Shown piece by piece: positions 1 to 47,593 of a DNA stretch of 47,593 nucleotides; within the stretch, counting starts at the first letter, position 1; each line of letters starts with the position of its first letter. This DNA is from a virus. A program made the translations under genes and the position numbers. The stretch lies in the IMG/VR virus record IMGVR_UViG_3300022836_000012, positions 1-47,593 of that record. One strand, 5' to 3'. The notes under the pieces are model-generated. The model was not told the DNA's origin, ran no database searches, and saw only the letters and a program-made list of their open reading frames with translations.

Positions 1-11
1 TTTGTCCACAT
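1..11 (-). CDS. 5' tip of a truncated minus-strand gene
   Basis: An ATG at 9-11 (minus strand) is preceded by GAGGAGA at suitable spacing, so a gene starts here and runs off the left edge. Only M-W-T is visible and no function can be assigned. Its leader carries the inverted repeat at 46-62. Confidence 0.55.
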
Positions 12-45
12 AGTAATTCTCCTCTGAGGTTGTTTCATAAACTGC

Positions 46-62
46 GTTAGAACGTCTCTAAC
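46..62. repeat. Inverted repeat in the leader of the truncated gene
   Basis: GTTAGA-ACGTC-TCTAAC is a perfect 6-bp inverted repeat. It lies about 35 bases upstream of the ATG at 11. It could be an operator or an mRNA leader hairpin; no poly-T tract follows it, so a terminator is unlikely. Confidence 0.4.
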
Positions 63-130
63 ACTTTTTACTTATGCATATTGTACTGGTAAAAATGGTA
101 AAAGTACATACTGAAAATCGTGTTTTACTA

Positions 131-823
131 CTACGTATTTTCTGTAGAGTAGTTGAGACGCAATATCTCCCACGTGTCACTAAAGCTGGTCACACTGTGA
201 ACTTTTTCTGCACGTAAACTAATGGTATGGTCATTGCCACCTGGGTCGGTCTTGTCACCAAAGAACACAAACGGCGACAGCACATCAGCAACCTGAGCTT
301 TGTCTTTGCCTTTTTGGTAAATGTCTATGCCTGTTTCACCTGCTACTGTGGCATCTATGTCCGGGAACATCTTGGTTATGGCTTCTGCTATTTCATACCG
401 CTCGCCGTTGTCTGTATCCCATTTTACATAGTCTGTACGTTGTGTTTTGTCTGCTCCGCGCCCTACTACACTAAAGTTACACAGACCTATCCTGTGTTCA
501 ATATGTGTGCCTGTACGGGTCGGATATGCGCTATATTCGAGCCATTCGTTTAAAAATAGTTCAAGATCTCCGCCTATGCGCCAGTCACTTTTGTGAACCA
601 GTTGTCCACGTACATATATGCTATTACCAGCACAATTGTAAACTGCGTTCACACTGTGGGCCACATCTTCACCAATCTGCTCTACTGTTTTAGCGTAATC
701 ACTTCCGGTGATCAAGTACACGTTCTTGTGTTTGATCCAATCCAGGAACCAACCCTTAAATGGGCCATACATTGTACTACGGCTAGGGGTAAGTGTGCCG
801 TCCACATCAAATACATAATTCAT
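131..823 (-). CDS. Eukaryotic-type phosphomannomutase-like HAD protein
   Basis: 230 aa. The N-terminus reads FDVDGTLTPSR (nucleophile D6, acid/base D8), followed by ITGSDY near residues 38-43 and FFGDKTDPGGNDH at 187-199. These three blocks and the NFSVVGR stretch near 116-122 match the alpha-phosphomannomutase (PMM1/PMM2) branch of the HAD superfamily, which interconverts mannose-6-phosphate and mannose-1-phosphate. Length is close to the usual 240-250 aa. It fits with the nucleotide-sugar genes at 33-36 kb, where it could supply GDP-mannose precursors. It has its own consensus promoter at 830-858. A related sugar phosphatase activity cannot be excluded, but the catalytic aspartates are intact. 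Confidence 0.82.
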   Translation of the reverse strand: MNYVFDVDGTLTPSRSTMYGPFKGWFLDWIKHKNVYLITGSDYAKTVEQIGEDVAHSVNAVYNCAGNSIYVRGQLVHKSDWRIGGDLELFLNEWLEYSAYPTRTGTHIEHRIGLCNFSVVGRGADKTQRTDYVKWDTDNGERYEIAEAITKMFPDIDATVAGETGIDIYQKGKDKAQVADVLSPFVFFGDKTDPGGNDHTISLRAEKVHSVTSFSDTWEILRLNYSTENT

Positions 824-829
824 AATATG

Positions 830-858
830 ATTATACTTGTATTAAAATGGTTAGTCAA
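830..858 (-). promoter_or_regulatory. Sigma70-type promoter for the phosphomannomutase-like gene
   Basis: TTGACT (853-858), a 17-bp spacer and TATAAT (830-835) on the minus strand. The -35 box begins directly after the T-run of the terminator at 859-885, so the upstream gene's terminator and this promoter are fused. Confidence 0.85.
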
Positions 859-885
859 TAAAAAAGGGCGACATTGCGCCGCCCT
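859..885 (-). terminator. Intrinsic terminator of the 894-1964 gene
   Basis: GGGCGGC-GCAAT-GTCGCCC (one G-T pair) followed by TTTTTT on the minus strand, just after the stop at 894. A near-identical copy lies at 2097-2125. Confidence 0.85.
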
Positions 886-893
886 TAATTGTA

Positions 894-1964
894 TTAGTCT
901 GCCATATAGACGCTTCTCAAAAGCTCAGAATACTCATTTGCAATAATTTCTTCTGTAATATCTTCGACAACTTCTTCGCCTTTGATAATGCAGTTCCAGC
1001 AATATGCTAGATAGTTAAGTACTACCGCACGGTTTTGTCCATAACCAATGTCATATGGTAGAGCATTGTGTGCGCCTACTGGATTTTGTACATTGCCTTT
1101 TACTAATGCATCGACTGCACTAGAACTAAAGTTACTGTCTTCGTATCCATACAGTTTAATATCTGTACTAGCAAGTTCATCAACAGTTTCTATCCATTCA
1201 TCACTACAATCCATTGCAAGTCCTGCTAGAATAGCAACACCTGTTGCAGGTTGTACGTGAAAGTGTCCATTACCTGGAGCATCTAGTTTATCCATAAGCA
1301 CTAATGCATCAGCAAGTTTGTCTACTTGATCGTGTAGATCTTTTACACCTGGAGTCTGGAACATGCTCTTGCCTCCATATGGACAACCTATATTAAGGGC
1401 TGTACCAATTGAACCTCTTTTTAGTTTTGAATTCTTAAAACGATCCAGCAAATTCTTAGCACGGAATGCGCCAGTAATTTTGTCTGCTTTTGTTTCAACA
1501 GCATCTACGCTGTCAATAATATAGTACAACGAACACGCTTCATATGGATCACTAATTTCGTATGTACGTACTGCAACTTCTTTTGGCACTGGAATTAACT
1601 TTACATTTGTGTTGACTACTTGTTCGTCTGAGTAATGCTTCTTCCAAATGTGCTGACGAGTGTTTCCGTCTAAAACATATGTCGAACCATTCTTAAAAAA
1701 TGCAGGTTTCGAAGTAGTTGGTCCTGTATAATGTAACAGGTCAACTTCTGCGTGTTTGTGCATTGCTTTAGTCAAGCGTGTTACTGCTTTCTTAGCACGA
1801 TGCTCTACATCACGGTTAATTGGAAATGTTGGAACTTTTAAGAACTCTATTAGATCTATCGTTGTGCTTTCTGACGGCATTGGGAAGTCTGTTAGTTCAA
1901 ATGTTGGTTCTTCTTGGAATTCAAATAGGTCATTAGAGACCACTGATAGGTTTGTGTTTGACAT
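894..1964 (-). CDS. ParB-like nuclease-fold protein, unknown role
   Basis: 356 aa. The segment YVLDGNTRQHIW, around residues 97-108, resembles the DGNtR/DGxHR motif of ParB/Srx-fold proteins, which often bind a nucleotide or DNA. The rest is not recognised; it is largely helical with an acidic N-terminus. The start is supported by AAGGAG upstream. The gene stands alone between its own promoter (2047-2075) and terminator (859-885), with two leader hairpins. A second DGQH-type protein is encoded at 9510-10643, so the phage may carry two members of one broad family. The ParB link rests on one motif and is tentative. Confidence 0.6.
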   Translation of the reverse strand: MSNTNLSVVSNDLFEFQEEPTFELTDFPMPSESTTIDLIEFLKVPTFPINRDVEHRAKKAVTRLTKAMHKHAEVDLLHYTGPTTSKPAFFKNGSTYVLDGNTRQHIWKKHYSDEQVVNTNVKLIPVPKEVAVRTYEISDPYEACSLYYIIDSVDAVETKADKITGAFRAKNLLDRFKNSKLKRGSIGTALNIGCPYGGKSMFQTPGVKDLHDQVDKLADALVLMDKLDAPGNGHFHVQPATGVAILAGLAMDCSDEWIETVDELASTDIKLYGYEDSNFSSSAVDALVKGNVQNPVGAHNALPYDIGYGQNRAVVLNYLAYCWNCIIKGEEVVEDITEEIIANEYSELLRSVYMAD

Positions 1965-1991
1965 AATTATCTCCTTAAGTTATCTTCAAAC

Positions 1992-2041
1992 ATGTAACAA
2001 TGACCTCAGTCATTTTACATTTGGTAGGTCTTATACCTACC
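1992..2041 (-). promoter_or_regulatory. Structured 5' leader with two tandem hairpins
   Basis: Two inverted repeats lie between promoter and start codon: 1992-2020 (13-bp arms around CTCA, one mismatch) and 2023-2041 (GGTAGGT-CTTAT-ACCTACC, perfect). Both fall in the transcribed leader. They could stabilise the mRNA, form an operator pair, or act in attenuation. The Shine-Dalgarno sequence lies outside both. Confidence 0.55.
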
Positions 2042-2046
2042 TTAGT

Positions 2047-2075
2047 ATATTAAAGTTTTTGCGAAGAGAAGTCAA
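2047..2075 (-). promoter_or_regulatory. Sigma70-type promoter for the 894-1964 gene
   Basis: TTGACT (2070-2075), a 17-bp spacer and TAATAT (2047-2052), minus strand. A second possible -35 (TTGACT, 2091-2096) overlaps the end of the preceding terminator. Confidence 0.65.
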
Positions 2076-2096
2076 TCTTTTTGGTAAAAAAGTCAA

Positions 2097-2125
2097 TAAA
2101 AAAGGGCGACATTGCGCCGCCCTTT
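2097..2125 (-). terminator. Intrinsic terminator of the 2149-2418 gene
   Basis: The same GGGCGGC-GCAAT-GTCGCCC hairpin plus T-run as at 859-885. In both copies the T-run leads straight into ATTGACT, which starts or flanks the next promoter. Confidence 0.85.
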
Positions 2126-2148
2126 ACTTGCCTCAAGTTGGATTAGAA

Positions 2149-2418
2149 TTAATCAACGAGACCCATTTGCATGGCACGGTATCCAGCAGCCACCAACTTG
2201 CGGCTTGCTCGACCATGTGCATATTCGGTGACCCGAACGCCATTTCCAGCTTTTCGTGTGTTCGCATAGATTGGAAATCCTGCGTAACGAATATCACTCA
2301 CGGTAGCCGTCGGGTTCTTAATTGCGAACCGCTTTGTAATCTGACTAGCGGAAAGTGACTCACCGTCAAGGACGAGAGCTTTGAATAATTTGCCTTGCTT
2401 TGTTTTTAGATTAAACAA
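2149..2418 (-). CDS. Small helix-turn-helix DNA-binding protein
   Basis: 89 aa. The sequence SASQITKRFAIKNPTATVSD, about residues 22-41, reads as a winged-helix/HTH recognition unit: a helix starting at LSASQI, a turn, and a second helix at TATVSDIRYAG. The C-terminal half is basic. It is probably a phage transcription regulator. It has a very strong promoter (2464-2492) with a perfect 17-bp palindrome over the expected transcription start, so it may control its own gene. The terminator is at 2097-2125. The target sites are inferred, not shown. Confidence 0.65.
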   Translation of the reverse strand: MFNLKTKQGKLFKALVLDGESLSASQITKRFAIKNPTATVSDIRYAGFPIYANTRKAGNGVRVTEYAHGRASRKLVAAGYRAMQMGLVD

Positions 2419-2440
2419 TATATTTCTCCTGTTAATTTAA

Positions 2441-2457
2441 ATGCTACACTGTAGCAT
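2441..2457. promoter_or_regulatory. Perfect palindromic operator candidate
   Basis: ATGCTACA-C-TGTAGCAT is a perfect 17-bp palindrome just downstream of the -10 box at 2464-2469, where the transcript should start. Its position suits a repressor site, possibly for the HTH protein encoded immediately downstream. Confidence 0.6.
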
Positions 2458-2463
2458 GCCTAT

Positions 2464-2492
2464 AGTATAGGCAACTCTTAACACATTGTCAA
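2464..2492 (-). promoter_or_regulatory. Sigma70-type promoter for the HTH gene
   Basis: TTGACA (2487-2492), 17-bp spacer, TATACT (2464-2469) on the minus strand. A short inverted repeat (AGAGTA/TACTCT) overlaps the -35 box and the end of the gene at 2501. Confidence 0.85.
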
Positions 2493-2500
2493 GAGTATTC

Positions 2501-2662
2501 CTACTCTGATTTAACCAAAGTCCAAATACCATACAGGATTGCGGCATAAGACACAATTGTGGCAAGTGGGCTAAAGATCAAAACAACTACACCAACGGCA
2601 ATAAGTGCTACGCCGTCTAAACTAGTGCGTTCTGCAAAACGATCTTGGATCCAATCTAACAT
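2501..2662 (-). CDS. Small membrane protein, 53 aa
   Basis: The ATG at 2660-2662 is preceded by TTAAGGAGAAA. The product starts MLDWIQDRFAERTSLDG and then has two hydrophobic stretches (about residues 18-30 and 33-48) ending WTLVKSE. It is a small inner-membrane protein of the kind common in T4-like phages; no function is known. It follows the DUF2693 gene by 10 bases and is probably co-transcribed with it. Confidence 0.75.
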   Translation of the reverse strand: MLDWIQDRFAERTSLDGVALIAVGVVVLIFSPLATIVSYAAILYGIWTLVKSE

Positions 2663-2672
2663 AGTTTTCTCC

Positions 2673-2966
2673 TTAAGGTTGAATTGGTGCTACTTCTACT
2701 ACATTGGCTAGTTTAAAACTACGCCAGCCATTTTTATCAGTACACCACACTGACAAATTCTCTGTGTTTGTTTTACGTTCTGTTTTTTCTTCGTCTTCTA
2801 CTACCTTTTGTGGTGGTAGCATGTCTGTGTTAAGTGTACAAGGCATCTCTCTTGTTTCACCATTAATCTTAGTAAAGGTAACACGGTATACACCTTCACT
2901 CAACATGGATTTGATAATGTCTCTTCTTTGATCTACTGTTTCTTCATTAAACTTAACTGTGTTCAT
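2673..2966 (-). CDS. DUF2693-like phage protein
   Basis: 97 aa. The pattern EGVYRVTFTKINGETREMPCTLN (described by position, about residues 25-47) is the small beta-barrel core typical of DUF2693 proteins in T4-like phages. These are assumed to be SH3-like but have no known role. The middle is a charged linker (EDEEKTERK) and the C-terminus, WCTDKNGWRSFKLANV, resembles the end of the same family. It leads a two-gene unit with the membrane protein at 2501. Confidence 0.7.
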   Translation of the reverse strand: MNTVKFNEETVDQRRDIIKSMLSEGVYRVTFTKINGETREMPCTLNTDMLPPQKVVEDEEKTERKTNTENLSVWCTDKNGWRSFKLANVVEVAPIQP

Positions 2967-2990
2967 ATATGCCTCTTAATAGTTTCGACA

Positions 2991-3019
2991 AGTATAGCAC
3001 AATATAAATAGAAATGCAA
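2991..3019 (-). promoter_or_regulatory. Sigma70-type promoter for the DUF2693 gene
   Basis: TTGCAT (3014-3019), 17-bp spacer, TATACT (2991-2996), minus strand. It overlaps the divergent late box at 3003-3010, so the two promoters would compete for the same DNA. Confidence 0.6.
3003..3010 (+). promoter_or_regulatory. T4-type late promoter box (TATAAATA)
   Basis: An exact TATAAATA lies 8 bases before the ATG of the radical SAM gene at 3019. With the T4 rule (+1 about six bases after the box) the mRNA would have a leader of only about 3 bases. No Shine-Dalgarno sequence is visible. Confidence 0.6.
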
Positions 3020-4173
3020 TGAATAACTACTTTTGTGTTTTACCATTTTATGCCAAAGAATTCAAGAAGCCCGAGACTACTCCTTGTTGTCTATTACCTA
3101 CAGGAACCAATGTCGAACAAGTAAAACGTGACATGCTGGGTGGCCAGCGTAGCTCCGCCTGTAGTAAATGTTGGCACTTAGAAGATCGAGGTGCTAAGAG
3201 TGATAGACAAATTAAAAATGAGATCTTTGACTTCTATGCAGACAAAGATATCAATGCCGTTGAAGCTGAATGCAGAGACGACAATTACAGCACCAGAATC
3301 GTTAAACTGCACACATCCAATCTTTGTAATAGCACTTGTGTAACTTGTAATGGTCTTGCCAGTAGTCTTTGGGCCAACCTCAGAAGTGACGATGGATCAT
3401 ATTTGTTAAACGAAACCCAGGAAAGATTGCGTAGTCTGGACCCAGATGATAATGCAGGTGCTAAAGTTTGGTCGGAACATTTAGAATGGTTAAAAGGTAA
3501 AGCACAACAAAAAGAAACCTACATTAACTTTGTACCAAAAAATGTGTTTGATGATATCAATTACAAAGATCTAGTAATGTTGTCATTTGTTGGAGGCGAA
3601 CCTCTATTAGAGAAGAAAAACTTTCAGGCATTGGAACAACTATTAAAGCACAATAATACCAACTGTTTTATAAGTTTGGTTAGTAACGGTAGTGTTGTGC
3701 TGACTGATGATCAAAAAAATATATTGTCACAGTTTAGAAATGTTAATATATGCCTCAGCATAGACGGTATAGAAAAACGCTTTGAATATATGCGGCATCC
3801 GTTGAAGTGGTCAGTACTGCTTGATAATATTAAATTCTTTAGAGAACTAAACTATATGTTGAGTGTAAGTTACCTAGTTAGTAATGTAAACGTTATGTAC
3901 TATAAAGAAACTGTTGAATGGTTCAACAGTCAGAAGTTACCTTTCAATCATAATATGGTTTTCGATCCTCCTTACTTCTCTCCATATGCACTACCTATAG
4001 AGGTAAAAAATAGTATAGATCTTTCTTCTATACCCAAGGTCCAAGGGGGAAAAGACTTGGCTAACTTCCGTTTGGCTATTAAGGAACTGCAGGAACAAGA
4101 TCGATTGAAAAATATAAGTCTAAAGGACTATATGCCTGAATTCTATAATATAGCTAAAAGATATCAAGTTTAA
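3019..4173 (+). CDS. Twitch-type radical SAM protein (1)
   Basis: 384 aa. The radical SAM CxxxCxxC motif is C103-NST-C107-VT-C110. FVGGEPLLEK follows, the SAM-binding GGEP motif. The N-terminal part carries further cysteines (CC at 23-24, CSKC at 48-51), typical of twitch/SPASM-like proteins that hold an extra Fe-S cluster. The family uses an adenosyl radical to modify peptides or small molecules; the substrate here is unknown. It is one of three such proteins in the window (others at 12401 and 28675) and one of the few plus-strand genes. It is read from a late-type promoter and ends overlapping the convergent gene at 4170. Confidence 0.85.
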   Translation: MNNYFCVLPFYAKEFKKPETTPCCLLPTGTNVEQVKRDMLGGQRSSACSKCWHLEDRGAKSDRQIKNEIFDFYADKDINAVEAECRDDNYSTRIVKLHTSNLCNSTCVTCNGLASSLWANLRSDDGSYLLNETQERLRSLDPDDNAGAKVWSEHLEWLKGKAQQKETYINFVPKNVFDDINYKDLVMLSFVGGEPLLEKKNFQALEQLLKHNNTNCFISLVSNGSVVLTDDQKNILSQFRNVNICLSIDGIEKRFEYMRHPLKWSVLLDNIKFFRELNYMLSVSYLVSNVNVMYYKETVEWFNSQKLPFNHNMVFDPPYFSPYALPIEVKNSIDLSSIPKVQGGKDLANFRLAIKELQEQDRLKNISLKDYMPEFYNIAKRYQV

Positions 4174-4415
4174 TAGTCATGTTTACCTTTTAGTTCGCTT
4201 AACAAAATACCCTTGCTTCGTTCTATGTCTTCTTCATGCTTAACTTCTAACATAGTATGAGCAAAGATTTCAACAAAGTCCACAATTGCTTGCTTGCCTT
4301 TGTCCGAAAAGTGACTATATTCTTTACCAACTGAGCTGTGGTAATAGTAATCGGGGTCACTTACTAAGTCTAGTAAGGCCGCGTACACAGTTAATCTAAG
4401 CAAAGGTTTATCCAT
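4170..4415 (-). CDS. Unknown protein, 81 aa
   Basis: Not recognised. The ATG at 4415 was chosen because GGAAGG precedes it; the open frame continues to 4487. The product starts MDKPLLRLTVYAALLDLV and is mostly helical with an acidic middle. It overlaps the stop of the gene at 4408 and is convergent with the radical SAM gene, sharing 4 bases. Confidence 0.6.
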   Translation of the reverse strand: MDKPLLRLTVYAALLDLVSDPDYYYHSSVGKEYSHFSDKGKQAIVDFVEIFAHTMLEVKHEEDIERSKGILLSELKGKHDY

Positions 4416-4962
4416 TAATTGATACCTTCCATAAATTCGGTAGAATTTCTTGCATATGTAAATTGGTTTTTTGTTTAACCAAGTCAATTAGTTTAAATTT
4501 TAAATGATTATGCAATATTAATTTCGGATCGAAGTTCAGTACTAATAAACTTTTAGTCCACGTGTTCAGGAAATGCACAAAATCATTTACGCTTTTGTAT
4601 TTCAAACTTACTGGATGTCTAAGAATTATCGGATCAGAATCACTAATATAAGCAGGTCTATGCTTTGCTATATTATTTTCTATTAGGCAATCATGGTAAT
4701 ACTGTTTAGCAATAGTATCAGACTCTATACAAGTTGTGTTGAAGCCAAAGTCTTGTAAATACCATCCCGCAAAGTCAACCACAGTGATATTTTTGTCTAG
4801 AATATTATTTGTAATCCAGATGTCAATATTATCCAACGGAAAAGCGGAACCAAATCTGGTCTTTCTCCATAGCAACACGCTAGGTCTTGCAATGTGAAAC
4901 AGTCTGAACTGTTGTGTTCGGGAAAGACCACCAGCAGTAGAGTAGGATTTTATTATTTGCAT
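4408..4962 (-). CDS. Unknown protein, 184 aa
   Basis: Not recognised. The ATG at 4962 overlaps the end of the upstream gene (stop at 4953); a TTG at 4974 in the same frame is possible. The product is rich in aromatic and hydrophobic residues without a signal peptide. The 4953-4408-4170 trio is tightly overlapped and is likely one translation unit. Confidence 0.6.
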   Translation of the reverse strand: MQIIKSYSTAGGLSRTQQFRLFHIARPSVLLWRKTRFGSAFPLDNIDIWITNNILDKNITVVDFAGWYLQDFGFNTTCIESDTIAKQYYHDCLIENNIAKHRPAYISDSDPIILRHPVSLKYKSVNDFVHFLNTWTKSLLVLNFDPKLILHNHLKFKLIDLVKQKTNLHMQEILPNLWKVSING

Positions 4963-5465
4963 AGGCCGTAACAATCCATTGGATGTGCAAATACCATATG
5001 GTTACCGTCGACCCTATTAAAGGTGTGTAGTCTTTTAAACCTAGGATCACAATGTTTCATAATTAGGTCCAACGATTGTTCTATGCTGTCAGGTAACTCG
5101 AAGTCTATATTATGCTCTCTAATAGTAAACCTATTAATACCAACATAAGCCGTACTGGCATTTTGCACTAAGTTTCTAATCCTGTGTACCAACGTCCTAG
5201 TAGTCGTTACAGCAATGCCATTTCCAAAAACAATTATGCCGTTGTAATTAACTTGTTTATCAATGTTTACGTGTTTCCTACAAATATTATAGAAAAGTCC
5301 TTTTTCTGCTCGCCAAGTCCAATGTACACCAGGGAATTGGCTAACAAAGTCTAACATTATTTTTTCCTGCTCTAGTACAGTATCTTGTTTGTATTCATTG
5401 AGACTCAGTACTTGGCGATCTCGCCAAGTATCCAGATCTGGGTTATTATGTCTTTCGGGTATCAT
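4953..5465 (-). CDS. Unknown protein, about 170 aa
   Basis: Not recognised. The first ATG is at 5465 (MIPERHNNPDL); the frame can also start at a TTG at 5498, adding 11 residues. Neither has a good Shine-Dalgarno sequence. The product is basic and soluble-looking, with a VFGNGIAVTTTRTLVHRIR stretch near the middle. It heads the overlapping trio that ends at 4170. Confidence 0.6.
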   Translation of the reverse strand: MIPERHNNPDLDTWRDRQVLSLNEYKQDTVLEQEKIMLDFVSQFPGVHWTWRAEKGLFYNICRKHVNIDKQVNYNGIIVFGNGIAVTTTRTLVHRIRNLVQNASTAYVGINRFTIREHNIDFELPDSIEQSLDLIMKHCDPRFKRLHTFNRVDGNHMVFAHPMDCYGLCK

Positions 5466-5512
5466 TGTGATAGGTCGGGCACTTGCCGTTTCTGACAAGG
5501 CCCATTGCTTAC

Positions 5513-5761
5513 TTAGCCATCTAAATCCATTGGATCTCCGTCTTGCGTTTCACGTAAGAAGTCTCGGTACTTCCATTGCACCATGCCAATACTAAGGTCC
5601 ACTATGATAGCAACTGCAAATCCAAAGAACCAATACGCAGGATTTCCAAATGCCAATGATCCAAAGAATGCAATACCAATAAACAACGACATCCTGGTTA
5701 CTTCATCTCTGAGACTGATACCACCGATACACCATTTAATAAACTCAATATACTTACTCAT
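5513..5761 (-). CDS. Small two-pass membrane protein
   Basis: 82 aa with two hydrophobic segments (about residues 25-38 and 43-60) and a charged C-terminus (RETQDGDPMDLDG). AAGGAA precedes the ATG, and its start overlaps the ligase stop (ATGA), so it is translationally coupled to the ligase. Function unknown; a holin-like role is possible but nothing specific supports it. Confidence 0.7.
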   Translation of the reverse strand: MSKYIEFIKWCIGGISLRDEVTRMSLFIGIAFFGSLAFGNPAYWFFGFAVAIIVDLSIGMVQWKYRDFLRETQDGDPMDLDG

Positions 5762-7131
5762 ACTTTTTCCTTAATGTTAAATCCACGGAATCTTAAGAAC
5801 CGTGGGAATCGTAAACTGAAAGTACCATCCTGATTTTGTGTTACTGCGTCAGCACGTACTTCCACCAAATGATTAATAATAGAATCTCGTCCTTGCCAAA
5901 ATTCATCGCGGTCAGCATCTGTGAATCCACTTCCCACATTAACTTGGATTTCCTTCCCATCATCTTCCCCCTGACAGACAAATGCACCTAGTCTGCCTTC
6001 GTTTCTCCCCGTGCCTTGCTCTATCTCAGTTACTTCTAAGGTAACTTCAATAAACGGTTTGGCTTTCAACCAAGCATGACTGCGTTTACATTCATAAGGT
6101 GCATCTATGTCCTTAATCATTACGCCTTCGTAGCCACCATCCACAGCCGCTTTATTAAGTTCCACAAAACGGCTTTGTCCTTGTTGTGTATTTAAATCTA
6201 AAGTTTCCCAATCTAAAACTTCTACATTAGGTAACTGTTGACTGTTTGACTTGACCCATGCTTTAACCATAGCACTTCGCTCGTGCTGTGGCTTGTCCCA
6301 CAAACCTTTACTAAAGAACCCTGCAGGGATCATATCAAATAAGTGTAGTACAGCATCATTTGCCGCAACGTTATCTTTGCGGTGTACCTGTTTCATTAAG
6401 TCTTGGAAGTTAGCACTCATTACTTCTCCATCTAACACCATAGGAATATCAAATGACACTTGTCTGACTACTGCACTGATCTGTTCGCAGATATGTCCGA
6501 AGTTATGAAACTGTTTACCATTACGACTAAACATTTCAACAACGCCATTGGGCTTTACAAAAGTAATAACCCTAACACCATCTAGTTTAACTTCAATTTG
6601 TTTTTCACCAGCCATCTTCTTTTCGTGGTTGGCACTGTCGTGTGCTAGTTGGCAAGTGAATACCGGTACAGCATACTCAGGACGCTTTTGTTTTTTAGCC
6701 ACGGTGTTTACTGTCTTTTCTGACACACCACAACGAAGATCCTTAATAAGGATACGTCTATAGAACTTGTTCCATTGTTCTTGTGTAGCAACATCCATGC
6801 ACAACTGAATAGCATCACGTGCCGCATGGCCCGTAAGAACTCTGGCATTGAGCTCATGTGCTAGGTCTAAGAAAACGTCCCAAGTTAACCCTTGTCCTTC
6901 ATTCTGGCTTTTTTCAGGAACCTGTTTAACACCAAATGTGTATAACTTGTCCAAACACATTTTAAGACCCGCAAAGAACTCGTCCAAGCCTTGGTTCATT
7001 GCGTCTGCCAGCACAGCCTCTTTGGCAAGTCTGCTATTGTCTGCTTCTAGCCTGGCAATAATGTCCTGTGGTTGTGTTCTCATCATTTCACATCCAGTTG
7101 CTTTTTGATATTGATTATGGTCACCGCTCAT
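5758..7131 (-). CDS. ATP-dependent DNA ligase
   Basis: 457 aa, the size of T4 gp30. The adenylation motif is KLDGVR at 182-187 (nucleophile K182). Motif III is FSRNGK (201-206), motif IV LDGEV (233-237), motif V EGVMIK (335-340), and the following lysine motif is WLKAKP (354-359). The last third, with LGAFVCQ and NVGSGFTDADR, is the OB-fold domain. The enzyme seals nicks in duplex DNA during phage replication and repair. It is coupled to the small genes on both sides by TAATG and ATGA overlaps. All catalytic motifs are intact. Confidence 0.95.
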   Translation of the reverse strand: MSGDHNQYQKATGCEMMRTQPQDIIARLEADNSRLAKEAVLADAMNQGLDEFFAGLKMCLDKLYTFGVKQVPEKSQNEGQGLTWDVFLDLAHELNARVLTGHAARDAIQLCMDVATQEQWNKFYRRILIKDLRCGVSEKTVNTVAKKQKRPEYAVPVFTCQLAHDSANHEKKMAGEKQIEVKLDGVRVITFVKPNGVVEMFSRNGKQFHNFGHICEQISAVVRQVSFDIPMVLDGEVMSANFQDLMKQVHRKDNVAANDAVLHLFDMIPAGFFSKGLWDKPQHERSAMVKAWVKSNSQQLPNVEVLDWETLDLNTQQGQSRFVELNKAAVDGGYEGVMIKDIDAPYECKRSHAWLKAKPFIEVTLEVTEIEQGTGRNEGRLGAFVCQGEDDGKEIQVNVGSGFTDADRDEFWQGRDSIINHLVEVRADAVTQNQDGTFSLRFPRFLRFRGFNIKEKV

Positions 7132-7319
7132 TATTCAATCTCCCACATAAGAACATCACCCTTACCTGTAAATACCCACCAGGCCATTTTTAATCGTTTT
7201 CTGATATTGATCCCGGGCCAACTCATAGGTCTCACACATTTCCAAAAACCAAGACTATCAGGACTGCGGACACTCCAGTTGTTGATTTCATCAGCGACAT
7301 AGAATCTAGGTGTTCTCAT
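7131..7319 (-). CDS. Unknown small protein, 62 aa
   Basis: Not recognised. It is rich in Trp and Arg (VRSPDSLGFWKCVRPMSWPG). The start overlaps the stop of the upstream gene and its stop overlaps the ligase start, so it is held in the operon by coupling. The frame is short but the tight overlaps support it. Confidence 0.6.
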   Translation of the reverse strand: MRTPRFYVADEINNWSVRSPDSLGFWKCVRPMSWPGINIRKRLKMAWWVFTGKGDVLMWEIE

Positions 7320-7576
7320 TCTTCAACCCCAAGATGTTCTTTAATCATGTCACCGATATCTCTAATACTGGATCTCAGCCATTCGCCGTCACTGAATTTT
7401 GACGCACCTACATCAATAAACATGACACATTCCCGAACAATCAACTCGGCGAACTTTTCTAATTCTAAATATGGGGTATTCTCAAGCGTACCGTTTCCAT
7501 ATTCTGCGGCGTGGTCTTTGAGTATTTCAAGCATGCCGGACTTGTTAGCAATTTCCATAATTAATTCTTTATTCAT
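7316..7576 (-). CDS. Conserved phage protein, 86 aa
   Basis: The product begins MNKELIMEIANKSG and contains LEKFAELIVRECVMF and a C-terminal IKEHLGVEE. This pattern is frequent among small proteins of T4-like and other large phages, but no function is known to me. It overlaps the genes on both sides by 4 bases. Confidence 0.75.
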   Translation of the reverse strand: MNKELIMEIANKSGMLEILKDHAAEYGNGTLENTPYLELEKFAELIVRECVMFIDVGASKFSDGEWLRSSIRDIGDMIKEHLGVEE

Positions 7577-8079
7577 TTTATTTTCTCCAAGGTAAACGAT
7601 TCGTTTGGATATTCTGGAGTGGGCACAAACACATATTCCGTTTTTTGTTTGTAAGGGAATTCAATCGGAACAGCTGATTCCCCGTTCGTGTAGGAATCCT
7701 TAGACACTTCGCCGCCATCATCCGCATACCATTCCCAGAAAACTTTTCCGTTTATATCATAAGGTTGTCCGCTGAACCGATCTGGTTGTTTGAACACAGT
7801 TCCGCAACGTATGTTCTGATACATACCCTCACCAACCGCAAGCCACTCCCAATCTTCACCTGTGAGTGGCTTGAGTGGCTTAAATTTTGCAAGTTCCGAG
7901 AACAATCCTATGGCGTAAGGTGCCGATGACCCCGAATGTCCTTCGTCAGAAAACACCTCTAATAGTTTCAACACGTTATTGCAAATCGCTTCTTGCATCT
8001 CGTCGCAATATTTACCGTCAGCGTCTAGCCAACCGGCGGCTCGAAACTCTCGCTCTGCGTGTAATTTATAATTACTCAT
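7573..8079 (-). CDS. Conserved phage protein, 168 aa
   Basis: The N-terminus (MSNYKLHAEREFRAAGW) and the block EGHSGSSAPYAIGLFSELA at about 46-64, followed by PLTGEDWEW, are shared by a widespread phage protein family without known function. The C-terminus is beta-rich and acidic. It is part of the ligase operon. Confidence 0.75.
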   Translation of the reverse strand: MSNYKLHAEREFRAAGWLDADGKYCDEMQEAICNNVLKLLEVFSDEGHSGSSAPYAIGLFSELAKFKPLKPLTGEDWEWLAVGEGMYQNIRCGTVFKQPDRFSGQPYDINGKVFWEWYADDGGEVSKDSYTNGESAVPIEFPYKQKTEYVFVPTPEYPNESFTLEKIK

Positions 8080-8123
8080 TTTATTTTCTCACAATCTTTC
8101 CATTCACCGAGTTCATTGCTCAT
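8076..8123 (-). CDS. Possible micro-protein, 15 aa
   Basis: An ATG at 8123 with GGGAGA upstream opens a 15-codon frame (MSNELGEWKDCEKIK). Its TGA overlaps the next ATG. It carries a near repeat of the end of the upstream gene (GGTGAATGGA in both). It may be a real leader peptide that couples translation, or a gene remnant. Confidence 0.3.
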   Translation of the reverse strand: MSNELGEWKDCEKIK

Positions 8124-8142
8124 TATCTTTCTCCCTTTGAAA

Positions 8143-8385
8143 TCATTTGGTCACCTCTCCATTCACCGACATACTGCATACCACTGCACCTGGGTCTTCT
8201 AGCATAAAGTCATTCACAAGCTCGTCAAACTTGCGTCCATTTTGGTTAAACTGTAGTGGAGTTGAGTAAACATGCACGGGCTTATCCTTAACCTTGTAGG
8301 CATACAGTTTGTTGCCTTCAACATAGTATACATGATCAGGTGTAGTAAAGTCCTTGTACACTGTTTTTTCTCTGAGTGCCTTCAT
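8143..8385 (-). CDS. Unknown small protein, 80 aa
   Basis: Not recognised. The ATG at 8385 (MKALREKTVYKDF) is preferred over the frame start at 8412 because TTAGGATGGGG lies just upstream. The product looks beta-rich (VYYVEGNKLYAYKVKDKPVHVYST). It belongs to the small-gene run from the promoter at 9066-9094. Confidence 0.6.
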   Translation of the reverse strand: MKALREKTVYKDFTTPDHVYYVEGNKLYAYKVKDKPVHVYSTPLQFNQNGRKFDELVNDFMLEDPGAVVCSMSVNGEVTK

Positions 8386-8444
8386 CTTACCCCATCCTAA
8401 CAATAATAACAAAAAGAATCAAAATCAAAACACCTAATAACAAA

Positions 8445-8624
8445 CTACACAACTGCGACCCCTGCTTTCTTTGCTTCGTACTCATTGTTGGGAACAGTAA
8501 CTCTTTCGTAGTCTCTAACTGTGTCCCAACCTGCTTCAAGTAAACAGAAAGTGCCTGGCTTAAAATAGTAACTGGTATCGTCATCAAACCTAATGTGCAT
8601 CAAATCAACTGTATTCAGTAACAT
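8445..8624 (-). CDS. Unknown small protein, 59 aa
   Basis: Not recognised. The ATG at 8624 is fixed by AAGGAG upstream; the frame is open to 8669. The product starts MLLNTVDLMHIRFDDDTSYY and contains VTVPNNEYEAKKAGVAVV at its end. It is a short beta-rich protein of the type common in large phages. Confidence 0.65.
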   Translation of the reverse strand: MLLNTVDLMHIRFDDDTSYYFKPGTFCLLEAGWDTVRDYERVTVPNNEYEAKKAGVAVV

Positions 8625-8634
8625 ATGATTCTCC

Positions 8635-9030
8635 TTATTTAGAACATGCATATGGTTTGTCCCAGTCACCTACATTAATAGACATGTAGTAGGCAGTATC
8701 AAAATAGTCAACCTGGGCGTCGGATCTATCATAGTGACCAGTTCCTTTATGGTAACCTTCACCTTTAATAGGAGCAGTCTTGATGATCTCAACAATCTTC
8801 TCAAAGAACTTAGAGTGCTCACCGTATCTGTTAGTGTGGTAAGGATTAATCTGCACATAGTCATTTCTATATTCACGTAGTAAAGCTGAAAAGTCGGTAG
8901 GCCCTTGCTTGACAGTAACTGTAACACTCATGCTACCAGTTGCTTTACGAACACCAAACTTGAACTTAGGAAAGGTTGCTTTAAGTTCGTCTCTGATTGC
9001 TTTAACGTCTTCTTTTGAAATGTATGCCAT
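8635..9030 (-). CDS. LPD29-like protein
   Basis: 131 aa. It starts MAYISKEDVKAIRDELKATF and continues with KFGVRK, a DYVQINPYH block and FFEKIVEIIKTA, the order seen in the large polyvalent-protein-associated domain 29 (LPD29). In bacteria and phages this domain accompanies mobile-element proteins; its function is unknown. It is the first gene behind a copy of the repeated promoter module. Confidence 0.75.
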   Translation of the reverse strand: MAYISKEDVKAIRDELKATFPKFKFGVRKATGSMSVTVTVKQGPTDFSALLREYRNDYVQINPYHTNRYGEHSKFFEKIVEIIKTAPIKGEGYHKGTGHYDRSDAQVDYFDTAYYMSINVGDWDKPYACSK

Positions 9031-9065
9031 CTTGTTTAGCTCCTTACTAGTTAATATACTTACGT

Positions 9066-9094
9066 ATTATAGAGCCTTTTGGACAACAAGTCAA
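9066..9094 (-). promoter_or_regulatory. Sigma70-type promoter, repeated module copy 1
   Basis: TTGACT (9089-9094), 17-bp spacer, TATAAT (9066-9071). The leader GTATATTAACTAGTAAGGAG follows and is shared with copies at 10.7 and 11.1 kb; part of it recurs at 15.7 and 16.5 kb. Confidence 0.9.
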
Positions 9095-9156
9095 CCAAAG
9101 AAAATCCTGTAAAGACAAAGACTTACTAACAAATTTTTCTCTTTATAATCAACGAC

Positions 9157-9510
9157 TTACAAATATCCTTGTTCAAAGTTATAATCTGTTGTGAACAACT
9201 TTACTTCTAGTAATCGCTTACGTTCTATAGCATCAGCAACCATGTTCTTAACATCGTCCAATGTGACGTAATCGTTCCACCATTCTGTACGCCACTCATC
9301 CACAAGCCAAATATCGTCTATAGTATATTTCTTAAACTGACGTTCTAGTGCTTTACACTTCATCTCGGGACCAGCATACAGCAAAGGGAACGCTATTAAA
9401 TCACCACTATGCGCACTATACTGTTTATTGCGTTCAACATAGTCCTTAGCAATACCAAAGCCAAGCCTACCACGTAAGTTCTGTACAATGTAGAAGTAGT
9501 AGTTAGTCAT
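9157..9510 (-). CDS. GIY-YIG-like (T5orf172-type) protein
   Basis: 117 aa. The start YYFYIVQNLRGRLGFGIAKD, followed by YVERNKQYSAHSGD, resembles the compact GIY-YIG fold of T5orf172/MUG113 proteins: a tyrosine-rich strand, a G-I strand, then a conserved Arg/His helix. The classical catalytic glutamate is not obvious. It may be a small nuclease or a relative that has lost activity. It overlaps the gene at 9510 by one base. Confidence 0.55.
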   Translation of the reverse strand: MTNYYFYIVQNLRGRLGFGIAKDYVERNKQYSAHSGDLIAFPLLYAGPEMKCKALERQFKKYTIDDIWLVDEWRTEWWNDYVTLDDVKNMVADAIERKRLLEVKLFTTDYNFEQGYL

Positions 9511-10643
9511 TACGCCGCCTTTGCGTATTCAACGATCTCATCACCAAAGTAAAGATGTAAATCGCTATATGTGTCTAACAACAACTGCGGAACCCGTTCA
9601 GTGCCACCTAGTTCTTTGTATAACTGTAACAGTCCAATGATATACGCATCGTCTCGCCACGGCATAGCTTCACCGTACTGCTTTTCAGTGAACAGTTTGA
9701 ATGCTTTATGAACTGCTCCTGCATAACCGTCCAAGTCAACAAATATATTTTGTATTAAACCCGCAATCTCACGCAAAAACTTATCCGTAAGTTTTGCTTT
9801 ATTTTTTGCAAGTTCATCAAGCATAAAGAACAATGATACGTGTATATTGTCTTGATGAAAGTATGTGTTATGCCATTTACACGCTTCTTCGATGACTTTA
9901 TCGCTTCTTGCTTTAAAGATACCCACGTTAGTAAACGTGCCTGGATGTTTGTTTAAGGCACTCTTTTCTTCAACAGGATAGCAATCATACTTTTCTGCAA
10001 TAGCTACCTTACGTTCTATAGCAACATCCTCTTCGTCGTCTGTGTTCTTGTCAATACGAACTACATAAACGCTTGTGCGCAAATCACTGTACGCACTTTG
10101 TCGCTTCTTACCTTTACCGTTAAGAATACCAAACGCCTTTCTTGCAAAAGCCAAATCATCTGTTTCTACGTAGAGTACATTAACTTCAAAGTCACGCCAG
10201 TTATCTGCATCAACTCCTTTTACAAGTCCTGCTCTGATTAAAGATGCAAGTACTGTAGCAGTGTGCTGTCCATCTATACTCAACCATTTACCGTCGCTAG
10301 TAACAACACAATTTAGTGCCTGCACCAACTGCTCCATAAATCTTGCAGGATCAGCAATAGTCTTAGCACAATGTTTAGCGTCTAGTTGTCGTTGAATATC
10401 GTTAGCAATGTCCAGTTTGCCTAACCCCATTCTAGCCACCTTAGGAAGCAGATTTGGATCCAGCATCTTATCTTGTTCTTGCCACTGTTTAATTAATTTT
10501 TTCCAAGCATTACTGCGCTCTAGTGTTTCAACCCTATCAAGTAGATCTACCACTTCGTTGCTAGCCTTTGCTAACGGATTTAGAATCCGCATAGGGTTAG
10601 GCTTTCGAGTTATATCTTTGTATTCTAAAACAAATTGTGCCAT
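9510..10643 (-). CDS. ParB/DGQHR-like protein
   Basis: 377 aa. The block WLSIDGQHTATVLASLIRAG, near residues 120-140, is the DGQHR-type motif found in DndB-like and ParB-fold proteins. AFGILNGKGKKRQSAYSDLR follows, also usual in that group. In related families the fold is involved in DNA-modification control or nucleotide hydrolysis; the role in phages is unknown. It has its own copy of the repeated promoter module (10674-10702). It is not a close copy of the protein at 894-1964, though both have the DG(N/Q) motif. Confidence 0.6.
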   Translation of the reverse strand: MAQFVLEYKDITRKPNPMRILNPLAKASNEVVDLLDRVETLERSNAWKKLIKQWQEQDKMLDPNLLPKVARMGLGKLDIANDIQRQLDAKHCAKTIADPARFMEQLVQALNCVVTSDGKWLSIDGQHTATVLASLIRAGLVKGVDADNWRDFEVNVLYVETDDLAFARKAFGILNGKGKKRQSAYSDLRTSVYVVRIDKNTDDEEDVAIERKVAIAEKYDCYPVEEKSALNKHPGTFTNVGIFKARSDKVIEEACKWHNTYFHQDNIHVSLFFMLDELAKNKAKLTDKFLREIAGLIQNIFVDLDGYAGAVHKAFKLFTEKQYGEAMPWRDDAYIIGLLQLYKELGGTERVPQLLLDTYSDLHLYFGDEIVEYAKAA

Positions 10644-10673
10644 ACCAGCTCCTTACTAGTTAATATACTACGT

Positions 10674-10702
10674 ATTATAGAGGTTTTCGGACAAACTGTC
10701 AA
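10674..10702 (-). promoter_or_regulatory. Sigma70-type promoter, repeated module copy 2
   Basis: TTGACA (10697-10702), 17-bp spacer, TATAAT (10674-10679), followed by the conserved leader ending in AAGGAGC. Confidence 0.9.
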
Positions 10703-10707
10703 TCAAT

Positions 10708-11058
10708 TTAATCTAACCTGCTTCCTGCGTAGCACTTGTCCAAGCCCAGCTTGTCTTTTAATAAGGTAGCGTATGCGTCTGCACCTGCTCCGCTAGCATC
10801 AACGCTCTGGCCCATGTACCACTTGTTCCACAGTTGCAAGGAGCCTGAGTAGCTCTTACGGAAGCCCACTGTCTGCAGGGCCTTGCCCAGCTTGCTGTTG
10901 CTACGTACGCCGTAGACATCAACCCAGCTGAAGCCACAAGCCCCACCGTCGTCACCGTTAAAGTGACTGTTAGCAAACTCCTGAGCCGCCGTGTTAGCCG
11001 CTTGCAGGGCTTCTTGGTGCACCAGCTCTACATTGTATGTTTCGATCGTTGCAGTCAT
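10708..11058 (-). CDS. Conserved phage protein, 116 aa, GC-rich
   Basis: No function is known. Recognisable pieces are the GGACGFSWVDVYGVRSNSK block and the C-terminal KCYAGSRLD, found together in a phage family. By eye the gene is clearly richer in G and C than its neighbours, with codons such as CTG, GCC and CAG dominating, which suggests recent acquisition or strong codon selection. It has its own copy of the repeated promoter. Confidence 0.7.
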   Translation of the reverse strand: MTATIETYNVELVHQEALQAANTAAQEFANSHFNGDDGGACGFSWVDVYGVRSNSKLGKALQTVGFRKSYSGSLQLWNKWYMGQSVDASGAGADAYATLLKDKLGLDKCYAGSRLD

Positions 11059-11093
11059 CTTGTTTAGCTCCTTACTAGTTAATATACTTACGT

Positions 11094-11122
11094 ATTATAG
11101 AGCCTTTTGGGCAGATGGTCAA
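11094..11122 (-). promoter_or_regulatory. Sigma70-type promoter, repeated module copy 3
   Basis: TTGACC (11117-11122), 17-bp spacer, TATAAT (11094-11099), with the same leader as copy 1. The -35 box lies inside the last codons of the gene at 11119. Confidence 0.9.
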
Positions 11123-11868
11123 CCAATAAAATTGTATTGTTTTTCAAGGAGATACACGCTATCCCAACTAGTAAGGTCCTGTTGATCTATGCTCCATTTC
11201 CTACGATCAAACAGATCATGTGTTAGCTCGTACACATACAGTAGGAATGCTACTGACCATTCTGTACACCAGTTCTGAATAGCCCAAAGATTAACCAAAT
11301 CTAGCATTGACAAGGGTTTAGTGGGGATAGACAACCGATACTTGAGTTGATTACTCCAGTATTTGTTAAAGTATCTATCTTGTTCTACAGTAAACTGAAC
11401 GCCTAATAACTGCTCAACAAACGGCTTATTAGACAGGTCTACAGGGTCAACACAAGGGTATTCTGGCGTATGCTTGGTGTAGTGTTCATACCAATCTTGG
11501 ATCTGTATATAATGGTTATCTACTGCGTTAGACATGCTTAAAGATAGTTTTTTATAGGATATATTATACAGACAGTTGCCAACTTGTCTACAAGGGTATA
11601 GTTGTATTAGTTTAGCAGTGGGAAAGGTGTTCGTTATAAGTTCACGATCGTAGTTGTGCGTTATCAGCACTGTGTGATCTACTAGATCCTGTTCTAGTTC
11701 TTCATACCAATTGTCCCTACCGTTAATAGGCAGAGAGTAAGGGTCACGATTCGTGTCAACACGAAAGTCTGGTTGTGAGTCTAGATTTTTGCCGGCATAC
11801 AGTCTGCCTAAAAAGTTTCCGCCAGAACCTTCGTAATGGCTTATTACCAGTTCAATATTGTTTTTCAC
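11119..11868 (-). CDS. P-loop, sulfotransferase-like protein (tentative)
   Basis: 249 aa. The N-terminus, VISHYEGSGGNFLGRLYAG, has the glycine-rich loop seen in sulfotransferase-like P-loop proteins of phages. The rest (a Trp- and Tyr-rich helical protein) is not recognised. The start is GTG at 11868. If it is a sulfotransferase it would use PAPS to modify a glycan or peptide, which would suit the sugar and radical SAM genes elsewhere. The match is to one short motif only. Confidence 0.4.
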   Translation of the reverse strand: MKNNIELVISHYEGSGGNFLGRLYAGKNLDSQPDFRVDTNRDPYSLPINGRDNWYEELEQDLVDHTVLITHNYDRELITNTFPTAKLIQLYPCRQVGNCLYNISYKKLSLSMSNAVDNHYIQIQDWYEHYTKHTPEYPCVDPVDLSNKPFVEQLLGVQFTVEQDRYFNKYWSNQLKYRLSIPTKPLSMLDLVNLWAIQNWCTEWSVAFLLYVYELTHDLFDRRKWSIDQQDLTSWDSVYLLEKQYNFIG

Positions 11869-11871
11869 ATT

Positions 11872-12090
11872 TTACTGGTTACTGATGTTGAGCTTAATAG
11901 CAGATATAACAAAGTCAATATCTTCGTTGCCTGTGTTGTTGAGACCAGCGGCGTCACATTGTGCTTCTACAAATCCAATTGTGGCTCCTTCACCAAAACT
12001 GTTTTGCCATAATTTATGTAATAGATCATGCTTATCTGGATCTGACTGTTTAATTCTGTCTAGTGTTTGTATAGTAATACCCATGCCCAT
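11872..12090 (-). CDS. Unknown small protein, 72 aa
   Basis: Not recognised. It starts MGMGITIQTLDRIKQSDPDK behind AAAGGAC and is a soluble acidic protein. It lies between the 12102 gene and the P-loop gene with gaps of 11 and 3 bases and is likely co-transcribed with both. Confidence 0.6.
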   Translation of the reverse strand: MGMGITIQTLDRIKQSDPDKHDLLHKLWQNSFGEGATIGFVEAQCDAAGLNNTGNEDIDFVISAIKLNISNQ

Positions 12091-12101
12091 TTGAATGTCC
12101 T

Positions 12102-12350
12102 TTATTCGACTTGTTCCGGTAATTCGTTTATTATACCCTGCGCAGAGCCATCATTGATTATTTGATCGAACTCGTTCATAATATTTAACAGTCTTTCAAA
12201 TGCATCTTCTGGGGATATTTTAGGTACGCATCCTGCCGCTATGTTTTGTTCTTTCCAATCTTCTGCTCCCATCATGCACTCGTATTCGTTGTCGTAAACG
12301 GCCACAGGGTTGATACCTAGGTTGGTTACTAGAATAAGTTCATATAACAT
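12102..12350 (-). CDS. Unknown small acidic protein, 82 aa
   Basis: Not recognised. The ATG follows an optimal AAAGGAGG. The product is acidic, with a CMMGAEDWKEQNIAAGC segment whose two cysteines could bind a metal or pair. It is the first gene after the strong promoter at 12371-12399. Confidence 0.65.
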   Translation of the reverse strand: MLYELILVTNLGINPVAVYDNEYECMMGAEDWKEQNIAAGCVPKISPEDAFERLLNIMNEFDQIINDGSAQGIINELPEQVE

Positions 12351-12370
12351 AACACCTCCTTTGAGTATAT

Positions 12371-12399
12371 ACTATATGGTATTACTACCCTTGTGTCAA
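12371..12399 (-). promoter_or_regulatory. Sigma70-type promoter for the 12102-11119 genes
   Basis: TTGACA (12394-12399), 17-bp spacer, TATAGT (12371-12376), minus strand, 20 bases before an optimal ribosome-binding site. Confidence 0.85.
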
Positions 12400-12400
12400 T

Positions 12401-13606
12401 TTAATTTTCACCAATTAAGTAATAAGGTTCAATCTCTGGCAGAACGTCTACGATATTACAACCGCGACGTGTGTCTAAGGTCTCGGTATGTTCGATTGGT
12501 AAAGGATATTCCACAGTCATCATTGCATTGCATATTGCATCTAGTTTGTCTTTTAACAATCCATTGACATAGTACGTGCTATGCTTTATTTTGTCTATTG
12601 CTACTAATTTGAGATCCTCAGGTAGAGCACCCACATGATTCTCAGGTTCTTGTGCAATGCATAGATCCAATTGGTACGGTTCTTTGAGATAACCGTTACC
12701 ATACAAAAAGTCTAACGTTTTAGGTAATGCAAGAACATTGTACCACATGGTAACATGATTTACTCGCAAGTGTACGTTAGGCAAATTGTTAACAGTATCT
12801 AGATTCTTAACTATCTGGTCCCATTTGCTACCCCACCTAATATACTCCAATAGGTCGCCTGTGCCGTCCATACTAACAGTAAATGTCACGTCGCGGAACT
12901 TGGGTACGTAGTCTAGTAACTTGTATCCATCGTAATCCAACTTGGTTAAATTGGTAACATACATCACCATAACATCTGTTTTACCAATGTCTATTAGGTG
13001 ATCCAGCATCTGCCAGTGTTCTTTCTGGAACATAACTTCACCACCAGCAAAGTATATGTCATATAACTCATCCAATGGGCCATACTTACTGATCATGTCG
13101 GACCATTCTTCTGACTCGTGTGCTTTGACTATGTGTTTACCATTGAATCGTTTATCAACTTCTTTTGCCCAGGTATGGCTGTATTCTGGACCACACATAC
13201 GACAACTTAGATTACATACGTTGCTAAACCTAATGTCCCAATATCGCATGTTAAAGTCTTTGAGACTACCATCTGGATTGGTCATTTCTTCAATCTCGTC
13301 CATGGTGATCATTTGATCCAACATTGTGTTCTTGCTTTGTCTAAAACTTTTTCCACCATGCTTTTCTATGTCGTAACAGGGCTGGCATTCAGTAGTCTCT
13401 TTACCTTCCAACATATTAAGTCGTAACGTATTAAAGTTGTCCTGATTCATTATGTCCATGTGAGTATCATAATCTCGCATGTTCCCGTAATCAGAGGTTT
13501 GATCGCCGTCCGTTCTGCTACAATTAGCATTACAACAGGGCGAGACTTTACCGGTAGCGTCGTGAAAGAAATGCGTCCAAGGAAGGATACAGAAAGTTTT
13601 ATTCAT
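12401..13606 (-). CDS. Twitch-type radical SAM protein (2)
   Basis: 401 aa. The N-terminal FCILPWTHFFHDATGKVSPCC is the usual opening of phage twitch radical SAM proteins (F-CxxPW, then CC at 24-25). The Fe-S motif is C131-NLS-C135-RM-C138. IYFAGGEVMFQ follows as the SAM-binding GGE motif. The intermediate CQPCYDIEKHGGKSFR block could bind an auxiliary cluster. Substrate unknown; such proteins in phages have no established role. It is more similar in its opening to the protein at 28675 than to that at 3019. The start is the ATG at 13606; no clear promoter is visible upstream. Confidence 0.85.
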   Translation of the reverse strand: MNKTFCILPWTHFFHDATGKVSPCCNANCSRTDGDQTSDYGNMRDYDTHMDIMNQDNFNTLRLNMLEGKETTECQPCYDIEKHGGKSFRQSKNTMLDQMITMDEIEEMTNPDGSLKDFNMRYWDIRFSNVCNLSCRMCGPEYSHTWAKEVDKRFNGKHIVKAHESEEWSDMISKYGPLDELYDIYFAGGEVMFQKEHWQMLDHLIDIGKTDVMVMYVTNLTKLDYDGYKLLDYVPKFRDVTFTVSMDGTGDLLEYIRWGSKWDQIVKNLDTVNNLPNVHLRVNHVTMWYNVLALPKTLDFLYGNGYLKEPYQLDLCIAQEPENHVGALPEDLKLVAIDKIKHSTYYVNGLLKDKLDAICNAMMTVEYPLPIEHTETLDTRRGCNIVDVLPEIEPYYLIGEN

Positions 13607-13628
13607 AATATGGTTGAGTATAGAGTCT

Positions 13629-13647
13629 AGGCTATATCTCTATAGCC
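13629..13647. repeat. Inverted repeat upstream of radical SAM gene 2
   Basis: GGCTATA-TCTC-TATAGCC (about 13630-13647) is a perfect 7-bp inverted repeat between two minus-strand genes. It lacks a T-run in either direction, so it is more likely an operator or a leader hairpin than a terminator. Confidence 0.45.
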
Positions 13648-13676
13648 CAGTTCTCAATAAGTATTGATTGAAGATA

Positions 13677-14051
13677 CTAAGTTCTATCTGTCCAAGATCT
13701 TGTTGTCCAGGTGACGTTAGCATCAGCCTGCATTTCGTCATTAACGGACTGAGCATCTGCGTCATTTGCTACTATGTCAGCAAACCAATCTTCGCTTGGT
13801 ACTGGGTCTGTAGTAAATGTGTACTTTTTGTACAACACCGCTGAATCAGCTGGACTACCCTCAACAACTAAGGTTCCTGCATCAATTAGTGGTTGCATTG
13901 CAGTATCATAAGCGCCGAATCTAGCGTTCATTGTAGATAAGTCTGAGCCAGTTAATCCTTTAACCGTACCGTAGTCTCTACATTCAAACTGTGTAGTAGT
14001 AGCATCATCATGTGTGTATATTAAATCATTAGCTATGAATATGTAAGCCAT
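13677..14051 (-). CDS. Unknown protein, 124 aa, possible virion component
   Basis: Not recognised. The product is acidic and Thr/Asp-rich (THDDATTTQFECRDYGTVKG) with a beta-rich middle. It resembles tail-fibre accessory or decoration proteins in composition only. It has a late-type box 32 bases before the ATG (14083-14090) and a GGAG ribosome-binding site. Confidence 0.55.
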   Translation of the reverse strand: MAYIFIANDLIYTHDDATTTQFECRDYGTVKGLTGSDLSTMNARFGAYDTAMQPLIDAGTLVVEGSPADSAVLYKKYTFTTDPVPSEDWFADIVANDADAQSVNDEMQADANVTWTTRSWTDRT

Positions 14052-14082
14052 TTGTTTTCTCTCCTAAAGCATATATATAACG

Positions 14083-14090
14083 TATTTATT
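14083..14090 (-). promoter_or_regulatory. Late-type promoter box (AATAAATA)
   Basis: AATAAATA on the minus strand, upstream of the 13677-14051 gene, one mismatch from the T4 late box. It is followed by a normal leader with a ribosome-binding site. Confidence 0.4.
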
Positions 14091-14094
14091 ATTT

Positions 14095-14571
14095 TTACTG
14101 TACATTAGTAATAGTTGACCATGTACACATTTTATGCTTGTCGCCATATGTGCCAACTTCTTTGATGCAGGGATCTTTTTCATTGACGTAACTATTACCT
14201 GATGCTCCTGGAGCATGGTACCTAATATTGGGGTCTTGTGTCATTATAGTACCCCATTTCCACATAATACTAAAGTAATCATCACTGAAGTCTGGCAACT
14301 CTGATTCATTAGGATACGTAGATTTTAATAGTGGTACTTTAGGGTAAGACTGTCCGTTTATGTTAACGGTTCCTTCTATTGTTTCTCTTTGTACTTGGTA
14401 TTTGCCTAAATGGGCCTTTTCTACTACGTTTAATCTAGCCATGTCACTGTTAAAGTCCTCAAGTGCTTCTCCACTTAACGCAATACCGCCATACTGTCGC
14501 ATAGTAACGTGAATATATGTACCATCGGGTAGTTTATAAACATATGGTAATGATTGCATCGCTATAGCCAT
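14095..14571 (-). CDS. Unknown protein, 158 aa, possible virion component
   Basis: Not recognised. The N-terminus (MAIAMQSLPYVYKLPDGTYIHVTMRQYGG) is beta-rich; the C-terminal half carries Trp, Gly and Pro turns and three cysteines. It forms a pair with the 13677 gene downstream. TAGGAT precedes the ATG. Its size and composition suit a small structural or tail-associated protein, but that is inference. Confidence 0.55.
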   Translation of the reverse strand: MAIAMQSLPYVYKLPDGTYIHVTMRQYGGIALSGEALEDFNSDMARLNVVEKAHLGKYQVQRETIEGTVNINGQSYPKVPLLKSTYPNESELPDFSDDYFSIMWKWGTIMTQDPNIRYHAPGASGNSYVNEKDPCIKEVGTYGDKHKMCTWSTITNVQ

Positions 14572-14586
14572 TTTAAATCCTAGAAC

Positions 14587-14618
14587 TAAAGAAAAAGCAG
14601 GGCCCGAAAGCCCTGCTG
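14587..14618 (-). terminator. Intrinsic terminator of the tmRNA gene
   Basis: GCAGGGC-TTTCGG-GCCCTGC on the minus strand followed by TTTTTCTTT, just after the tmRNA coding piece. Confidence 0.9.
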
Positions 14619-14655
14619 GTTATTGGGTAACAAGGTGACCAACCCCGGAAAAGTT

Positions 14656-14700
14656 TTACGCGGCTAGCGCAAACTCCTCAAAGTAACTGTTTTCATTTGC
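14656..14700 (-). other. tmRNA tag-peptide reading frame
   Basis: The resume codon GCA (14698-14700) opens ANENSYFEEFALAA followed by TAA (14656-14658). The ALAA end is the usual ClpXP recognition end. The EEFA-x-AA part resembles alphaproteobacterial tags such as the one I recall for Caulobacter (EEFAVAA ending). Confidence 0.9.
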
Positions 14701-14788
14701 AGTTATTATAGTTGCTTGATTAACGGTCATCGCCTACCGTGCTGTCTGTTCAAGTACTCATTTACCCCGTCGAAACCTTGACACCCCC

Positions 14789-14817
14789 ATCAACAATACT
14801 CTGTAACAAAATACTCT
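14789..14817 (-). other. Intervening segment of the permuted tmRNA precursor
   Basis: These 29 bases separate the CCA end of the acceptor piece from the 5' end of the coding piece and must be removed to give two RNAs. The segment contains AGAGTATT twice. Confidence 0.75.
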
Positions 14818-14849
<32 letters not shown>

Positions 14850-14897
14850 GAAATACCTTTCCCCTTACTTCATACAGCAATAACTTGTATTTACTAG

Positions 14898-14919
14898 AAA
14901 AGGGCCCAGAGGCCCTTTT
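14898..14919 (-). terminator. Intrinsic terminator of the 14937 gene
   Basis: AAAAGGGCC-TCTG-GGCCCTTTT, a perfect 9-bp stem whose A/T ends allow action in either direction. It separates the protein gene from the tmRNA gene. Confidence 0.85.
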
Positions 14920-14936
14920 ACTAGGTGTGTAGTGTA

Positions 14937-15278
14937 TTAAGCCATTTCAGATTCAACTGCTACACTGCCTTCTAGTACACGTGCCTTAATGCTATCCAAA
15001 CTTACTTCTTGTTTAGTAACCTTAACACTGCCATTGTACTTGGCATCTGCGGCACGGATTGCTTCTGCATTGAGCGGATCACTCATCATTGTGTCCATAC
15101 CCATTAGAGCTTTTACTGCTTCACCTTTGCTCATCGCATCTGTAAGTGAAACAAGATCGATATTCTCATGCCTATCCTTAACAAGGATTTTAACACGTGT
15201 CATATCATTTGCGAAACGTACCTTAGTAACACCTTTAAGCGTAGAAACACCTGCTACTGCGAAAGTTTTATTAGTCAT
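14937..15278 (-). CDS. Conserved phage protein, 113 aa
   Basis: No known function. The ATG at 15278 is preceded by AGGAG; a TTG at 15284 is in frame but less likely. The opening MTNKTFAVAGVSTLKGVTKVR and the KILVKDRHENIDLVSL block are of a type seen in large marine phages. It is a monocistronic gene with its own consensus promoter and terminator, so it is probably expressed strongly and early. Confidence 0.7.
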   Translation of the reverse strand: MTNKTFAVAGVSTLKGVTKVRFANDMTRVKILVKDRHENIDLVSLTDAMSKGEAVKALMGMDTMMSDPLNAEAIRAADAKYNGSVKVTKQEVSLDSIKARVLEGSVAVESEMA

Positions 15279-15329
15279 AGTCAATAACTCCTAAAAAATT
15301 AAAATTAAAAAACAAATAATACATCTTCG

Positions 15330-15358
15330 ATTATACTACCATTTACTTCTTATGTCAA
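15330..15358 (-). promoter_or_regulatory. Sigma70-type promoter for the 14937 gene
   Basis: TTGACA (15353-15358), 17-bp spacer, TATAAT (15330-15335): a full consensus match on the minus strand. Confidence 0.92.
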
Positions 15359-15364
15359 CCGTTT

Positions 15365-15493
15365 TTACTCTACTGCTTTTTTAACACTCTCTTGGACCAC
15401 ACCAATGCCTTGGTCAACTTTTTCGGCAATAACTGTAAACCCAACACTACTAATAATGATACCTACTACAATACCTGCAACAAAATTAATCAT
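15365..15493 (-). CDS. Small membrane protein, 42 aa
   Basis: The ATG at 15491-15493 follows GGAGG. The product starts MINFVAGIVVGIIISSVGF (one transmembrane segment) and ends with a short amphipathic tail (DQGIGVVQESVKKAVE). Similar single-pass micro-proteins occur in T4-like phages without known role. It overlaps the end of the gene at 15486. Confidence 0.7.
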   Translation of the reverse strand: MINFVAGIVVGIIISSVGFTVIAEKVDQGIGVVQESVKKAVE

Positions 15494-15650
15494 TCTGTGC
15501 CTCCATATCGTAATGTGCCATTACTCCATTCACCATACTAACTGCTTGATCCTCATCGCACTTGAAATACTTCATTACTTTACAAACTGCTTCTTCTAAA
15601 TCTTGGGTTGGTCTCATAAGTACTTCTACCAAGTTTATGTCGTATTCCAT
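15486..15650 (-). CDS. Unknown small acidic protein, 54 aa
   Basis: Starts MEYDINLVEVLMRPTQDLEE and contains KYFKCDEDQAVSMVNGVM, a helix-rich stretch. It is the first gene after copy 4 of the repeated promoter. GAGAGG precedes the ATG. Function unknown. Confidence 0.65.
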   Translation of the reverse strand: MEYDINLVEVLMRPTQDLEEAVCKVMKYFKCDEDQAVSMVNGVMAHYDMEAQND

Positions 15651-15685
15651 ATTGTATGCCTCTCTTGCTAGTTAATATACTTCGT

Positions 15686-15714
15686 ATTATAGACTCTTTT
15701 GACGTAAAGGTCAA
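15686..15714 (-). promoter_or_regulatory. Sigma70-type promoter, repeated module copy 4
   Basis: TTGACC (15709-15714), 17-bp spacer, TATAAT (15686-15691). The leader shares GTATATTAACTAG with the other copies but ends in CAAGAGAGG instead of TAAGGAG. Confidence 0.88.
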
Positions 15715-15722
15715 CCAAAATA

Positions 15723-15884
15723 TTATGCATAGTCTAGAGCGTTATCGTTGTCCTTTTCCCATTTGCGGCCGATCTTTTCTACCAACTCGGTACTGATACC
15801 AAATTCTTCAGCAATTTGCTCAACTGGAACTTCAGCACAATACATGTCAAGTACATCTGTTTCAAGTTCACTAAAATAACCCAT
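15723..15884 (-). CDS. Small HTH-like protein, 53 aa
   Basis: The ATG at 15884 follows ATAGGAGAG. The product MGYFSELETDVLDMYCAEVP is followed by VEQIAEEFGISTELVEKIGR, which reads as a helix-turn-helix (an I-A-E-E-F-G-I-S core as in sigma-4-like repeats). It could be a small DNA-binding regulator. No other domain is present. Confidence 0.6.
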   Translation of the reverse strand: MGYFSELETDVLDMYCAEVPVEQIAEEFGISTELVEKIGRKWEKDNDNALDYA

Positions 15885-15917
15885 GTTTACTCTCCTATTA
15901 AAATTAAACTACAGAAA

Positions 15918-16202
15918 CTAACTAGTAAACCCTTTGGCCATTAACGCTTGAAGAGGTGAAGTAGCTTCTGCGGCTTTGAAGTATTCTTCACACCTAAAGT
16001 TTTCAATTAAGAACTTTTGAAAGCGGCGCCTTTGACCTTTGTTGTTTTTGAACCTAGCAACAAATTTTGGGTATCTCTTACCTTCCCAACTAGGATGTGC
16101 GTTTGGATTTACTTGCATCATCATTTTGCAACCGTTATAGGCACCGGAATAAGTTAGATAGTCACCGTCCCAGTTAAAATCTTCTTTAGCAAATGGTGTC
16201 AT
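15918..16202 (-). CDS. Unknown basic protein, 94 aa
   Basis: Not recognised. The ATG at 16202 is chosen because AAGGAG lies at the end of the upstream gene; the open frame runs to 16259 with an unlikely hydrophobic extension. The middle, KFVARFKNNKGQRRRFQKFL, is strongly basic. It is coupled to the gene at 16204. Confidence 0.6.
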   Translation of the reverse strand: MTPFAKEDFNWDGDYLTYSGAYNGCKMMMQVNPNAHPSWEGKRYPKFVARFKNNKGQRRRFQKFLIENFRCEEYFKAAEATSPLQALMAKGFTS

Positions 16203-16203
16203 A

Positions 16204-16431
16204 TTATGCAAACTCCTTATTATGAAATAACACAACCAGGATATCACGAACTCTTTCACGGTCTACACTATCACCATCGCCCCACATTTCTGGGTAACGA
16301 TTACACTTAACTTTATATAATGCAACCGCATCTGCGACGTCCTCTATGGTAACACCCAAATCGTAAATACCACCGATACCGTAAAACTCGTAGCAGTAAT
16401 TTATAAATGTTTTTTGTTGTGTCTGTGTCAT
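16204..16431 (-). CDS. Unknown small protein, 75 aa
   Basis: Not recognised. Starts MTQTQQKTFINYCYEFYGIG behind AAGGG and is the first gene after copy 5 of the repeated promoter. It has a VTIEDVADAVALYKVK helix that could be part of a small HTH, but this is weak. Confidence 0.6.
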   Translation of the reverse strand: MTQTQQKTFINYCYEFYGIGGIYDLGVTIEDVADAVALYKVKCNRYPEMWGDGDSVDRERVRDILVVLFHNKEFA

Positions 16432-16466
16432 TTGTTAGCCCTTGTTACTAGTTAATATACTTACGT

Positions 16467-16495
16467 ATTATAGACTATTTTGGACAACAGGTCAA
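16467..16495 (-). promoter_or_regulatory. Sigma70-type promoter, repeated module copy 5
   Basis: TTGACC (16490-16495), 17-bp spacer, TATAAT (16467-16472). The leader keeps GTATATTAACTAGTAA and then diverges. Confidence 0.88.
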
Positions 16496-16538
16496 CCGTT
16501 TTTTAATTGGAGTGTAAGTTATTGATTTATAAAGAGTT

Positions 16539-16736
16539 TTATTTGCGGCCGGACTTCATATTGGCGCACCAATGATACATTTTGGCACGTTCGCCTGAAT
16601 ACTTCTTGGCTTTTGCTCGTAAACTAGTGACTGAGCCTTTGCAACTAGCACCAGACTTTTTAACTCTGCCTGGTCTGCTTTTGCCTTTTACTTTACCGTC
16701 AGCAAAGTTTTCTATTACAAATTCACGGGCTCTCAT
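16539..16736 (-). CDS. Small basic protein with capsid-targeting-like N-terminus
   Basis: 65 aa. It starts MRAREFVIE and then becomes very basic (KVKGKSRPGRVKKSG, SLRAKAKKYSGERAKMYHW). The N-terminus resembles the capsid-targeting sequence of T4 internal proteins (M-K-x-x-x-x-F-I-x-E), which is cut off by the prohead protease. A basic protein packed with DNA in the head would fit. The C-terminal half is of a type seen in several marine phages. It overlaps the gene at 16733 by 4 bases. Packaging is an inference. Confidence 0.55.
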   Translation of the reverse strand: MRAREFVIENFADGKVKGKSRPGRVKKSGASCKGSVTSLRAKAKKYSGERAKMYHWCANMKSGRK

Positions 16737-17050
16737 GATCTATCTACTTCTACCTGATTTGTCCATCCAGAGTTTATAACTTCCTCTGTGCCGTCACTGC
16801 GTACCAGTGTTACTGGGCCAGGACCTACATACTGTTGTGTAACCACCCAGTCATTGGCGTTGCGGTCCCTGCCACCACGCATTGGTGTTTCGTCTGAAGT
16901 CATGTAGCCTAATTCAGCTAGTTCACCAAAGCTGTTCATTCGAGCAGACCAACCAGCTGGCTGTACCTTGGGTGCTTGTCCACTGTCTATAGCGGCTTTA
17001 AGTTCTTCTAAACTTAGTTTTTGTGATTCGTACAGCTCGCTTGCTCTCAT
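16733..17050 (-). CDS. Unknown protein, 105 aa, similar N-terminal motif
   Basis: Starts MRASELYESQKLSLEELKAA, sharing the M-R-A-x-E-(F/L) opening with its neighbour at 16539. The remainder (MTSDETPMRGGRDRNANDWV) is a beta-rich domain that I do not recognise. It overlaps both neighbours by 4 bases, so the three genes 17047, 16733 and 16539 are translated as one unit. Confidence 0.6.
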   Translation of the reverse strand: MRASELYESQKLSLEELKAAIDSGQAPKVQPAGWSARMNSFGELAELGYMTSDETPMRGGRDRNANDWVVTQQYVGPGPVTLVRSDGTEEVINSGWTNQVEVDRS

Positions 17051-17433
17051 TCTAACGCTCCTGGCTCTTTGTCTAAGTATAGTTTCATCAAGTATCCAGC
17101 AACTGCGTCTGCTTGCTGTTCTATAGGTGATCCTGGATAACTCTGATCTGGAGACACCTGTCCTTTTTCGTCCTGCTTGTAGTGTGTTAGTTCGTGCGCA
17201 ACACTGCGCATAATATCAGCAAGGTTACGATTACCTGTGTATATCCAAATCATACCGTCCTGCATATCAAAGTGTGCTGTTTTCTTTTGATCACCTGATT
17301 CTTTTGAATCTTGAAACTCTAGACGTGGCATTTTTTTGATCTTTAGTTTATCACAAGTCCATTTTACAAAGTCTCGTAGTTCATCTTCGTGATCGGATAG
17401 TGTACTTTCGTTTATGATATCTTTAATGTGCAT
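17047..17433 (-). CDS. HExxH zinc metalloprotease-like protein
   Basis: 128 aa from the ATG at 17433; the frame is open to 17496 but that start would cross the late box. It contains SVAHELTHYKQ, a gluzincin-type HExxH motif, and a downstream PIEQQADAVAGYL where the glutamate could be the third zinc ligand. The N-terminus, MHIKDIINES, resembles the capsid-targeting motif of the two genes after it. GATAAATA ends exactly 5 bases before the ATG and no Shine-Dalgarno sequence is visible, so the mRNA is probably leaderless. It could be a packaged or maturation protease; the substrate is unknown. Confidence 0.65.
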   Translation of the reverse strand: MHIKDIINESTLSDHEDELRDFVKWTCDKLKIKKMPRLEFQDSKESGDQKKTAHFDMQDGMIWIYTGNRNLADIMRSVAHELTHYKQDEKGQVSPDQSYPGSPIEQQADAVAGYLMKLYLDKEPGALE

Positions 17434-17438
17434 TATGA

Positions 17439-17446
17439 TATTTATC
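17439..17446 (-). promoter_or_regulatory. Late-type promoter box placed for a leaderless mRNA
   Basis: GATAAATA followed by 5 bases and the ATG of the protease gene (17433). With the T4 geometry, +1 is the A of the ATG. Confidence 0.6.
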
Positions 17447-17449
17447 GCT

Positions 17450-17935
17450 TTAGCACTTATTAAAATTCTGATGTTTGTACCAACGTTTTTGACCAAATGT
17501 TCGCTTTAGACACATGCTGTGTTCTGCAAACGTATCTCTCCACGAAAAGAAACTAGGACCATGTGCTAAACTTTCGTGGGTGTACTTGTTATAGTTTGGA
17601 TTTTTTGTTGGACGGTAAACGTCCCATTGCCACTGATGCACCATTTCGTGTGCAAGTACGTTCACAAACCACTGCCTGCAAATCCAGTTCTTATTGAGAT
17701 GTATTGTGCAAAACGTGCCTTTGGACTGTAACTCGTGATACCAAAGACAGTAGGCCCAGGTTTTTTGTGGTTGTCCTAGTGTGATGTCAGGCATTGTTAG
17801 TGCGTTATCAAATATATAGTAGTTGATCAATCTATACGTATATATTGTTTCATCCATACTAGGTCGGTACATTTTCCTTTTTTGGAAAGTAATCTTTGGA
17901 AGCGGACGCTCCATTATTGATCTGAGTATATTCAT
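17450..17935 (-). CDS. SprT-like zinc metalloprotease
   Basis: 161 aa. The motif NVLAHEMVHQWQ, about residues 92-103, and the later LAHGPSFFSWR (H-G-x-x-F) are the two hallmarks of the SprT/Spartan family, proteases that remove DNA-bound proteins. A basic N-terminus (ITFQKRKMYR) and basic C-terminus (KRTFGQKRWYKHQ) could bind DNA. The start at 17935 is served by AGGAG inside the hairpin at 17941-17974, so translation is probably possible only from late transcripts. It lies next to another HExxH protein. Confidence 0.8.
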   Translation of the reverse strand: MNILRSIMERPLPKITFQKRKMYRPSMDETIYTYRLINYYIFDNALTMPDITLGQPQKTWAYCLWYHELQSKGTFCTIHLNKNWICRQWFVNVLAHEMVHQWQWDVYRPTKNPNYNKYTHESLAHGPSFFSWRDTFAEHSMCLKRTFGQKRWYKHQNFNKC

Positions 17936-17940
17936 TGAAA

Positions 17941-17974
17941 ACGCTCCTACAAGTATTTAACATCGTAGGAGCGT
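17941..17974 (-). promoter_or_regulatory. Hairpin sequestering the SprT gene ribosome-binding site, with late box in the loop
   Basis: A perfect 10-bp stem (17941-17950 with 17965-17974) encloses a 14-base loop. The stem's 3' arm contains AGGAG for the gene at 17935 and the loop contains GTTAAATA (17954-17961). Read-through transcripts would fold and hide the ribosome-binding site. A transcript starting six bases after the box (about 17948) would begin AGGAGCG and be free. TTTT follows the stem, so it may also end upstream transcripts. T4 genes e, soc and I-TevI are known to use the same layout. Confidence 0.7.
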
Positions 17975-17992
17975 CCAAATTATTAACTTGAG

Positions 17993-18544
17993 TTACTCTA
18001 GTTCTTCTAACATTGCATCAGCGTTAGCTTCAGCACTTGCTCCTACCTGCGCTCGTTGCTTACGATCCCTAAAACTGTTACCTTCTAGTAGAATCTTAAG
18101 CTCAATGTAGGTCATGTATTTGTCGTTTAGAGCAAACACTTCTTTGTTACCAACAAGTATTCCTGACACATCTACACTGTCGCACACACTCCTGATACTG
18201 GTTCTACTGTTTATTGTAGCATCTCCACCATCAATTGTTCTATAGGTTTTGGACACTTTATCCACGGTACCACCTGCTGTATCACAAATCTTGCCTTTGG
18301 CAATTTCCATTGCAATATCTTCGCTGGCTTGCAGGCTTGTGCTTTCACCTATAGCCATTGCACATGCAATTTCGCTAATCTGCGTACAACCTTTCTTGTA
18401 CCAGTCTGGCTGTGTGTCTAGTACCGCTTCAACGGTATCAGCTCGCCGATCTTTTGCTTCTTCAATTTCTACCATCATAGGGTCTTTTGTTGAAGCACAT
18501 GCACCTAACAACAAAGATAGCCCTAAAGCAATTACTCTAGTCAT
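17993..18544 (-). CDS. Lipoprotein, LPP20-like (tentative)
   Basis: 183 aa. The signal peptide ends in the lipobox LLLGAC (Cys16), so the mature protein is lipid-anchored. It contains DTQPDWYKKG, similar to the P-x-W-Y motif of LPP20-type lipoproteins, and two later cysteines. The C-terminus is Ala/Glu-rich. A curli-type role is suggested only by the presence of other envelope genes in the phage. GAGGAG overlaps the end of the gene at 18548. Confidence 0.6.
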   Translation of the reverse strand: MTRVIALGLSLLLGACASTKDPMMVEIEEAKDRRADTVEAVLDTQPDWYKKGCTQISEIACAMAIGESTSLQASEDIAMEIAKGKICDTAGGTVDKVSKTYRTIDGGDATINSRTSIRSVCDSVDVSGILVGNKEVFALNDKYMTYIELKILLEGNSFRDRKQRAQVGASAEANADAMLEELE

Positions 18545-18547
18545 ATT

Positions 18548-18670
18548 CTACTCCTCAATTGAGATAGTTTCAGTTAAAACTTCTTGTCTTACTTCTTCAC
18601 TGGATACTGTGTAGTAACCAAGTATAAAAAGTAGTCCCAAGGCGATTAAAAATTTTGTTTGTCCTGTCAT
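18548..18670 (-). CDS. Small membrane protein, 40 aa
   Basis: MTGQTKFLIALGLLFILGYY forms one transmembrane segment, followed by an acidic tail (SSEEVRQEVLTETISIEE). The tail's codons GAGGAG serve as ribosome-binding site for the lipoprotein gene. It is the first gene after the promoter at 18680-18708. Confidence 0.65.
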   Translation of the reverse strand: MTGQTKFLIALGLLFILGYYTVSSEEVRQEVLTETISIEE

Positions 18671-18679
18671 GATATACCT

Positions 18680-18708
18680 ACTATACATTAAACTTTATGA
18701 ATTGTCAA
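18680..18708 (-). promoter_or_regulatory. Sigma70-type promoter for 18548 and the lipoprotein gene
   Basis: TTGACA (18703-18708), 17-bp spacer, TATAGT (18680-18685). The -35 box lies within the last codons of the gene at 18695. Confidence 0.85.
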
Positions 18709-19294
18709 TCCTTGCGGCTTCCCATTTCTTCCAAACTGTCCATGCATTACCTGTTGCACAGGCATAACCTTTGTTTTGTATTGCTACACCATCTTTGCGT
18801 ATTACGTTTTCTAAAAATATAGCACAACTCATGTGAGGTGCATCATATGGTGTTATCAATTGTATTTGCCCATTTTTAATAAATCTTGGGTCAATTATTA
18901 AATCACTCAAGTTAACCACTTGTCCAATGTCCACGTACAGTTGGCGTTCTTGTTTGCGAGAGTCACACACCATTTCTGTGTTTTGTAATACATCAACTTC
19001 GTACTCATCTGGTACTGCTGTAAGTACGAACGTTCTAGCCTGATCCCGTGCTATTAAACATGCATGTGTTTTGTTAACGTGGATCCCAGTACGCTCTGCC
19101 TGTGTCCACACACCATTTACTAAAACTTTAAAGGCATAGGTGCATTCGTATACATCATTACCTTGTAGTACTGCTGATTCACGTTCGTCTGCAACAGGCA
19201 AGCCCCCAACACTTAGTACTTCTCGTCTAAAGTAGCAATCAGCATAAACACTTTGAAATGTAAAAATACAAACTAAAAATAAAAGTTTTTTCAT
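18695..19294 (-). CDS. Secreted protein of unknown function, 199 aa
   Basis: The ATG at 19294 (MKKLLFLVCIFTFQSVYA) gives a clean signal peptide with cleavage after VYA; an in-frame start at 19303 is less likely. The mature part has several cysteines (ADCYF, YECTY, HACLI, MVCDS, MSCAI, YACAT), consistent with disulfides in the periplasm. It overlaps the lipoprotein gene at 19291 (ATGA). Function unknown. Confidence 0.7.
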   Translation of the reverse strand: MKKLLFLVCIFTFQSVYADCYFRREVLSVGGLPVADERESAVLQGNDVYECTYAFKVLVNGVWTQAERTGIHVNKTHACLIARDQARTFVLTAVPDEYEVDVLQNTEMVCDSRKQERQLYVDIGQVVNLSDLIIDPRFIKNGQIQLITPYDAPHMSCAIFLENVIRKDGVAIQNKGYACATGNAWTVWKKWEAARIDNS

Positions 19295-19626
19295 TGACAC
19301 CAAGACCTATGCTGACATTCCGCTAGACGTTGCACTGCTGTTCTTTGCCCTTTATCTATCTTGTATCTCTCATCAAGTGTTCCGTCTAACAAACTCATGG
19401 TCCAACCAATAGGACTTCTGATCAATAATTGATTTTTCATGTAGTCTGTTCTCGAAACTCTTTGAGTTTCTAACATAGCTAGTTGATTTTTACTATCACA
19501 ATCAATTTCATAGTATTCAAGTTGGTCTGTTGTTAAACGTGCTTCAGTTTTTGTTATGTTGCTTACTGATTGGCACCCTGTAATAGAAACTAGGATTGCT
19601 GTGAATAAAATCCATTTACGCCGCAT
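19291..19626 (-). CDS. Small lipoprotein, 111 aa
   Basis: The N-terminus MRRKWILFTAILVSITGC ends in a lipobox. The rest is helical and charged with further cysteines (EIDCDSK, AECQHRSWC). It overlaps the upstream lipoprotein gene by 37 bases in another frame, an arrangement also seen for spanin pairs, though no spanin features are evident. Confidence 0.65.
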   Translation of the reverse strand: MRRKWILFTAILVSITGCQSVSNITKTEARLTTDQLEYYEIDCDSKNQLAMLETQRVSRTDYMKNQLLIRSPIGWTMSLLDGTLDERYKIDKGQRTAVQRLAECQHRSWCQ

Positions 19627-19883
19627 AGTCTATCCGATTCTAATAACAGTTCATTTAAACGTGCAACCTTTTCTCTCGACAACGCATCTGCCTCTAGATC
19701 CGATCGCTCAAGTAATATAATGTTTTTTAGGAACAGCTGGCGTTCGACGCCAGCATTGGCGCAATTAGCTTGCCACTTGTCCATATTGGACAGTTTGCTT
19801 GACTTTTCTGTTGCGCAACCTGATGCAGTTAATGAAATAGTAACCACTGCGACTAGTACAATTGCACCAATCCAATCAATCAC
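19590..19883 (-). CDS. Small lipoprotein, 97 aa
   Basis: Starts with GTG at 19883, overlapping the TGA of the 53-aa gene (GTGA). MIDWIGAIVLVAVVTISLTASGC is a signal sequence with lipobox; a helical mature part with two cysteines follows. It overlaps the next lipoprotein gene by 37 bases. Confidence 0.62.
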   Translation of the reverse strand: MIDWIGAIVLVAVVTISLTASGCATEKSSKLSNMDKWQANCANAGVERQLFLKNIILLERSDLEADALSREKVARLNELLLESDRLCGVNGFYSQQS

Positions 19884-20041
19884 GACTTGTGAAATGTAAC
19901 TGTTTGAGAAAACGCAAGGCTGGCTTCTTTTTCAGTACATCGTGCATTGCGCTGTATGTACCGTTTAGCCTGCTGTGAACTAAGTTGCAAAATATATACT
20001 GCTTCGTCTGCGGCTCTGTTTAGTTTAGTCATGTTAGTCAT
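19880..20041 (-). CDS. Unknown small protein, 53 aa
   Basis: MTNMTKLNRAADEAVYILQL is followed by a basic middle (QQAKRYIQRNARC). It is the first gene of the lipoprotein operon behind the promoter at 20069-20097. The Shine-Dalgarno sequence is weak. Not recognised. Confidence 0.55.
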   Translation of the reverse strand: MTNMTKLNRAADEAVYILQLSSQQAKRYIQRNARCTEKEASLAFSQTVTFHKS

Positions 20042-20068
20042 TGTTTAAGGTTTGTTAATAACAGAGTT

Positions 20069-20097
20069 ATAGTAGCATAGAAAAAAGGCTATGTCAA
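20069..20097 (-). promoter_or_regulatory. Sigma70-type promoter for the lipoprotein operon
   Basis: TTGACA (20092-20097), 17-bp spacer, TACTAT (20069-20074). CATAG/CTATG repeats flank the T-run in the spacer. Confidence 0.7.
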
Positions 20098-20215
20098 TTA
20101 AAACATATCCTTTTTGGACAACTAAACGATAATCATGGAGTTTTGGAGATGTTATTTCTTATCTGTTGAGGCTGGTTGTTTTTGTTAATATTTTTATTCA
20201 ACCAATTGAGTAAAA

Positions 20216-20223
20216 AATAAATA
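20216..20223 (+). promoter_or_regulatory. Late-type promoter box (AATAAATA)
   Basis: AATAAATA upstream of the plus-strand pair 20251/20541. +1 would fall near 20229, giving a leader of about 22 bases that contains AAGGAG. Confidence 0.5.
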
Positions 20224-20250
20224 CTTATGAATATATTCAAGGAGAAACAA

Positions 20251-20544
20251 ATGCTTTCAAAGTTATTTAATTGGTTATTTAGTAATAAGAACGAATGGGA
20301 GATGGATAAAGACACAGGTCACGTCATGCTCAAACAAAAGAAATCCAAGTCAGGTGAGCTTGCAGCCTGGCCCTTTCCTGTAGCAGACGATTTTGAAAAA
20401 ACCAAAGAAGCACCCAAGGTTACAAGAAAACCAAAAGCAAAAAAAGCTACAACAGCCACAAAAAAGAAGGCTCCAGCTAAAGCCAAAGCCAAAGCCACGA
20501 CAACAAAAACCAAAAAGACTACTACTAAAAAACCTAGCAAATGA
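20251..20544 (+). CDS. Protein with histone-H1-like lysine/alanine tail, 97 aa
   Basis: The ATG at 20251 is preceded by AAGGAGAAACAA; an earlier in-frame ATG at 20227 has no such site. The N-terminal 45 residues (LFNWLFSNKNEWEMDKDTG) form a small domain. From about residue 60 on the sequence is almost only K, A, T and P (KAKKATTATKKKAPAKAKAK), like bacterial histone-H1-type tails. It probably binds nucleic acid. It overlaps the glycosyltransferase-like gene (ATGA), an odd partner. Confidence 0.65.
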   Translation: MLSKLFNWLFSNKNEWEMDKDTGHVMLKQKKSKSGELAAWPFPVADDFEKTKEAPKVTRKPKAKKATTATKKKAPAKAKAKATTTKTKKTTTKKPSK

Positions 20545-21641
20545 TCACTGAGGATGTTGGAGTGTTCCACGACGGTGGTGGAGTAAGTCAATATCATTTT
20601 AACCAGTTACCTAATGTTAGGTTTAATGAAGAACGGCACTATTACCAAGGTGCCGTTTCTTTTGGCCGTTTCCTGGCCAGCAGACACGAAGTAAAACTTG
20701 CTAGTTTCCATGTTCCGTTCCCGGATCAAAGCGAATGGATGGTTAGACTAAAGCAATGTTATGAACAGGTTGATCATTTGTTTGTGTTCTGTAGTGAATT
20801 ACATCGTGCTACAGCAGAACAACTTACACGCTTAGACAAACCAAAAATTAGCATATATGTGAATGGTATATTTCAGCATAAGTTTGTTCACGCAAAAGTG
20901 TATCCGTGGATGGATTGGTTTAGTCAGCCATTGCATTTCTACAAAGACATAAAACCTGGACTCCTGGAACAAAAACTAGCATCAGGATCCAAAGACAAAA
21001 TGTTTGATGTGCTGTTAGGAGCCCAACGAGATCATAGAGACTTTGCATATTTCTTTATACGTGCAAGTCTTAATGTGGATCTTTACTATACAACATACTA
21101 TCACAGGATTGATCAACCACTATCCCAGTCTGGATTTGATATGAACGAAGATGGTATTGAAACTATCGAAAACGGCACACTTAACCACAGTGTGGATAGG
21201 GTAAAGTATCATGGGCATGAGTTGGGCATAAGTCAAATAATACCAACCAAGATATACAATCAAACCAACTACAGCTTAATTGCAGAAACTAATGCAGAGA
21301 ATGATTTTAGTTTCTACACAGAGAAAGTTACCAAACCACTTATGGCAGGTAGATTATTTGTTGCACTTGCAGGACAATACTACTTAAAGAATCTGAGAAC
21401 GTTTGGTTTTAAAACGTTTGATAGTATCATTGATGAGAGCTACGATACAGAGCCAAACCCAGAGAAGCGTTGGTCCATGGCTATGCAACAATGCGAGTGG
21501 TTGTGCCAGCAGGATCCTGAGGTTATACTTGAACAGGTTAAACCTATTGTTGATCATAATAAGAATCTTATTTTTACGCATGACTGGTATAATGAGGTAA
21601 GCAGGCTACTAGAAAGCGAATTGCTTCCTTATGTAGATTAA
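20541..21641 (+). CDS. Glycosyltransferase-like protein (1)
   Basis: 366 aa. The C-terminal block SFYTEKVTKPLMAGRLFVAL, followed by LRTFGFKTFDSIIDESYD, is the signature shared with the protein at 34664 (TEKIFKPI, GFRTFDQWIDESYD). It resembles the donor-binding half of GT10 fucosyltransferase-like proteins seen in phages and giant viruses. The N-terminal half is not recognised. It would transfer a sugar to a virion or surface glycan. It ends at a bidirectional terminator (21640-21668). Confidence 0.6.
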   Translation: MITEDVGVFHDGGGVSQYHFNQLPNVRFNEERHYYQGAVSFGRFLASRHEVKLASFHVPFPDQSEWMVRLKQCYEQVDHLFVFCSELHRATAEQLTRLDKPKISIYVNGIFQHKFVHAKVYPWMDWFSQPLHFYKDIKPGLLEQKLASGSKDKMFDVLLGAQRDHRDFAYFFIRASLNVDLYYTTYYHRIDQPLSQSGFDMNEDGIETIENGTLNHSVDRVKYHGHELGISQIIPTKIYNQTNYSLIAETNAENDFSFYTEKVTKPLMAGRLFVALAGQYYLKNLRTFGFKTFDSIIDESYDTEPNPEKRWSMAMQQCEWLCQQDPEVILEQVKPIVDHNKNLIFTHDWYNEVSRLLESELLPYVD

Positions 21642-21668
21642 AAAAGGCGATCTTTTAATCGCCTTTTA
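21640..21668. terminator. Bidirectional terminator between convergent genes
   Basis: AAAAAA-GGCGAT-CTTTTA-ATCGCC-TTTT. It has a stem and T-run on both strands and sits between the plus-strand gene ending at 21641 and the minus-strand gene ending at 21674. Confidence 0.9.
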
Positions 21669-21673
21669 GTGTT

Positions 21674-21817
21674 TTATACGAATGTGCTTCTGCTTTGCCA
21701 CTTGCGCATTCTATCTTCTAGATCTGCGTAGTTTTGTGCTTGGCCTAGGTATCTTTCTAGTGCGGCACGGTCCGAATCGTCAAACCAACTTTTGATTGCT
21801 TTAAGTATCTTTACCAT
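21674..21817 (-). CDS. DUF3563-like small protein, 47 aa
   Basis: MVKILKAIKSWFDDSDRAALERY is followed by LGQAQNYADLEDRMRKWQ. The pattern Y-L-x-Q-A-x-x-x-A-D-L-E-x-R-x-R is characteristic of DUF3563 proteins, whose role is unknown. The ATG overlaps the end of the gene at 21811. Confidence 0.7.
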   Translation of the reverse strand: MVKILKAIKSWFDDSDRAALERYLGQAQNYADLEDRMRKWQSRSTFV

Positions 21818-21930
21818 ACGTAGCCACCTAAATGTTTAGACCTTGATAATTTTGCTCTTGCTCTGTACTTCTGTGCTTGTAATAATTTATTGTAAAACTT
21901 TTTGAGTTTTTCTAGTAGACTTTCTATCAT
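21811..21930 (-). CDS. Very small basic protein, 39 aa
   Basis: MIESLLEKLKKFYNKLLQAQ is followed by YRARAKLSRSKHLGGYVW: one amphipathic helix and a basic tail. GGAGG lies 15 bases upstream of the chosen ATG, farther than usual. It is the first gene after the promoter at 22026-22055. Confidence 0.5.
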   Translation of the reverse strand: MIESLLEKLKKFYNKLLQAQKYRARAKLSRSKHLGGYVW

Positions 21931-21967
21931 TCTTCTTGTTTGTAACCTCCTGTGTTGTTAAAAGAAC

Positions 21968-21988
21968 TTGTACATGATCGATGTACAA
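21968..21988. repeat. Inverted repeat in the 21930 gene leader
   Basis: TTGTACAT-GATCG-ATGTACAA is a perfect 8-bp inverted repeat. CATAAATA (21992-21999, minus strand) sits immediately upstream, so this leader may combine a late box with a hairpin. Confidence 0.45.
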
Positions 21989-22025
21989 TGGTATTTATGC
22001 TGTGACGCAACAAATATTATACGTA

Positions 22026-22055
22026 GTTATAGCATATGAGATATGCTCTTGTCAA
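22026..22055 (-). promoter_or_regulatory. Sigma70-type promoter with palindrome between the boxes
   Basis: TTGACA (22050-22055), 18-bp spacer, TATAAC (22026-22031). The spacer contains AGCATAT-CTC-ATATGCT (22031-22047), a perfect 7-bp inverted repeat placed to block RNA polymerase if bound by a repressor. Confidence 0.7.
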
Positions 22056-22061
22056 AAGAAA

Positions 22062-23624
22062 TTAGTCCAGTTTGTCTTCTGCTACAAAGTAGTTAGGATC
22101 TTCGATAACATTTATTTCAACTAGATTGCCTGCACGTTCTAACAACTGCTTGCAGTCTGGGCTGAGATGCACTAGGGATAGTTTTTTGTTTGCGCTTATG
22201 TAACGTTCGCTTAGTGTATCAATTGCTTCTAGTCCTGAGTGGTCAATAACTCTGCTGTCAGCAAAATCAATCACAACATGATTGTTATCCTTGCTAGGAT
22301 TAAAGCCTTCTAAGAATGATGTTACTGATCCAAAGTACAAAGGACCATGCACTGCGTATACTGTACTACCGTAGTGATTCTCACGTGCTGTAACACTAAT
22401 GTGTTTGGCATGTTGCCAACTGAATACCAATGCACTTATAATAACACCAACCATAACAGCAAATGCCAGGTCAGTAAACACTGTAACAGCACTCACAGTT
22501 ATCAACACAAATGCATCGCTACGTGGTACACGTTTGATTATACGAAAACTGGACCATTCAAATGTTTTAATTACCACAATAAACATAACACCCAACAGTG
22601 CCGCAATTGGTATCTGTTCGATAAGTGGTGCCGCCGCTAGTATAAACAACAGCAGGAACAGACTAGCACTTATACCAGACCAACGTCCACGTCCGCCTGA
22701 TGTGATGTTGATCATGCTCTGTCCAATCATTGCACAACCACCCATACCACCAAAGAACCCTGTAACAGTGTTAGCAACACCTTGCGCTACACACTCTTTG
22801 TTGCCACGCCCACGTGTTTGTGTCATTTCATCTATTAGGCGAAGTGTGAGCAAAGATTCAATCAATCCTATAGCGGCCAACACAACTGAGTAAGGCCAAA
22901 TAATCATAAGTGTTTCGAAGTTAAAAGGAACTGCTGGTATATGGAAACTAGGTAATCCGCCACTGATACTTGCAATGTCTCCTACTACTCTTGTGTCCAG
23001 CGCAAATGCCCAAACCAAAATAGACACAACCAGTATTGCTCCCAGTGACGAAGGTATTGCTCCTGTTAGTCGTGGCAAGTACTGAATTATCAACATGGTT
23101 ACACCAATCAGAGCCAACAGCAAGTACATGGTTGATCCTTGTAACCATGCTACGTCAACAATTGATCCTGCTAGGAATGTGTTGGCTAACCATCCAGGTT
23201 CACCATCTACACCAAACTGTTTTAACTGTGCTAGGAAGATAACAATAGCAAGTCCATTAACAAAACCCAGCATAACAGGGTAAGGTACTATGCGTATCAG
23301 TTTACCTGCTTTGAGTGCGCCTGCAAGTATCTGAATCATGCCCATGAGAACCACAGTGGCAAACAAATATTCAACACCGTGATTCGCAACCAGTGCCACC
23401 ATAACCACTGCTAGTGCTCCTGTTGCTCCACTGATCATTCCGGGTCTACCGCCCATAACTGCTGTGATTAATCCTACAATAAAAGCGGCGTAAAGTCCTA
23501 CCAGTGGTCCAACTCCTGCAACAAATGCAAAAGCAACTGCTTCTGGAACTAATGCTAGTGCAACTGTTAAACCGGATAGTGTATCATTCTTAAGGGAAGC
23601 CATGCGGCCAAGTATAGTATTCAT
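22062..23624 (-). CDS. SulP-family anion transporter with STAS domain
   Basis: 520 aa. Residues 1-400 are a multi-pass membrane domain with [13 protein letters not shown] and the [20 protein letters not shown] segment that mark the SulP family (sulfate, bicarbonate and related anions). The last 110 residues form a STAS domain ([11 protein letters not shown], then [14 protein letters not shown]). Both are complete and of normal length. AATAAATA ends 5 bases before the ATG with no Shine-Dalgarno sequence, so it is probably a leaderless late gene. It would insert into the host inner membrane and import an anion; which one cannot be told from sequence. Transporters of this size are rare in phages. 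Confidence 0.9.
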
Positions 23625-23629
23625 GCACG

Positions 23630-23637
23630 TATTTATT
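23630..23637 (-). promoter_or_regulatory. Late-type promoter box placed for a leaderless mRNA
   Basis: AATAAATA followed by 5 bases and the ATG of the SulP gene at 23624. Confidence 0.6.
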
Positions 23638-23668
23638 GCGCCAGTAAACCCGATAATAGGGCAAATTT

Positions 23669-24307
23669 TTATTGTATGTGATCTGCTAGTACGTGTATCT
23701 GTAACAGTTGTCTACTAGTAAATTGTTTGTATTTTTTCCAATTACTAGTGCAATGGATTTGTGTTGCTTTGAATGCCGCGCCACCGCCCTGCTCGTAAGT
23801 ATAGATACCATCTAGATTTAGATAGTCGCAAAAGTAATTTTCATTATGCTCGATTGTATGTTCTAAGTCTTGATGCTCGCTAATGCTACTTATTTTTTTG
23901 TTCTTTTTTAATTCCCACAGCCTTATTTTTTTCAATAGTTCTTCGTTATCAACACACTCGTCTTGCCAAACTATAGTTTTAAATTGAGGTACACTATCTA
24001 AACTTAAAATAATAGTATATCTCTGATATTCTAACCGATCTTTCATGCAATCGTCTATATGAATATCGTGACAAAAAGATTGTTCTTGGTAGGCGGACCA
24101 AATATCGTATGTTTCATTGAAAACTTGGTCTGTTATGCGTTTTATAATACTCCATTGTTCTGTATGGTCAGGAGTAACGTCTAACCTTCTATCTAGTACT
24201 TCGTTTTCTATCTCCCAGTTTACATAAGAATTGCTCTTATTTTGTTCCCAGAACATTTTGAAATCATCGCACTCTTTTAACGACAATAAGTTACTATAAG
24301 TTTTCAT
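23669..24307 (-). CDS. Possible 2OG-Fe(II) oxygenase-like protein, 212 aa
   Basis: The ATG at 24307 ([15 protein letters not shown]) is chosen because CATAAATA ends exactly 5 bases before it; the frame extends to 24337. The order H-x-D (DIHIDD), an Ile/Leu strand (YTIILSLDS), GGGAAF, a later H (QIHCTSNW) and Arg (SRQLLQIH) fits the double-stranded beta-helix fold of 2OG oxygenases, but spacing is loose. No clear substrate. It overlaps the end of UvsE by 14 bases. Confidence 0.45.
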
Positions 24308-25340
24308 GTGTATATTTATGTTGATTATGTAAGGCAAAACTTGCCAAGTTTTTCATCTTTGACTCACCCATGATATCAAACCTATCGTGGAAACTCAGTG
24401 CCCATGCATTCACAGTCTGATTAGGATAGAAATCGCTATGAGCTCGCAGTTTTTGTTTTTTGTACCCTGTGTCTAATAATAATTTCATGTCGGGTAACAC
24501 ATCATGTTCGAAGTTATCAGGTAAGTGTTCATCACGACTGTAACTGTAGTGCATGGTTGGGCGGACACCACGCCAACTGTCCACTACACGTTTAACTCTT
24601 TCGTCACTTGGATCAATGTACTCACCTTCTCTACACCAATGATGATGTATGTCCAACACAATAGGTAAAAGGTCTGCTAGTTCAAGACAAGTATCAAGTC
24701 CATGCGAGTTTTCTTCGTTCTCAATGGTAATTATGTTACGTGCTTCTGGGCTAAGTTTTTTGTATGCTTGTCTTACACCATCTGGACCTTGCCTACCTGA
24801 TATATGCACATTACATTTAAAGTCCTGGAACTGTTTACCAAAGCCCATCCATCTGGCCATGTCAGTGTGGTACTCAAACTCTTCTATACTGCGACGTACA
24901 ATATCCGGGTTATCGCTTGCAAGAACAGTAAACTGGCCAGGATGAAAACTAATCCGCACATCCAAAAGGCGAGCCAAGTCACCGACTTTCGCAAACGCAG
25001 TTGAGCAGTACTCACGTACATCAGGATTCCTCCAGTAATAAGACCATTTATCATGAGTGTATACTGGAAGACAATCACTGCCAAGTCTGACCATCCGTAG
25101 CTCATCAGGTAATCCTCCTACATATTCTATTAGGTTGTAATACGACTGTATGTTGTGTACCATAATATCCCACAGTCGTTGTTCTGCGACATCACGTGTT
25201 TGCCTATCTAGCCAGGACACAGTAGTTGACTTGGTATTGAATGGACGCTGAATCTCTTCAAGTACTTTTTTCTTCTGCGTTTGATCAGGATCCAAGTACT
25301 TACATGCAAAGCCAATACGTTTTAGATTTTGTGTAAACAT
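24294..25340 (-). CDS. uvsE: UV damage endonuclease
   Basis: 348 aa. The start (NLKRIGFACKYLD) and the blocks RISFHPGQFTVL, ITIENEENSHGLD and LPIVLDIHHHW are the metal-binding signatures of the UVDE TIM-barrel family. These enzymes nick DNA 5' of pyrimidine dimers and other distortions, starting excision repair. Such a gene would help a phage of sunlit water. It has a full consensus promoter. All visible metal ligands are in place. Confidence 0.95.
   Translation of the reverse strand: MFTQNLKRIGFACKYLDPDQTQKKKVLEEIQRPFNTKSTTVSWLDRQTRDVAEQRLWDIMVHNIQSYYNLIEYVGGLPDELRMVRLGSDCLPVYTHDKWSYYWRNPDVREYCSTAFAKVGDLARLLDVRISFHPGQFTVLASDNPDIVRRSIEEFEYHTDMARWMGFGKQFQDFKCNVHISGRQGPDGVRQAYKKLSPEARNIITIENEENSHGLDTCLELADLLPIVLDIHHHWCREGEYIDPSDERVKRVVDSWRGVRPTMHYSYSRDEHLPDNFEHDVLPDMKLLLDTGYKKQKLRAHSDFYPNQTVNAWALSFHDRFDIMGESKMKNLASFALHNQHKYTHENL
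24313..24320 (-). promoter_or_regulatory. Late-type promoter box placed for a leaderless mRNA
   Basis: CATAAATA followed by 5 bases and the ATG at 24307. The box lies within the last codons of uvsE. Confidence 0.6.
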
Positions 25341-25346
25341 GCGTGT

Positions 25347-25375
25347 ATTATACTGGTTTTTTTATCTGTTGTCAA
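25347..25375 (-). promoter_or_regulatory. Sigma70-type promoter for uvsE
   Basis: TTGACA (25370-25375), 17-bp spacer, TATAAT (25347-25352): a full consensus match, with a very short leader (about 6 bases). Confidence 0.92.
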
Positions 25376-25409
25376 TGCGCAAATAAGTAATACATCGAGA
25401 GGATATTTT

Positions 25410-25841
25410 ATGAATCAAATCAAGCAGTTAGTAATTGCCCTAGCATTGTTATTACCTTTATGCAGTTTAGCACAACGTGAATACATTGATGATCCTGCTC
25501 TACATATTCACGAACCAATGGACGAATTAACATTCAGGCATGAGGAAATTGATGAAGTTTTAGGTAAGCCTGGTGTATTTGAAGGTTACTGGGAAATAAA
25601 TGGGCCATACATCAACAATCCCGAAGTTCATATGCGTAGAATGTTGTTCTTTGTGGATTGTTCACCAGAAAACTTTCCTGACAGCAAGCCTGTACATGTT
25701 GCTCTAAGTACTATTGCACTAGGTGACGACAGAGGCAACATGATTAAGATTTACTTGATCCCACCTGGCACTGAAGAGTGGATGGATTGGTCCGAAGTAA
25801 GTTTTATACAGCAAGAACACATTAGCAAAATTTGTAGATGA
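25410..25841 (+). CDS. Secreted protein, 143 aa, unknown function
   Basis: The ATG at 25410 follows GAGAGGA and gives a clean signal peptide (MNQIKQLVIALALLLPLCSLA). The mature part is acidic with an HIHEPMDELTFRHEE segment and one internal cysteine. It is divergent from uvsE and overlaps the next gene by 4 bases. Not recognised. Confidence 0.7.
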   Translation: MNQIKQLVIALALLLPLCSLAQREYIDDPALHIHEPMDELTFRHEEIDEVLGKPGVFEGYWEINGPYINNPEVHMRRMLFFVDCSPENFPDSKPVHVALSTIALGDDRGNMIKIYLIPPGTEEWMDWSEVSFIQQEHISKICR

Positions 25842-26287
25842 AATTCGACGGGCTGTTGCTCGTGGACTGTTGGGAAGATAAATGGATCCATGTGAGCAAG
25901 AATTACAAAGCTCGTCAGTTTTACCAAAACATTATCAAGTTCATATCTGAATATTCTTTTGATAATGTATACTTTTTCGCAAACCAAGATTATAGAACAC
26001 ATGAGTGCTTCTATGAACACTTTCAAAATAACATAACTGTAGTTAAAACGGTAACAGAATTAGTAGGGGAAACATTCCTAGTAGGCGGTGCCGCATGGGA
26101 CATGTGTTTACATGACCCATCAAATCCAAGTTTTACAACTCTCGCAAACGCAGGAAAAACTGTTTACAGTTGCCCTAGTATTGTTGACACAGAAATGGGG
26201 TCAACACAAATAGTTACACAAGATACATTCAAGTATGATAGAAGAATACGTTGGGTCAAGCAGAATAACTTATTCTGCGTTTCTTAG
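25838..26287 (+). CDS. Unknown protein, 149 aa
   Basis: The product starts MKFDGLLLVDCWEDKW, with a hydrophobic strand after the start, then NVYFFANQDYR and ETFLVGGAAWDMCLHDPS. This alternation suggests a Rossmann-like or isochorismatase-like alpha/beta fold, but key residues of those families are not evident. It is coupled to the secreted-protein gene upstream (ATGA) and overlaps the convergent gene at 26270. Confidence 0.6.
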   Translation: MKFDGLLLVDCWEDKWIHVSKNYKARQFYQNIIKFISEYSFDNVYFFANQDYRTHECFYEHFQNNITVVKTVTELVGETFLVGGAAWDMCLHDPSNPSFTTLANAGKTVYSCPSIVDTEMGSTQIVTQDTFKYDRRIRWVKQNNLFCVS

Positions 26288-26770
26288 TTGGTTGGAAATA
26301 AGTCGACATCGTACTTCCAGCGACGGTAGTATCTCTCTTAACCAAGGAATATCTTCGCCTTGTTTTTGTACCCATTGATCCTGCAGTACATAAGCTTCTA
26401 TTTCTCTTCTGGACCATTCCTGGCAACTAGGTGCTTTACCGTACTTTGCATATTGTAGTGCATGTATCATTTCATGGTACATTATGCTTTGTCCTTCTAC
26501 TGTGTTTAAATCCACTTCGTCTGCGATGTAGACTATGTTGCCCCACTGGGCGGCAAGTGCATCACATTTATTATTGCACACCACCGATTCAACTTGATCA
26601 CGTGGGACTATCATGACATGAGGATATTTGTCTGACGTAAAACTGGGTATTTCTATTCCCAAATCTTGTGATGCTTGTTCAAGGAGATTCTTTTCCAAAT
26701 TTTCATCTGTCAGGCCAACTCCAATTACAAAGCCAATGACAACAAGAACTGTGACCAGTATTTTCTTCAT
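26270..26770 (-). CDS. Secreted HExxH metallopeptidase-like protein
   Basis: 166 aa from the ATG at 26770 (MKKILVTVLVVIGFVIGVGL, a signal peptide or anchor). The motif SIMYHEMIHALQYAKYG has HExxH, followed by CQEWSRREIEAY where the later Glu may be the third ligand. This resembles DUF6647-type secreted peptidases. It has the cysteine pair VVCNNKCD. In the periplasm it could act on peptidoglycan-linked or envelope proteins; the substrate is unknown. Confidence 0.65.
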   Translation of the reverse strand: MKKILVTVLVVIGFVIGVGLTDENLEKNLLEQASQDLGIEIPSFTSDKYPHVMIVPRDQVESVVCNNKCDALAAQWGNIVYIADEVDLNTVEGQSIMYHEMIHALQYAKYGKAPSCQEWSRREIEAYVLQDQWVQKQGEDIPWLREILPSLEVRCRLISNQLRNAE

Positions 26771-26772
26771 CT

Positions 26773-27489
26773 CTAATCCCACAAGTTCTGGAGGTAGACT
26801 CCAAACAGGCGGAATCCATTTTGTATACGAGCTTCGTGTAATTTCATTCCGTCGTGGTCATAAACCATAGTATGATTGGGTCCGTTCATCAATTCACTGG
26901 CGCCGCCTTCTAGTTTCTTCCACTGTATGTCACTTACCCCAGATTGAAACTGTTCTCCCCAGTCGTCATTGATCTTGCTATCAAACGCAAAGATCATTTC
27001 ATTTAATACCCAGTCCCACCGTTCAAAATACTTGTCGTCAACTTCACCACTTGCACGTTGCTTCTTGGTTAGTTTCTTACCGTGCAGTTCTTTTGGCACA
27101 TCCTTTAGGTCAACACAAGGGCCGCCGTGTTTGGTTTCTTTAAGTTGCTTGAGCATAGGTAGCACAATATGCGCCAGTGTGTGATCCATACTCCAGGTAT
27201 CCCACCGATCAATGTGTACTTGGACTGTTTGCTCTTTTTTGCTGTGAATCCAAGCTAAGAACTTAGATAGCAAAGTGTTGTGTCGACCTCGATCCCAACT
27301 GGTAATATCACCAACCTCTGCAGCAGGTTCTACACTACCGTGAGCAAGCCATTCACCAAAATTGCGAACCCAGACAGGTTTACCTTTCATTCCGCATTCG
27401 TCTTCTACGTCTTTTGTCCAAAAGCAAAGTAGTTCTGCTAGTTGGTATGGGCCAAAATCATTTATATAATTTCCAATTTTCACACGCAT
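26773..27489 (-). CDS. Conserved phage protein, 238 aa
   Basis: The N-terminus (MRVKIGNYINDFGPYQLAELLCFW), the block RWDTWSMDHTLAHIVLPMLK and the C-terminal FRLFGVYLQNLWD are shared by a protein family common in T4-like and other large phages. No function is known to me. GGAGA precedes the ATG. Confidence 0.8.
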   Translation of the reverse strand: MRVKIGNYINDFGPYQLAELLCFWTKDVEDECGMKGKPVWVRNFGEWLAHGSVEPAAEVGDITSWDRGRHNTLLSKFLAWIHSKKEQTVQVHIDRWDTWSMDHTLAHIVLPMLKQLKETKHGGPCVDLKDVPKELHGKKLTKKQRASGEVDDKYFERWDWVLNEMIFAFDSKINDDWGEQFQSGVSDIQWKKLEGGASELMNGPNHTMVYDHDGMKLHEARIQNGFRLFGVYLQNLWD

Positions 27490-27514
27490 TATCTATTCTC
27501 CGTACAGTTGTTTT

Positions 27515-27850
27515 TTATGGGGCCTTTGCCATGCAATCTAAGTAAGCAGCATCACCCGCCTTCATCGGATCTGACTTTAGCTCCAAGACTATTTCAAATC
27601 CTTTGCAGGTTGCTTCTTTAACTAGGGTTATTTCGTATTCAGTTTCATCACCATGCCAGAAGTATTTGATATTGTCACAGGTTGTGGCATGCTTCTCAAT
27701 TCTTAACCAAGCACCTGCCGCGGCAAGTTTGGCTTTGTATACACACAATTCAGGTTGCGCAAACTGTTCCAGGTGCGTTCTTTCTCTCTGCTGTGCATGA
27801 GCATGTGGTATCGCAAGTACAGCAACTACTAATAATAATTGTTTTAACAT
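27515..27850 (-). CDS. Secreted protein, 111 aa, unknown function
   Basis: The ATG at 27850 (MLKQLLLVVAVLAIPHAHA) gives a signal peptide; the frame extends to 27910. The mature part has four cysteines (ELCVYK, TTCDN, ATCKGF, LDCMAK), suggesting two disulfides in the periplasm. It follows the perfect palindrome at 27870-27893. Not recognised. Confidence 0.7.
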   Translation of the reverse strand: MLKQLLLVVAVLAIPHAHAQQRERTHLEQFAQPELCVYKAKLAAAGAWLRIEKHATTCDNIKYFWHGDETEYEITLVKEATCKGFEIVLELKSDPMKAGDAAYLDCMAKAP

Positions 27851-27869
27851 TATTGTTACCCTTTTTGTT

Positions 27870-27893
27870 GATAACAATGCTAACATTGTTATC
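27870..27893 (+). terminator. Perfect 10-bp palindrome, terminator-like on the plus strand
   Basis: GATAACAATG-CTAA-CATTGTTATC is followed on the plus strand by CCTTTTTT. As all nearby genes are on the minus strand, it would stop antisense transcription, or it may be an operator between 27889 and 27515. On the minus strand no T-run follows. Confidence 0.5.
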
Positions 27894-28179
27894 CTTTTTT
27901 GCCTTGCCATCTGAGCAAGAACTTGCTTGCGTCTGCTACTGTTGGTACCACTATCAATGCGCCTTCCCTATGTCTGCTGCCTTTGGGCAAGTTGTTATCC
28001 ATCCACCCACAGACTTCAAGTTCGTTGTCTAGCCACCATTGAAAATCATGTATTATGATATAGTAGTCTGGCATGTCATCGTCGAATGGTTCTTCGAGGC
28101 TGAATCTGTTACTACGGTCCCAACTGAATTCTACTTTTTTGGTTTTACCGTCTTTATGGATCGTCAATTGATCAGACAT
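27889..28179 (-). CDS. Unknown protein, 96 aa
   Basis: Not recognised. It has a beta-rich N-terminal part (KKVEFSWDRSNRFSLEEPFDDD) and a DYYIIIHDFQWWLDNE segment. It has its own strong promoter at 28211-28239. Its stop codon lies in the palindrome at 27870-27893. Confidence 0.65.
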   Translation of the reverse strand: MSDQLTIHKDGKTKKVEFSWDRSNRFSLEEPFDDDMPDYYIIIHDFQWWLDNELEVCGWMDNNLPKGSRHREGALIVVPTVADASKFLLRWQGKKG

Positions 28180-28210
28180 AGTTGCTTATAGAAGTTGTTT
28201 AGAATAAAAC

Positions 28211-28239
28211 AGTATACTAGTATTTAACTAAAAAGTCAA
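28211..28239 (-). promoter_or_regulatory. Sigma70-type promoter with a late-type box in the spacer
   Basis: TTGACT (28234-28239), 17-bp spacer, TATACT (28211-28216). GTTAAATA (28221-28228) lies in the spacer, so the same DNA could serve early and late polymerase forms. Confidence 0.8.
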
Positions 28240-28691
28240 GTAGAATATAGCCAACCTAGGTTTTCCAAGCGGTGAATCCAGGTAAACACTGGTGTATAAA
28301 ACTCTATTACCCATTTTCCGTTCCAGCCCAAGTAGGTATGTGGCTGTAATACTGGGTCATTGTGTTCACAATCTTTCGGATACATTGGATAAAACTTGCC
28401 TGCCCATTTGAGCCTGTCCAATTTGATGTCATGGATAGCTACGCTGTCAATTTCCACGGCCATGTCAATACCTTGGTCTGGTTTGCTTTCGCTGTAGTCT
28501 TTGTTCAGGAACTGTACCCAAAAACTGTGTGGTCCTTTGTCAAAGTCATGGTTAAGAGACAGCATGCAAGGGGTTCTTAGATCTATGGTGTTGATTGTTG
28601 TGTTGTCGAACCCGTAACTGATGCGTGGCACAGTCTTGTGTATTATGGGGTTAACACAAACCTCAATGTTTACGTTATACAGAGTATCCAT
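28236..28691 (-). CDS. Conserved phage protein, 151 aa
   Basis: The beta-rich sequence contains LKWAGKFYPMYPKDCEHNDP and ends LGWNGKWVIEFYTPVFTWIHRLENLGWLY, given here by positions of about 122-149 (key residues W, G, F, P, W, H, N). It looks like a jelly-roll or Ig-like domain of a virion or glycan-related protein. It overlaps the radical SAM gene upstream by 17 bases and may function with it. Function unknown. Confidence 0.65.
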   Translation of the reverse strand: MDTLYNVNIEVCVNPIIHKTVPRISYGFDNTTINTIDLRTPCMLSLNHDFDKGPHSFWVQFLNKDYSESKPDQGIDMAVEIDSVAIHDIKLDRLKWAGKFYPMYPKDCEHNDPVLQPHTYLGWNGKWVIEFYTPVFTWIHRLENLGWLYST

Positions 28692-29979
28692 AACTTTTCA
28701 AAAAATCTTTGTACTGTGGGTAAAGTGCAATAGCGTTATAGTTGTATTTTTTGTCCCAACGCTGTAGCCATTGAATCAGCTCTACTCTTAGTTCTTCTAC
28801 GTTATGGGGTGCTTCACTATCTAACATTGTGATCACTCCGCGGCATTCTCTGGCTAACTTTTGTGAAAGCCTAGATGTATCCCTTCCTACTGCTAAAGTT
28901 TCGAAACTTGTTTGATCTACATTTGTTTGCAATTTATCTAGTAGCTGTTGATACTTAGGTTTTAGTTGTTGTCTGATATCCCAAGGTAGCACATTCACTG
29001 CCATGTATGAAGGGTAAGTTAGTGGCACACTATCAACAGCAAGCCCTAGACTATATGCTTTATCTAAATACTGATAATAATCATTCACACTAAGCAACTG
29101 TGGCGCTGATCTAAGTACTACCTGAAACTTGTCTGATTGCAACTCAACAAGTTCGTGTATAGTTTTCCACAGTCCAACGTAATCGCAACCTTGACGAATG
29201 TAATCATTTGTTTGGTTAATACTTTCTGCGCTTATTTCTAAATGTGCTAATCTAAACTGTTTAAGTTTTTCTACTAGCTCTAAATTTACATTAGTGCCGT
29301 TGGTCACTGTGCTTATACTAATATGGTGATAATTATTTTCCAGTAACCAGTCTATAAGTTGATGGAATCTTTTGTTTATCAAAGGCTCGCCACCAATGAC
29401 ATGCACTCTGTTAAGGCGATCTTTAACAGTGTCTAAGTTAGTTAGCAACTGTTCCCAACTTTGTTTATCTATAACCCAGTTCGGTTTCTTATTGTACTCG
29501 ATATCCCAGGATCTATATGCACTTGCTATTTTACTACTAGCCTCTGGAATGCACATCTTACATGCAAAGTTGCATTCGTTTCCCAAGTCTATATGCCAGT
29601 CTATAGGTAACACATCAGTAGTTCCGTCCGCATGAAACTTTTCGCGCCATGTACTTTGTTCAAAACTTTGTTGGAATGCATTACTGGTATGTTCTGTAAA
29701 TATGCCCAGTTTGTAGTTCTCTTTGATCCTACGACTTTGGTAACCTTGTGCTTCTTCTTTATAACATACACTGCATTCTTCTAACGGTTGATCCGACAAT
29801 ACTCTGCGTCTAAAGTCTTGCATAGTATCGCTGTCATACCATTGTACTAAACTTGTGTTGTTTAAACTTTCGCCTTTGTTGGGCCGCTTACTTTCGCTAC
29901 TACATACACCGTAGGAACCATCCCAGTAGAAGTGATGATTGCTCCAAGGTACACTGCAAAATACTTTTTGATTGGCCAC
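28675..29979 (-). CDS. Twitch-type radical SAM protein (3), coupled to a tail-fibre gene
   Basis: 434 aa. The opening VFCSVPWSNHHFYWDGSYGVC matches the family start. The Fe-S motif is C136-NFA-C140-KM-C143, and HVIGGEPLINKRFH is the SAM-binding GGEP motif. The auxiliary CSVCYKEE block (69-76) is also present. Its start overlaps the stop of the tail-fibre-like gene by one base, so the two proteins are made together. It may modify the fibre or a co-produced peptide. The substrate is not known. Confidence 0.85.
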   Translation of the reverse strand: MANQKVFCSVPWSNHHFYWDGSYGVCSSESKRPNKGESLNNTSLVQWYDSDTMQDFRRRVLSDQPLEECSVCYKEEAQGYQSRRIKENYKLGIFTEHTSNAFQQSFEQSTWREKFHADGTTDVLPIDWHIDLGNECNFACKMCIPEASSKIASAYRSWDIEYNKKPNWVIDKQSWEQLLTNLDTVKDRLNRVHVIGGEPLINKRFHQLIDWLLENNYHHISISTVTNGTNVNLELVEKLKQFRLAHLEISAESINQTNDYIRQGCDYVGLWKTIHELVELQSDKFQVVLRSAPQLLSVNDYYQYLDKAYSLGLAVDSVPLTYPSYMAVNVLPWDIRQQLKPKYQQLLDKLQTNVDQTSFETLAVGRDTSRLSQKLARECRGVITMLDSEAPHNVEELRVELIQWLQRWDKKYNYNAIALYPQYKDFLKSYGYSV

Positions 29980-31223
29980 TAGTCAATTATGCCAAAGTTT
30001 GCCCAGTTGGCTAACCCTAAACAGATCCATCCCATTGGTCCGCCAAGACTAGGGTTGTTGTTCCAGACTACATGTCCTTTTGTACTGGCATAGTTTGGCG
30101 CTCGATTGCCTTCTGTAAATCGCATGGCTTGCCCTATGCGTAAATCGTCAACTTTTGTACTTCCGTCTGTGTTTAACACAATATTGTTTTTGTTGTTTGC
30201 ACTAAGCACCAACGACTGTTTCCTAGGAGTTCCTATGCGTCCTATGTCTGTTTCCTTCTTACCTGTAGTAATTTCAATTTCTTGGTCCCATACTGCTAAC
30301 GCCGCACTTGGTTCAAACGTGTTAACGCCTACGCGACCCTTAACAGTATACAATGATCCACTCAAAAATGCTTCGCCGGACACTTGCAATTCTTTGAGCA
30401 TACCCAGTTCTTGTAAATTACTATTGGTTATGTTGGATCCTAGTGCATTACCAATAACAACATCTTTGCCGTTTATGGTTATTTTGTTTAGGTCAAGTCC
30501 TTTGTCTTTAATTGTATTAAACACAGTTTTACTAAATCCATCAAATAAGGTTTTGTTAAGTTTACTAACAGTGTTGGTTGATGTAGTATCAATCAGTTCT
30601 TGATAAAAACTACAATCCTTGTCCAGTGTTCCATTTATGGTTACGTTACCTTGTACAGTTAAATCTTTTGTAAGCAAATTGTTTTCAACAACTGTTACAT
30701 CATCTAATATAGTAACTGCAATGTTGGTAGCACGATCGTCGATACCAGTACTGCTGAATTCTGTGATTATACCACCGTGTATGTTGTCTCCACTAAACTT
30801 AAATGTAGACAAATCTAACGATTCAGGTTTAATACTTGAATCAGGAAATATAACTTCATTCAATTGATCTTTGACTACTATACTAGTTGCGTTAACTACT
30901 GCTTTACCAAAGTCTATTTCTTGGATACGTTGAGCCACTGTTTCTTTAACAGTTTGATCTGTTTGTTTTTGTACTTCCGTAATAGTCTCGTTGATCCGGT
31001 CAAAAATACGTGTTTCAAGTTTTTTGCTATCAACATTATACTCGGAGGCTTTTCTATCCAGTGCTTCTGTGGCCGCTTTTTGGATTGCATCAGTAAAGTT
31101 AAAGGTAGATAAGCGAGCTTTAATTGAATCAGCTATTAACTGATCAACTTTTTTTGCTACACCTGCTTCTACTTGTTTTACTATTCCGTCTACTATATCA
31201 GTTATTTGTGTATTAAGATCCAT
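29979..31223 (-). CDS. Tail-fibre / tail-spike-like structural protein
   Basis: 414 aa from the ATG at 31223 (MDLNTQITDIVDGIVKQ). The N-terminal 150 residues are helical and coiled-coil-like. The middle has repeating beta-strand units (LTVQGNVTINGTLDK). The C-terminal part, VKGRVGVNTFEPSAALAVWD followed by VLSANNKNNIVLNTDG and ending LGLANWANFGIID, matches a class of phage fibre or baseplate-fibre proteins that pair bias strands into a trimeric stem. It is the clearest virion protein in the window and probably contacts the host. Confidence 0.75.
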   Translation of the reverse strand: MDLNTQITDIVDGIVKQVEAGVAKKVDQLIADSIKARLSTFNFTDAIQKAATEALDRKASEYNVDSKKLETRIFDRINETITEVQKQTDQTVKETVAQRIQEIDFGKAVVNATSIVVKDQLNEVIFPDSSIKPESLDLSTFKFSGDNIHGGIITEFSSTGIDDRATNIAVTILDDVTVVENNLLTKDLTVQGNVTINGTLDKDCSFYQELIDTTSTNTVSKLNKTLFDGFSKTVFNTIKDKGLDLNKITINGKDVVIGNALGSNITNSNLQELGMLKELQVSGEAFLSGSLYTVKGRVGVNTFEPSAALAVWDQEIEITTGKKETDIGRIGTPRKQSLVLSANNKNNIVLNTDGSTKVDDLRIGQAMRFTEGNRAPNYASTKGHVVWNNNPSLGGPMGWICLGLANWANFGIID

Positions 31224-31956
31224 GCTCACCGTCAAATTGAATTGAAATTACATGTTCGTAATTTTTCTTGATTAAACTCTTGTACATTAAATTCTTATGT
31301 ACTGTGAAATTAGTTGCTCCTGCATCATAAGCAAACTTTGCCAATTGCTTAAAAAACATTGCACGTCGTGCAAATGGTCCTGCAACATTTATATCACTAC
31401 CAAGTATCTCATGTACTGTGGTTTTCCAACTGTTTCTATCTTGTAAATCATAATCGTGTAACTCTAAGAATATTTGGTTCTTGCCACTGTTTCTAATCAG
31501 TGCAGGAACACTAAACTCACGATCCTTGAAACTTTGATTCTTGTAATCCTTACATGTAGTTATCAAGTATTCCGTGGCTAGGTTACAAATCTCAGCCACT
31601 GATAGTTTCTGTCCCTCGTCTGACTCAGCAAACGTAAAGTACTCATCTAGTGCTACTACAACTTGGAAATTGTTTTTGTAGTCGACTAACTGGTCTTCTG
31701 GTATATGTATAAACGGAACTTTTCGTTCTGTTAAAAAATTTAAAACCTGTTCGTTTACGTGTGTAACGTAAATCTGTCCCGCTTGCTGAACTAAAATAGC
31801 AGGACTAAATCCAATGTATAAAATAGTGTCAGGTACTATGTTGTAGAACTCTCCTACGCCCGACAGTATTTCCTGTTTACGCTTTACTACATCTGCTTGC
31901 CTAACATGGTGCTCATATGCATTCAATAAACACCCAGTATATGATTCAAATTTCAT
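31213..31956 (-). CDS. Unknown protein, 247 aa, next to the tail fibre
   Basis: The N-terminal region contains TILYIGFSPAILVQQAGQIYV and NFQVVVALDEYFTF, a pattern like the nucleotide-binding strands of a methyltransferase-like Rossmann fold, but the usual SAM motif is incomplete. It overlaps the tail-fibre start by 11 bases. In related phages a gene of this kind often neighbours tail genes, to my recollection. It may be a chaperone or modifying enzyme for the fibre. Confidence 0.6.
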   Translation of the reverse strand: MKFESYTGCLLNAYEHHVRQADVVKRKQEILSGVGEFYNIVPDTILYIGFSPAILVQQAGQIYVTHVNEQVLNFLTERKVPFIHIPEDQLVDYKNNFQVVVALDEYFTFAESDEGQKLSVAEICNLATEYLITTCKDYKNQSFKDREFSVPALIRNSGKNQIFLELHDYDLQDRNSWKTTVHEILGSDINVAGPFARRAMFFKQLAKFAYDAGATNFTVHKNLMYKSLIKKNYEHVISIQFDGEHGS

Positions 31957-32006
31957 TCTGCCACCTGGTTCGCTTTGGTCTACTTCTTTTTTAGTTATTA
32001 TGTATA

Positions 32007-32933
32007 TTAACTATTTATTAGCAATGTGCGATTTATATCCAGTGTAACACAGTGGAATCCGCCCCCTAGCGTTCTTGAATGTCTCAACTGCATGGGAATT
32101 ACAATCATTTTATATTTGTTTTCAAGTAACTCTATTAGTTCAGTTTGCGCCCGATCCACAATGACCGTACCAGGTTGTACTACTAACATGTTCATTGCGA
32201 TCCATTTACTTGCGTATGGGTATTGATAAAAACTTTGAGGAACAACTTCGTTAACAAAGATAACTTCCCAGTCTTTAAATACACTTGGTAGGTTATCCTT
32301 GTTAACTCTGTTGCCGTTGACTATGACTATGCCTTCTTGCAGTGGGGTAATGGTGCTGTCTATATGCACTCCGCTGTAAAAATTGCATGTTTGTATAATA
32401 GCATCAGGCAACTGTTTTGCCAACCAGGAAATTGCTCTTTTATTTCCGCTTTCACTTTCCAACACCAACAGTGTATCACCAAGGCGACAAACATTGGCAG
32501 CGTCAAGTACCATGCCTTGATCGCGTGGCATGCGAATAACTTCGTGTCCTTCAGTGACCATGCCCAGTGCTTCTATTTCCATATCCCTACAGGGATACAT
32601 CATAGCACAATCAATAATCTTATCACCGTACACCAACAGTCTGTCCCTGGGACAGTAGTTGTACATACCACCAAGTTTTTGGAAGTTCATGTCAGTGGGT
32701 CTATGTACAGTAACTCCCCACTGTGTTAGAAATCCAGCGAGGTTATCCAGATCCGCATTGGCCTCATCAATAACCCACTGTGGTACTGGGCCTGTGGGCA
32801 CTGGGGTTTCTTTCCACAGTGTCTTTTCGCTTTCTTTAGCAAACACAGGATCATCTGTGGGCCAGTTAGCACAATCTGCACGACCAACTACTATTTCCTG
32901 TAGTTTGTCCCATTCGTTATAGGTGTGTATCAT
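32007..32933 (-). CDS. Amidinotransferase (glycine amidinotransferase-like)
   Basis: 308 aa. It matches the pentein-fold amidinotransferase family: opening EWDKLQEIVVGRAD, catalytic D144 in MVLDAANV, H190 in SGVHIDST, and nucleophile C295 in GGGFHCVTLD. These enzymes move an amidino group from arginine to an amine such as glycine or an aminosugar. With the neighbouring sugar genes, an aminosugar or peptide acceptor is possible. It overlaps the oxygenase gene by 4 bases. Catalytic residues are complete. Confidence 0.9.
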   Translation of the reverse strand: MIHTYNEWDKLQEIVVGRADCANWPTDDPVFAKESEKTLWKETPVPTGPVPQWVIDEANADLDNLAGFLTQWGVTVHRPTDMNFQKLGGMYNYCPRDRLLVYGDKIIDCAMMYPCRDMEIEALGMVTEGHEVIRMPRDQGMVLDAANVCRLGDTLLVLESESGNKRAISWLAKQLPDAIIQTCNFYSGVHIDSTITPLQEGIVIVNGNRVNKDNLPSVFKDWEVIFVNEVVPQSFYQYPYASKWIAMNMLVVQPGTVIVDRAQTELIELLENKYKMIVIPMQLRHSRTLGGGFHCVTLDINRTLLINS

Positions 32934-33454
32934 GTATGTCCTGTTACCTGTAGTGTATAACGCGGCGTCATGCCCAAGTTAGCCGCAATATGTGGTGTGT
33001 TGTACTGCCAAGTTATCACAGATCCTTTACTCCAGCCTGTGTGCGGGACGTTATCTATTTCAAGATAATGTCCACTTTGCCAGTCTTCCAAAAACACTAT
33101 GGATCTCCAAATTGACTGCTCTTGTCCTTTTAGATTAAAGATTTCTATATACTTTTTGTACGTGTCTTGGTGCTTAGGCAAACTTGAGCCTGGCCACATT
33201 TTATAGTAACTGGTACAAACATCTTTCCAGTTAAACAGTTTCTCAAATGTGTTAACTATTTGGTTGTTCCAGGTTGGTTGTGGGGAACGCATATCACATA
33301 ATTGCCCACCGATAGTCCCATTGTACCCCATATTGCGCCAATGTTCTAGTGTTGCACTATCATTGAACTTTTCAATGACGTAATCTAAGTTTTTGTACTC
33401 ATCATCAATGATATTGCTATCAATATTAAACTGTTTTAAATCTAGTGTTTCCAT
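32930..33454 (-). CDS. 2OG-Fe(II) oxygenase-like (asparaginyl/aspartyl hydroxylase type)
   Basis: 174 aa. The sequence GSSLPKHQDTYKKY has the H-x-D iron motif, and PHIAANLGMTPRYTLQVTGH supplies the distal His and the Arg that binds 2-oxoglutarate. The order and spacing fit small phage oxygenases of the aspartyl/asparaginyl hydroxylase type. It probably hydroxylates a protein or small molecule. It overlaps both neighbours, sitting between amidinotransferase and sugar dehydrogenase. Confidence 0.7.
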   Translation of the reverse strand: METLDLKQFNIDSNIIDDEYKNLDYVIEKFNDSATLEHWRNMGYNGTIGGQLCDMRSPQPTWNNQIVNTFEKLFNWKDVCTSYYKMWPGSSLPKHQDTYKKYIEIFNLKGQEQSIWRSIVFLEDWQSGHYLEIDNVPHTGWSKGSVITWQYNTPHIAANLGMTPRYTLQVTGHT

Positions 33455-34661
33455 AATGTATTACTTTATAGTTGTTGTCTATTTTCGGATATGTTCTCCA
33501 TGGATCAACTATGATGCTTCCTGTAGCAACATCACAATAGAATTCTTGTCGCTTTTTATTTCCAGTATATCCATATGTGACTTGTCTGTTGTGCGCCAGG
33601 AATGCTATAACAGGTTGGTCGGTATCGGTTGCTATATCGTTAGTAAGCGGATCAACATAAGCAAAGTCTGTACCTTGTTTTTCCAGGTAATACCCAATCA
33701 ACAAACTATAACTGCCATCCAGTATATCAACGTCGGGCTTGTATGCTTTGCCCATGATGCGTACCGGCATGTTGTTTTTCTTTTGCAGTGCTGTTAGGTA
33801 ACTGGCAACATTTTCTGCTTGTTTTTCCCTAGCATGCATCACAGTGTCAAATATATCGTATCCGAGATCTAATCTTTCTGCTAACCAACGCAGTGCAATG
33901 TTGTCTCTTGGGTGGCAAGGTCCTGCATCTCCCATGCCTGCTTTCATGTACTTGGGACTTACAATACGCAGTGTGCTACCTGCTAATGCTTCTGTAACCA
34001 CATCAACATCAATGTTACCGTTCTTCACTGCAACATCCTGTATCATGTTTACCAGGCCAATTTTTGTGCTGATGAATGTGTTGTAAAATATCTTTATGCT
34101 TTCTGCTTCATCCCATGTGCCAACATTATACTTGGGATCATTTTCCATTAACGGCTTATAAAAGTTAATAAGTTCTTTTGCGTCACCTGTTTCTGATCCA
34201 TCTTCTGTACCAATAATAACCATTTCAGGATTAACCATATCCCATGCAACGCTACCCATAGCAATAAGGTAGGGGTTGTAAACAAAACGTGCTTCTGACA
34301 CACAATCACGCAACTGTGTCCTTGTAGTGCCGGGTAATACTGTGCTGATTAGCACTACTAGTGTTTCCTGTCCAACATGTTGGTTTATGTCTGTTAAAAC
34401 TTGTTTAACTATAGTATAGTCAAAGTCTTTGTTTGCTAAATGTGTAATAGGTCGACTTCCGTCGTACACAGGATCGTGTGGAGTTTGCACTGCTACGAAT
34501 ACAATGTCTTTGCCTTTAACTGCACCTTCCAGTGAGGGTGATATTTTTATGGTGTCACTTGTTTTGTTGTAAATATCGTAGCCAGTCACAGAATACTGTG
34601 TGGCCATTGCTTCAGCACATGGAAGCCCTAATTTACCTAACCCTATAAAACCTATTTGCAT
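33426..34661 (-). CDS. UDP-glucose/GDP-mannose dehydrogenase-family protein
   Basis: 411 aa. It has the NAD-binding start MQIGFIGLGKLGLPCAEAMA (GxGxxG-like), STVLPGTT, the K200 region (FISTKIG) and the catalytic loop GMGDAGPCHPRDN with C249. This is the nucleotide-sugar 6-dehydrogenase family, which oxidises UDP-glucose or GDP-mannose to the uronate. The C-terminal third ends shorter than usual for this family. Its start codon is only 2 bases from the divergent start at 34664, leaving no space for a promoter. Confidence 0.82.
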   Translation of the reverse strand: MQIGFIGLGKLGLPCAEAMATQYSVTGYDIYNKTSDTIKISPSLEGAVKGKDIVFVAVQTPHDPVYDGSRPITHLANKDFDYTIVKQVLTDINQHVGQETLVVLISTVLPGTTRTQLRDCVSEARFVYNPYLIAMGSVAWDMVNPEMVIIGTEDGSETGDAKELINFYKPLMENDPKYNVGTWDEAESIKIFYNTFISTKIGLVNMIQDVAVKNGNIDVDVVTEALAGSTLRIVSPKYMKAGMGDAGPCHPRDNIALRWLAERLDLGYDIFDTVMHAREKQAENVASYLTALQKKNNMPVRIMGKAYKPDVDILDGSYSLLIGYYLEKQGTDFAYVDPLTNDIATDTDQPVIAFLAHNRQVTYGYTGNKKRQEFYCDVATGSIIVDPWRTYPKIDNNYKVIHYGNTRFKTV

Positions 34662-34663
34662 TA

Positions 34664-35890
34664 ATGATCTCCGTTGATAAGTTTAGTTTATTTTTATATG
34701 AACAGTTATTAAAACCACTGTCGTTGTACGACGCTGGGTTCTTTCCAAGTTTCAGTACTAACATCGAACATTTTATGTACTCCCAGCATTGCGAAGACTT
34801 TTACGGTTCAACTGTTGGACGTTGTATTTGGTGGCATGAAGAACCACTAAGTTACAATGACTTAGATCAAGTTCGTTACTTTGATGCGTACCATACGCAT
34901 ACCATTGATCCCGGTCACCCAACTGAAAACTATATATGGCCGTCAAGTCCGTCACACCCTTCAGTTAATATGATGATATCTGATGTTAACTTTCATGTAT
35001 TAGCTAACTCTGAAGTCAGTCAACAAAAACGAAAGTACCTTAGGGAATGGGGTGTAGCAGATTGGTATTTCTTTTTTCATGGATTTGCGGCTCTTGATTG
35101 GTTTAGGAACTATAAGTATCTTGACTATTCATACGTAAAACCTACAAAACTATTTATTTGTTTAAATCACTTGTTGACTAATAATCGTAACTACAGATTA
35201 TACTTGCTTTCGCAGATAAGTCAAAGAGGCTTAACAGATCTTGGACACATTTCAGCCCCTCTGTTAACAAGTGATTTAGTTAAGAATGAACTGTTCAACA
35301 CCAACAGTAGATTACCAGTTGACGCCAAGAAGCACATATTTAAACACCTGGCTAAACAAGCAACTCCTAGTGTGCTTGATACTGTTGACTACAACAATGC
35401 TAGTGCTGATTTAACATCTTACGGATATGATGCACTGTGGCACGTGGTAACAGAAACTGTATACTATGGTGATAGTTTACACCTTACTGAAAAAATATTC
35501 AAACCAATTGTAAGCAAGCGTCCTTTCATACTTGTGGGCGCACCTGGTAACTTGGCATACTTGAAACGTTATGGCTTTCGTACATTCGATCAATGGATAG
35601 ATGAAAGTTACGACCAAGAACAAGATCCAACATTGCGTATCAACATGATTGTAGAGCAATTGTCTAAACTTAAAAACAAAGACATTGCACAACAGCAGGA
35701 ACAAATGCAAGAAGTGTTGGAATATAATCATCAACACTTTTACGGAAAGTTCAAAGAAATAATCGTAGATGAACTGTTAGGTAACTTCAAGAAACAGGTC
35801 AATTGGTATAACCATGATCGCATAGAACGACATCGCTTACCAAGTGACGTAATTAACTATGAGCAAGTACGAAACTTAATGCTCAGTTAG
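34664..35890 (+). CDS. Glycosyltransferase-like protein (2)
   Basis: 408 aa. The C-terminal block LTEKIFKPIVSKRPFILVGA, followed by YLKRYGFRTFDQWIDESYD, matches the protein at 20541 and phage GT10-like proteins. The N-terminal half is not recognised. It is divergent from the sugar dehydrogenase gene with a 2-base gap between start codons, so its promoter must lie inside that gene. It ends 2 bases before the end of the cyclase gene. Confidence 0.6.
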   Translation: MISVDKFSLFLYEQLLKPLSLYDAGFFPSFSTNIEHFMYSQHCEDFYGSTVGRCIWWHEEPLSYNDLDQVRYFDAYHTHTIDPGHPTENYIWPSSPSHPSVNMMISDVNFHVLANSEVSQQKRKYLREWGVADWYFFFHGFAALDWFRNYKYLDYSYVKPTKLFICLNHLLTNNRNYRLYLLSQISQRGLTDLGHISAPLLTSDLVKNELFNTNSRLPVDAKKHIFKHLAKQATPSVLDTVDYNNASADLTSYGYDALWHVVTETVYYGDSLHLTEKIFKPIVSKRPFILVGAPGNLAYLKRYGFRTFDQWIDESYDQEQDPTLRINMIVEQLSKLKNKDIAQQQEQMQEVLEYNHQHFYGKFKEIIVDELLGNFKKQVNWYNHDRIERHRLPSDVINYEQVRNLMLS

Positions 35891-35891
35891 T

Positions 35892-37982
35892 CTACTTGGT
35901 TGTAGCCACAAATATTCCGTCCCAGGCAGCAGGTAGATCTTGTGTTAGCATATATTCACAGCGTTCAATCCACATATCATAATACCCATCTATTTGTCCA
36001 TCAAATGAGCCTTTTAGTTTGTTGCATAAAGTGATTGCTTTGTTAAAACTCTGCTCTCTATAATATTGATGCATTTCGATGTGTAACTGTTTGCTTGCTT
36101 GCCATGCAGTTGTTTGTTCTTTTTCACCTAGTACAGTGTAGATGCGTATGCCCACAGTTTTACCTTTTACTGCAAGTTCGTCTACCTTTAAGTAAAAGAA
36201 ATCATTCTTGGTTGCATCGTATGTGGTTTCGCCTACAAGTAACAAACATCCATATTCTTTACACTTGCTCTCAATACGTGCCGCAGTACTAACAGCATCG
36301 CCTAACACATCATAACTGTGTCTTGACGTACTACCCATTTCACCCAAGTAACCTAGTCCGCTATTAATGCCAGCACCCATGCCAATCGGTGGTCTTCCTT
36401 CTGCTACAATTTTATCATTGAACTTTTCCACTGCTGTAAGCATGTCCAATCCTGTTTTAACTGCTGAGTGATGGTGGCGTGGATCATCGTTGGGTGCATT
36501 GTGTACATGCATTGACGCATCACCAATGTACTTTATGATCATTCCGTCACGATCCAGTACTGGTTGCGTAATAGCATCCATGTAGCCGTTCATCAAGTTG
36601 GTAAGTCCTTTTACATCATCGCCAAAACTTTCACCTAGTGGAGTAAAGCCACGTAGGTCACTAAAACAAATACTGATTTCACGCTTCATGCCATCCTTGA
36701 TTAGACCTGGATTCTCTTGAAGCATACGTACCACTGTAGGACTTGCATAGCCTGCAAACTGTTTTTTGATTTCTTGCTTTTGTCTAAACTCATCCATGAA
36801 GCGCAGGAATGCCGCTATACTCCATGTGAGGAACACTGCAAATATTGGGAAACTCCAATCCAGCAAATAGCCATCGTTCAAGTATGCTGTCCTACTACCG
36901 TAGAATATGCCACCTAATGATACCACAATGCCACCAACACCAAAGTACCAGTTTAGTTTAAGTACCAGTATCATTACTACCAAACTTATTGCCAGTGCTG
37001 TTGCCAGTTCACCAAGGTCTGACCACCATGGGCGACTTATGTTGATACCATTAACTATTGTGTAAACACTTGCGGCAATTAAATCATGATCATAACTTCT
37101 GCCAACTGGAGTTGCAATGGTGTTGTCCAACCCCGACGCTGTTAAACTTAGTATAACAATACCGCCATTGAAGTTGGGCAAATTGTCAAATGCAAACTCC
37201 TGTACTTTGTATTTGTAGTCTACGTAGATGCTACCGTTTGCGTCTGTCTTAATTGTGCTAAACTGTGGGATACGCACTGCTTCCACACCTGCGTCACCCA
37301 GCTTCATTTGGTAACTGATGTCACCTGCCAGTACACGCACAATCTCTGTGGGTATGCTGGGAAATATCTGTGCGCTGTCTGTAGGCTCTTTGCTGGGTAT
37401 GCGAACAACAAGCGGAAGTTTACGTACAACTCCATCAGCTTCTGTACTGCTCAACATCATACCAACGCCCCAAGCACTCTCACCAATTTCTTTTGTTGGA
37501 CCTATTGCTTGTCCATAACGGAATAGCCAATCTTCCCATGCTTTGCCTGTTGTGCTGTTGTCCTTAATAGCAATGCCACGTGGTACTGGTACACCCTTGC
37601 CTCTCAGCGCAGGAACTTGCCCAACAATAACAGGTGCATTCTGTAACAAATCTATAAATGCAGGGTCGCCACCAAAGCGATCTTCCTCAGCAAACAGCAT
37701 GGGCAGTACCACAAGCCCCGCACCATTCTCGTATAGTCGTATAATTTCATTGGCTAGTATGTCACGAGGCCAAGGCCACTGTCCGTTGCGGTCAATATCA
37801 TCGTTGTCTATTCTAACCACAGCAATAGGAATGTCGCTGTCTAACTGAATTGTTTCTTGTGGGACACTACGTTGATGTGTGTCCAGTGCTTTGAGGCGGA
37901 TAACTTCTACTATCCACGGATCCGTCCACCTAATACTCAATACCGCACCCAGGGCGATCAACGCCACTAACCATTTTTTCAT
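35892..37982 (-). CDS. CHASE2-domain adenylate/guanylate cyclase
   Basis: 696 aa. Residues 1-18 form an N-terminal membrane segment. Residues 30-315 are a CHASE2 extracytoplasmic sensor. Three membrane spans lie between about 322 and 396. The catalytic class III domain runs from 434 to about 620. Metal aspartates are D442 (SDLRGF) and D488 (IGDAS). The adenine-specifying residues K484 and D558 are present and R569 is kept. The transition-state Asn is replaced by Ser565 (GDAVSTAARIE). It probably makes cAMP, with reduced activity possible. It is the last gene of the curli-like block; in bacteria CHASE2 cyclases often neighbour FecR genes. AAGGAA precedes the ATG. Confidence 0.9.
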   Translation of the reverse strand: MKKWLVALIALGAVLSIRWTDPWIVEVIRLKALDTHQRSVPQETIQLDSDIPIAVVRIDNDDIDRNGQWPWPRDILANEIIRLYENGAGLVVLPMLFAEEDRFGGDPAFIDLLQNAPVIVGQVPALRGKGVPVPRGIAIKDNSTTGKAWEDWLFRYGQAIGPTKEIGESAWGVGMMLSSTEADGVVRKLPLVVRIPSKEPTDSAQIFPSIPTEIVRVLAGDISYQMKLGDAGVEAVRIPQFSTIKTDANGSIYVDYKYKVQEFAFDNLPNFNGGIVILSLTASGLDNTIATPVGRSYDHDLIAASVYTIVNGINISRPWWSDLGELATALAISLVVMILVLKLNWYFGVGGIVVSLGGIFYGSRTAYLNDGYLLDWSFPIFAVFLTWSIAAFLRFMDEFRQKQEIKKQFAGYASPTVVRMLQENPGLIKDGMKREISICFSDLRGFTPLGESFGDDVKGLTNLMNGYMDAITQPVLDRDGMIIKYIGDASMHVHNAPNDDPRHHHSAVKTGLDMLTAVEKFNDKIVAEGRPPIGMGAGINSGLGYLGEMGSTSRHSYDVLGDAVSTAARIESKCKEYGCLLLVGETTYDATKNDFFYLKVDELAVKGKTVGIRIYTVLGEKEQTTAWQASKQLHIEMHQYYREQSFNKAITLCNKLKGSFDGQIDGYYDMWIERCEYMLTQDLPAAWDGIFVATTK

Positions 37983-38000
37983 GTTTTTTCCTTGACTAGG

Positions 38001-38008
38001 TATTTAGT
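38001..38008 (-). promoter_or_regulatory. Possible late-type promoter box for the cyclase gene
   Basis: ACTAAATA on the minus strand keeps the TAAATA core; it overlaps the stop codon of the curlin-like gene and would give a leader of about 13 bases with AAGGAA. Confidence 0.3.
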
Positions 38009-38777
38009 TTTGGGTAACTGACACAGAACATCCGCCTACTGTCGCACATGATTGCGATAGGCTATATGTTTGTGCTGTGCTACTGTATTGTGTCAAATCT
38101 AAATCTGTTCCGTATGTGCCTGACAGGGAAATTGTTGCTGAATGACTAGCACTTCCACCTTGTATGATATCTACATCATTGTTGCTGTTTGATATTGTTA
38201 GGTCTATAGATTTGTCAAAGTTGTATTCTTGTCTTGCGTAAACGTCATTATAGCTACCATAAATGTTAGTAATATTACTATGGTTGTCGCCGCCTGCTCG
38301 TTGACTTCCTATGAAACTGTTGTTTGATCCGTGTACATCCAATCTTATATTGTGGCCACCGTATTCTACACTGTCAGGTGATTGAAAAGTACCGTCGGCC
38401 TGCACATGATATCCCTGCCCTATTTTAATACTGTTGTTGTTACCAGCAACATGGAATTCAAACCTGTCGCCTTCGCATGCTAATTGGTTGCATAACTGTT
38501 TAATGTCCATATCGTTGGAGTCACCGTCTAGGTCGCCTCCCCATCCAGCACCACTGCCCCATGTAGCTGTATACCCAACATAAGCATCATCGCCCTTCTG
38601 ATCTATAGCCACAGTATTACTGGCACCACCAAAACTGTAATCAATTTCGTTATCACTACCATCCACAGTGACCGTTATGCTATTAGAGTTTCCGCTGGTT
38701 ACTTGGTCAATAGATATTAAGTTATCAGCACTTGCTGTGCTAATAATTAACGATAGTAATAGTAGCAGTTTATTCAT
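38004..38777 (-). CDS. Curlin-like secreted amyloid protein (2)
   Basis: 257 aa from the ATG at 38777; the frame extends upstream but the signal peptide MNKLLLLLSLIISTASA fixes the start. The mature protein has repeats of alternating polar and hydrophobic residues with N-x-x-x-I-x-Q/D patterns (NLISIDQVTSGNSNSIT, ASNTVAIDQKG, NNSIKIGQG, SNNDVDIIQGG), the curlin pattern. It ends CSVSVTQN. Two cysteine pairs could form disulfides, unusual for curlin. It would be exported through CsgG as an extracellular fibre or adhesin. Confidence 0.75.
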   Translation of the reverse strand: MNKLLLLLSLIISTASADNLISIDQVTSGNSNSITVTVDGSDNEIDYSFGGASNTVAIDQKGDDAYVGYTATWGSGAGWGGDLDGDSNDMDIKQLCNQLACEGDRFEFHVAGNNNSIKIGQGYHVQADGTFQSPDSVEYGGHNIRLDVHGSNNSFIGSQRAGGDNHSNITNIYGSYNDVYARQEYNFDKSIDLTISNSNNDVDIIQGGSASHSATISLSGTYGTDLDLTQYSSTAQTYSLSQSCATVGGCSVSVTQN

Positions 38778-39108
38778 ACTCTGCTGGCCCTTTGTGGAAG
38801 TGTCCTTCTGTGCAGTGACGCATTTCGTGCAACCACACACGCATGTCAAGATCTGGCTGCACATAAGGTACAAATACCTCACACCATTTCTTGCCTTCTT
38901 CTGTTACACTCCAGCGAGCCCATCCTTTAACCTTTGTGGTTTTTCCAGTATACTGTTCCCATGTGGTTTGTATGGTTTCTGGATCCATGATTACAATTTT
39001 CATGGTACCATCATAGTATGAGTGTGGTTGATCATAAACATGATGCGGTACACATGCACCTAATAGTAAAACTAAACTAATTTTGATTAATAGTAATAAC
39101 CGTGTCAC
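38770..39108 (-). CDS. HExxH-containing lipoprotein, 112 aa
   Basis: It starts with GTG at 39108 behind GGAGA. The signal peptide ends in the lipobox LLLGAC. The C-terminal half contains VWLHEMRHCTEGHFHKG: HExxH with nearby extra histidines, a metalloprotease-like site but not the exact metzincin spacing. Located between the FecR and curlin genes, it may process or anchor the fibre proteins. It overlaps both neighbours. Confidence 0.65.
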   Translation of the reverse strand: MTRLLLLIKISLVLLLGACVPHHVYDQPHSYYDGTMKIVIMDPETIQTTWEQYTGKTTKVKGWARWSVTEEGKKWCEVFVPYVQPDLDMRVWLHEMRHCTEGHFHKGPAEYE

Positions 39109-40144
39109 TTGCGTTCTCCGTTGTGTGTAATGTTATTGGGCTACCTGCTTGATTCAAGTTCATTTGTGTACTGCTGTTTTGGTCAAGTGTAATGCTAAAA
39201 ATCCTACCGTCAACGTTTCTATATATAAGCCACTCACCATCCAGCACAATCTGTGTGTTACCTTGTTCATATGCTCCTGGCCTAATAGGATTAGTTGAGA
39301 ACGAGTCTACCTCTTTAAGCAGTTTTGCATTCATTAAATCTAAAATATTACCCAACATATCAACATCAAGTAGGTTAAAGTCTAGTCTTGTGAACACTAA
39401 CTCGTCTTCATCTAATTCATTGTTGTCAAGAAGATTAACGTCAAGTTCATTAAAATCTAATATGGACTGTTCACGTTCAGCCTGAGTCTCGTCCTCTTTT
39501 TCTTTTGGCTTTTGTACAATTAACAGGTTGTTAATTTGATTTACATCTAGGTCCAATAGGACAGGTGGTGTTGGTACATTTTCTCGTGTGTTGACCATTG
39601 TTGCTTGATATGCCTGGTTAAGTATTACCTGCCCTATATCGCTTTCAACAGATATCTCTCCCACAGTGCCATCTGCGTTGGGCAACAGTATAACAAGACT
39701 CCTGCCTATTTCGTCTACGGTCATGCTGAATGCAGTACCACGCACACCAATACGTGCTGTTGGTGTTTGTATGTCTACGCTTTGTCTGTTGTTTTTAGCA
39801 ATCTTACCTGATGCATACTTAACTGTGCCCAAGCCCACTTTCATCTTGAGCTTACTTTTTGTAGGGTCAGCGGCATCATATATGAAATCATCAATGATTA
39901 ATTTGCTGTGTTTTTCAATTTGTATTTTGGTATCATCATTGAAGCCAATACCAATAATACCGTCGGCGGTGCTTATTGTGTCCAGCATCTCTACACCCAG
40001 ATCTTTTTCTACTGTGATTTTGTCATTATCGCGTGTAAGTTGTGCAGGGCCGGTTTGTTTTTCAACTGTACCGATCCCTGCATAACACGTACTAATCTGA
40101 AACGTTAATAGTAACGCTAGAAGTTGAACCATTTGTGTTAACAT
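39077..40144 (-). CDS. FecR-domain secreted protein with curlin-like C-terminus
   Basis: 355 aa. A signal peptide ends STCYA. The FecR domain spans about 25-190, including VDIQTPTARIGVRGTAFSM. The middle is an Asp/Leu/Asn-rich repeat (LDFNELDVNLLDNNELDED). The end, ITLDQNSSTQMNLNQAGSP and TVITINQN, has the pattern of the curlin repeats and of the curlin-like protein next door. FecR domains are periplasmic sensors or adhesin modules. It may be a secreted fibre cap or the ligand for the CHASE2 sensor. It overlaps the curlin gene by about 53 bases. Confidence 0.8.
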   Translation of the reverse strand: MLTQMVQLLALLLTFQISTCYAGIGTVEKQTGPAQLTRDNDKITVEKDLGVEMLDTISTADGIIGIGFNDDTKIQIEKHSKLIIDDFIYDAADPTKSKLKMKVGLGTVKYASGKIAKNNRQSVDIQTPTARIGVRGTAFSMTVDEIGRSLVILLPNADGTVGEISVESDIGQVILNQAYQATMVNTRENVPTPPVLLDLDVNQINNLLIVQKPKEKEDETQAEREQSILDFNELDVNLLDNNELDEDELVFTRLDFNLLDVDMLGNILDLMNAKLLKEVDSFSTNPIRPGAYEQGNTQIVLDGEWLIYRNVDGRIFSITLDQNSSTQMNLNQAGSPITLHTTENASDTVITINQN

Positions 40145-40790
40145 CTACTGTACTCGCCTCTGCACCTGATTGAGTAATACTTAGAGTTGAACTGCTGCCG
40201 GTATGATTAAGCAGAGTGTCGTGTTGTGAAGCACCACTGTGGGTAACTGTAACGGTGTTGGTACTGCCGTCAATGTCAATGTCTGTGGTTTTGTCTAGGA
40301 TACTAGTTGCTGTGGAATCCTCAGTTACTGTTATAGTATTACTGCCACTGCCGCTGGTTAGGTCAATGTCTACGTTAACATCGTCAACAAGACTTTGTGT
40401 AGCGCCAACGTTTACACCAACAGTGTTTGTGTTGCCTGGATTGGTGATGCTGATTGTAACATCATCACTGCCACCGTTGGTGCCTCCTGTAGTACCTACC
40501 TGTATGTCAATGTCTGAACTATTGCCATTAGTGGTTGCTGTTACACTGGCGTTGTCGCCGTAAACATCGTAATCTAATGCATTGCTTGATCCAACTTGGT
40601 CAATGTCTAATATGGTGCTGGCGCCATCGCTCTTGCTGTCGTCACCGCTTGCGCCAACGCTGTTTCCAGAACCGTCTTGATCTATAGTGATTGTGGCTGA
40701 TGATCCAACCTGATCAATATAGATCAAGTTGTCAGCCCATGCCGGACTGCTTATTAATAAAGACATGAATGCTAATGCTATCCTTGTCAT
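40092..40790 (-). CDS. Curlin-repeat secreted protein (1)
   Basis: 232 aa. The signal peptide MTRIALAFMSLLISSPAWA is followed by curlin-type repeats (NLIYIDQVGSSATITIDQDG, ILDIDQVGSSNALDYD, DIDGSTNTVTVTHSG, STLSITQSG). The N-x-Q-x-G-x-N pattern is clear in the first units and looser later; acidic residues and Ser/Thr dominate. It should form extracellular amyloid-like fibres, secreted through CsgG. AAAGGAGC precedes the ATG, behind a leader hairpin. CsgA/CsgB type cannot be told apart. Confidence 0.85.
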   Translation of the reverse strand: MTRIALAFMSLLISSPAWADNLIYIDQVGSSATITIDQDGSGNSVGASGDDSKSDGASTILDIDQVGSSNALDYDVYGDNASVTATTNGNSSDIDIQVGTTGGTNGGSDDVTISITNPGNTNTVGVNVGATQSLVDDVNVDIDLTSGSGSNTITVTEDSTATSILDKTTDIDIDGSTNTVTVTHSGASQHDTLLNHTGSSSTLSITQSGAEASTVDVNTNGSTSSVTINVSD

Positions 40791-40822
40791 GTGTGTCGCT
40801 CCTTTTGGGTGGTCCCCATTAT

Positions 40823-40863
40823 ACGTGCCAATATCTTAGTATTATCGCACGTTAGTATTTAAA
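40823..40863 (-). promoter_or_regulatory. Late-type box and leader hairpin of the curlin gene
   Basis: TTTAAATA (40856-40863) is followed by an inverted repeat ACGTGC/GCACGT (40847-40852 with 40823-40828) and then by AAAGGAGC. This 109-base gap separates csgG from the curlin genes, so the fibre genes can be transcribed apart from the export genes. Confidence 0.45.
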
Positions 40864-40899
40864 TAATAAGTTGCTATCATTAAATATGTATGTTATACG

Positions 40900-41718
40900 C
40901 TAGTCTACGTAATTACTCCATCCTGTTGATTTATCATCTAGCATAGTGTAATCCCATAGTTTTTTACGTTTTCCTTCTTTGGTTAACTCAATTACTGCTT
41001 GTTCAACTGCCTGTTTTACTGCATAATTAACTGGTTCATTGGTACTGGTACCTGACTCTACCTCTAGAACTTGTGTGCCTTGATCGTAGAATTTAAACAC
41101 GTTTATGCCAAGACTAGTGCTTAAAATCGTCTTTTCGGTGCTCACATTTAGCAATACTTCTCCCGACAGTACACTTACCGCTCTAAGCCCTATTGTGACT
41201 ACATCTACACGCCATTCTTGTTGTGCACCAATGCCCATAACCCTGGCGCCAATACCACCTGTAAATTTGTTTGTATCATAACCAATAATGCCGCCTTCGA
41301 TTATAATACCAGCAAACTTCATTGCACCCAATTTCTGTTTCTCATCAAACTCACTTCGTGCATTACGTATAATCTGTCTTTCTTTGATTAGGTTGTCCAG
41401 GCCATTGCGCTCTACAACATCAAAAAACTCACCATCTGCTAGTGCCATTAGTGCATCTATTAAGTATACTTCTGCACCTTGTGTTACTGCTGTACTGATG
41501 TTGGCAATGTTATCTGCTGGTTTACGTTGTCCAGTCTTATCTTGGAAACTGTATATTGCAACTGTCACAGGCTGTCCGCCTTTAATTGCAGGGAAATTAA
41601 TTAAATGTTTCTTGACTGGGGTTTCAGCAAGCTCAGCTGGTCTGCCAAGTTTTGGATTAGTCGAGGCGCAACCAACTAACAAAAAAACCAATAACGCCAC
41701 ACATATTCTACCTAGCAT
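40900..41718 (-). CDS. csgG: Curli secretion channel lipoprotein
   Basis: 272 aa, close to E. coli CsgG. The lipobox is VGCAS with the lipid-bearing Cys17. The domain order is as in the family: PVTVAIYSFQDKTGQRKP, VIDALMALADGEFFDVVERN, GIIIEGGIIGYDTN, and a C-terminal helix. CsgG forms a nine-fold outer-membrane pore through which curlin subunits are exported. Here it directly follows the CsgF gene (9-base gap). AAAGGAGA lies 5 bases before the ATG. All parts are present. Confidence 0.93.
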   Translation of the reverse strand: MLGRICVALLVFLLVGCASTNPKLGRPAELAETPVKKHLINFPAIKGGQPVTVAIYSFQDKTGQRKPADNIANISTAVTQGAEVYLIDALMALADGEFFDVVERNGLDNLIKERQIIRNARSEFDEKQKLGAMKFAGIIIEGGIIGYDTNKFTGGIGARVMGIGAQQEWRVDVVTIGLRAVSVLSGEVLLNVSTEKTILSTSLGINVFKFYDQGTQVLEVESGTSTNEPVNYAVKQAVEQAVIELTKEGKRKKLWDYTMLDDKSTGWSNYVD

Positions 41719-41727
41719 GCATCTCCT

Positions 41728-42270
41728 TTAAAAGGCAAAACTGGCAACAGGAATTTCAACCTTCGTAACTGATCCATCTGTTTGCGTTACGTTTAATGTT
41801 ACTAGGTCGTCGGTCATTTCATAAGCCACTGTATTGCCTAGTAGATCAATAGTACCACTACTTTGTGGATTTTCCCCAAACAGTTTGTCTGAAATTTGCT
41901 TACTAAGTTCAGCATAGATTCTACTTTCTAAATTAGCCAAGAACTTATTAACATTAGAGTTTTCTTTTTCACGCTCAATTTCTCTTGCCGCGGACTCTAA
42001 CTTAGATTTGATTTCTGCTCTTCTAGTGTGTGTTAGGTTTTCAATGGTCAACACATGACTACTGTAGCCTATACCGTTAAAACTAGGGTTATTAAACTTA
42101 TAAGTTAAGTCGCCTGCTGTTGCCGCACTGATAAAAAACATGCCCACAAGGAATCCCATAATAAAACTCCAAAAGCCAAAACTCAACACTGTTGATATAG
42201 TATAGGTTACTGGGTTGGACTTTTTAAACTTCTGCCAGGCTGCCTTTTCATAACTACTTTGATGATTCAT
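41728..42270 (-). CDS. csgF: Curli assembly factor, N-terminally extended
   Basis: 180 aa. The mature part begins GDLTYKFNNPSFNG, the signature of CsgF, which plugs into CsgG and nucleates the fibre. It ends VTLNVTQTDGSVTKVEIPVA, as usual in the family. The N-terminus is unusual: about 20 charged cytoplasmic residues (MNHQSSYEKAAWQKFKKSN) precede a long hydrophobic stretch that ends FFISAATA. This could be a long signal peptide or an inner-membrane anchor; a shorter start at M38 is possible. CsgE was not found. Confidence 0.85.
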   Translation of the reverse strand: MNHQSSYEKAAWQKFKKSNPVTYTISTVLSFGFWSFIMGFLVGMFFISAATAGDLTYKFNNPSFNGIGYSSHVLTIENLTHTRRAEIKSKLESAAREIEREKENSNVNKFLANLESRIYAELSKQISDKLFGENPQSSGTIDLLGNTVAYEMTDDLVTLNVTQTDGSVTKVEIPVASFAF

Positions 42271-42583
42271 TTTTTGTTTTAGCTCCTTGGTCCTTGACCT
42301 GTTTTAGTTTTAGTTCTAATTCTTGTGCTTTTTGTAAATTTGCTCTAGCTTTTGCATCTAGTTCAAGAATCATGTTTAACTTTTGGTTCAGTCTAATTAA
42401 ATCGTTATCAAGCATACGAATTCTGTCAATCAACGCAATCAGCGTCATTTGTGCTTCGCTTAGTACAGGATCAATTTCTTTTGTTGCCCAGGTCCATATG
42501 TAATATACAAAGTACCCTAACCCACACGCGGCTATAATCGGAAAACCATATTGGTTTATTGCGCCGGCTACATCAATGTCCAT
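42254..42583 (-). CDS. Small membrane coiled-coil protein, 109 aa (paralogue 1)
   Basis: An N-terminal membrane span (INQYGFPIIAACGLGYFVYY) is followed by a long helix with heptads (LIALIDRIRMLDNDLIRLNQ) and a Lys-rich end. It shares the GFPI-AA-x-GGYFV start with the 42600 gene. The layout resembles a holin-like or envelope-anchored phage protein. It overlaps the csgF start by 17 bases. Confidence 0.65.
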   Translation of the reverse strand: MDIDVAGAINQYGFPIIAACGLGYFVYYIWTWATKEIDPVLSEAQMTLIALIDRIRMLDNDLIRLNQKLNMILELDAKARANLQKAQELELKLKQVKDQGAKTKNESSK

Positions 42584-42599
42584 TTAGTAGCCTCTCATT

Positions 42600-42881
42600 C
42601 TAGTCGCGACGAGCATCGTTCTTGCCGTCTGCTCTAGCAATACGGTTCAAGTCTGGTGTTACCCCAAATGCATTGCTCATGAGTGTGTCAATACGAATCA
42701 CGTCATGGTTCATGGTCTTAACACGATTGTCCAATGCGTTAATTATTCCTGTAAGTCCTTTTACACTGCCCATTACACCGTCAAGGATAAAGCGCATAGT
42801 AAGGAATACAAAGTACCCGCCGGCCAGTGCCGCGGCGATAGGAAAACCAACTTCGGCAATCAATTGAAGTATTTCTGTCAT
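42600..42881 (-). CDS. Small membrane protein, 93 aa (paralogue 2)
   Basis: The start, MTEILQLIAEVGFPIAAALAGGYFVF, is a membrane span, followed by IINALDNRVKTMNHDVIRID and an end of charged residues (ARADGKNDARRD). It is a likely duplicate of the 42254 gene. It is the first gene of the curli-like block; GGTAAATA (42905-42912) and AAGGAGC lie just upstream. Confidence 0.65.
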   Translation of the reverse strand: MTEILQLIAEVGFPIAAALAGGYFVFLTMRFILDGVMGSVKGLTGIINALDNRVKTMNHDVIRIDTLMSNAFGVTPDLNRIARADGKNDARRD

Positions 42882-42904
42882 TTTGAATAGCTCCTTCTTT
42901 AGTG

Positions 42905-42912
42905 TATTTACC
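42905..42912 (-). promoter_or_regulatory. Possible late-type promoter box for the curli-like block
   Basis: GGTAAATA on the minus strand would place +1 about 18 bases before the ATG at 42881, leaving room for AAGGAGC. It is the only promoter-like site upstream of the csgF/csgG genes that I see. Confidence 0.4.
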
Positions 42913-42938
42913 CAAATTTTTACAGTTTACTCATGGGC

Positions 42939-42946
42939 TATAAATA
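42939..42946 (+). promoter_or_regulatory. T4-type late promoter box placed for a leaderless mRNA
   Basis: An exact TATAAATA followed by 5 bases and the ATG at 42952. Confidence 0.65.
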
Positions 42947-42951
42947 ATTAC

Positions 42952-43317
42952 ATGAGAAAACTACTACTATTACTGCTGTTAGTGCCATTTATAGCACAAG
43001 CAGAATACGCAGACTGGGACAAATACGATAAAGAATTATTCTGGATGTCAACCACAGCTATTGCAGTTGACCACTTGACCACAAGAGATATGGCTAGTAG
43101 ATATGATGAAGGATATCGGGAACGCAATCCAGTGCTGGGAGAGCACCCAGACAAGGATACAGTGGATTTGTTTTTTCTAGTAAACTATGTTACACACTAC
43201 TACCTGACAGATTATTTTCAAGGGGAACACAGACCTGTGTACTTGATGACTAGGCTAGTAGTTAATGGAGCGGCTTCTATTAATAACGTTAAGATTGGTC
43301 TTGGAGTACGATTTTAG
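42952..43317 (+). CDS. Secreted/membrane protein, 121 aa
   Basis: The ATG at 42952 gives a signal peptide (MRKLLLLLLLVPFIAQA); the frame extends upstream but the late box ends 5 bases before this ATG and there is no Shine-Dalgarno sequence. The mature part has a YRERNPVLGEHPDKDTVDLF segment, hydrophobic helices, and a final IGLGVRF (an outer-membrane-like aromatic end). It is convergent with the gene at 43289, overlapping by 29 bases. Function unknown. Confidence 0.65.
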   Translation: MRKLLLLLLLVPFIAQAEYADWDKYDKELFWMSTTAIAVDHLTTRDMASRYDEGYRERNPVLGEHPDKDTVDLFFLVNYVTHYYLTDYFQGEHRPVYLMTRLVVNGAASINNVKIGLGVRF

Positions 43318-43621
43318 TGGACTGATTGTAACGTTTACAAATTTCTTCATAGAACGTATCCAACTCTCCACCAAACTTACCAGTCAAGTGTTCTGCTAGG
43401 TCATTACATAGTTTAGCATCACCGTCTTTGTTTGCTTGCACGAAATCGCCATGTAATTTCTTCCAATGATCCAACATTACAACTTCTGCTAGTGGTACCT
43501 TGGTTGCTTCTACTACACACCATGTGTCTAATAGATTACCATCAATCACATTTGGCTCTAATTCTAAGATGAGATACTTTTCAAACATCTCGTCTGTGGG
43601 TTGTTCCCATACAATATTCAT
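43289..43621 (-). CDS. Unknown protein, 110 aa
   Basis: Not recognised. It is acidic and helical, with two cysteines (TWCVVE, KLCND). It overlaps the stop of the exonuclease gene (ATGA-type) and is read with it. Confidence 0.6.
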   Translation of the reverse strand: MNIVWEQPTDEMFEKYLILELEPNVIDGNLLDTWCVVEATKVPLAEVVMLDHWKKLHGDFVQANKDGDAKLCNDLAEHLTGKFGGELDTFYEEICKRYNQSTKIVLQDQS

Positions 43622-44151
43622 CGTTTCTTCAATCCTTGTTGTTTATAAATTTGTTGAACTGCTGTTGCTTGATAATAACAATCTATTAAAGCATTGTGTG
43701 CACCTTTAGCGTCCTTATCTCTAGGATCTCCAAAAGTTTTAAACAATGTACGACTATCTCTTATCTGCCAAAAGTTCCACGGCATGGGCGTATCCATGTC
43801 ACGATACAAATCTTCAAGAATAACTGCATCAAATGCAGGCCCTTGGCACCATATGTTATCAGTCCCTACTAGGAACTTATTAAGTTTTCCTAAAAAAGAT
43901 GATACACTGTCACGTTCGTGATCACCGAGGGCTTCTTCTCGAACATCTTCTGCTTGCTTGCCCCACCAATCAATTACATCCTGGTGTACATGTCTGCCTA
44001 GTGCTATTTGTTCGTCTACATCTATCCTAACATACAATCCGTCGTCTGTATTCACATCCGATGCGTATGGGTCAAACTTAACAGCACCCACAGTCAACAC
44101 GACACTCTGCGGACGAGTACCTAACGTCTCAATATCTAACATTATATCCAT
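43618..44151 (-). CDS. 3'-5' exonuclease, DEDD type (DexA / Rv2179c-like)
   Basis: 177 aa. Motif Exo I is LDIETLG (D-x-E), Exo II is GPAFDAVILED and Exo III is GAHNALIDCYY (H and D). The WCQGPAFD block is typical of the RNase T/ExoIII-like group related to T4 DexA. It would trim DNA or RNA 3' ends. The catalytic residues appear complete. Confidence 0.88.
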   Translation of the reverse strand: MDIMLDIETLGTRPQSVVLTVGAVKFDPYASDVNTDDGLYVRIDVDEQIALGRHVHQDVIDWWGKQAEDVREEALGDHERDSVSSFLGKLNKFLVGTDNIWCQGPAFDAVILEDLYRDMDTPMPWNFWQIRDSRTLFKTFGDPRDKDAKGAHNALIDCYYQATAVQQIYKQQGLKKR

Positions 44152-44159
44152 AATATTTT

Positions 44160-44465
44160 TTATGCTGGCTGTAGTTTAACTTCGAGGGGGAATCCGTTGT
44201 TACGAGCAAGCATTGTTACTTCTACACCTTTTTGCTCAGCAACTTCATATGTAAGTGTTTTTACTACGCTACTACCGTCGTTATGAATCTTAACAGTTAA
44301 TTCTTTTGCTATTTCTTCACTATGATGGAAAATTACTTTCAGACTCTCTACAACAAACTCTACTGTGGTCTTATTGTCATTGAGGTAGATTACATTGTAA
44401 AGATTAGGTGGTTTGATACTTGTTTTAGATTTTGTAGATTGTTTTACTTCAGTTTTTTCACTCAT
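44160..44465 (-). CDS. clpS: ClpS adaptor protein
   Basis: 101 aa. It matches ClpS along its length: KPPNLYNVIYLNDNKTTVEFV (E. coli [21 protein letters not shown]; key residues N and D), then an IHNDGSS turn where the binding-pocket histidine lies, and the end LARNNGFPLEVKLQPA. ClpS delivers N-degron proteins to ClpAP. The second acidic residue of the pocket (D36) is replaced by Asn. It sits next to Hsp20 and bS21. Confidence 0.9.
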   Translation of the reverse strand: MSEKTEVKQSTKSKTSIKPPNLYNVIYLNDNKTTVEFVVESLKVIFHHSEEIAKELTVKIHNDGSSVVKTLTYEVAEQKGVEVTMLARNNGFPLEVKLQPA

Positions 44466-44496
44466 AGCTTACACTCTCGGTCATCTAGTTAGTAAG

Positions 44497-44518
44497 TGGG
44501 GGGAGTTGCCTCCCCCCG
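44497..44518 (-). terminator. Strong G/C hairpin between hsp20 and clpS
   Basis: GGGGGGAG-GCAA-CTCCCCCC on the minus strand, an 8-bp perfect stem. No T-run follows, so it may be a pause site or a processing/stability hairpin rather than a full terminator. Confidence 0.55.
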
Positions 44519-44538
44519 GCGTTTATAACTATATTATA

Positions 44539-44997
44539 TTACTTAGTAAAGGTAATTGCAATCTTTTTAGGCTTTTGTTCGTCCGGAACAACATGCTCTA
44601 AGCTGACTGCCAGGATGCCATTTACTACTGTTGCACCTTTGATCTCAACATTCTCGTTGAGAGTAAATGTGCGAGTGAATGTGCGAGCACTAATACCTTT
44701 GTGCAGGTATTCGTGTTCTTCTGCTTCTGCTTCCTGCTTCTCCCCGGTGATAGTCAACACATTGCTTTTGAATTCAATGTTCAACTCATCTTCACCAAAC
44801 CCTGCAACTGCAACCTGGATCGCCCAGTTGTGTTCGTCAATTTTGATGATGTTGTATGGAGGATAATTATCTGCTTTTGAATTGCCCAAGTGTGTTCGGG
44901 TCAGTTCATTAAACAAGTTGTCAAAGCCGATGGCATGACGATTAAGTGAAGCAGTAAATCCGGGAAGGTTGGTCGTACTAAGTTTGTATGATGTCAT
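44539..44997 (-). CDS. Small heat-shock protein (Hsp20 / IbpA type)
   Basis: 152 aa from the ATG at 44997, preceded by AAAGGAG. It has the IbpA-type start (GFDNLFNEL), the alpha-crystallin domain from YPPYNIIKID to about residue 138 (with AGFGEDEL, LTITGEKQ, ISARTFTRTFTL, NGILAVSLE), and a C-terminal KKIAI that is the I-x-I assembly motif. Such proteins hold unfolding proteins; they are known from several marine phages. It has a promoter readable by both early and late RNA polymerase forms. Confidence 0.93.
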   Translation of the reverse strand: MTSYKLSTTNLPGFTASLNRHAIGFDNLFNELTRTHLGNSKADNYPPYNIIKIDEHNWAIQVAVAGFGEDELNIEFKSNVLTITGEKQEAEAEEHEYLHKGISARTFTRTFTLNENVEIKGATVVNGILAVSLEHVVPDEQKPKKIAITFTK

Positions 44998-45019
44998 AGT
45001 TTTCTCCTTTATGTTAAGC

Positions 45020-45061
45020 AAGTTATGACTTGTGATGTTGTAGCCCGATAATCGGCACTAC
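45020..45061 (-). promoter_or_regulatory. Structured 5' leader of hsp20
   Basis: The transcript would begin GTAGTGCCGAT and fold into a 5'-end hairpin (GTAG with CTAC plus an inner CCGA/TCGG stem with one bulge). A second hairpin, CAAGT-CATA-ACTTG (about 45018-45031), lies just before the ribosome-binding site. This could stabilise the mRNA or sense temperature; the Shine-Dalgarno sequence itself is not in either stem. Confidence 0.45.
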
Positions 45062-45066
45062 AAGTA

Positions 45067-45097
45067 TATTTATACAGGATACAAGACTAGATGTCAA
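45067..45097 (-). promoter_or_regulatory. Composite sigma70 and late promoter for hsp20
   Basis: TTGACA (45092-45097), 17-bp spacer, TATAAA (45069-45074). The -10 box is part of an exact TATAAATA (45067-45074). Both rules place the start at about 45061. Confidence 0.8.
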
Positions 45098-45336
45098 TCT
45101 CTTATTAGTTCATACGATTCACTTCGGGAGTGTTCTGGATTAAATGATACTAAAAAATCCACATAGTCTTGTTCTGTAGACAAACACAATTGAACACACC
45201 AGTTCTTAATACCAATGTGTTTGATATCTATATCGTGTTTTTCAGCCCAAGTCCTAACATCGTATTCTATTTCAGTGCGAGCCCATCCCACTGCATGTAT
45301 TCCATTTGCACGTGGAAGGACCCACTGGATATGCAT
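45094..45336 (-). CDS. Unknown protein, 80 aa
   Basis: Not recognised. It starts MHIQWVLPRANGIHAVGWAR and has two cysteines in WCVQLC. It follows the bS21 gene without a gap and its last codons hold the -35 box of hsp20. Confidence 0.6.
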   Translation of the reverse strand: MHIQWVLPRANGIHAVGWARTEIEYDVRTWAEKHDIDIKHIGIKNWCVQLCLSTEQDYVDFLVSFNPEHSRSESYELIRD

Positions 45337-45585
45337 TTAGTACATCTTTTTAGGCAACTGCTCTTCTAGTAGTTGCTTTTTCCATCTGCGAACTGCGGCG
45401 GCATGTTTCCGCTTGCGTCTTGTAGTGGGTTTTTCAAAAGATTCTTTTGAGCGTAAAGTTTGTAGTACTCCGCTTTCGCTAACTTTTTTCTTTAGTTTAC
45501 GCATAGCTTTTTCTACATTGTCGTACTGGACTATTACCTTATTGCCAAAAGGTCTGCCTGGTTTTTTTTCAAAGTTGGTTGCCAT
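45337..45585 (-). CDS. rpsU: Ribosomal protein bS21
   Basis: 82 aa. VIVQYDNVEKAMRKLKKKVSESG is followed by LRSKESFEKPTTRRKRKHAAA and an ending VRRWKKQ. This is the bS21 pattern (residues V, A, L, R, F, E, K, P, R, K). The protein binds the 30S subunit near the anti-Shine-Dalgarno region. Phage-encoded bS21 is known from large marine phages and is thought to exchange with the host copy and bias initiation. ACTAAATA ends 7 bases before the ATG and no Shine-Dalgarno sequence is visible. Confidence 0.92.
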   Translation of the reverse strand: MATNFEKKPGRPFGNKVIVQYDNVEKAMRKLKKKVSESGVLQTLRSKESFEKPTTRRKRKHAAAVRRWKKQLLEEQLPKKMY

Positions 45586-45591
45586 AGTTTT

Positions 45592-45951
45592 TTATTTAGT
45601 TTGTTGTTTTTCGAGCTGTGCAAAATAGTCAAATGGTGTGTCGACTTTAGTTGCATCAGTAATGTAAGTCTTTGGTCCGTAGTAATAAACGTTGCTGTTT
45701 TTGCAAAGATCCTCGTTGTCGTAAGGTTCCGCGGTATTAACAATCACGGCGTCACTTTTTTCAATTGCTTTAGCCAACCAATCAGTATCATCCATGCCCT
45801 GATGGTACAAATATACATTGTATGCATTGTTTGTACCTTTGGCTATTTGGCCTAATAGTTCAACATCCTTAGGAGACGCATCAACTACTGTTACTGTGTG
45901 AAAATCGTCTTCTACAAAATCTGGTGGTGTTATAAAATTACTGTAATCCAT
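45592..45951 (-). CDS. Conserved phage protein, 119 aa
   Basis: It contains TVTVVDASPKDVELLGQIAK and SDAVIVNTAEPYDNEDL, an alternating strand-helix pattern like a small Rossmann-type fold. No active site is seen. It occurs beside structural genes here. Its stop overlaps the bS21 late box. Confidence 0.6.
   Translation of the reverse strand: MDYSNFITPPDFVEDDFHTVTVVDASPKDVELLGQIAKGTNNAYNVYLYHQGMDDTDWLAKAIEKSDAVIVNTAEPYDNEDLCKNSNVYYYGPKTYITDATKVDTPFDYFAQLEKQQTK
45593..45600 (-). promoter_or_regulatory. Possible late-type promoter box for rpsU
   Basis: ACTAAATA ends 7 bases before the ATG of rpsU at 45585; T4 geometry would leave a leader of about 2 bases. The box overlaps the stop of the upstream gene. 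Confidence 0.35.
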
Positions 45952-46546
45952 CTTTCCCCACTATCTGTTGTATTTGTTCTAGTTCGGCGTCACTTAAATC
46001 ATCTGCGGTATATTCTCCCGACTGCAATTTATCAATCAAATGCTGTATGTACGCCTCATTGTAAGTATAACTGTCTGTCGTTGATTTGTCAAGCTCTATC
46101 CACTTCTTATTGTTCCATTTATACAATTTATTTGGTAAGAAATCTGTCCTAATATACATATCACCTTTGTTTGGCCTAATCGGAAACTGGTTTCCAAATC
46201 CACACTCGGCTGTGTTCACCACAGTATCGTTATCAGCTCTTACCTTAACACTGTAAATAGGAAGTAATGGATGCAATGCTTTGAATGCTTCTATGTTGTA
46301 GTTCTTTTTTTGATACTTGACTACATCATCCAAGCCACGCTTTATAGCGATATTAGGATCTGTTGCTTCTTCTTCACCTATAACAAAATCGTCTATTGAC
46401 ACTTCTGCTGGACTGGGCTTTGGCTCCGCAACGATTTGATTGGGCTTTTGCTTGTCTAATTGATCAAGTGCCCAATCAAGTCTTTGTAGTGCTAATCTAT
46501 ATTTGTCCCAGAGTTGGTTTACTGACTCCTGGTAGTCGTTAGGCAT
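45938..46546 (-). CDS. Conserved phage protein, 202 aa, possible virion component
   Basis: The N-terminal coiled-coil (VNQLWDKYRLALQRLDWALD) resembles that of the next gene. The middle is PLLPIYSVKVRADNDTVVN, followed by RTDFLPNKLYKWNNKKWIEL, a beta hairpin frequent in phage proteins, and an acidic helix end. It is likely associated with the virion; not proven. Confidence 0.6.
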   Translation of the reverse strand: MPNDYQESVNQLWDKYRLALQRLDWALDQLDKQKPNQIVAEPKPSPAEVSIDDFVIGEEEATDPNIAIKRGLDDVVKYQKKNYNIEAFKALHPLLPIYSVKVRADNDTVVNTAECGFGNQFPIRPNKGDMYIRTDFLPNKLYKWNNKKWIELDKSTTDSYTYNEAYIQHLIDKLQSGEYTADDLSDAELEQIQQIVGKDGLQ

Positions 46547-46724
46547 TAGTTCCTAGTCGTGCTTCAACTTTTGCCTCAAGCTCAGCAATATCTGCTGGCA
46601 TTGTAAAGTCAAGATCAAGTTCACTTTGCAGTGCTTCATTCTCGTCCAAAGCCTCGTTGAGTTGTGATAGGGCATTCTTGTACTTTGCCCAAATTTCATC
46701 AATTTCCTGTTGTGGTTTAGCCAT
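46539..46724 (-). CDS. Small coiled-coil protein, 61 aa
   Basis: MAKPQQEIDEIWAKYKNALS is followed by LDENEALQSELDLDF, a heptad-like helix. It shares the IW-x-KY-(K/R)-x-AL segment with the 45938 gene, suggesting a duplicated N-terminal unit. It overlaps both neighbours by 8 bases. Confidence 0.6.
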   Translation of the reverse strand: MAKPQQEIDEIWAKYKNALSQLNEALDENEALQSELDLDFTMPADIAELEAKVEARLGTNA

Positions 46725-47593
46725 TCTTTTTCCTTAGTTTGTCGTCTACGTTACGCTCTAGTTCTGCTATATCGTCAGGTGCGCCTGTTTTTAGATTCTG
46801 TTCTACATATACTTCTTTAACTATTACAGTGTCAGCACCGTGTGTTTTTTTATTGCGAGCCCATTCAAACTGTTTGGTACTAGCAAGTATAAGTGTAAGT
46901 GCTAGTGGATCAAACACAACAACCAACAACACTATGACCCAGCGTACTGCTTTTTCCAGTAGGTTTTGATCTGGACTTTGGTCGTATATAAATGCGGCAA
47001 TGTATTTTATTGGTCCTACTTCTGCTTCTAGTTTCCTGTATTCTTTTTCGAACACAAAAACTTCTTCACGTATTTGATCAATCTCCGTTTGTTCTTTGTC
47101 AACAAAATTCTCAAGTTCTTCTACCCTACCGTCAATATCTACAGTTTTAGTGTTTGACTGGTCACGTAGTTTTTGTATTCTATTATTAACTGATTGTAAT
47201 TCTGATCCGTACTTGGCATCAATACTGCTAAGTGTTTCTGTTAACTTGGCGTTGATACTTTTGATCTCACGCTGTGCCGCACTGGCAACTGAAAGCTCAT
47301 TTGCTTTGGCCTGCTGTGTTGCTTCTAACTCAATCTTCTTGGCTTGCTCTGTTGCTTCTAACTCAATCTTCTTGGCATTGGCTACTGCTTCATCTAGGCC
47401 TTTTTTACTAAAGGAGTTTTCATATCGAGCCTGGGCGGCGCCAATGTCTGCTGTCTTACGGGCTTGTGCTGTGGCGATGTTTGCTGTCTTACGTTCTTGT
47501 GCGGCGGCTATGTCTGCTGACTTGCGCTCTGCGGCTTGTACTAATCTATCATTCTGTAACTGTATTTGCTTTTCTGCATCAGCACGAGCATTG
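46717..47593 (-). CDS. Long coiled-coil membrane protein, N-terminus outside the window
   Basis: The frame is open to the right edge, so about 291 C-terminal residues are visible. It begins with Ala/Lys/Gln repeats of 11 residues (RKTADIAAAQA, AKKIELEATEQ), continues as a coiled coil (INAKLTETLSSIDAKYG), and ends with a membrane span (AVRWVIVLLVVVFDPLALTL) and a charged tail. It could be a tail-tube/tape-measure-like or membrane-anchored structural protein. The C-terminal DPLALTLILA motif is found in phage proteins I know only as hypothetical. Its true start is not visible. Confidence 0.7.
   Translation of the reverse strand, partial: NARADAEKQIQLQNDRLVQAAERKSADIAAAQERKTANIATAQARKTADIGAAQARYENSFSKKGLDEAVANAKKIELEATEQAKKIELEATQQAKANELSVASAAQREIKSINAKLTETLSSIDAKYGSELQSVNNRIQKLRDQSNTKTVDIDGRVEELENFVDKEQTEIDQIREEVFVFEKEYRKLEAEVGPIKYIAAFIYDQSPDQNLLEKAVRWVIVLLVVVFDPLALTLILASTKQFEWARNKKTHGADTVIVKEVYVEQNLKTGAPDDIAELERNVDDKLRKKNG
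47318..47376. repeat. 33-bp direct repeat in the coiled-coil gene
   Basis: Two near-identical copies of a 26-base core (TTGCTTCTAACTCAATCTTC on the plus strand) with a 33-base period, encoding the 11-residue unit AKKIELEATEQ. Copies of this length help recombination that changes coiled-coil length. Confidence 0.7.
47445..47534. repeat. Three imperfect 33-bp tandem repeats
   Basis: Three units sharing GTCTGCTG or TTTGCTG and CTTACG/CTTGCG on the plus strand, encoding RK(S/T)A(D/N)I(A/G)xAQ-type 11-residue repeats, the usual period for some extended coiled coils. Confidence 0.6.

Follow-up and report, generated by a model that had tools for sequence, protein, structure and literature searches.

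A curli-type secretion module with FecR-domain and CHASE2 cyclase genes in a marine-type phage

The window, that is, the whole 47,593-nucleotide stretch of the IMG/VR virus record IMGVR_UViG_3300022836_000012, comes from a marine-type phage and carries nine genes on the minus strand between positions 42881 and 35892. The locus is a further member of an already described type of phage module, and as a whole it probably combines a type VIII (curli) secretion module of the phage with a FecR-CHASE2 cyclase unit, coupling fibre export to signalling. This reading builds on the genes, their order and their conservation and on the folds modelled for CUR1 and the FecR domain; from these we infer every functional step. 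The genes, in order of transcription, are:

42600-42881, minus strand: SM1, a small membrane protein of 93 amino acids (phrog_18771; PHROG holin family phrog_4898, E=1.2e-4)
42254-42583, minus strand: SM2, a small membrane protein of 109 amino acids, a paralogue of SM1; kinase domain absent
41728-42270, minus strand: CsgF (Pfam PF10614, E=2e-18)
40900-41718, minus strand: CsgG, outer-membrane pore lipoprotein (Pfam PF03783, E=7e-51; lipobox-like Cys in alignments)
40092-40790, minus strand: CUR1, first curlin-like subunit, 232 amino acids (curlin repeats in relatives; beta-solenoid model)
39077-40144, minus strand: FecR-domain protein (Pfam PF04773, E=1.5e-8; signal-peptide-like start; curlin-like C-terminal strand motif)
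38770-39108, minus strand: small HExxH lipoprotein, 112 amino acids (read from sequence)
38004-38777, minus strand: CUR2, second curlin-like subunit (Pfam Curlin_rpt, E=1.4e-4)
35892-37982, minus strand: CHASE2 class III nucleotidyl cyclase, 696 amino acids (CHASE2 PF05226, E=9e-32; Guanylate_cyc PF00211, E=9e-18)

The open reading frames and Pfam domains bear out the layout proposed in the initial annotation, except that the start of CUR2 was amended; the start at 38777 (MNKLLLLL..., signal-peptide-like) is more plausible than the GTG at 38882. SM2/CsgF, CUR1/FecR, FecR/HExxH and HExxH/CUR2 overlap, while the remaining intergenic gaps are from 9 to 109 bases, the longest being that between csgG and CUR1. 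Bacterial curli operons are organized as csgBAC-csgDEFG. The phage locus has CsgG, CsgF and curlin repeats in common with these, but csgC, csgD and csgE were not recognised at the locus using Pfam, and FecR and the CHASE2 cyclase are added. The Pfam matches identify a CsgG pore lipoprotein accompanied by CsgF, as expected for type VIII secretion. The N-terminus of CsgF is longer in the window than in the phages HTVC008M and Melnitz when aligned. The constriction residues of CsgG are unlike those of the enterobacterial reference, and so are those of three alphaproteobacterial CsgGs. The HExxH lipoprotein, SM1 and SM2 have no informative Pfam match. In a search reaching close relatives only, the HExxH lipoprotein is so far found only in the window's virus, on three viral contigs (99% identical).

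A viral contig of 221,342 bases encodes a CsgG 100% identical and an HExxH protein 99% identical to those of the window, and it also bears a capsid gene of the T4 type, Gp23 (E=1e-98). Of ten further proteins of the window that were compared, seven have a match in PHROG families. Given the virus record, this capsid gene and the synteny with cultured phages, we take the window to be phage DNA, and a bacterial genomic island is ruled out on the same grounds.

The initial annotation knew of no described phage system of this kind. This was wrong; the parts covered of three papers, PMC7029224 (2020), PMC9004378 (2022) and PMC9599517 (2022), describe a phage curli-type module, and one of them names FecR and an adenylate cyclase. 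The pelagiphage module (HTVC008M; PMC7029224, PMC9599517) is there given as CsgF-CsgG-curlin-FecR-second curlin-adenylate cyclase, with one or two small genes preceding CsgF, as in the window, which differs by having the HExxH lipoprotein between FecR and CUR2. Melnitz also lacks this gene, but otherwise has the same order and the same type of cyclase (87% identical in the cyclase part), and its two-piece tmRNA is another likeness (PMC9004378, part covered).

The order csgG-csgF-curlin-FecR-CHASE2, for which the initial annotation proposed a search, was kept in other viruses wherever it could be tested. It is found, apart from the HExxH gene, in the Pelagibacter phage HTVC008M and the Methylophilales phage Melnitz, the module proteins of the window being 35-55% identical to their cultured-phage counterparts. 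Among 62 distinct viral csgG loci, drawn from the best 80 of 483 CsgG relatives and excluding the window's virus, CsgF lies upstream of csgG in all 62, FecR downstream in all 51 testable loci and the cyclase downstream in all 32 testable loci. The position of CUR1 is filled by a large open reading frame in 53 of 53 loci where FecR was found. In 18 of 74 distinct loci the small genes are instead found downstream and on the opposite strand (two genes in 15, one in three). Since the same order is seen in cultured phages and in dozens of viral loci, it is not a matter of chance, and a module confined to a single phage, which would have spoken against the proposal, is not what was found.

Both predicted curlin-like subunit genes were confirmed, on different evidence. 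CUR2 matches Pfam Curlin_rpt over the curated cut-off, while its match to NCBIfam CsgB (E=0.0015) is under that model's cut-off. For CUR1 the Curlin_rpt match (E=0.009) is under the curated cut-off and the match to NCBIfam CsgA (E=1.2e-6) far under the model's own, and the assignment is carried by its relatives, of which 29 of 35 aligned members have Curlin_rpt at E<=1, and by its predicted fold. The AlphaFold model of CUR1 is a beta-solenoid (pLDDT 87.7) whose best VIA match is 8c50, a solved CsgA structure (Z 19.5, rmsd 8.4); a plain Foldseek search against the PDB gave nothing significant (best E 0.07). The covered text of PMC9004378 states that csgA and csgB are lacking in Melnitz, but the Melnitz record annotates two curlin-associated repeat proteins.

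The small membrane proteins are, judged by position, apparently those published as 'histidine kinases'. This label is doubtful, as no kinase domain is seen and a weak holin-family match is found: for 29 small membrane proteins searched, HisKA and HATPase do not occur among the 25 Pfam families listed, of 29 matched at E<=1, and the closest approach to a kinase is one match to a HAMP model for histidine kinases (E 0.15) and one to a eukaryotic pseudokinase (0.031). The PHROG holin family is matched by 20 of the 29 members at E<=0.1 (best 4e-5). This favours a reading in which the CsgGF pore and the SM pair form a lysis-timing or leak device, a pinholin or gated secretin, with the curlin-like proteins as plugs or passengers rather than fibres. 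Such a role is argued for Melnitz, against the fibre reading, from synteny and models in the covered part of PMC9004378, whose authors also report that, in their culture conditions, neither cytograms nor TEM showed clumping. However, the curlin-like genes stay in place, CUR1 is predicted to be a CsgA-like solenoid, and a lysis pore needs neither FecR nor a cyclase; a lysis device thus appears unlikely. The Melnitz observation does count against the version of the fibre hypothesis in which cells are clumped.

The FecR periplasmic domain is supported both by Pfam and by the predicted structure, which aligns with the PupR signalling domain over 135 residues (Z 15.6, rmsd 2.9). Residues 21-116 of the same protein match 5ix9, titled Cell surface anchoring domain (Z 10.6). 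It has been suggested for pelagiphages (PMC9599517, part covered) that nutrients or siderophores enter through the pore and that FecR is an iron regulator. The FecR domain itself agrees with this, but the Pfam matches of 38 phage FecR proteins show no anti-sigma domain, the FecR of the window opens with a signal-peptide-like stretch, and the curlin-like genes are left unexplained, making a role in uptake quite improbable. The genes of the module include no sigma factor.

A curlin-like motif ends the FecR protein in 53 of 54 phage FecRs. By count this is a strong signal: the motif is present in 43 of 59 CUR1 and 31 of 42 CUR2 proteins, compared with CsgG (0/68), CsgF (4/66), the cyclase (2/45), the small membrane proteins (0/96) and unlabelled open reading frames (95/1301, curlin-like ones included). 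A Gln in the tail is invariant across 40 aligned FecRs. Pfam Curlin_rpt matches one of 38 phage FecRs (E 0.035), and a profile of curlin ends matches 22 of 59 FecR ends at E<=1, against 14 of 71 CsgF ends and six of 295 shuffled FecR ends; at E<=0.1 the numbers are six of 59 for FecR and five of 71 for CsgF. Because the motif was composed after inspection of the tails, and the Curlin_rpt and curlin-end profile matches are weak, homology between the FecR tail and the curlins is unproven; the two may possibly share a common type of last beta-strand. Among the bacterial matches listed for the FecR profile, none extends past model position 253 of 373, so they do not reach the tail. FecR might even be the sole adaptor, its tail binding subunits or pore and its FecR domain reporting to CHASE2, so that a signal would be given only when the export machine is assembled, although we regard this as rather doubtful.

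In the bacterial genomes compared, which were few, the two halves of the module were found apart. CsgF is present in seven of 385 alphaproteobacterial genomes at E<=0.001, six of them over the cut-off. In these six, CHASE2 (three genomes) and FecR (five) are separated from csgF by more than 100 kb or lie on different contigs; one of the six is fragmented into short contigs and is uninformative on distance. The complete module was not found in this small test of 385 alphaproteobacterial genomes. Eight CsgG relatives come from bacterial bins. Four have the phage layout up to the cyclase and three are incomplete with a phage-like beginning, and we take these seven to be misbinned phage, though this is not proven; the layout of the eighth differs from the phage module. 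FecR genes do neighbour CHASE2 genes in bacteria, as the initial annotation had it: judged by eye, in six of 20 genomes chosen from 89 with CHASE2 a FecR gene on the same strand precedes CHASE2 by at most 2.5 kb, and 23 of 24 FecR-cyclase pairs on the same contig, picked by eye among the matches listed and without a denominator, are within 3.5 kb. A biofilm-associated operon of Burkholderia contaminans resembles the window in that a FecR with a predicted signal peptide adjoins a CHASE2 sensor, but this sensor is a histidine kinase rather than a cyclase, and csgFG is unmentioned in the text covered (PMC5192318). The separation of csgFG from FecR-CHASE2 in these few bacterial genomes suggests that two bacterial modules may have been fused in the phage.

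The FecR-domain gene and the class III cyclase gene are both borne out by Pfam and by the conserved order. In the cyclase, a catalytic domain containing two metal-binding Asp residues, D442 and D488, comes after the CHASE2 domain. In an alignment of 36 near-full-length sequences (one from the window's own virus) among 57 distinct cyclase reading frames, D442, K484, D488 and R569 are kept in all 36; a separate motif-scan set of 40 rows, preselected by the second and third motif, was not used for these counts. Asn is usual in the transition-state motif of class III cyclases, and presumably position 565 is where it has this role. The window has Ser there, as do 30 of the 36 aligned cyclases, with Asn in six, and cyclase activity is therefore not certain. 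Conservation is much stronger in the cyclase domain than in the sensor: in 24 of the 35 other sequences the cyclase part is 74-92% identical to that of the window, and in 21 of these 24 the sensor is only 33-40% identical. At four-fold sites the window and Melnitz share the same base at 24 of 59 positions in the sensor and 35 of 73 in the cyclase. Both parts are thus strongly diverged, a pattern indicative of selection acting on the protein and not of a recent transfer. It is highly improbable that the module is a relic from an alphaproteobacterial donor, carried passively and now functionless. In favour of a relic, the system is said to be absent from the hosts (PMC9599517, PMC9004378, parts covered); against it, the reading frames are open, the order is kept across deep divergence, the cyclase domain is conserved while silent sites have diverged, and transcripts are reported (PMC9599517, part covered).

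In the preferred reading, fibre export coupled to signalling, CsgG and CsgF would form the outer-membrane pore, and CUR1 and CUR2, directed across the inner membrane by signal peptides, would be exported through it as fibre subunits with a beta-solenoid fold. FecR, either periplasmic or located at the pore, would pair with the CHASE2 domain of the cyclase in the inner membrane, a link suggested by gene neighbourhood, and the state of export or of the envelope would control nucleotide production through the two. The SM pair may serve as an accessory in the inner membrane and is possibly holin-like. The phage would probably benefit from an altered surface of the infected cell, by which other phages are excluded or cells retained. 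Expression late in infection, as first proposed, is unsupported: the T4 late promoter motif occurs three times in the window, below the chance mean of 4.4, and the copy nearest the operon, at 42939, is oriented away from it.

Beyond published work, the analysis adds small membrane proteins without a kinase domain, the FecR tail motif, the stronger conservation of cyclase over sensor and a possible fusion of two modules. With the labels 'histidine kinase' and 'iron regulator' in doubt, the choice of sensible experiments changes, and the conserved cyclase domain is a directly testable handle. CsgG relatives are present in hundreds of viral contigs (483), and if the export genes and the cyclase function as one unit, the phage would reprogram the cell surface as well as the second-messenger state in bacteria that are very abundant in the ocean.

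The nine-gene module on the minus strand of the 47,593-base IMG/VR virus record is real, conserved and of an already published kind; the window adds a new member to it, with one private gene, that for an HExxH lipoprotein. Neighbouring genes of the module overlap or are separated by short gaps.

42881 to 35892, minus strand: two small membrane proteins (the SM pair), CsgF, CsgG, a first curlin-like protein (CUR1), FecR, the HExxH lipoprotein, a second curlin-like protein (CUR2) and a CHASE2 cyclase
14565 to 14910, minus strand: permuted tmRNA with the tag ANENSYFEEFALAA
26270 to 26782, 17047 to 17496 and 17450 to 17935: more small proteins with an HExx(H) motif, one of them apparently secreted (by eye)
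22062 to 23624: 520-aa membrane protein resembling, by eye, a SulP-type anion transporter and without a PHROG match at E ≤0.001

Genes and domain matches bear out the module coordinates of the initial annotation, apart from the start of CUR2, which is most plausibly 38777. Outside the module, seven of ten tested proteins match PHROG families (DNA ligase, exonuclease, Hsp20, radical SAM, UDP-glucose dehydrogenase, a virion structural protein and one unknown), while three have no PHROG match. A CsgG 100% identical to that of the window is found in a 221,342-base viral contig, which also encodes a T4-type Gp23. Against Rfam, the tmRNA scores 147 bits with tmRNA_permuted and 140.9 bits with beta_tmRNA; that of the Methylophilales phage Melnitz is two-piece and described as alphaproteobacterial-like in the accessible text of PMC9004378.

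CsgG relatives occur in 7 of 50,697 phage records, two of the Pelagibacter phage HTVC008M (46%), four of Melnitz isolates (42%) and one Salmonella fragment. The latter (OR851715.1) is a 1499-base "Salmonella phage" record with a title marked UNVERIFIED; its CsgG looks enterobacterial and is perhaps host DNA. In both HTVC008M and Melnitz the module order is that of the window except that the HExxH gene is missing. The initial annotation knew of no described phage system of this type, but besides these records such modules are described in PMC9599517 and PMC9004378, as far as their accessible text goes. The former gives the order kinase(s)-CsgF-CsgG-CsgA/B-FecR, often with a second CsgA/B and then a cyclase behind it, names podo- and myophages as carriers, reports transcripts, and finds viral curli at every one of the 65 GOV2.0 stations. 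The latter reports csgGF in Melnitz and puts forward a role in lysis. It also says that Melnitz has neither csgA nor csgB, although two curlin-associated repeat proteins are annotated in the phage's record. A literature search, with some candidates judged by title, found no further paper describing such a phage module.

The CsgG alignment gave 483 relatives in viral contigs, and because only the best 80 were retained, the sample leans to close relatives; 62 distinct viral loci were left when duplicates were removed and the window's virus was excluded. The gene order that the initial annotation proposed to look for in viral contigs is kept at all testable loci among these 62 from the best 80 of 483, with CsgF upstream of csgG in 62/62, FecR downstream in 51/51 and the cyclase downstream in 32/32, and an ORF of >180 aa is in the place of CUR1 in 53/53 loci where FecR was found. 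Adding two loci of the window's virus and eight from bacterial bins gives 72 loci, with 69/70, 57/57 and 37/37 for CsgF, FecR and cyclase, respectively. Six loci (L028, L035, L040, L042, L051 and L079) encode one more protein between FecR and the cyclase, 499-788 aa long and with a signal sequence. Its last residue is Phe, which is common in outer-membrane barrels.

Of 74 distinct loci, 31 have two small membrane genes upstream, and 18 have such genes downstream, on the opposite strand. Among the remaining 25 are L051, L035 and L079, from which they are absent despite >7 kb of downstream sequence, and L008, which is the window's virus cut at csgG; all the others have <5 kb downstream, too little to judge. 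All 29 small membrane proteins scanned match phrog_18771, and 20 match a holin family at E ≤0.1, while neither HisKA nor HATPase is among the matches listed. Judged by position, the pair appear to be the genes termed histidine kinase in the accessible text of PMC9599517, a label that these profile matches cannot support.

Curlin_rpt matches at E ≤1 were found in 29 of 35 CUR1 members, and the structure model of CUR1 is a β-solenoid (pLDDT 87.7). A Foldseek search with this model gave no significant match; when 115 Foldseek candidates were re-examined using VIA-align, Pontibacter CsgA (8c50) came out on top (Z 19.5, 188 residues, rmsd 8.4), with SufB-type helices ranking lower (Z 15-16). CUR1 is therefore described as a predicted solenoid with CsgA as its best, though not sole, resemblance.

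The cyclase of the window has relatives in 174 of 385 alphaproteobacterial genomes (E ≤1e-30), with identities of 27-36% among the matches listed, the best being nearly full length. In 24 of 35 relatives from other phages the cyclase part is 74-92% identical to that of the window, and in 21 of these 24 the sensor part is only 33-40% identical; in the remaining 11 the cyclase part is 39-63% identical. Silent sites have diverged in both parts. The pattern is read as selection on the catalytic domain, which may possibly have been replaced in some lineages. The tested metal and substrate residues are conserved in 36/36 aligned phage cyclases. At position 565, 30 of these have Ser and six have Asn; Asn is also found in the HTVC008M cyclase, which is outside the alignment, and in the two bacterial cyclases inspected at this motif. 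The Ser variant makes the predicted activity less certain.

None of the judgeable alphaproteobacterial genomes with CsgF has CHASE2 beside csgF. FecR and CHASE2 are adjacent in two of them and in other genomes, in agreement with the bacterial neighbourhood pointed out in the initial annotation, and a Burkholderia operon that pairs FecR with a CHASE2 histidine kinase is described as a regulator of biofilm formation (PMC5192318, accessible text). The simplest history would be that a csgFG-curlin set and a FecR-CHASE2 pair came together in an ancestral phage or in a bacterium not yet sampled; the accessible text of PMC9599517 infers an alphaproteobacterial ancestry.

The FecR domain is found by sequence in 38/38 phage FecR proteins, the predicted fold of the window protein agrees with it, and relatives of this part are present in 137 of 385 alphaproteobacterial genomes (E ≤1e-8). 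The window protein starts with a hydrophobic, signal-like stretch; in its model residues ~208-259 are of low confidence, and the strands at 297-354 have a pLDDT near 80. A curlin-like motif ends 53 of 54 phage FecR copies, and profile comparisons weakly suggest that the tail is curlin-like. The function of the module is predicted from genes and models, and the boldest idea compatible with the data is that FecR would act as an adaptor, where the tail would contact subunits or pore while the FecR domain would report to the CHASE2 cyclase.
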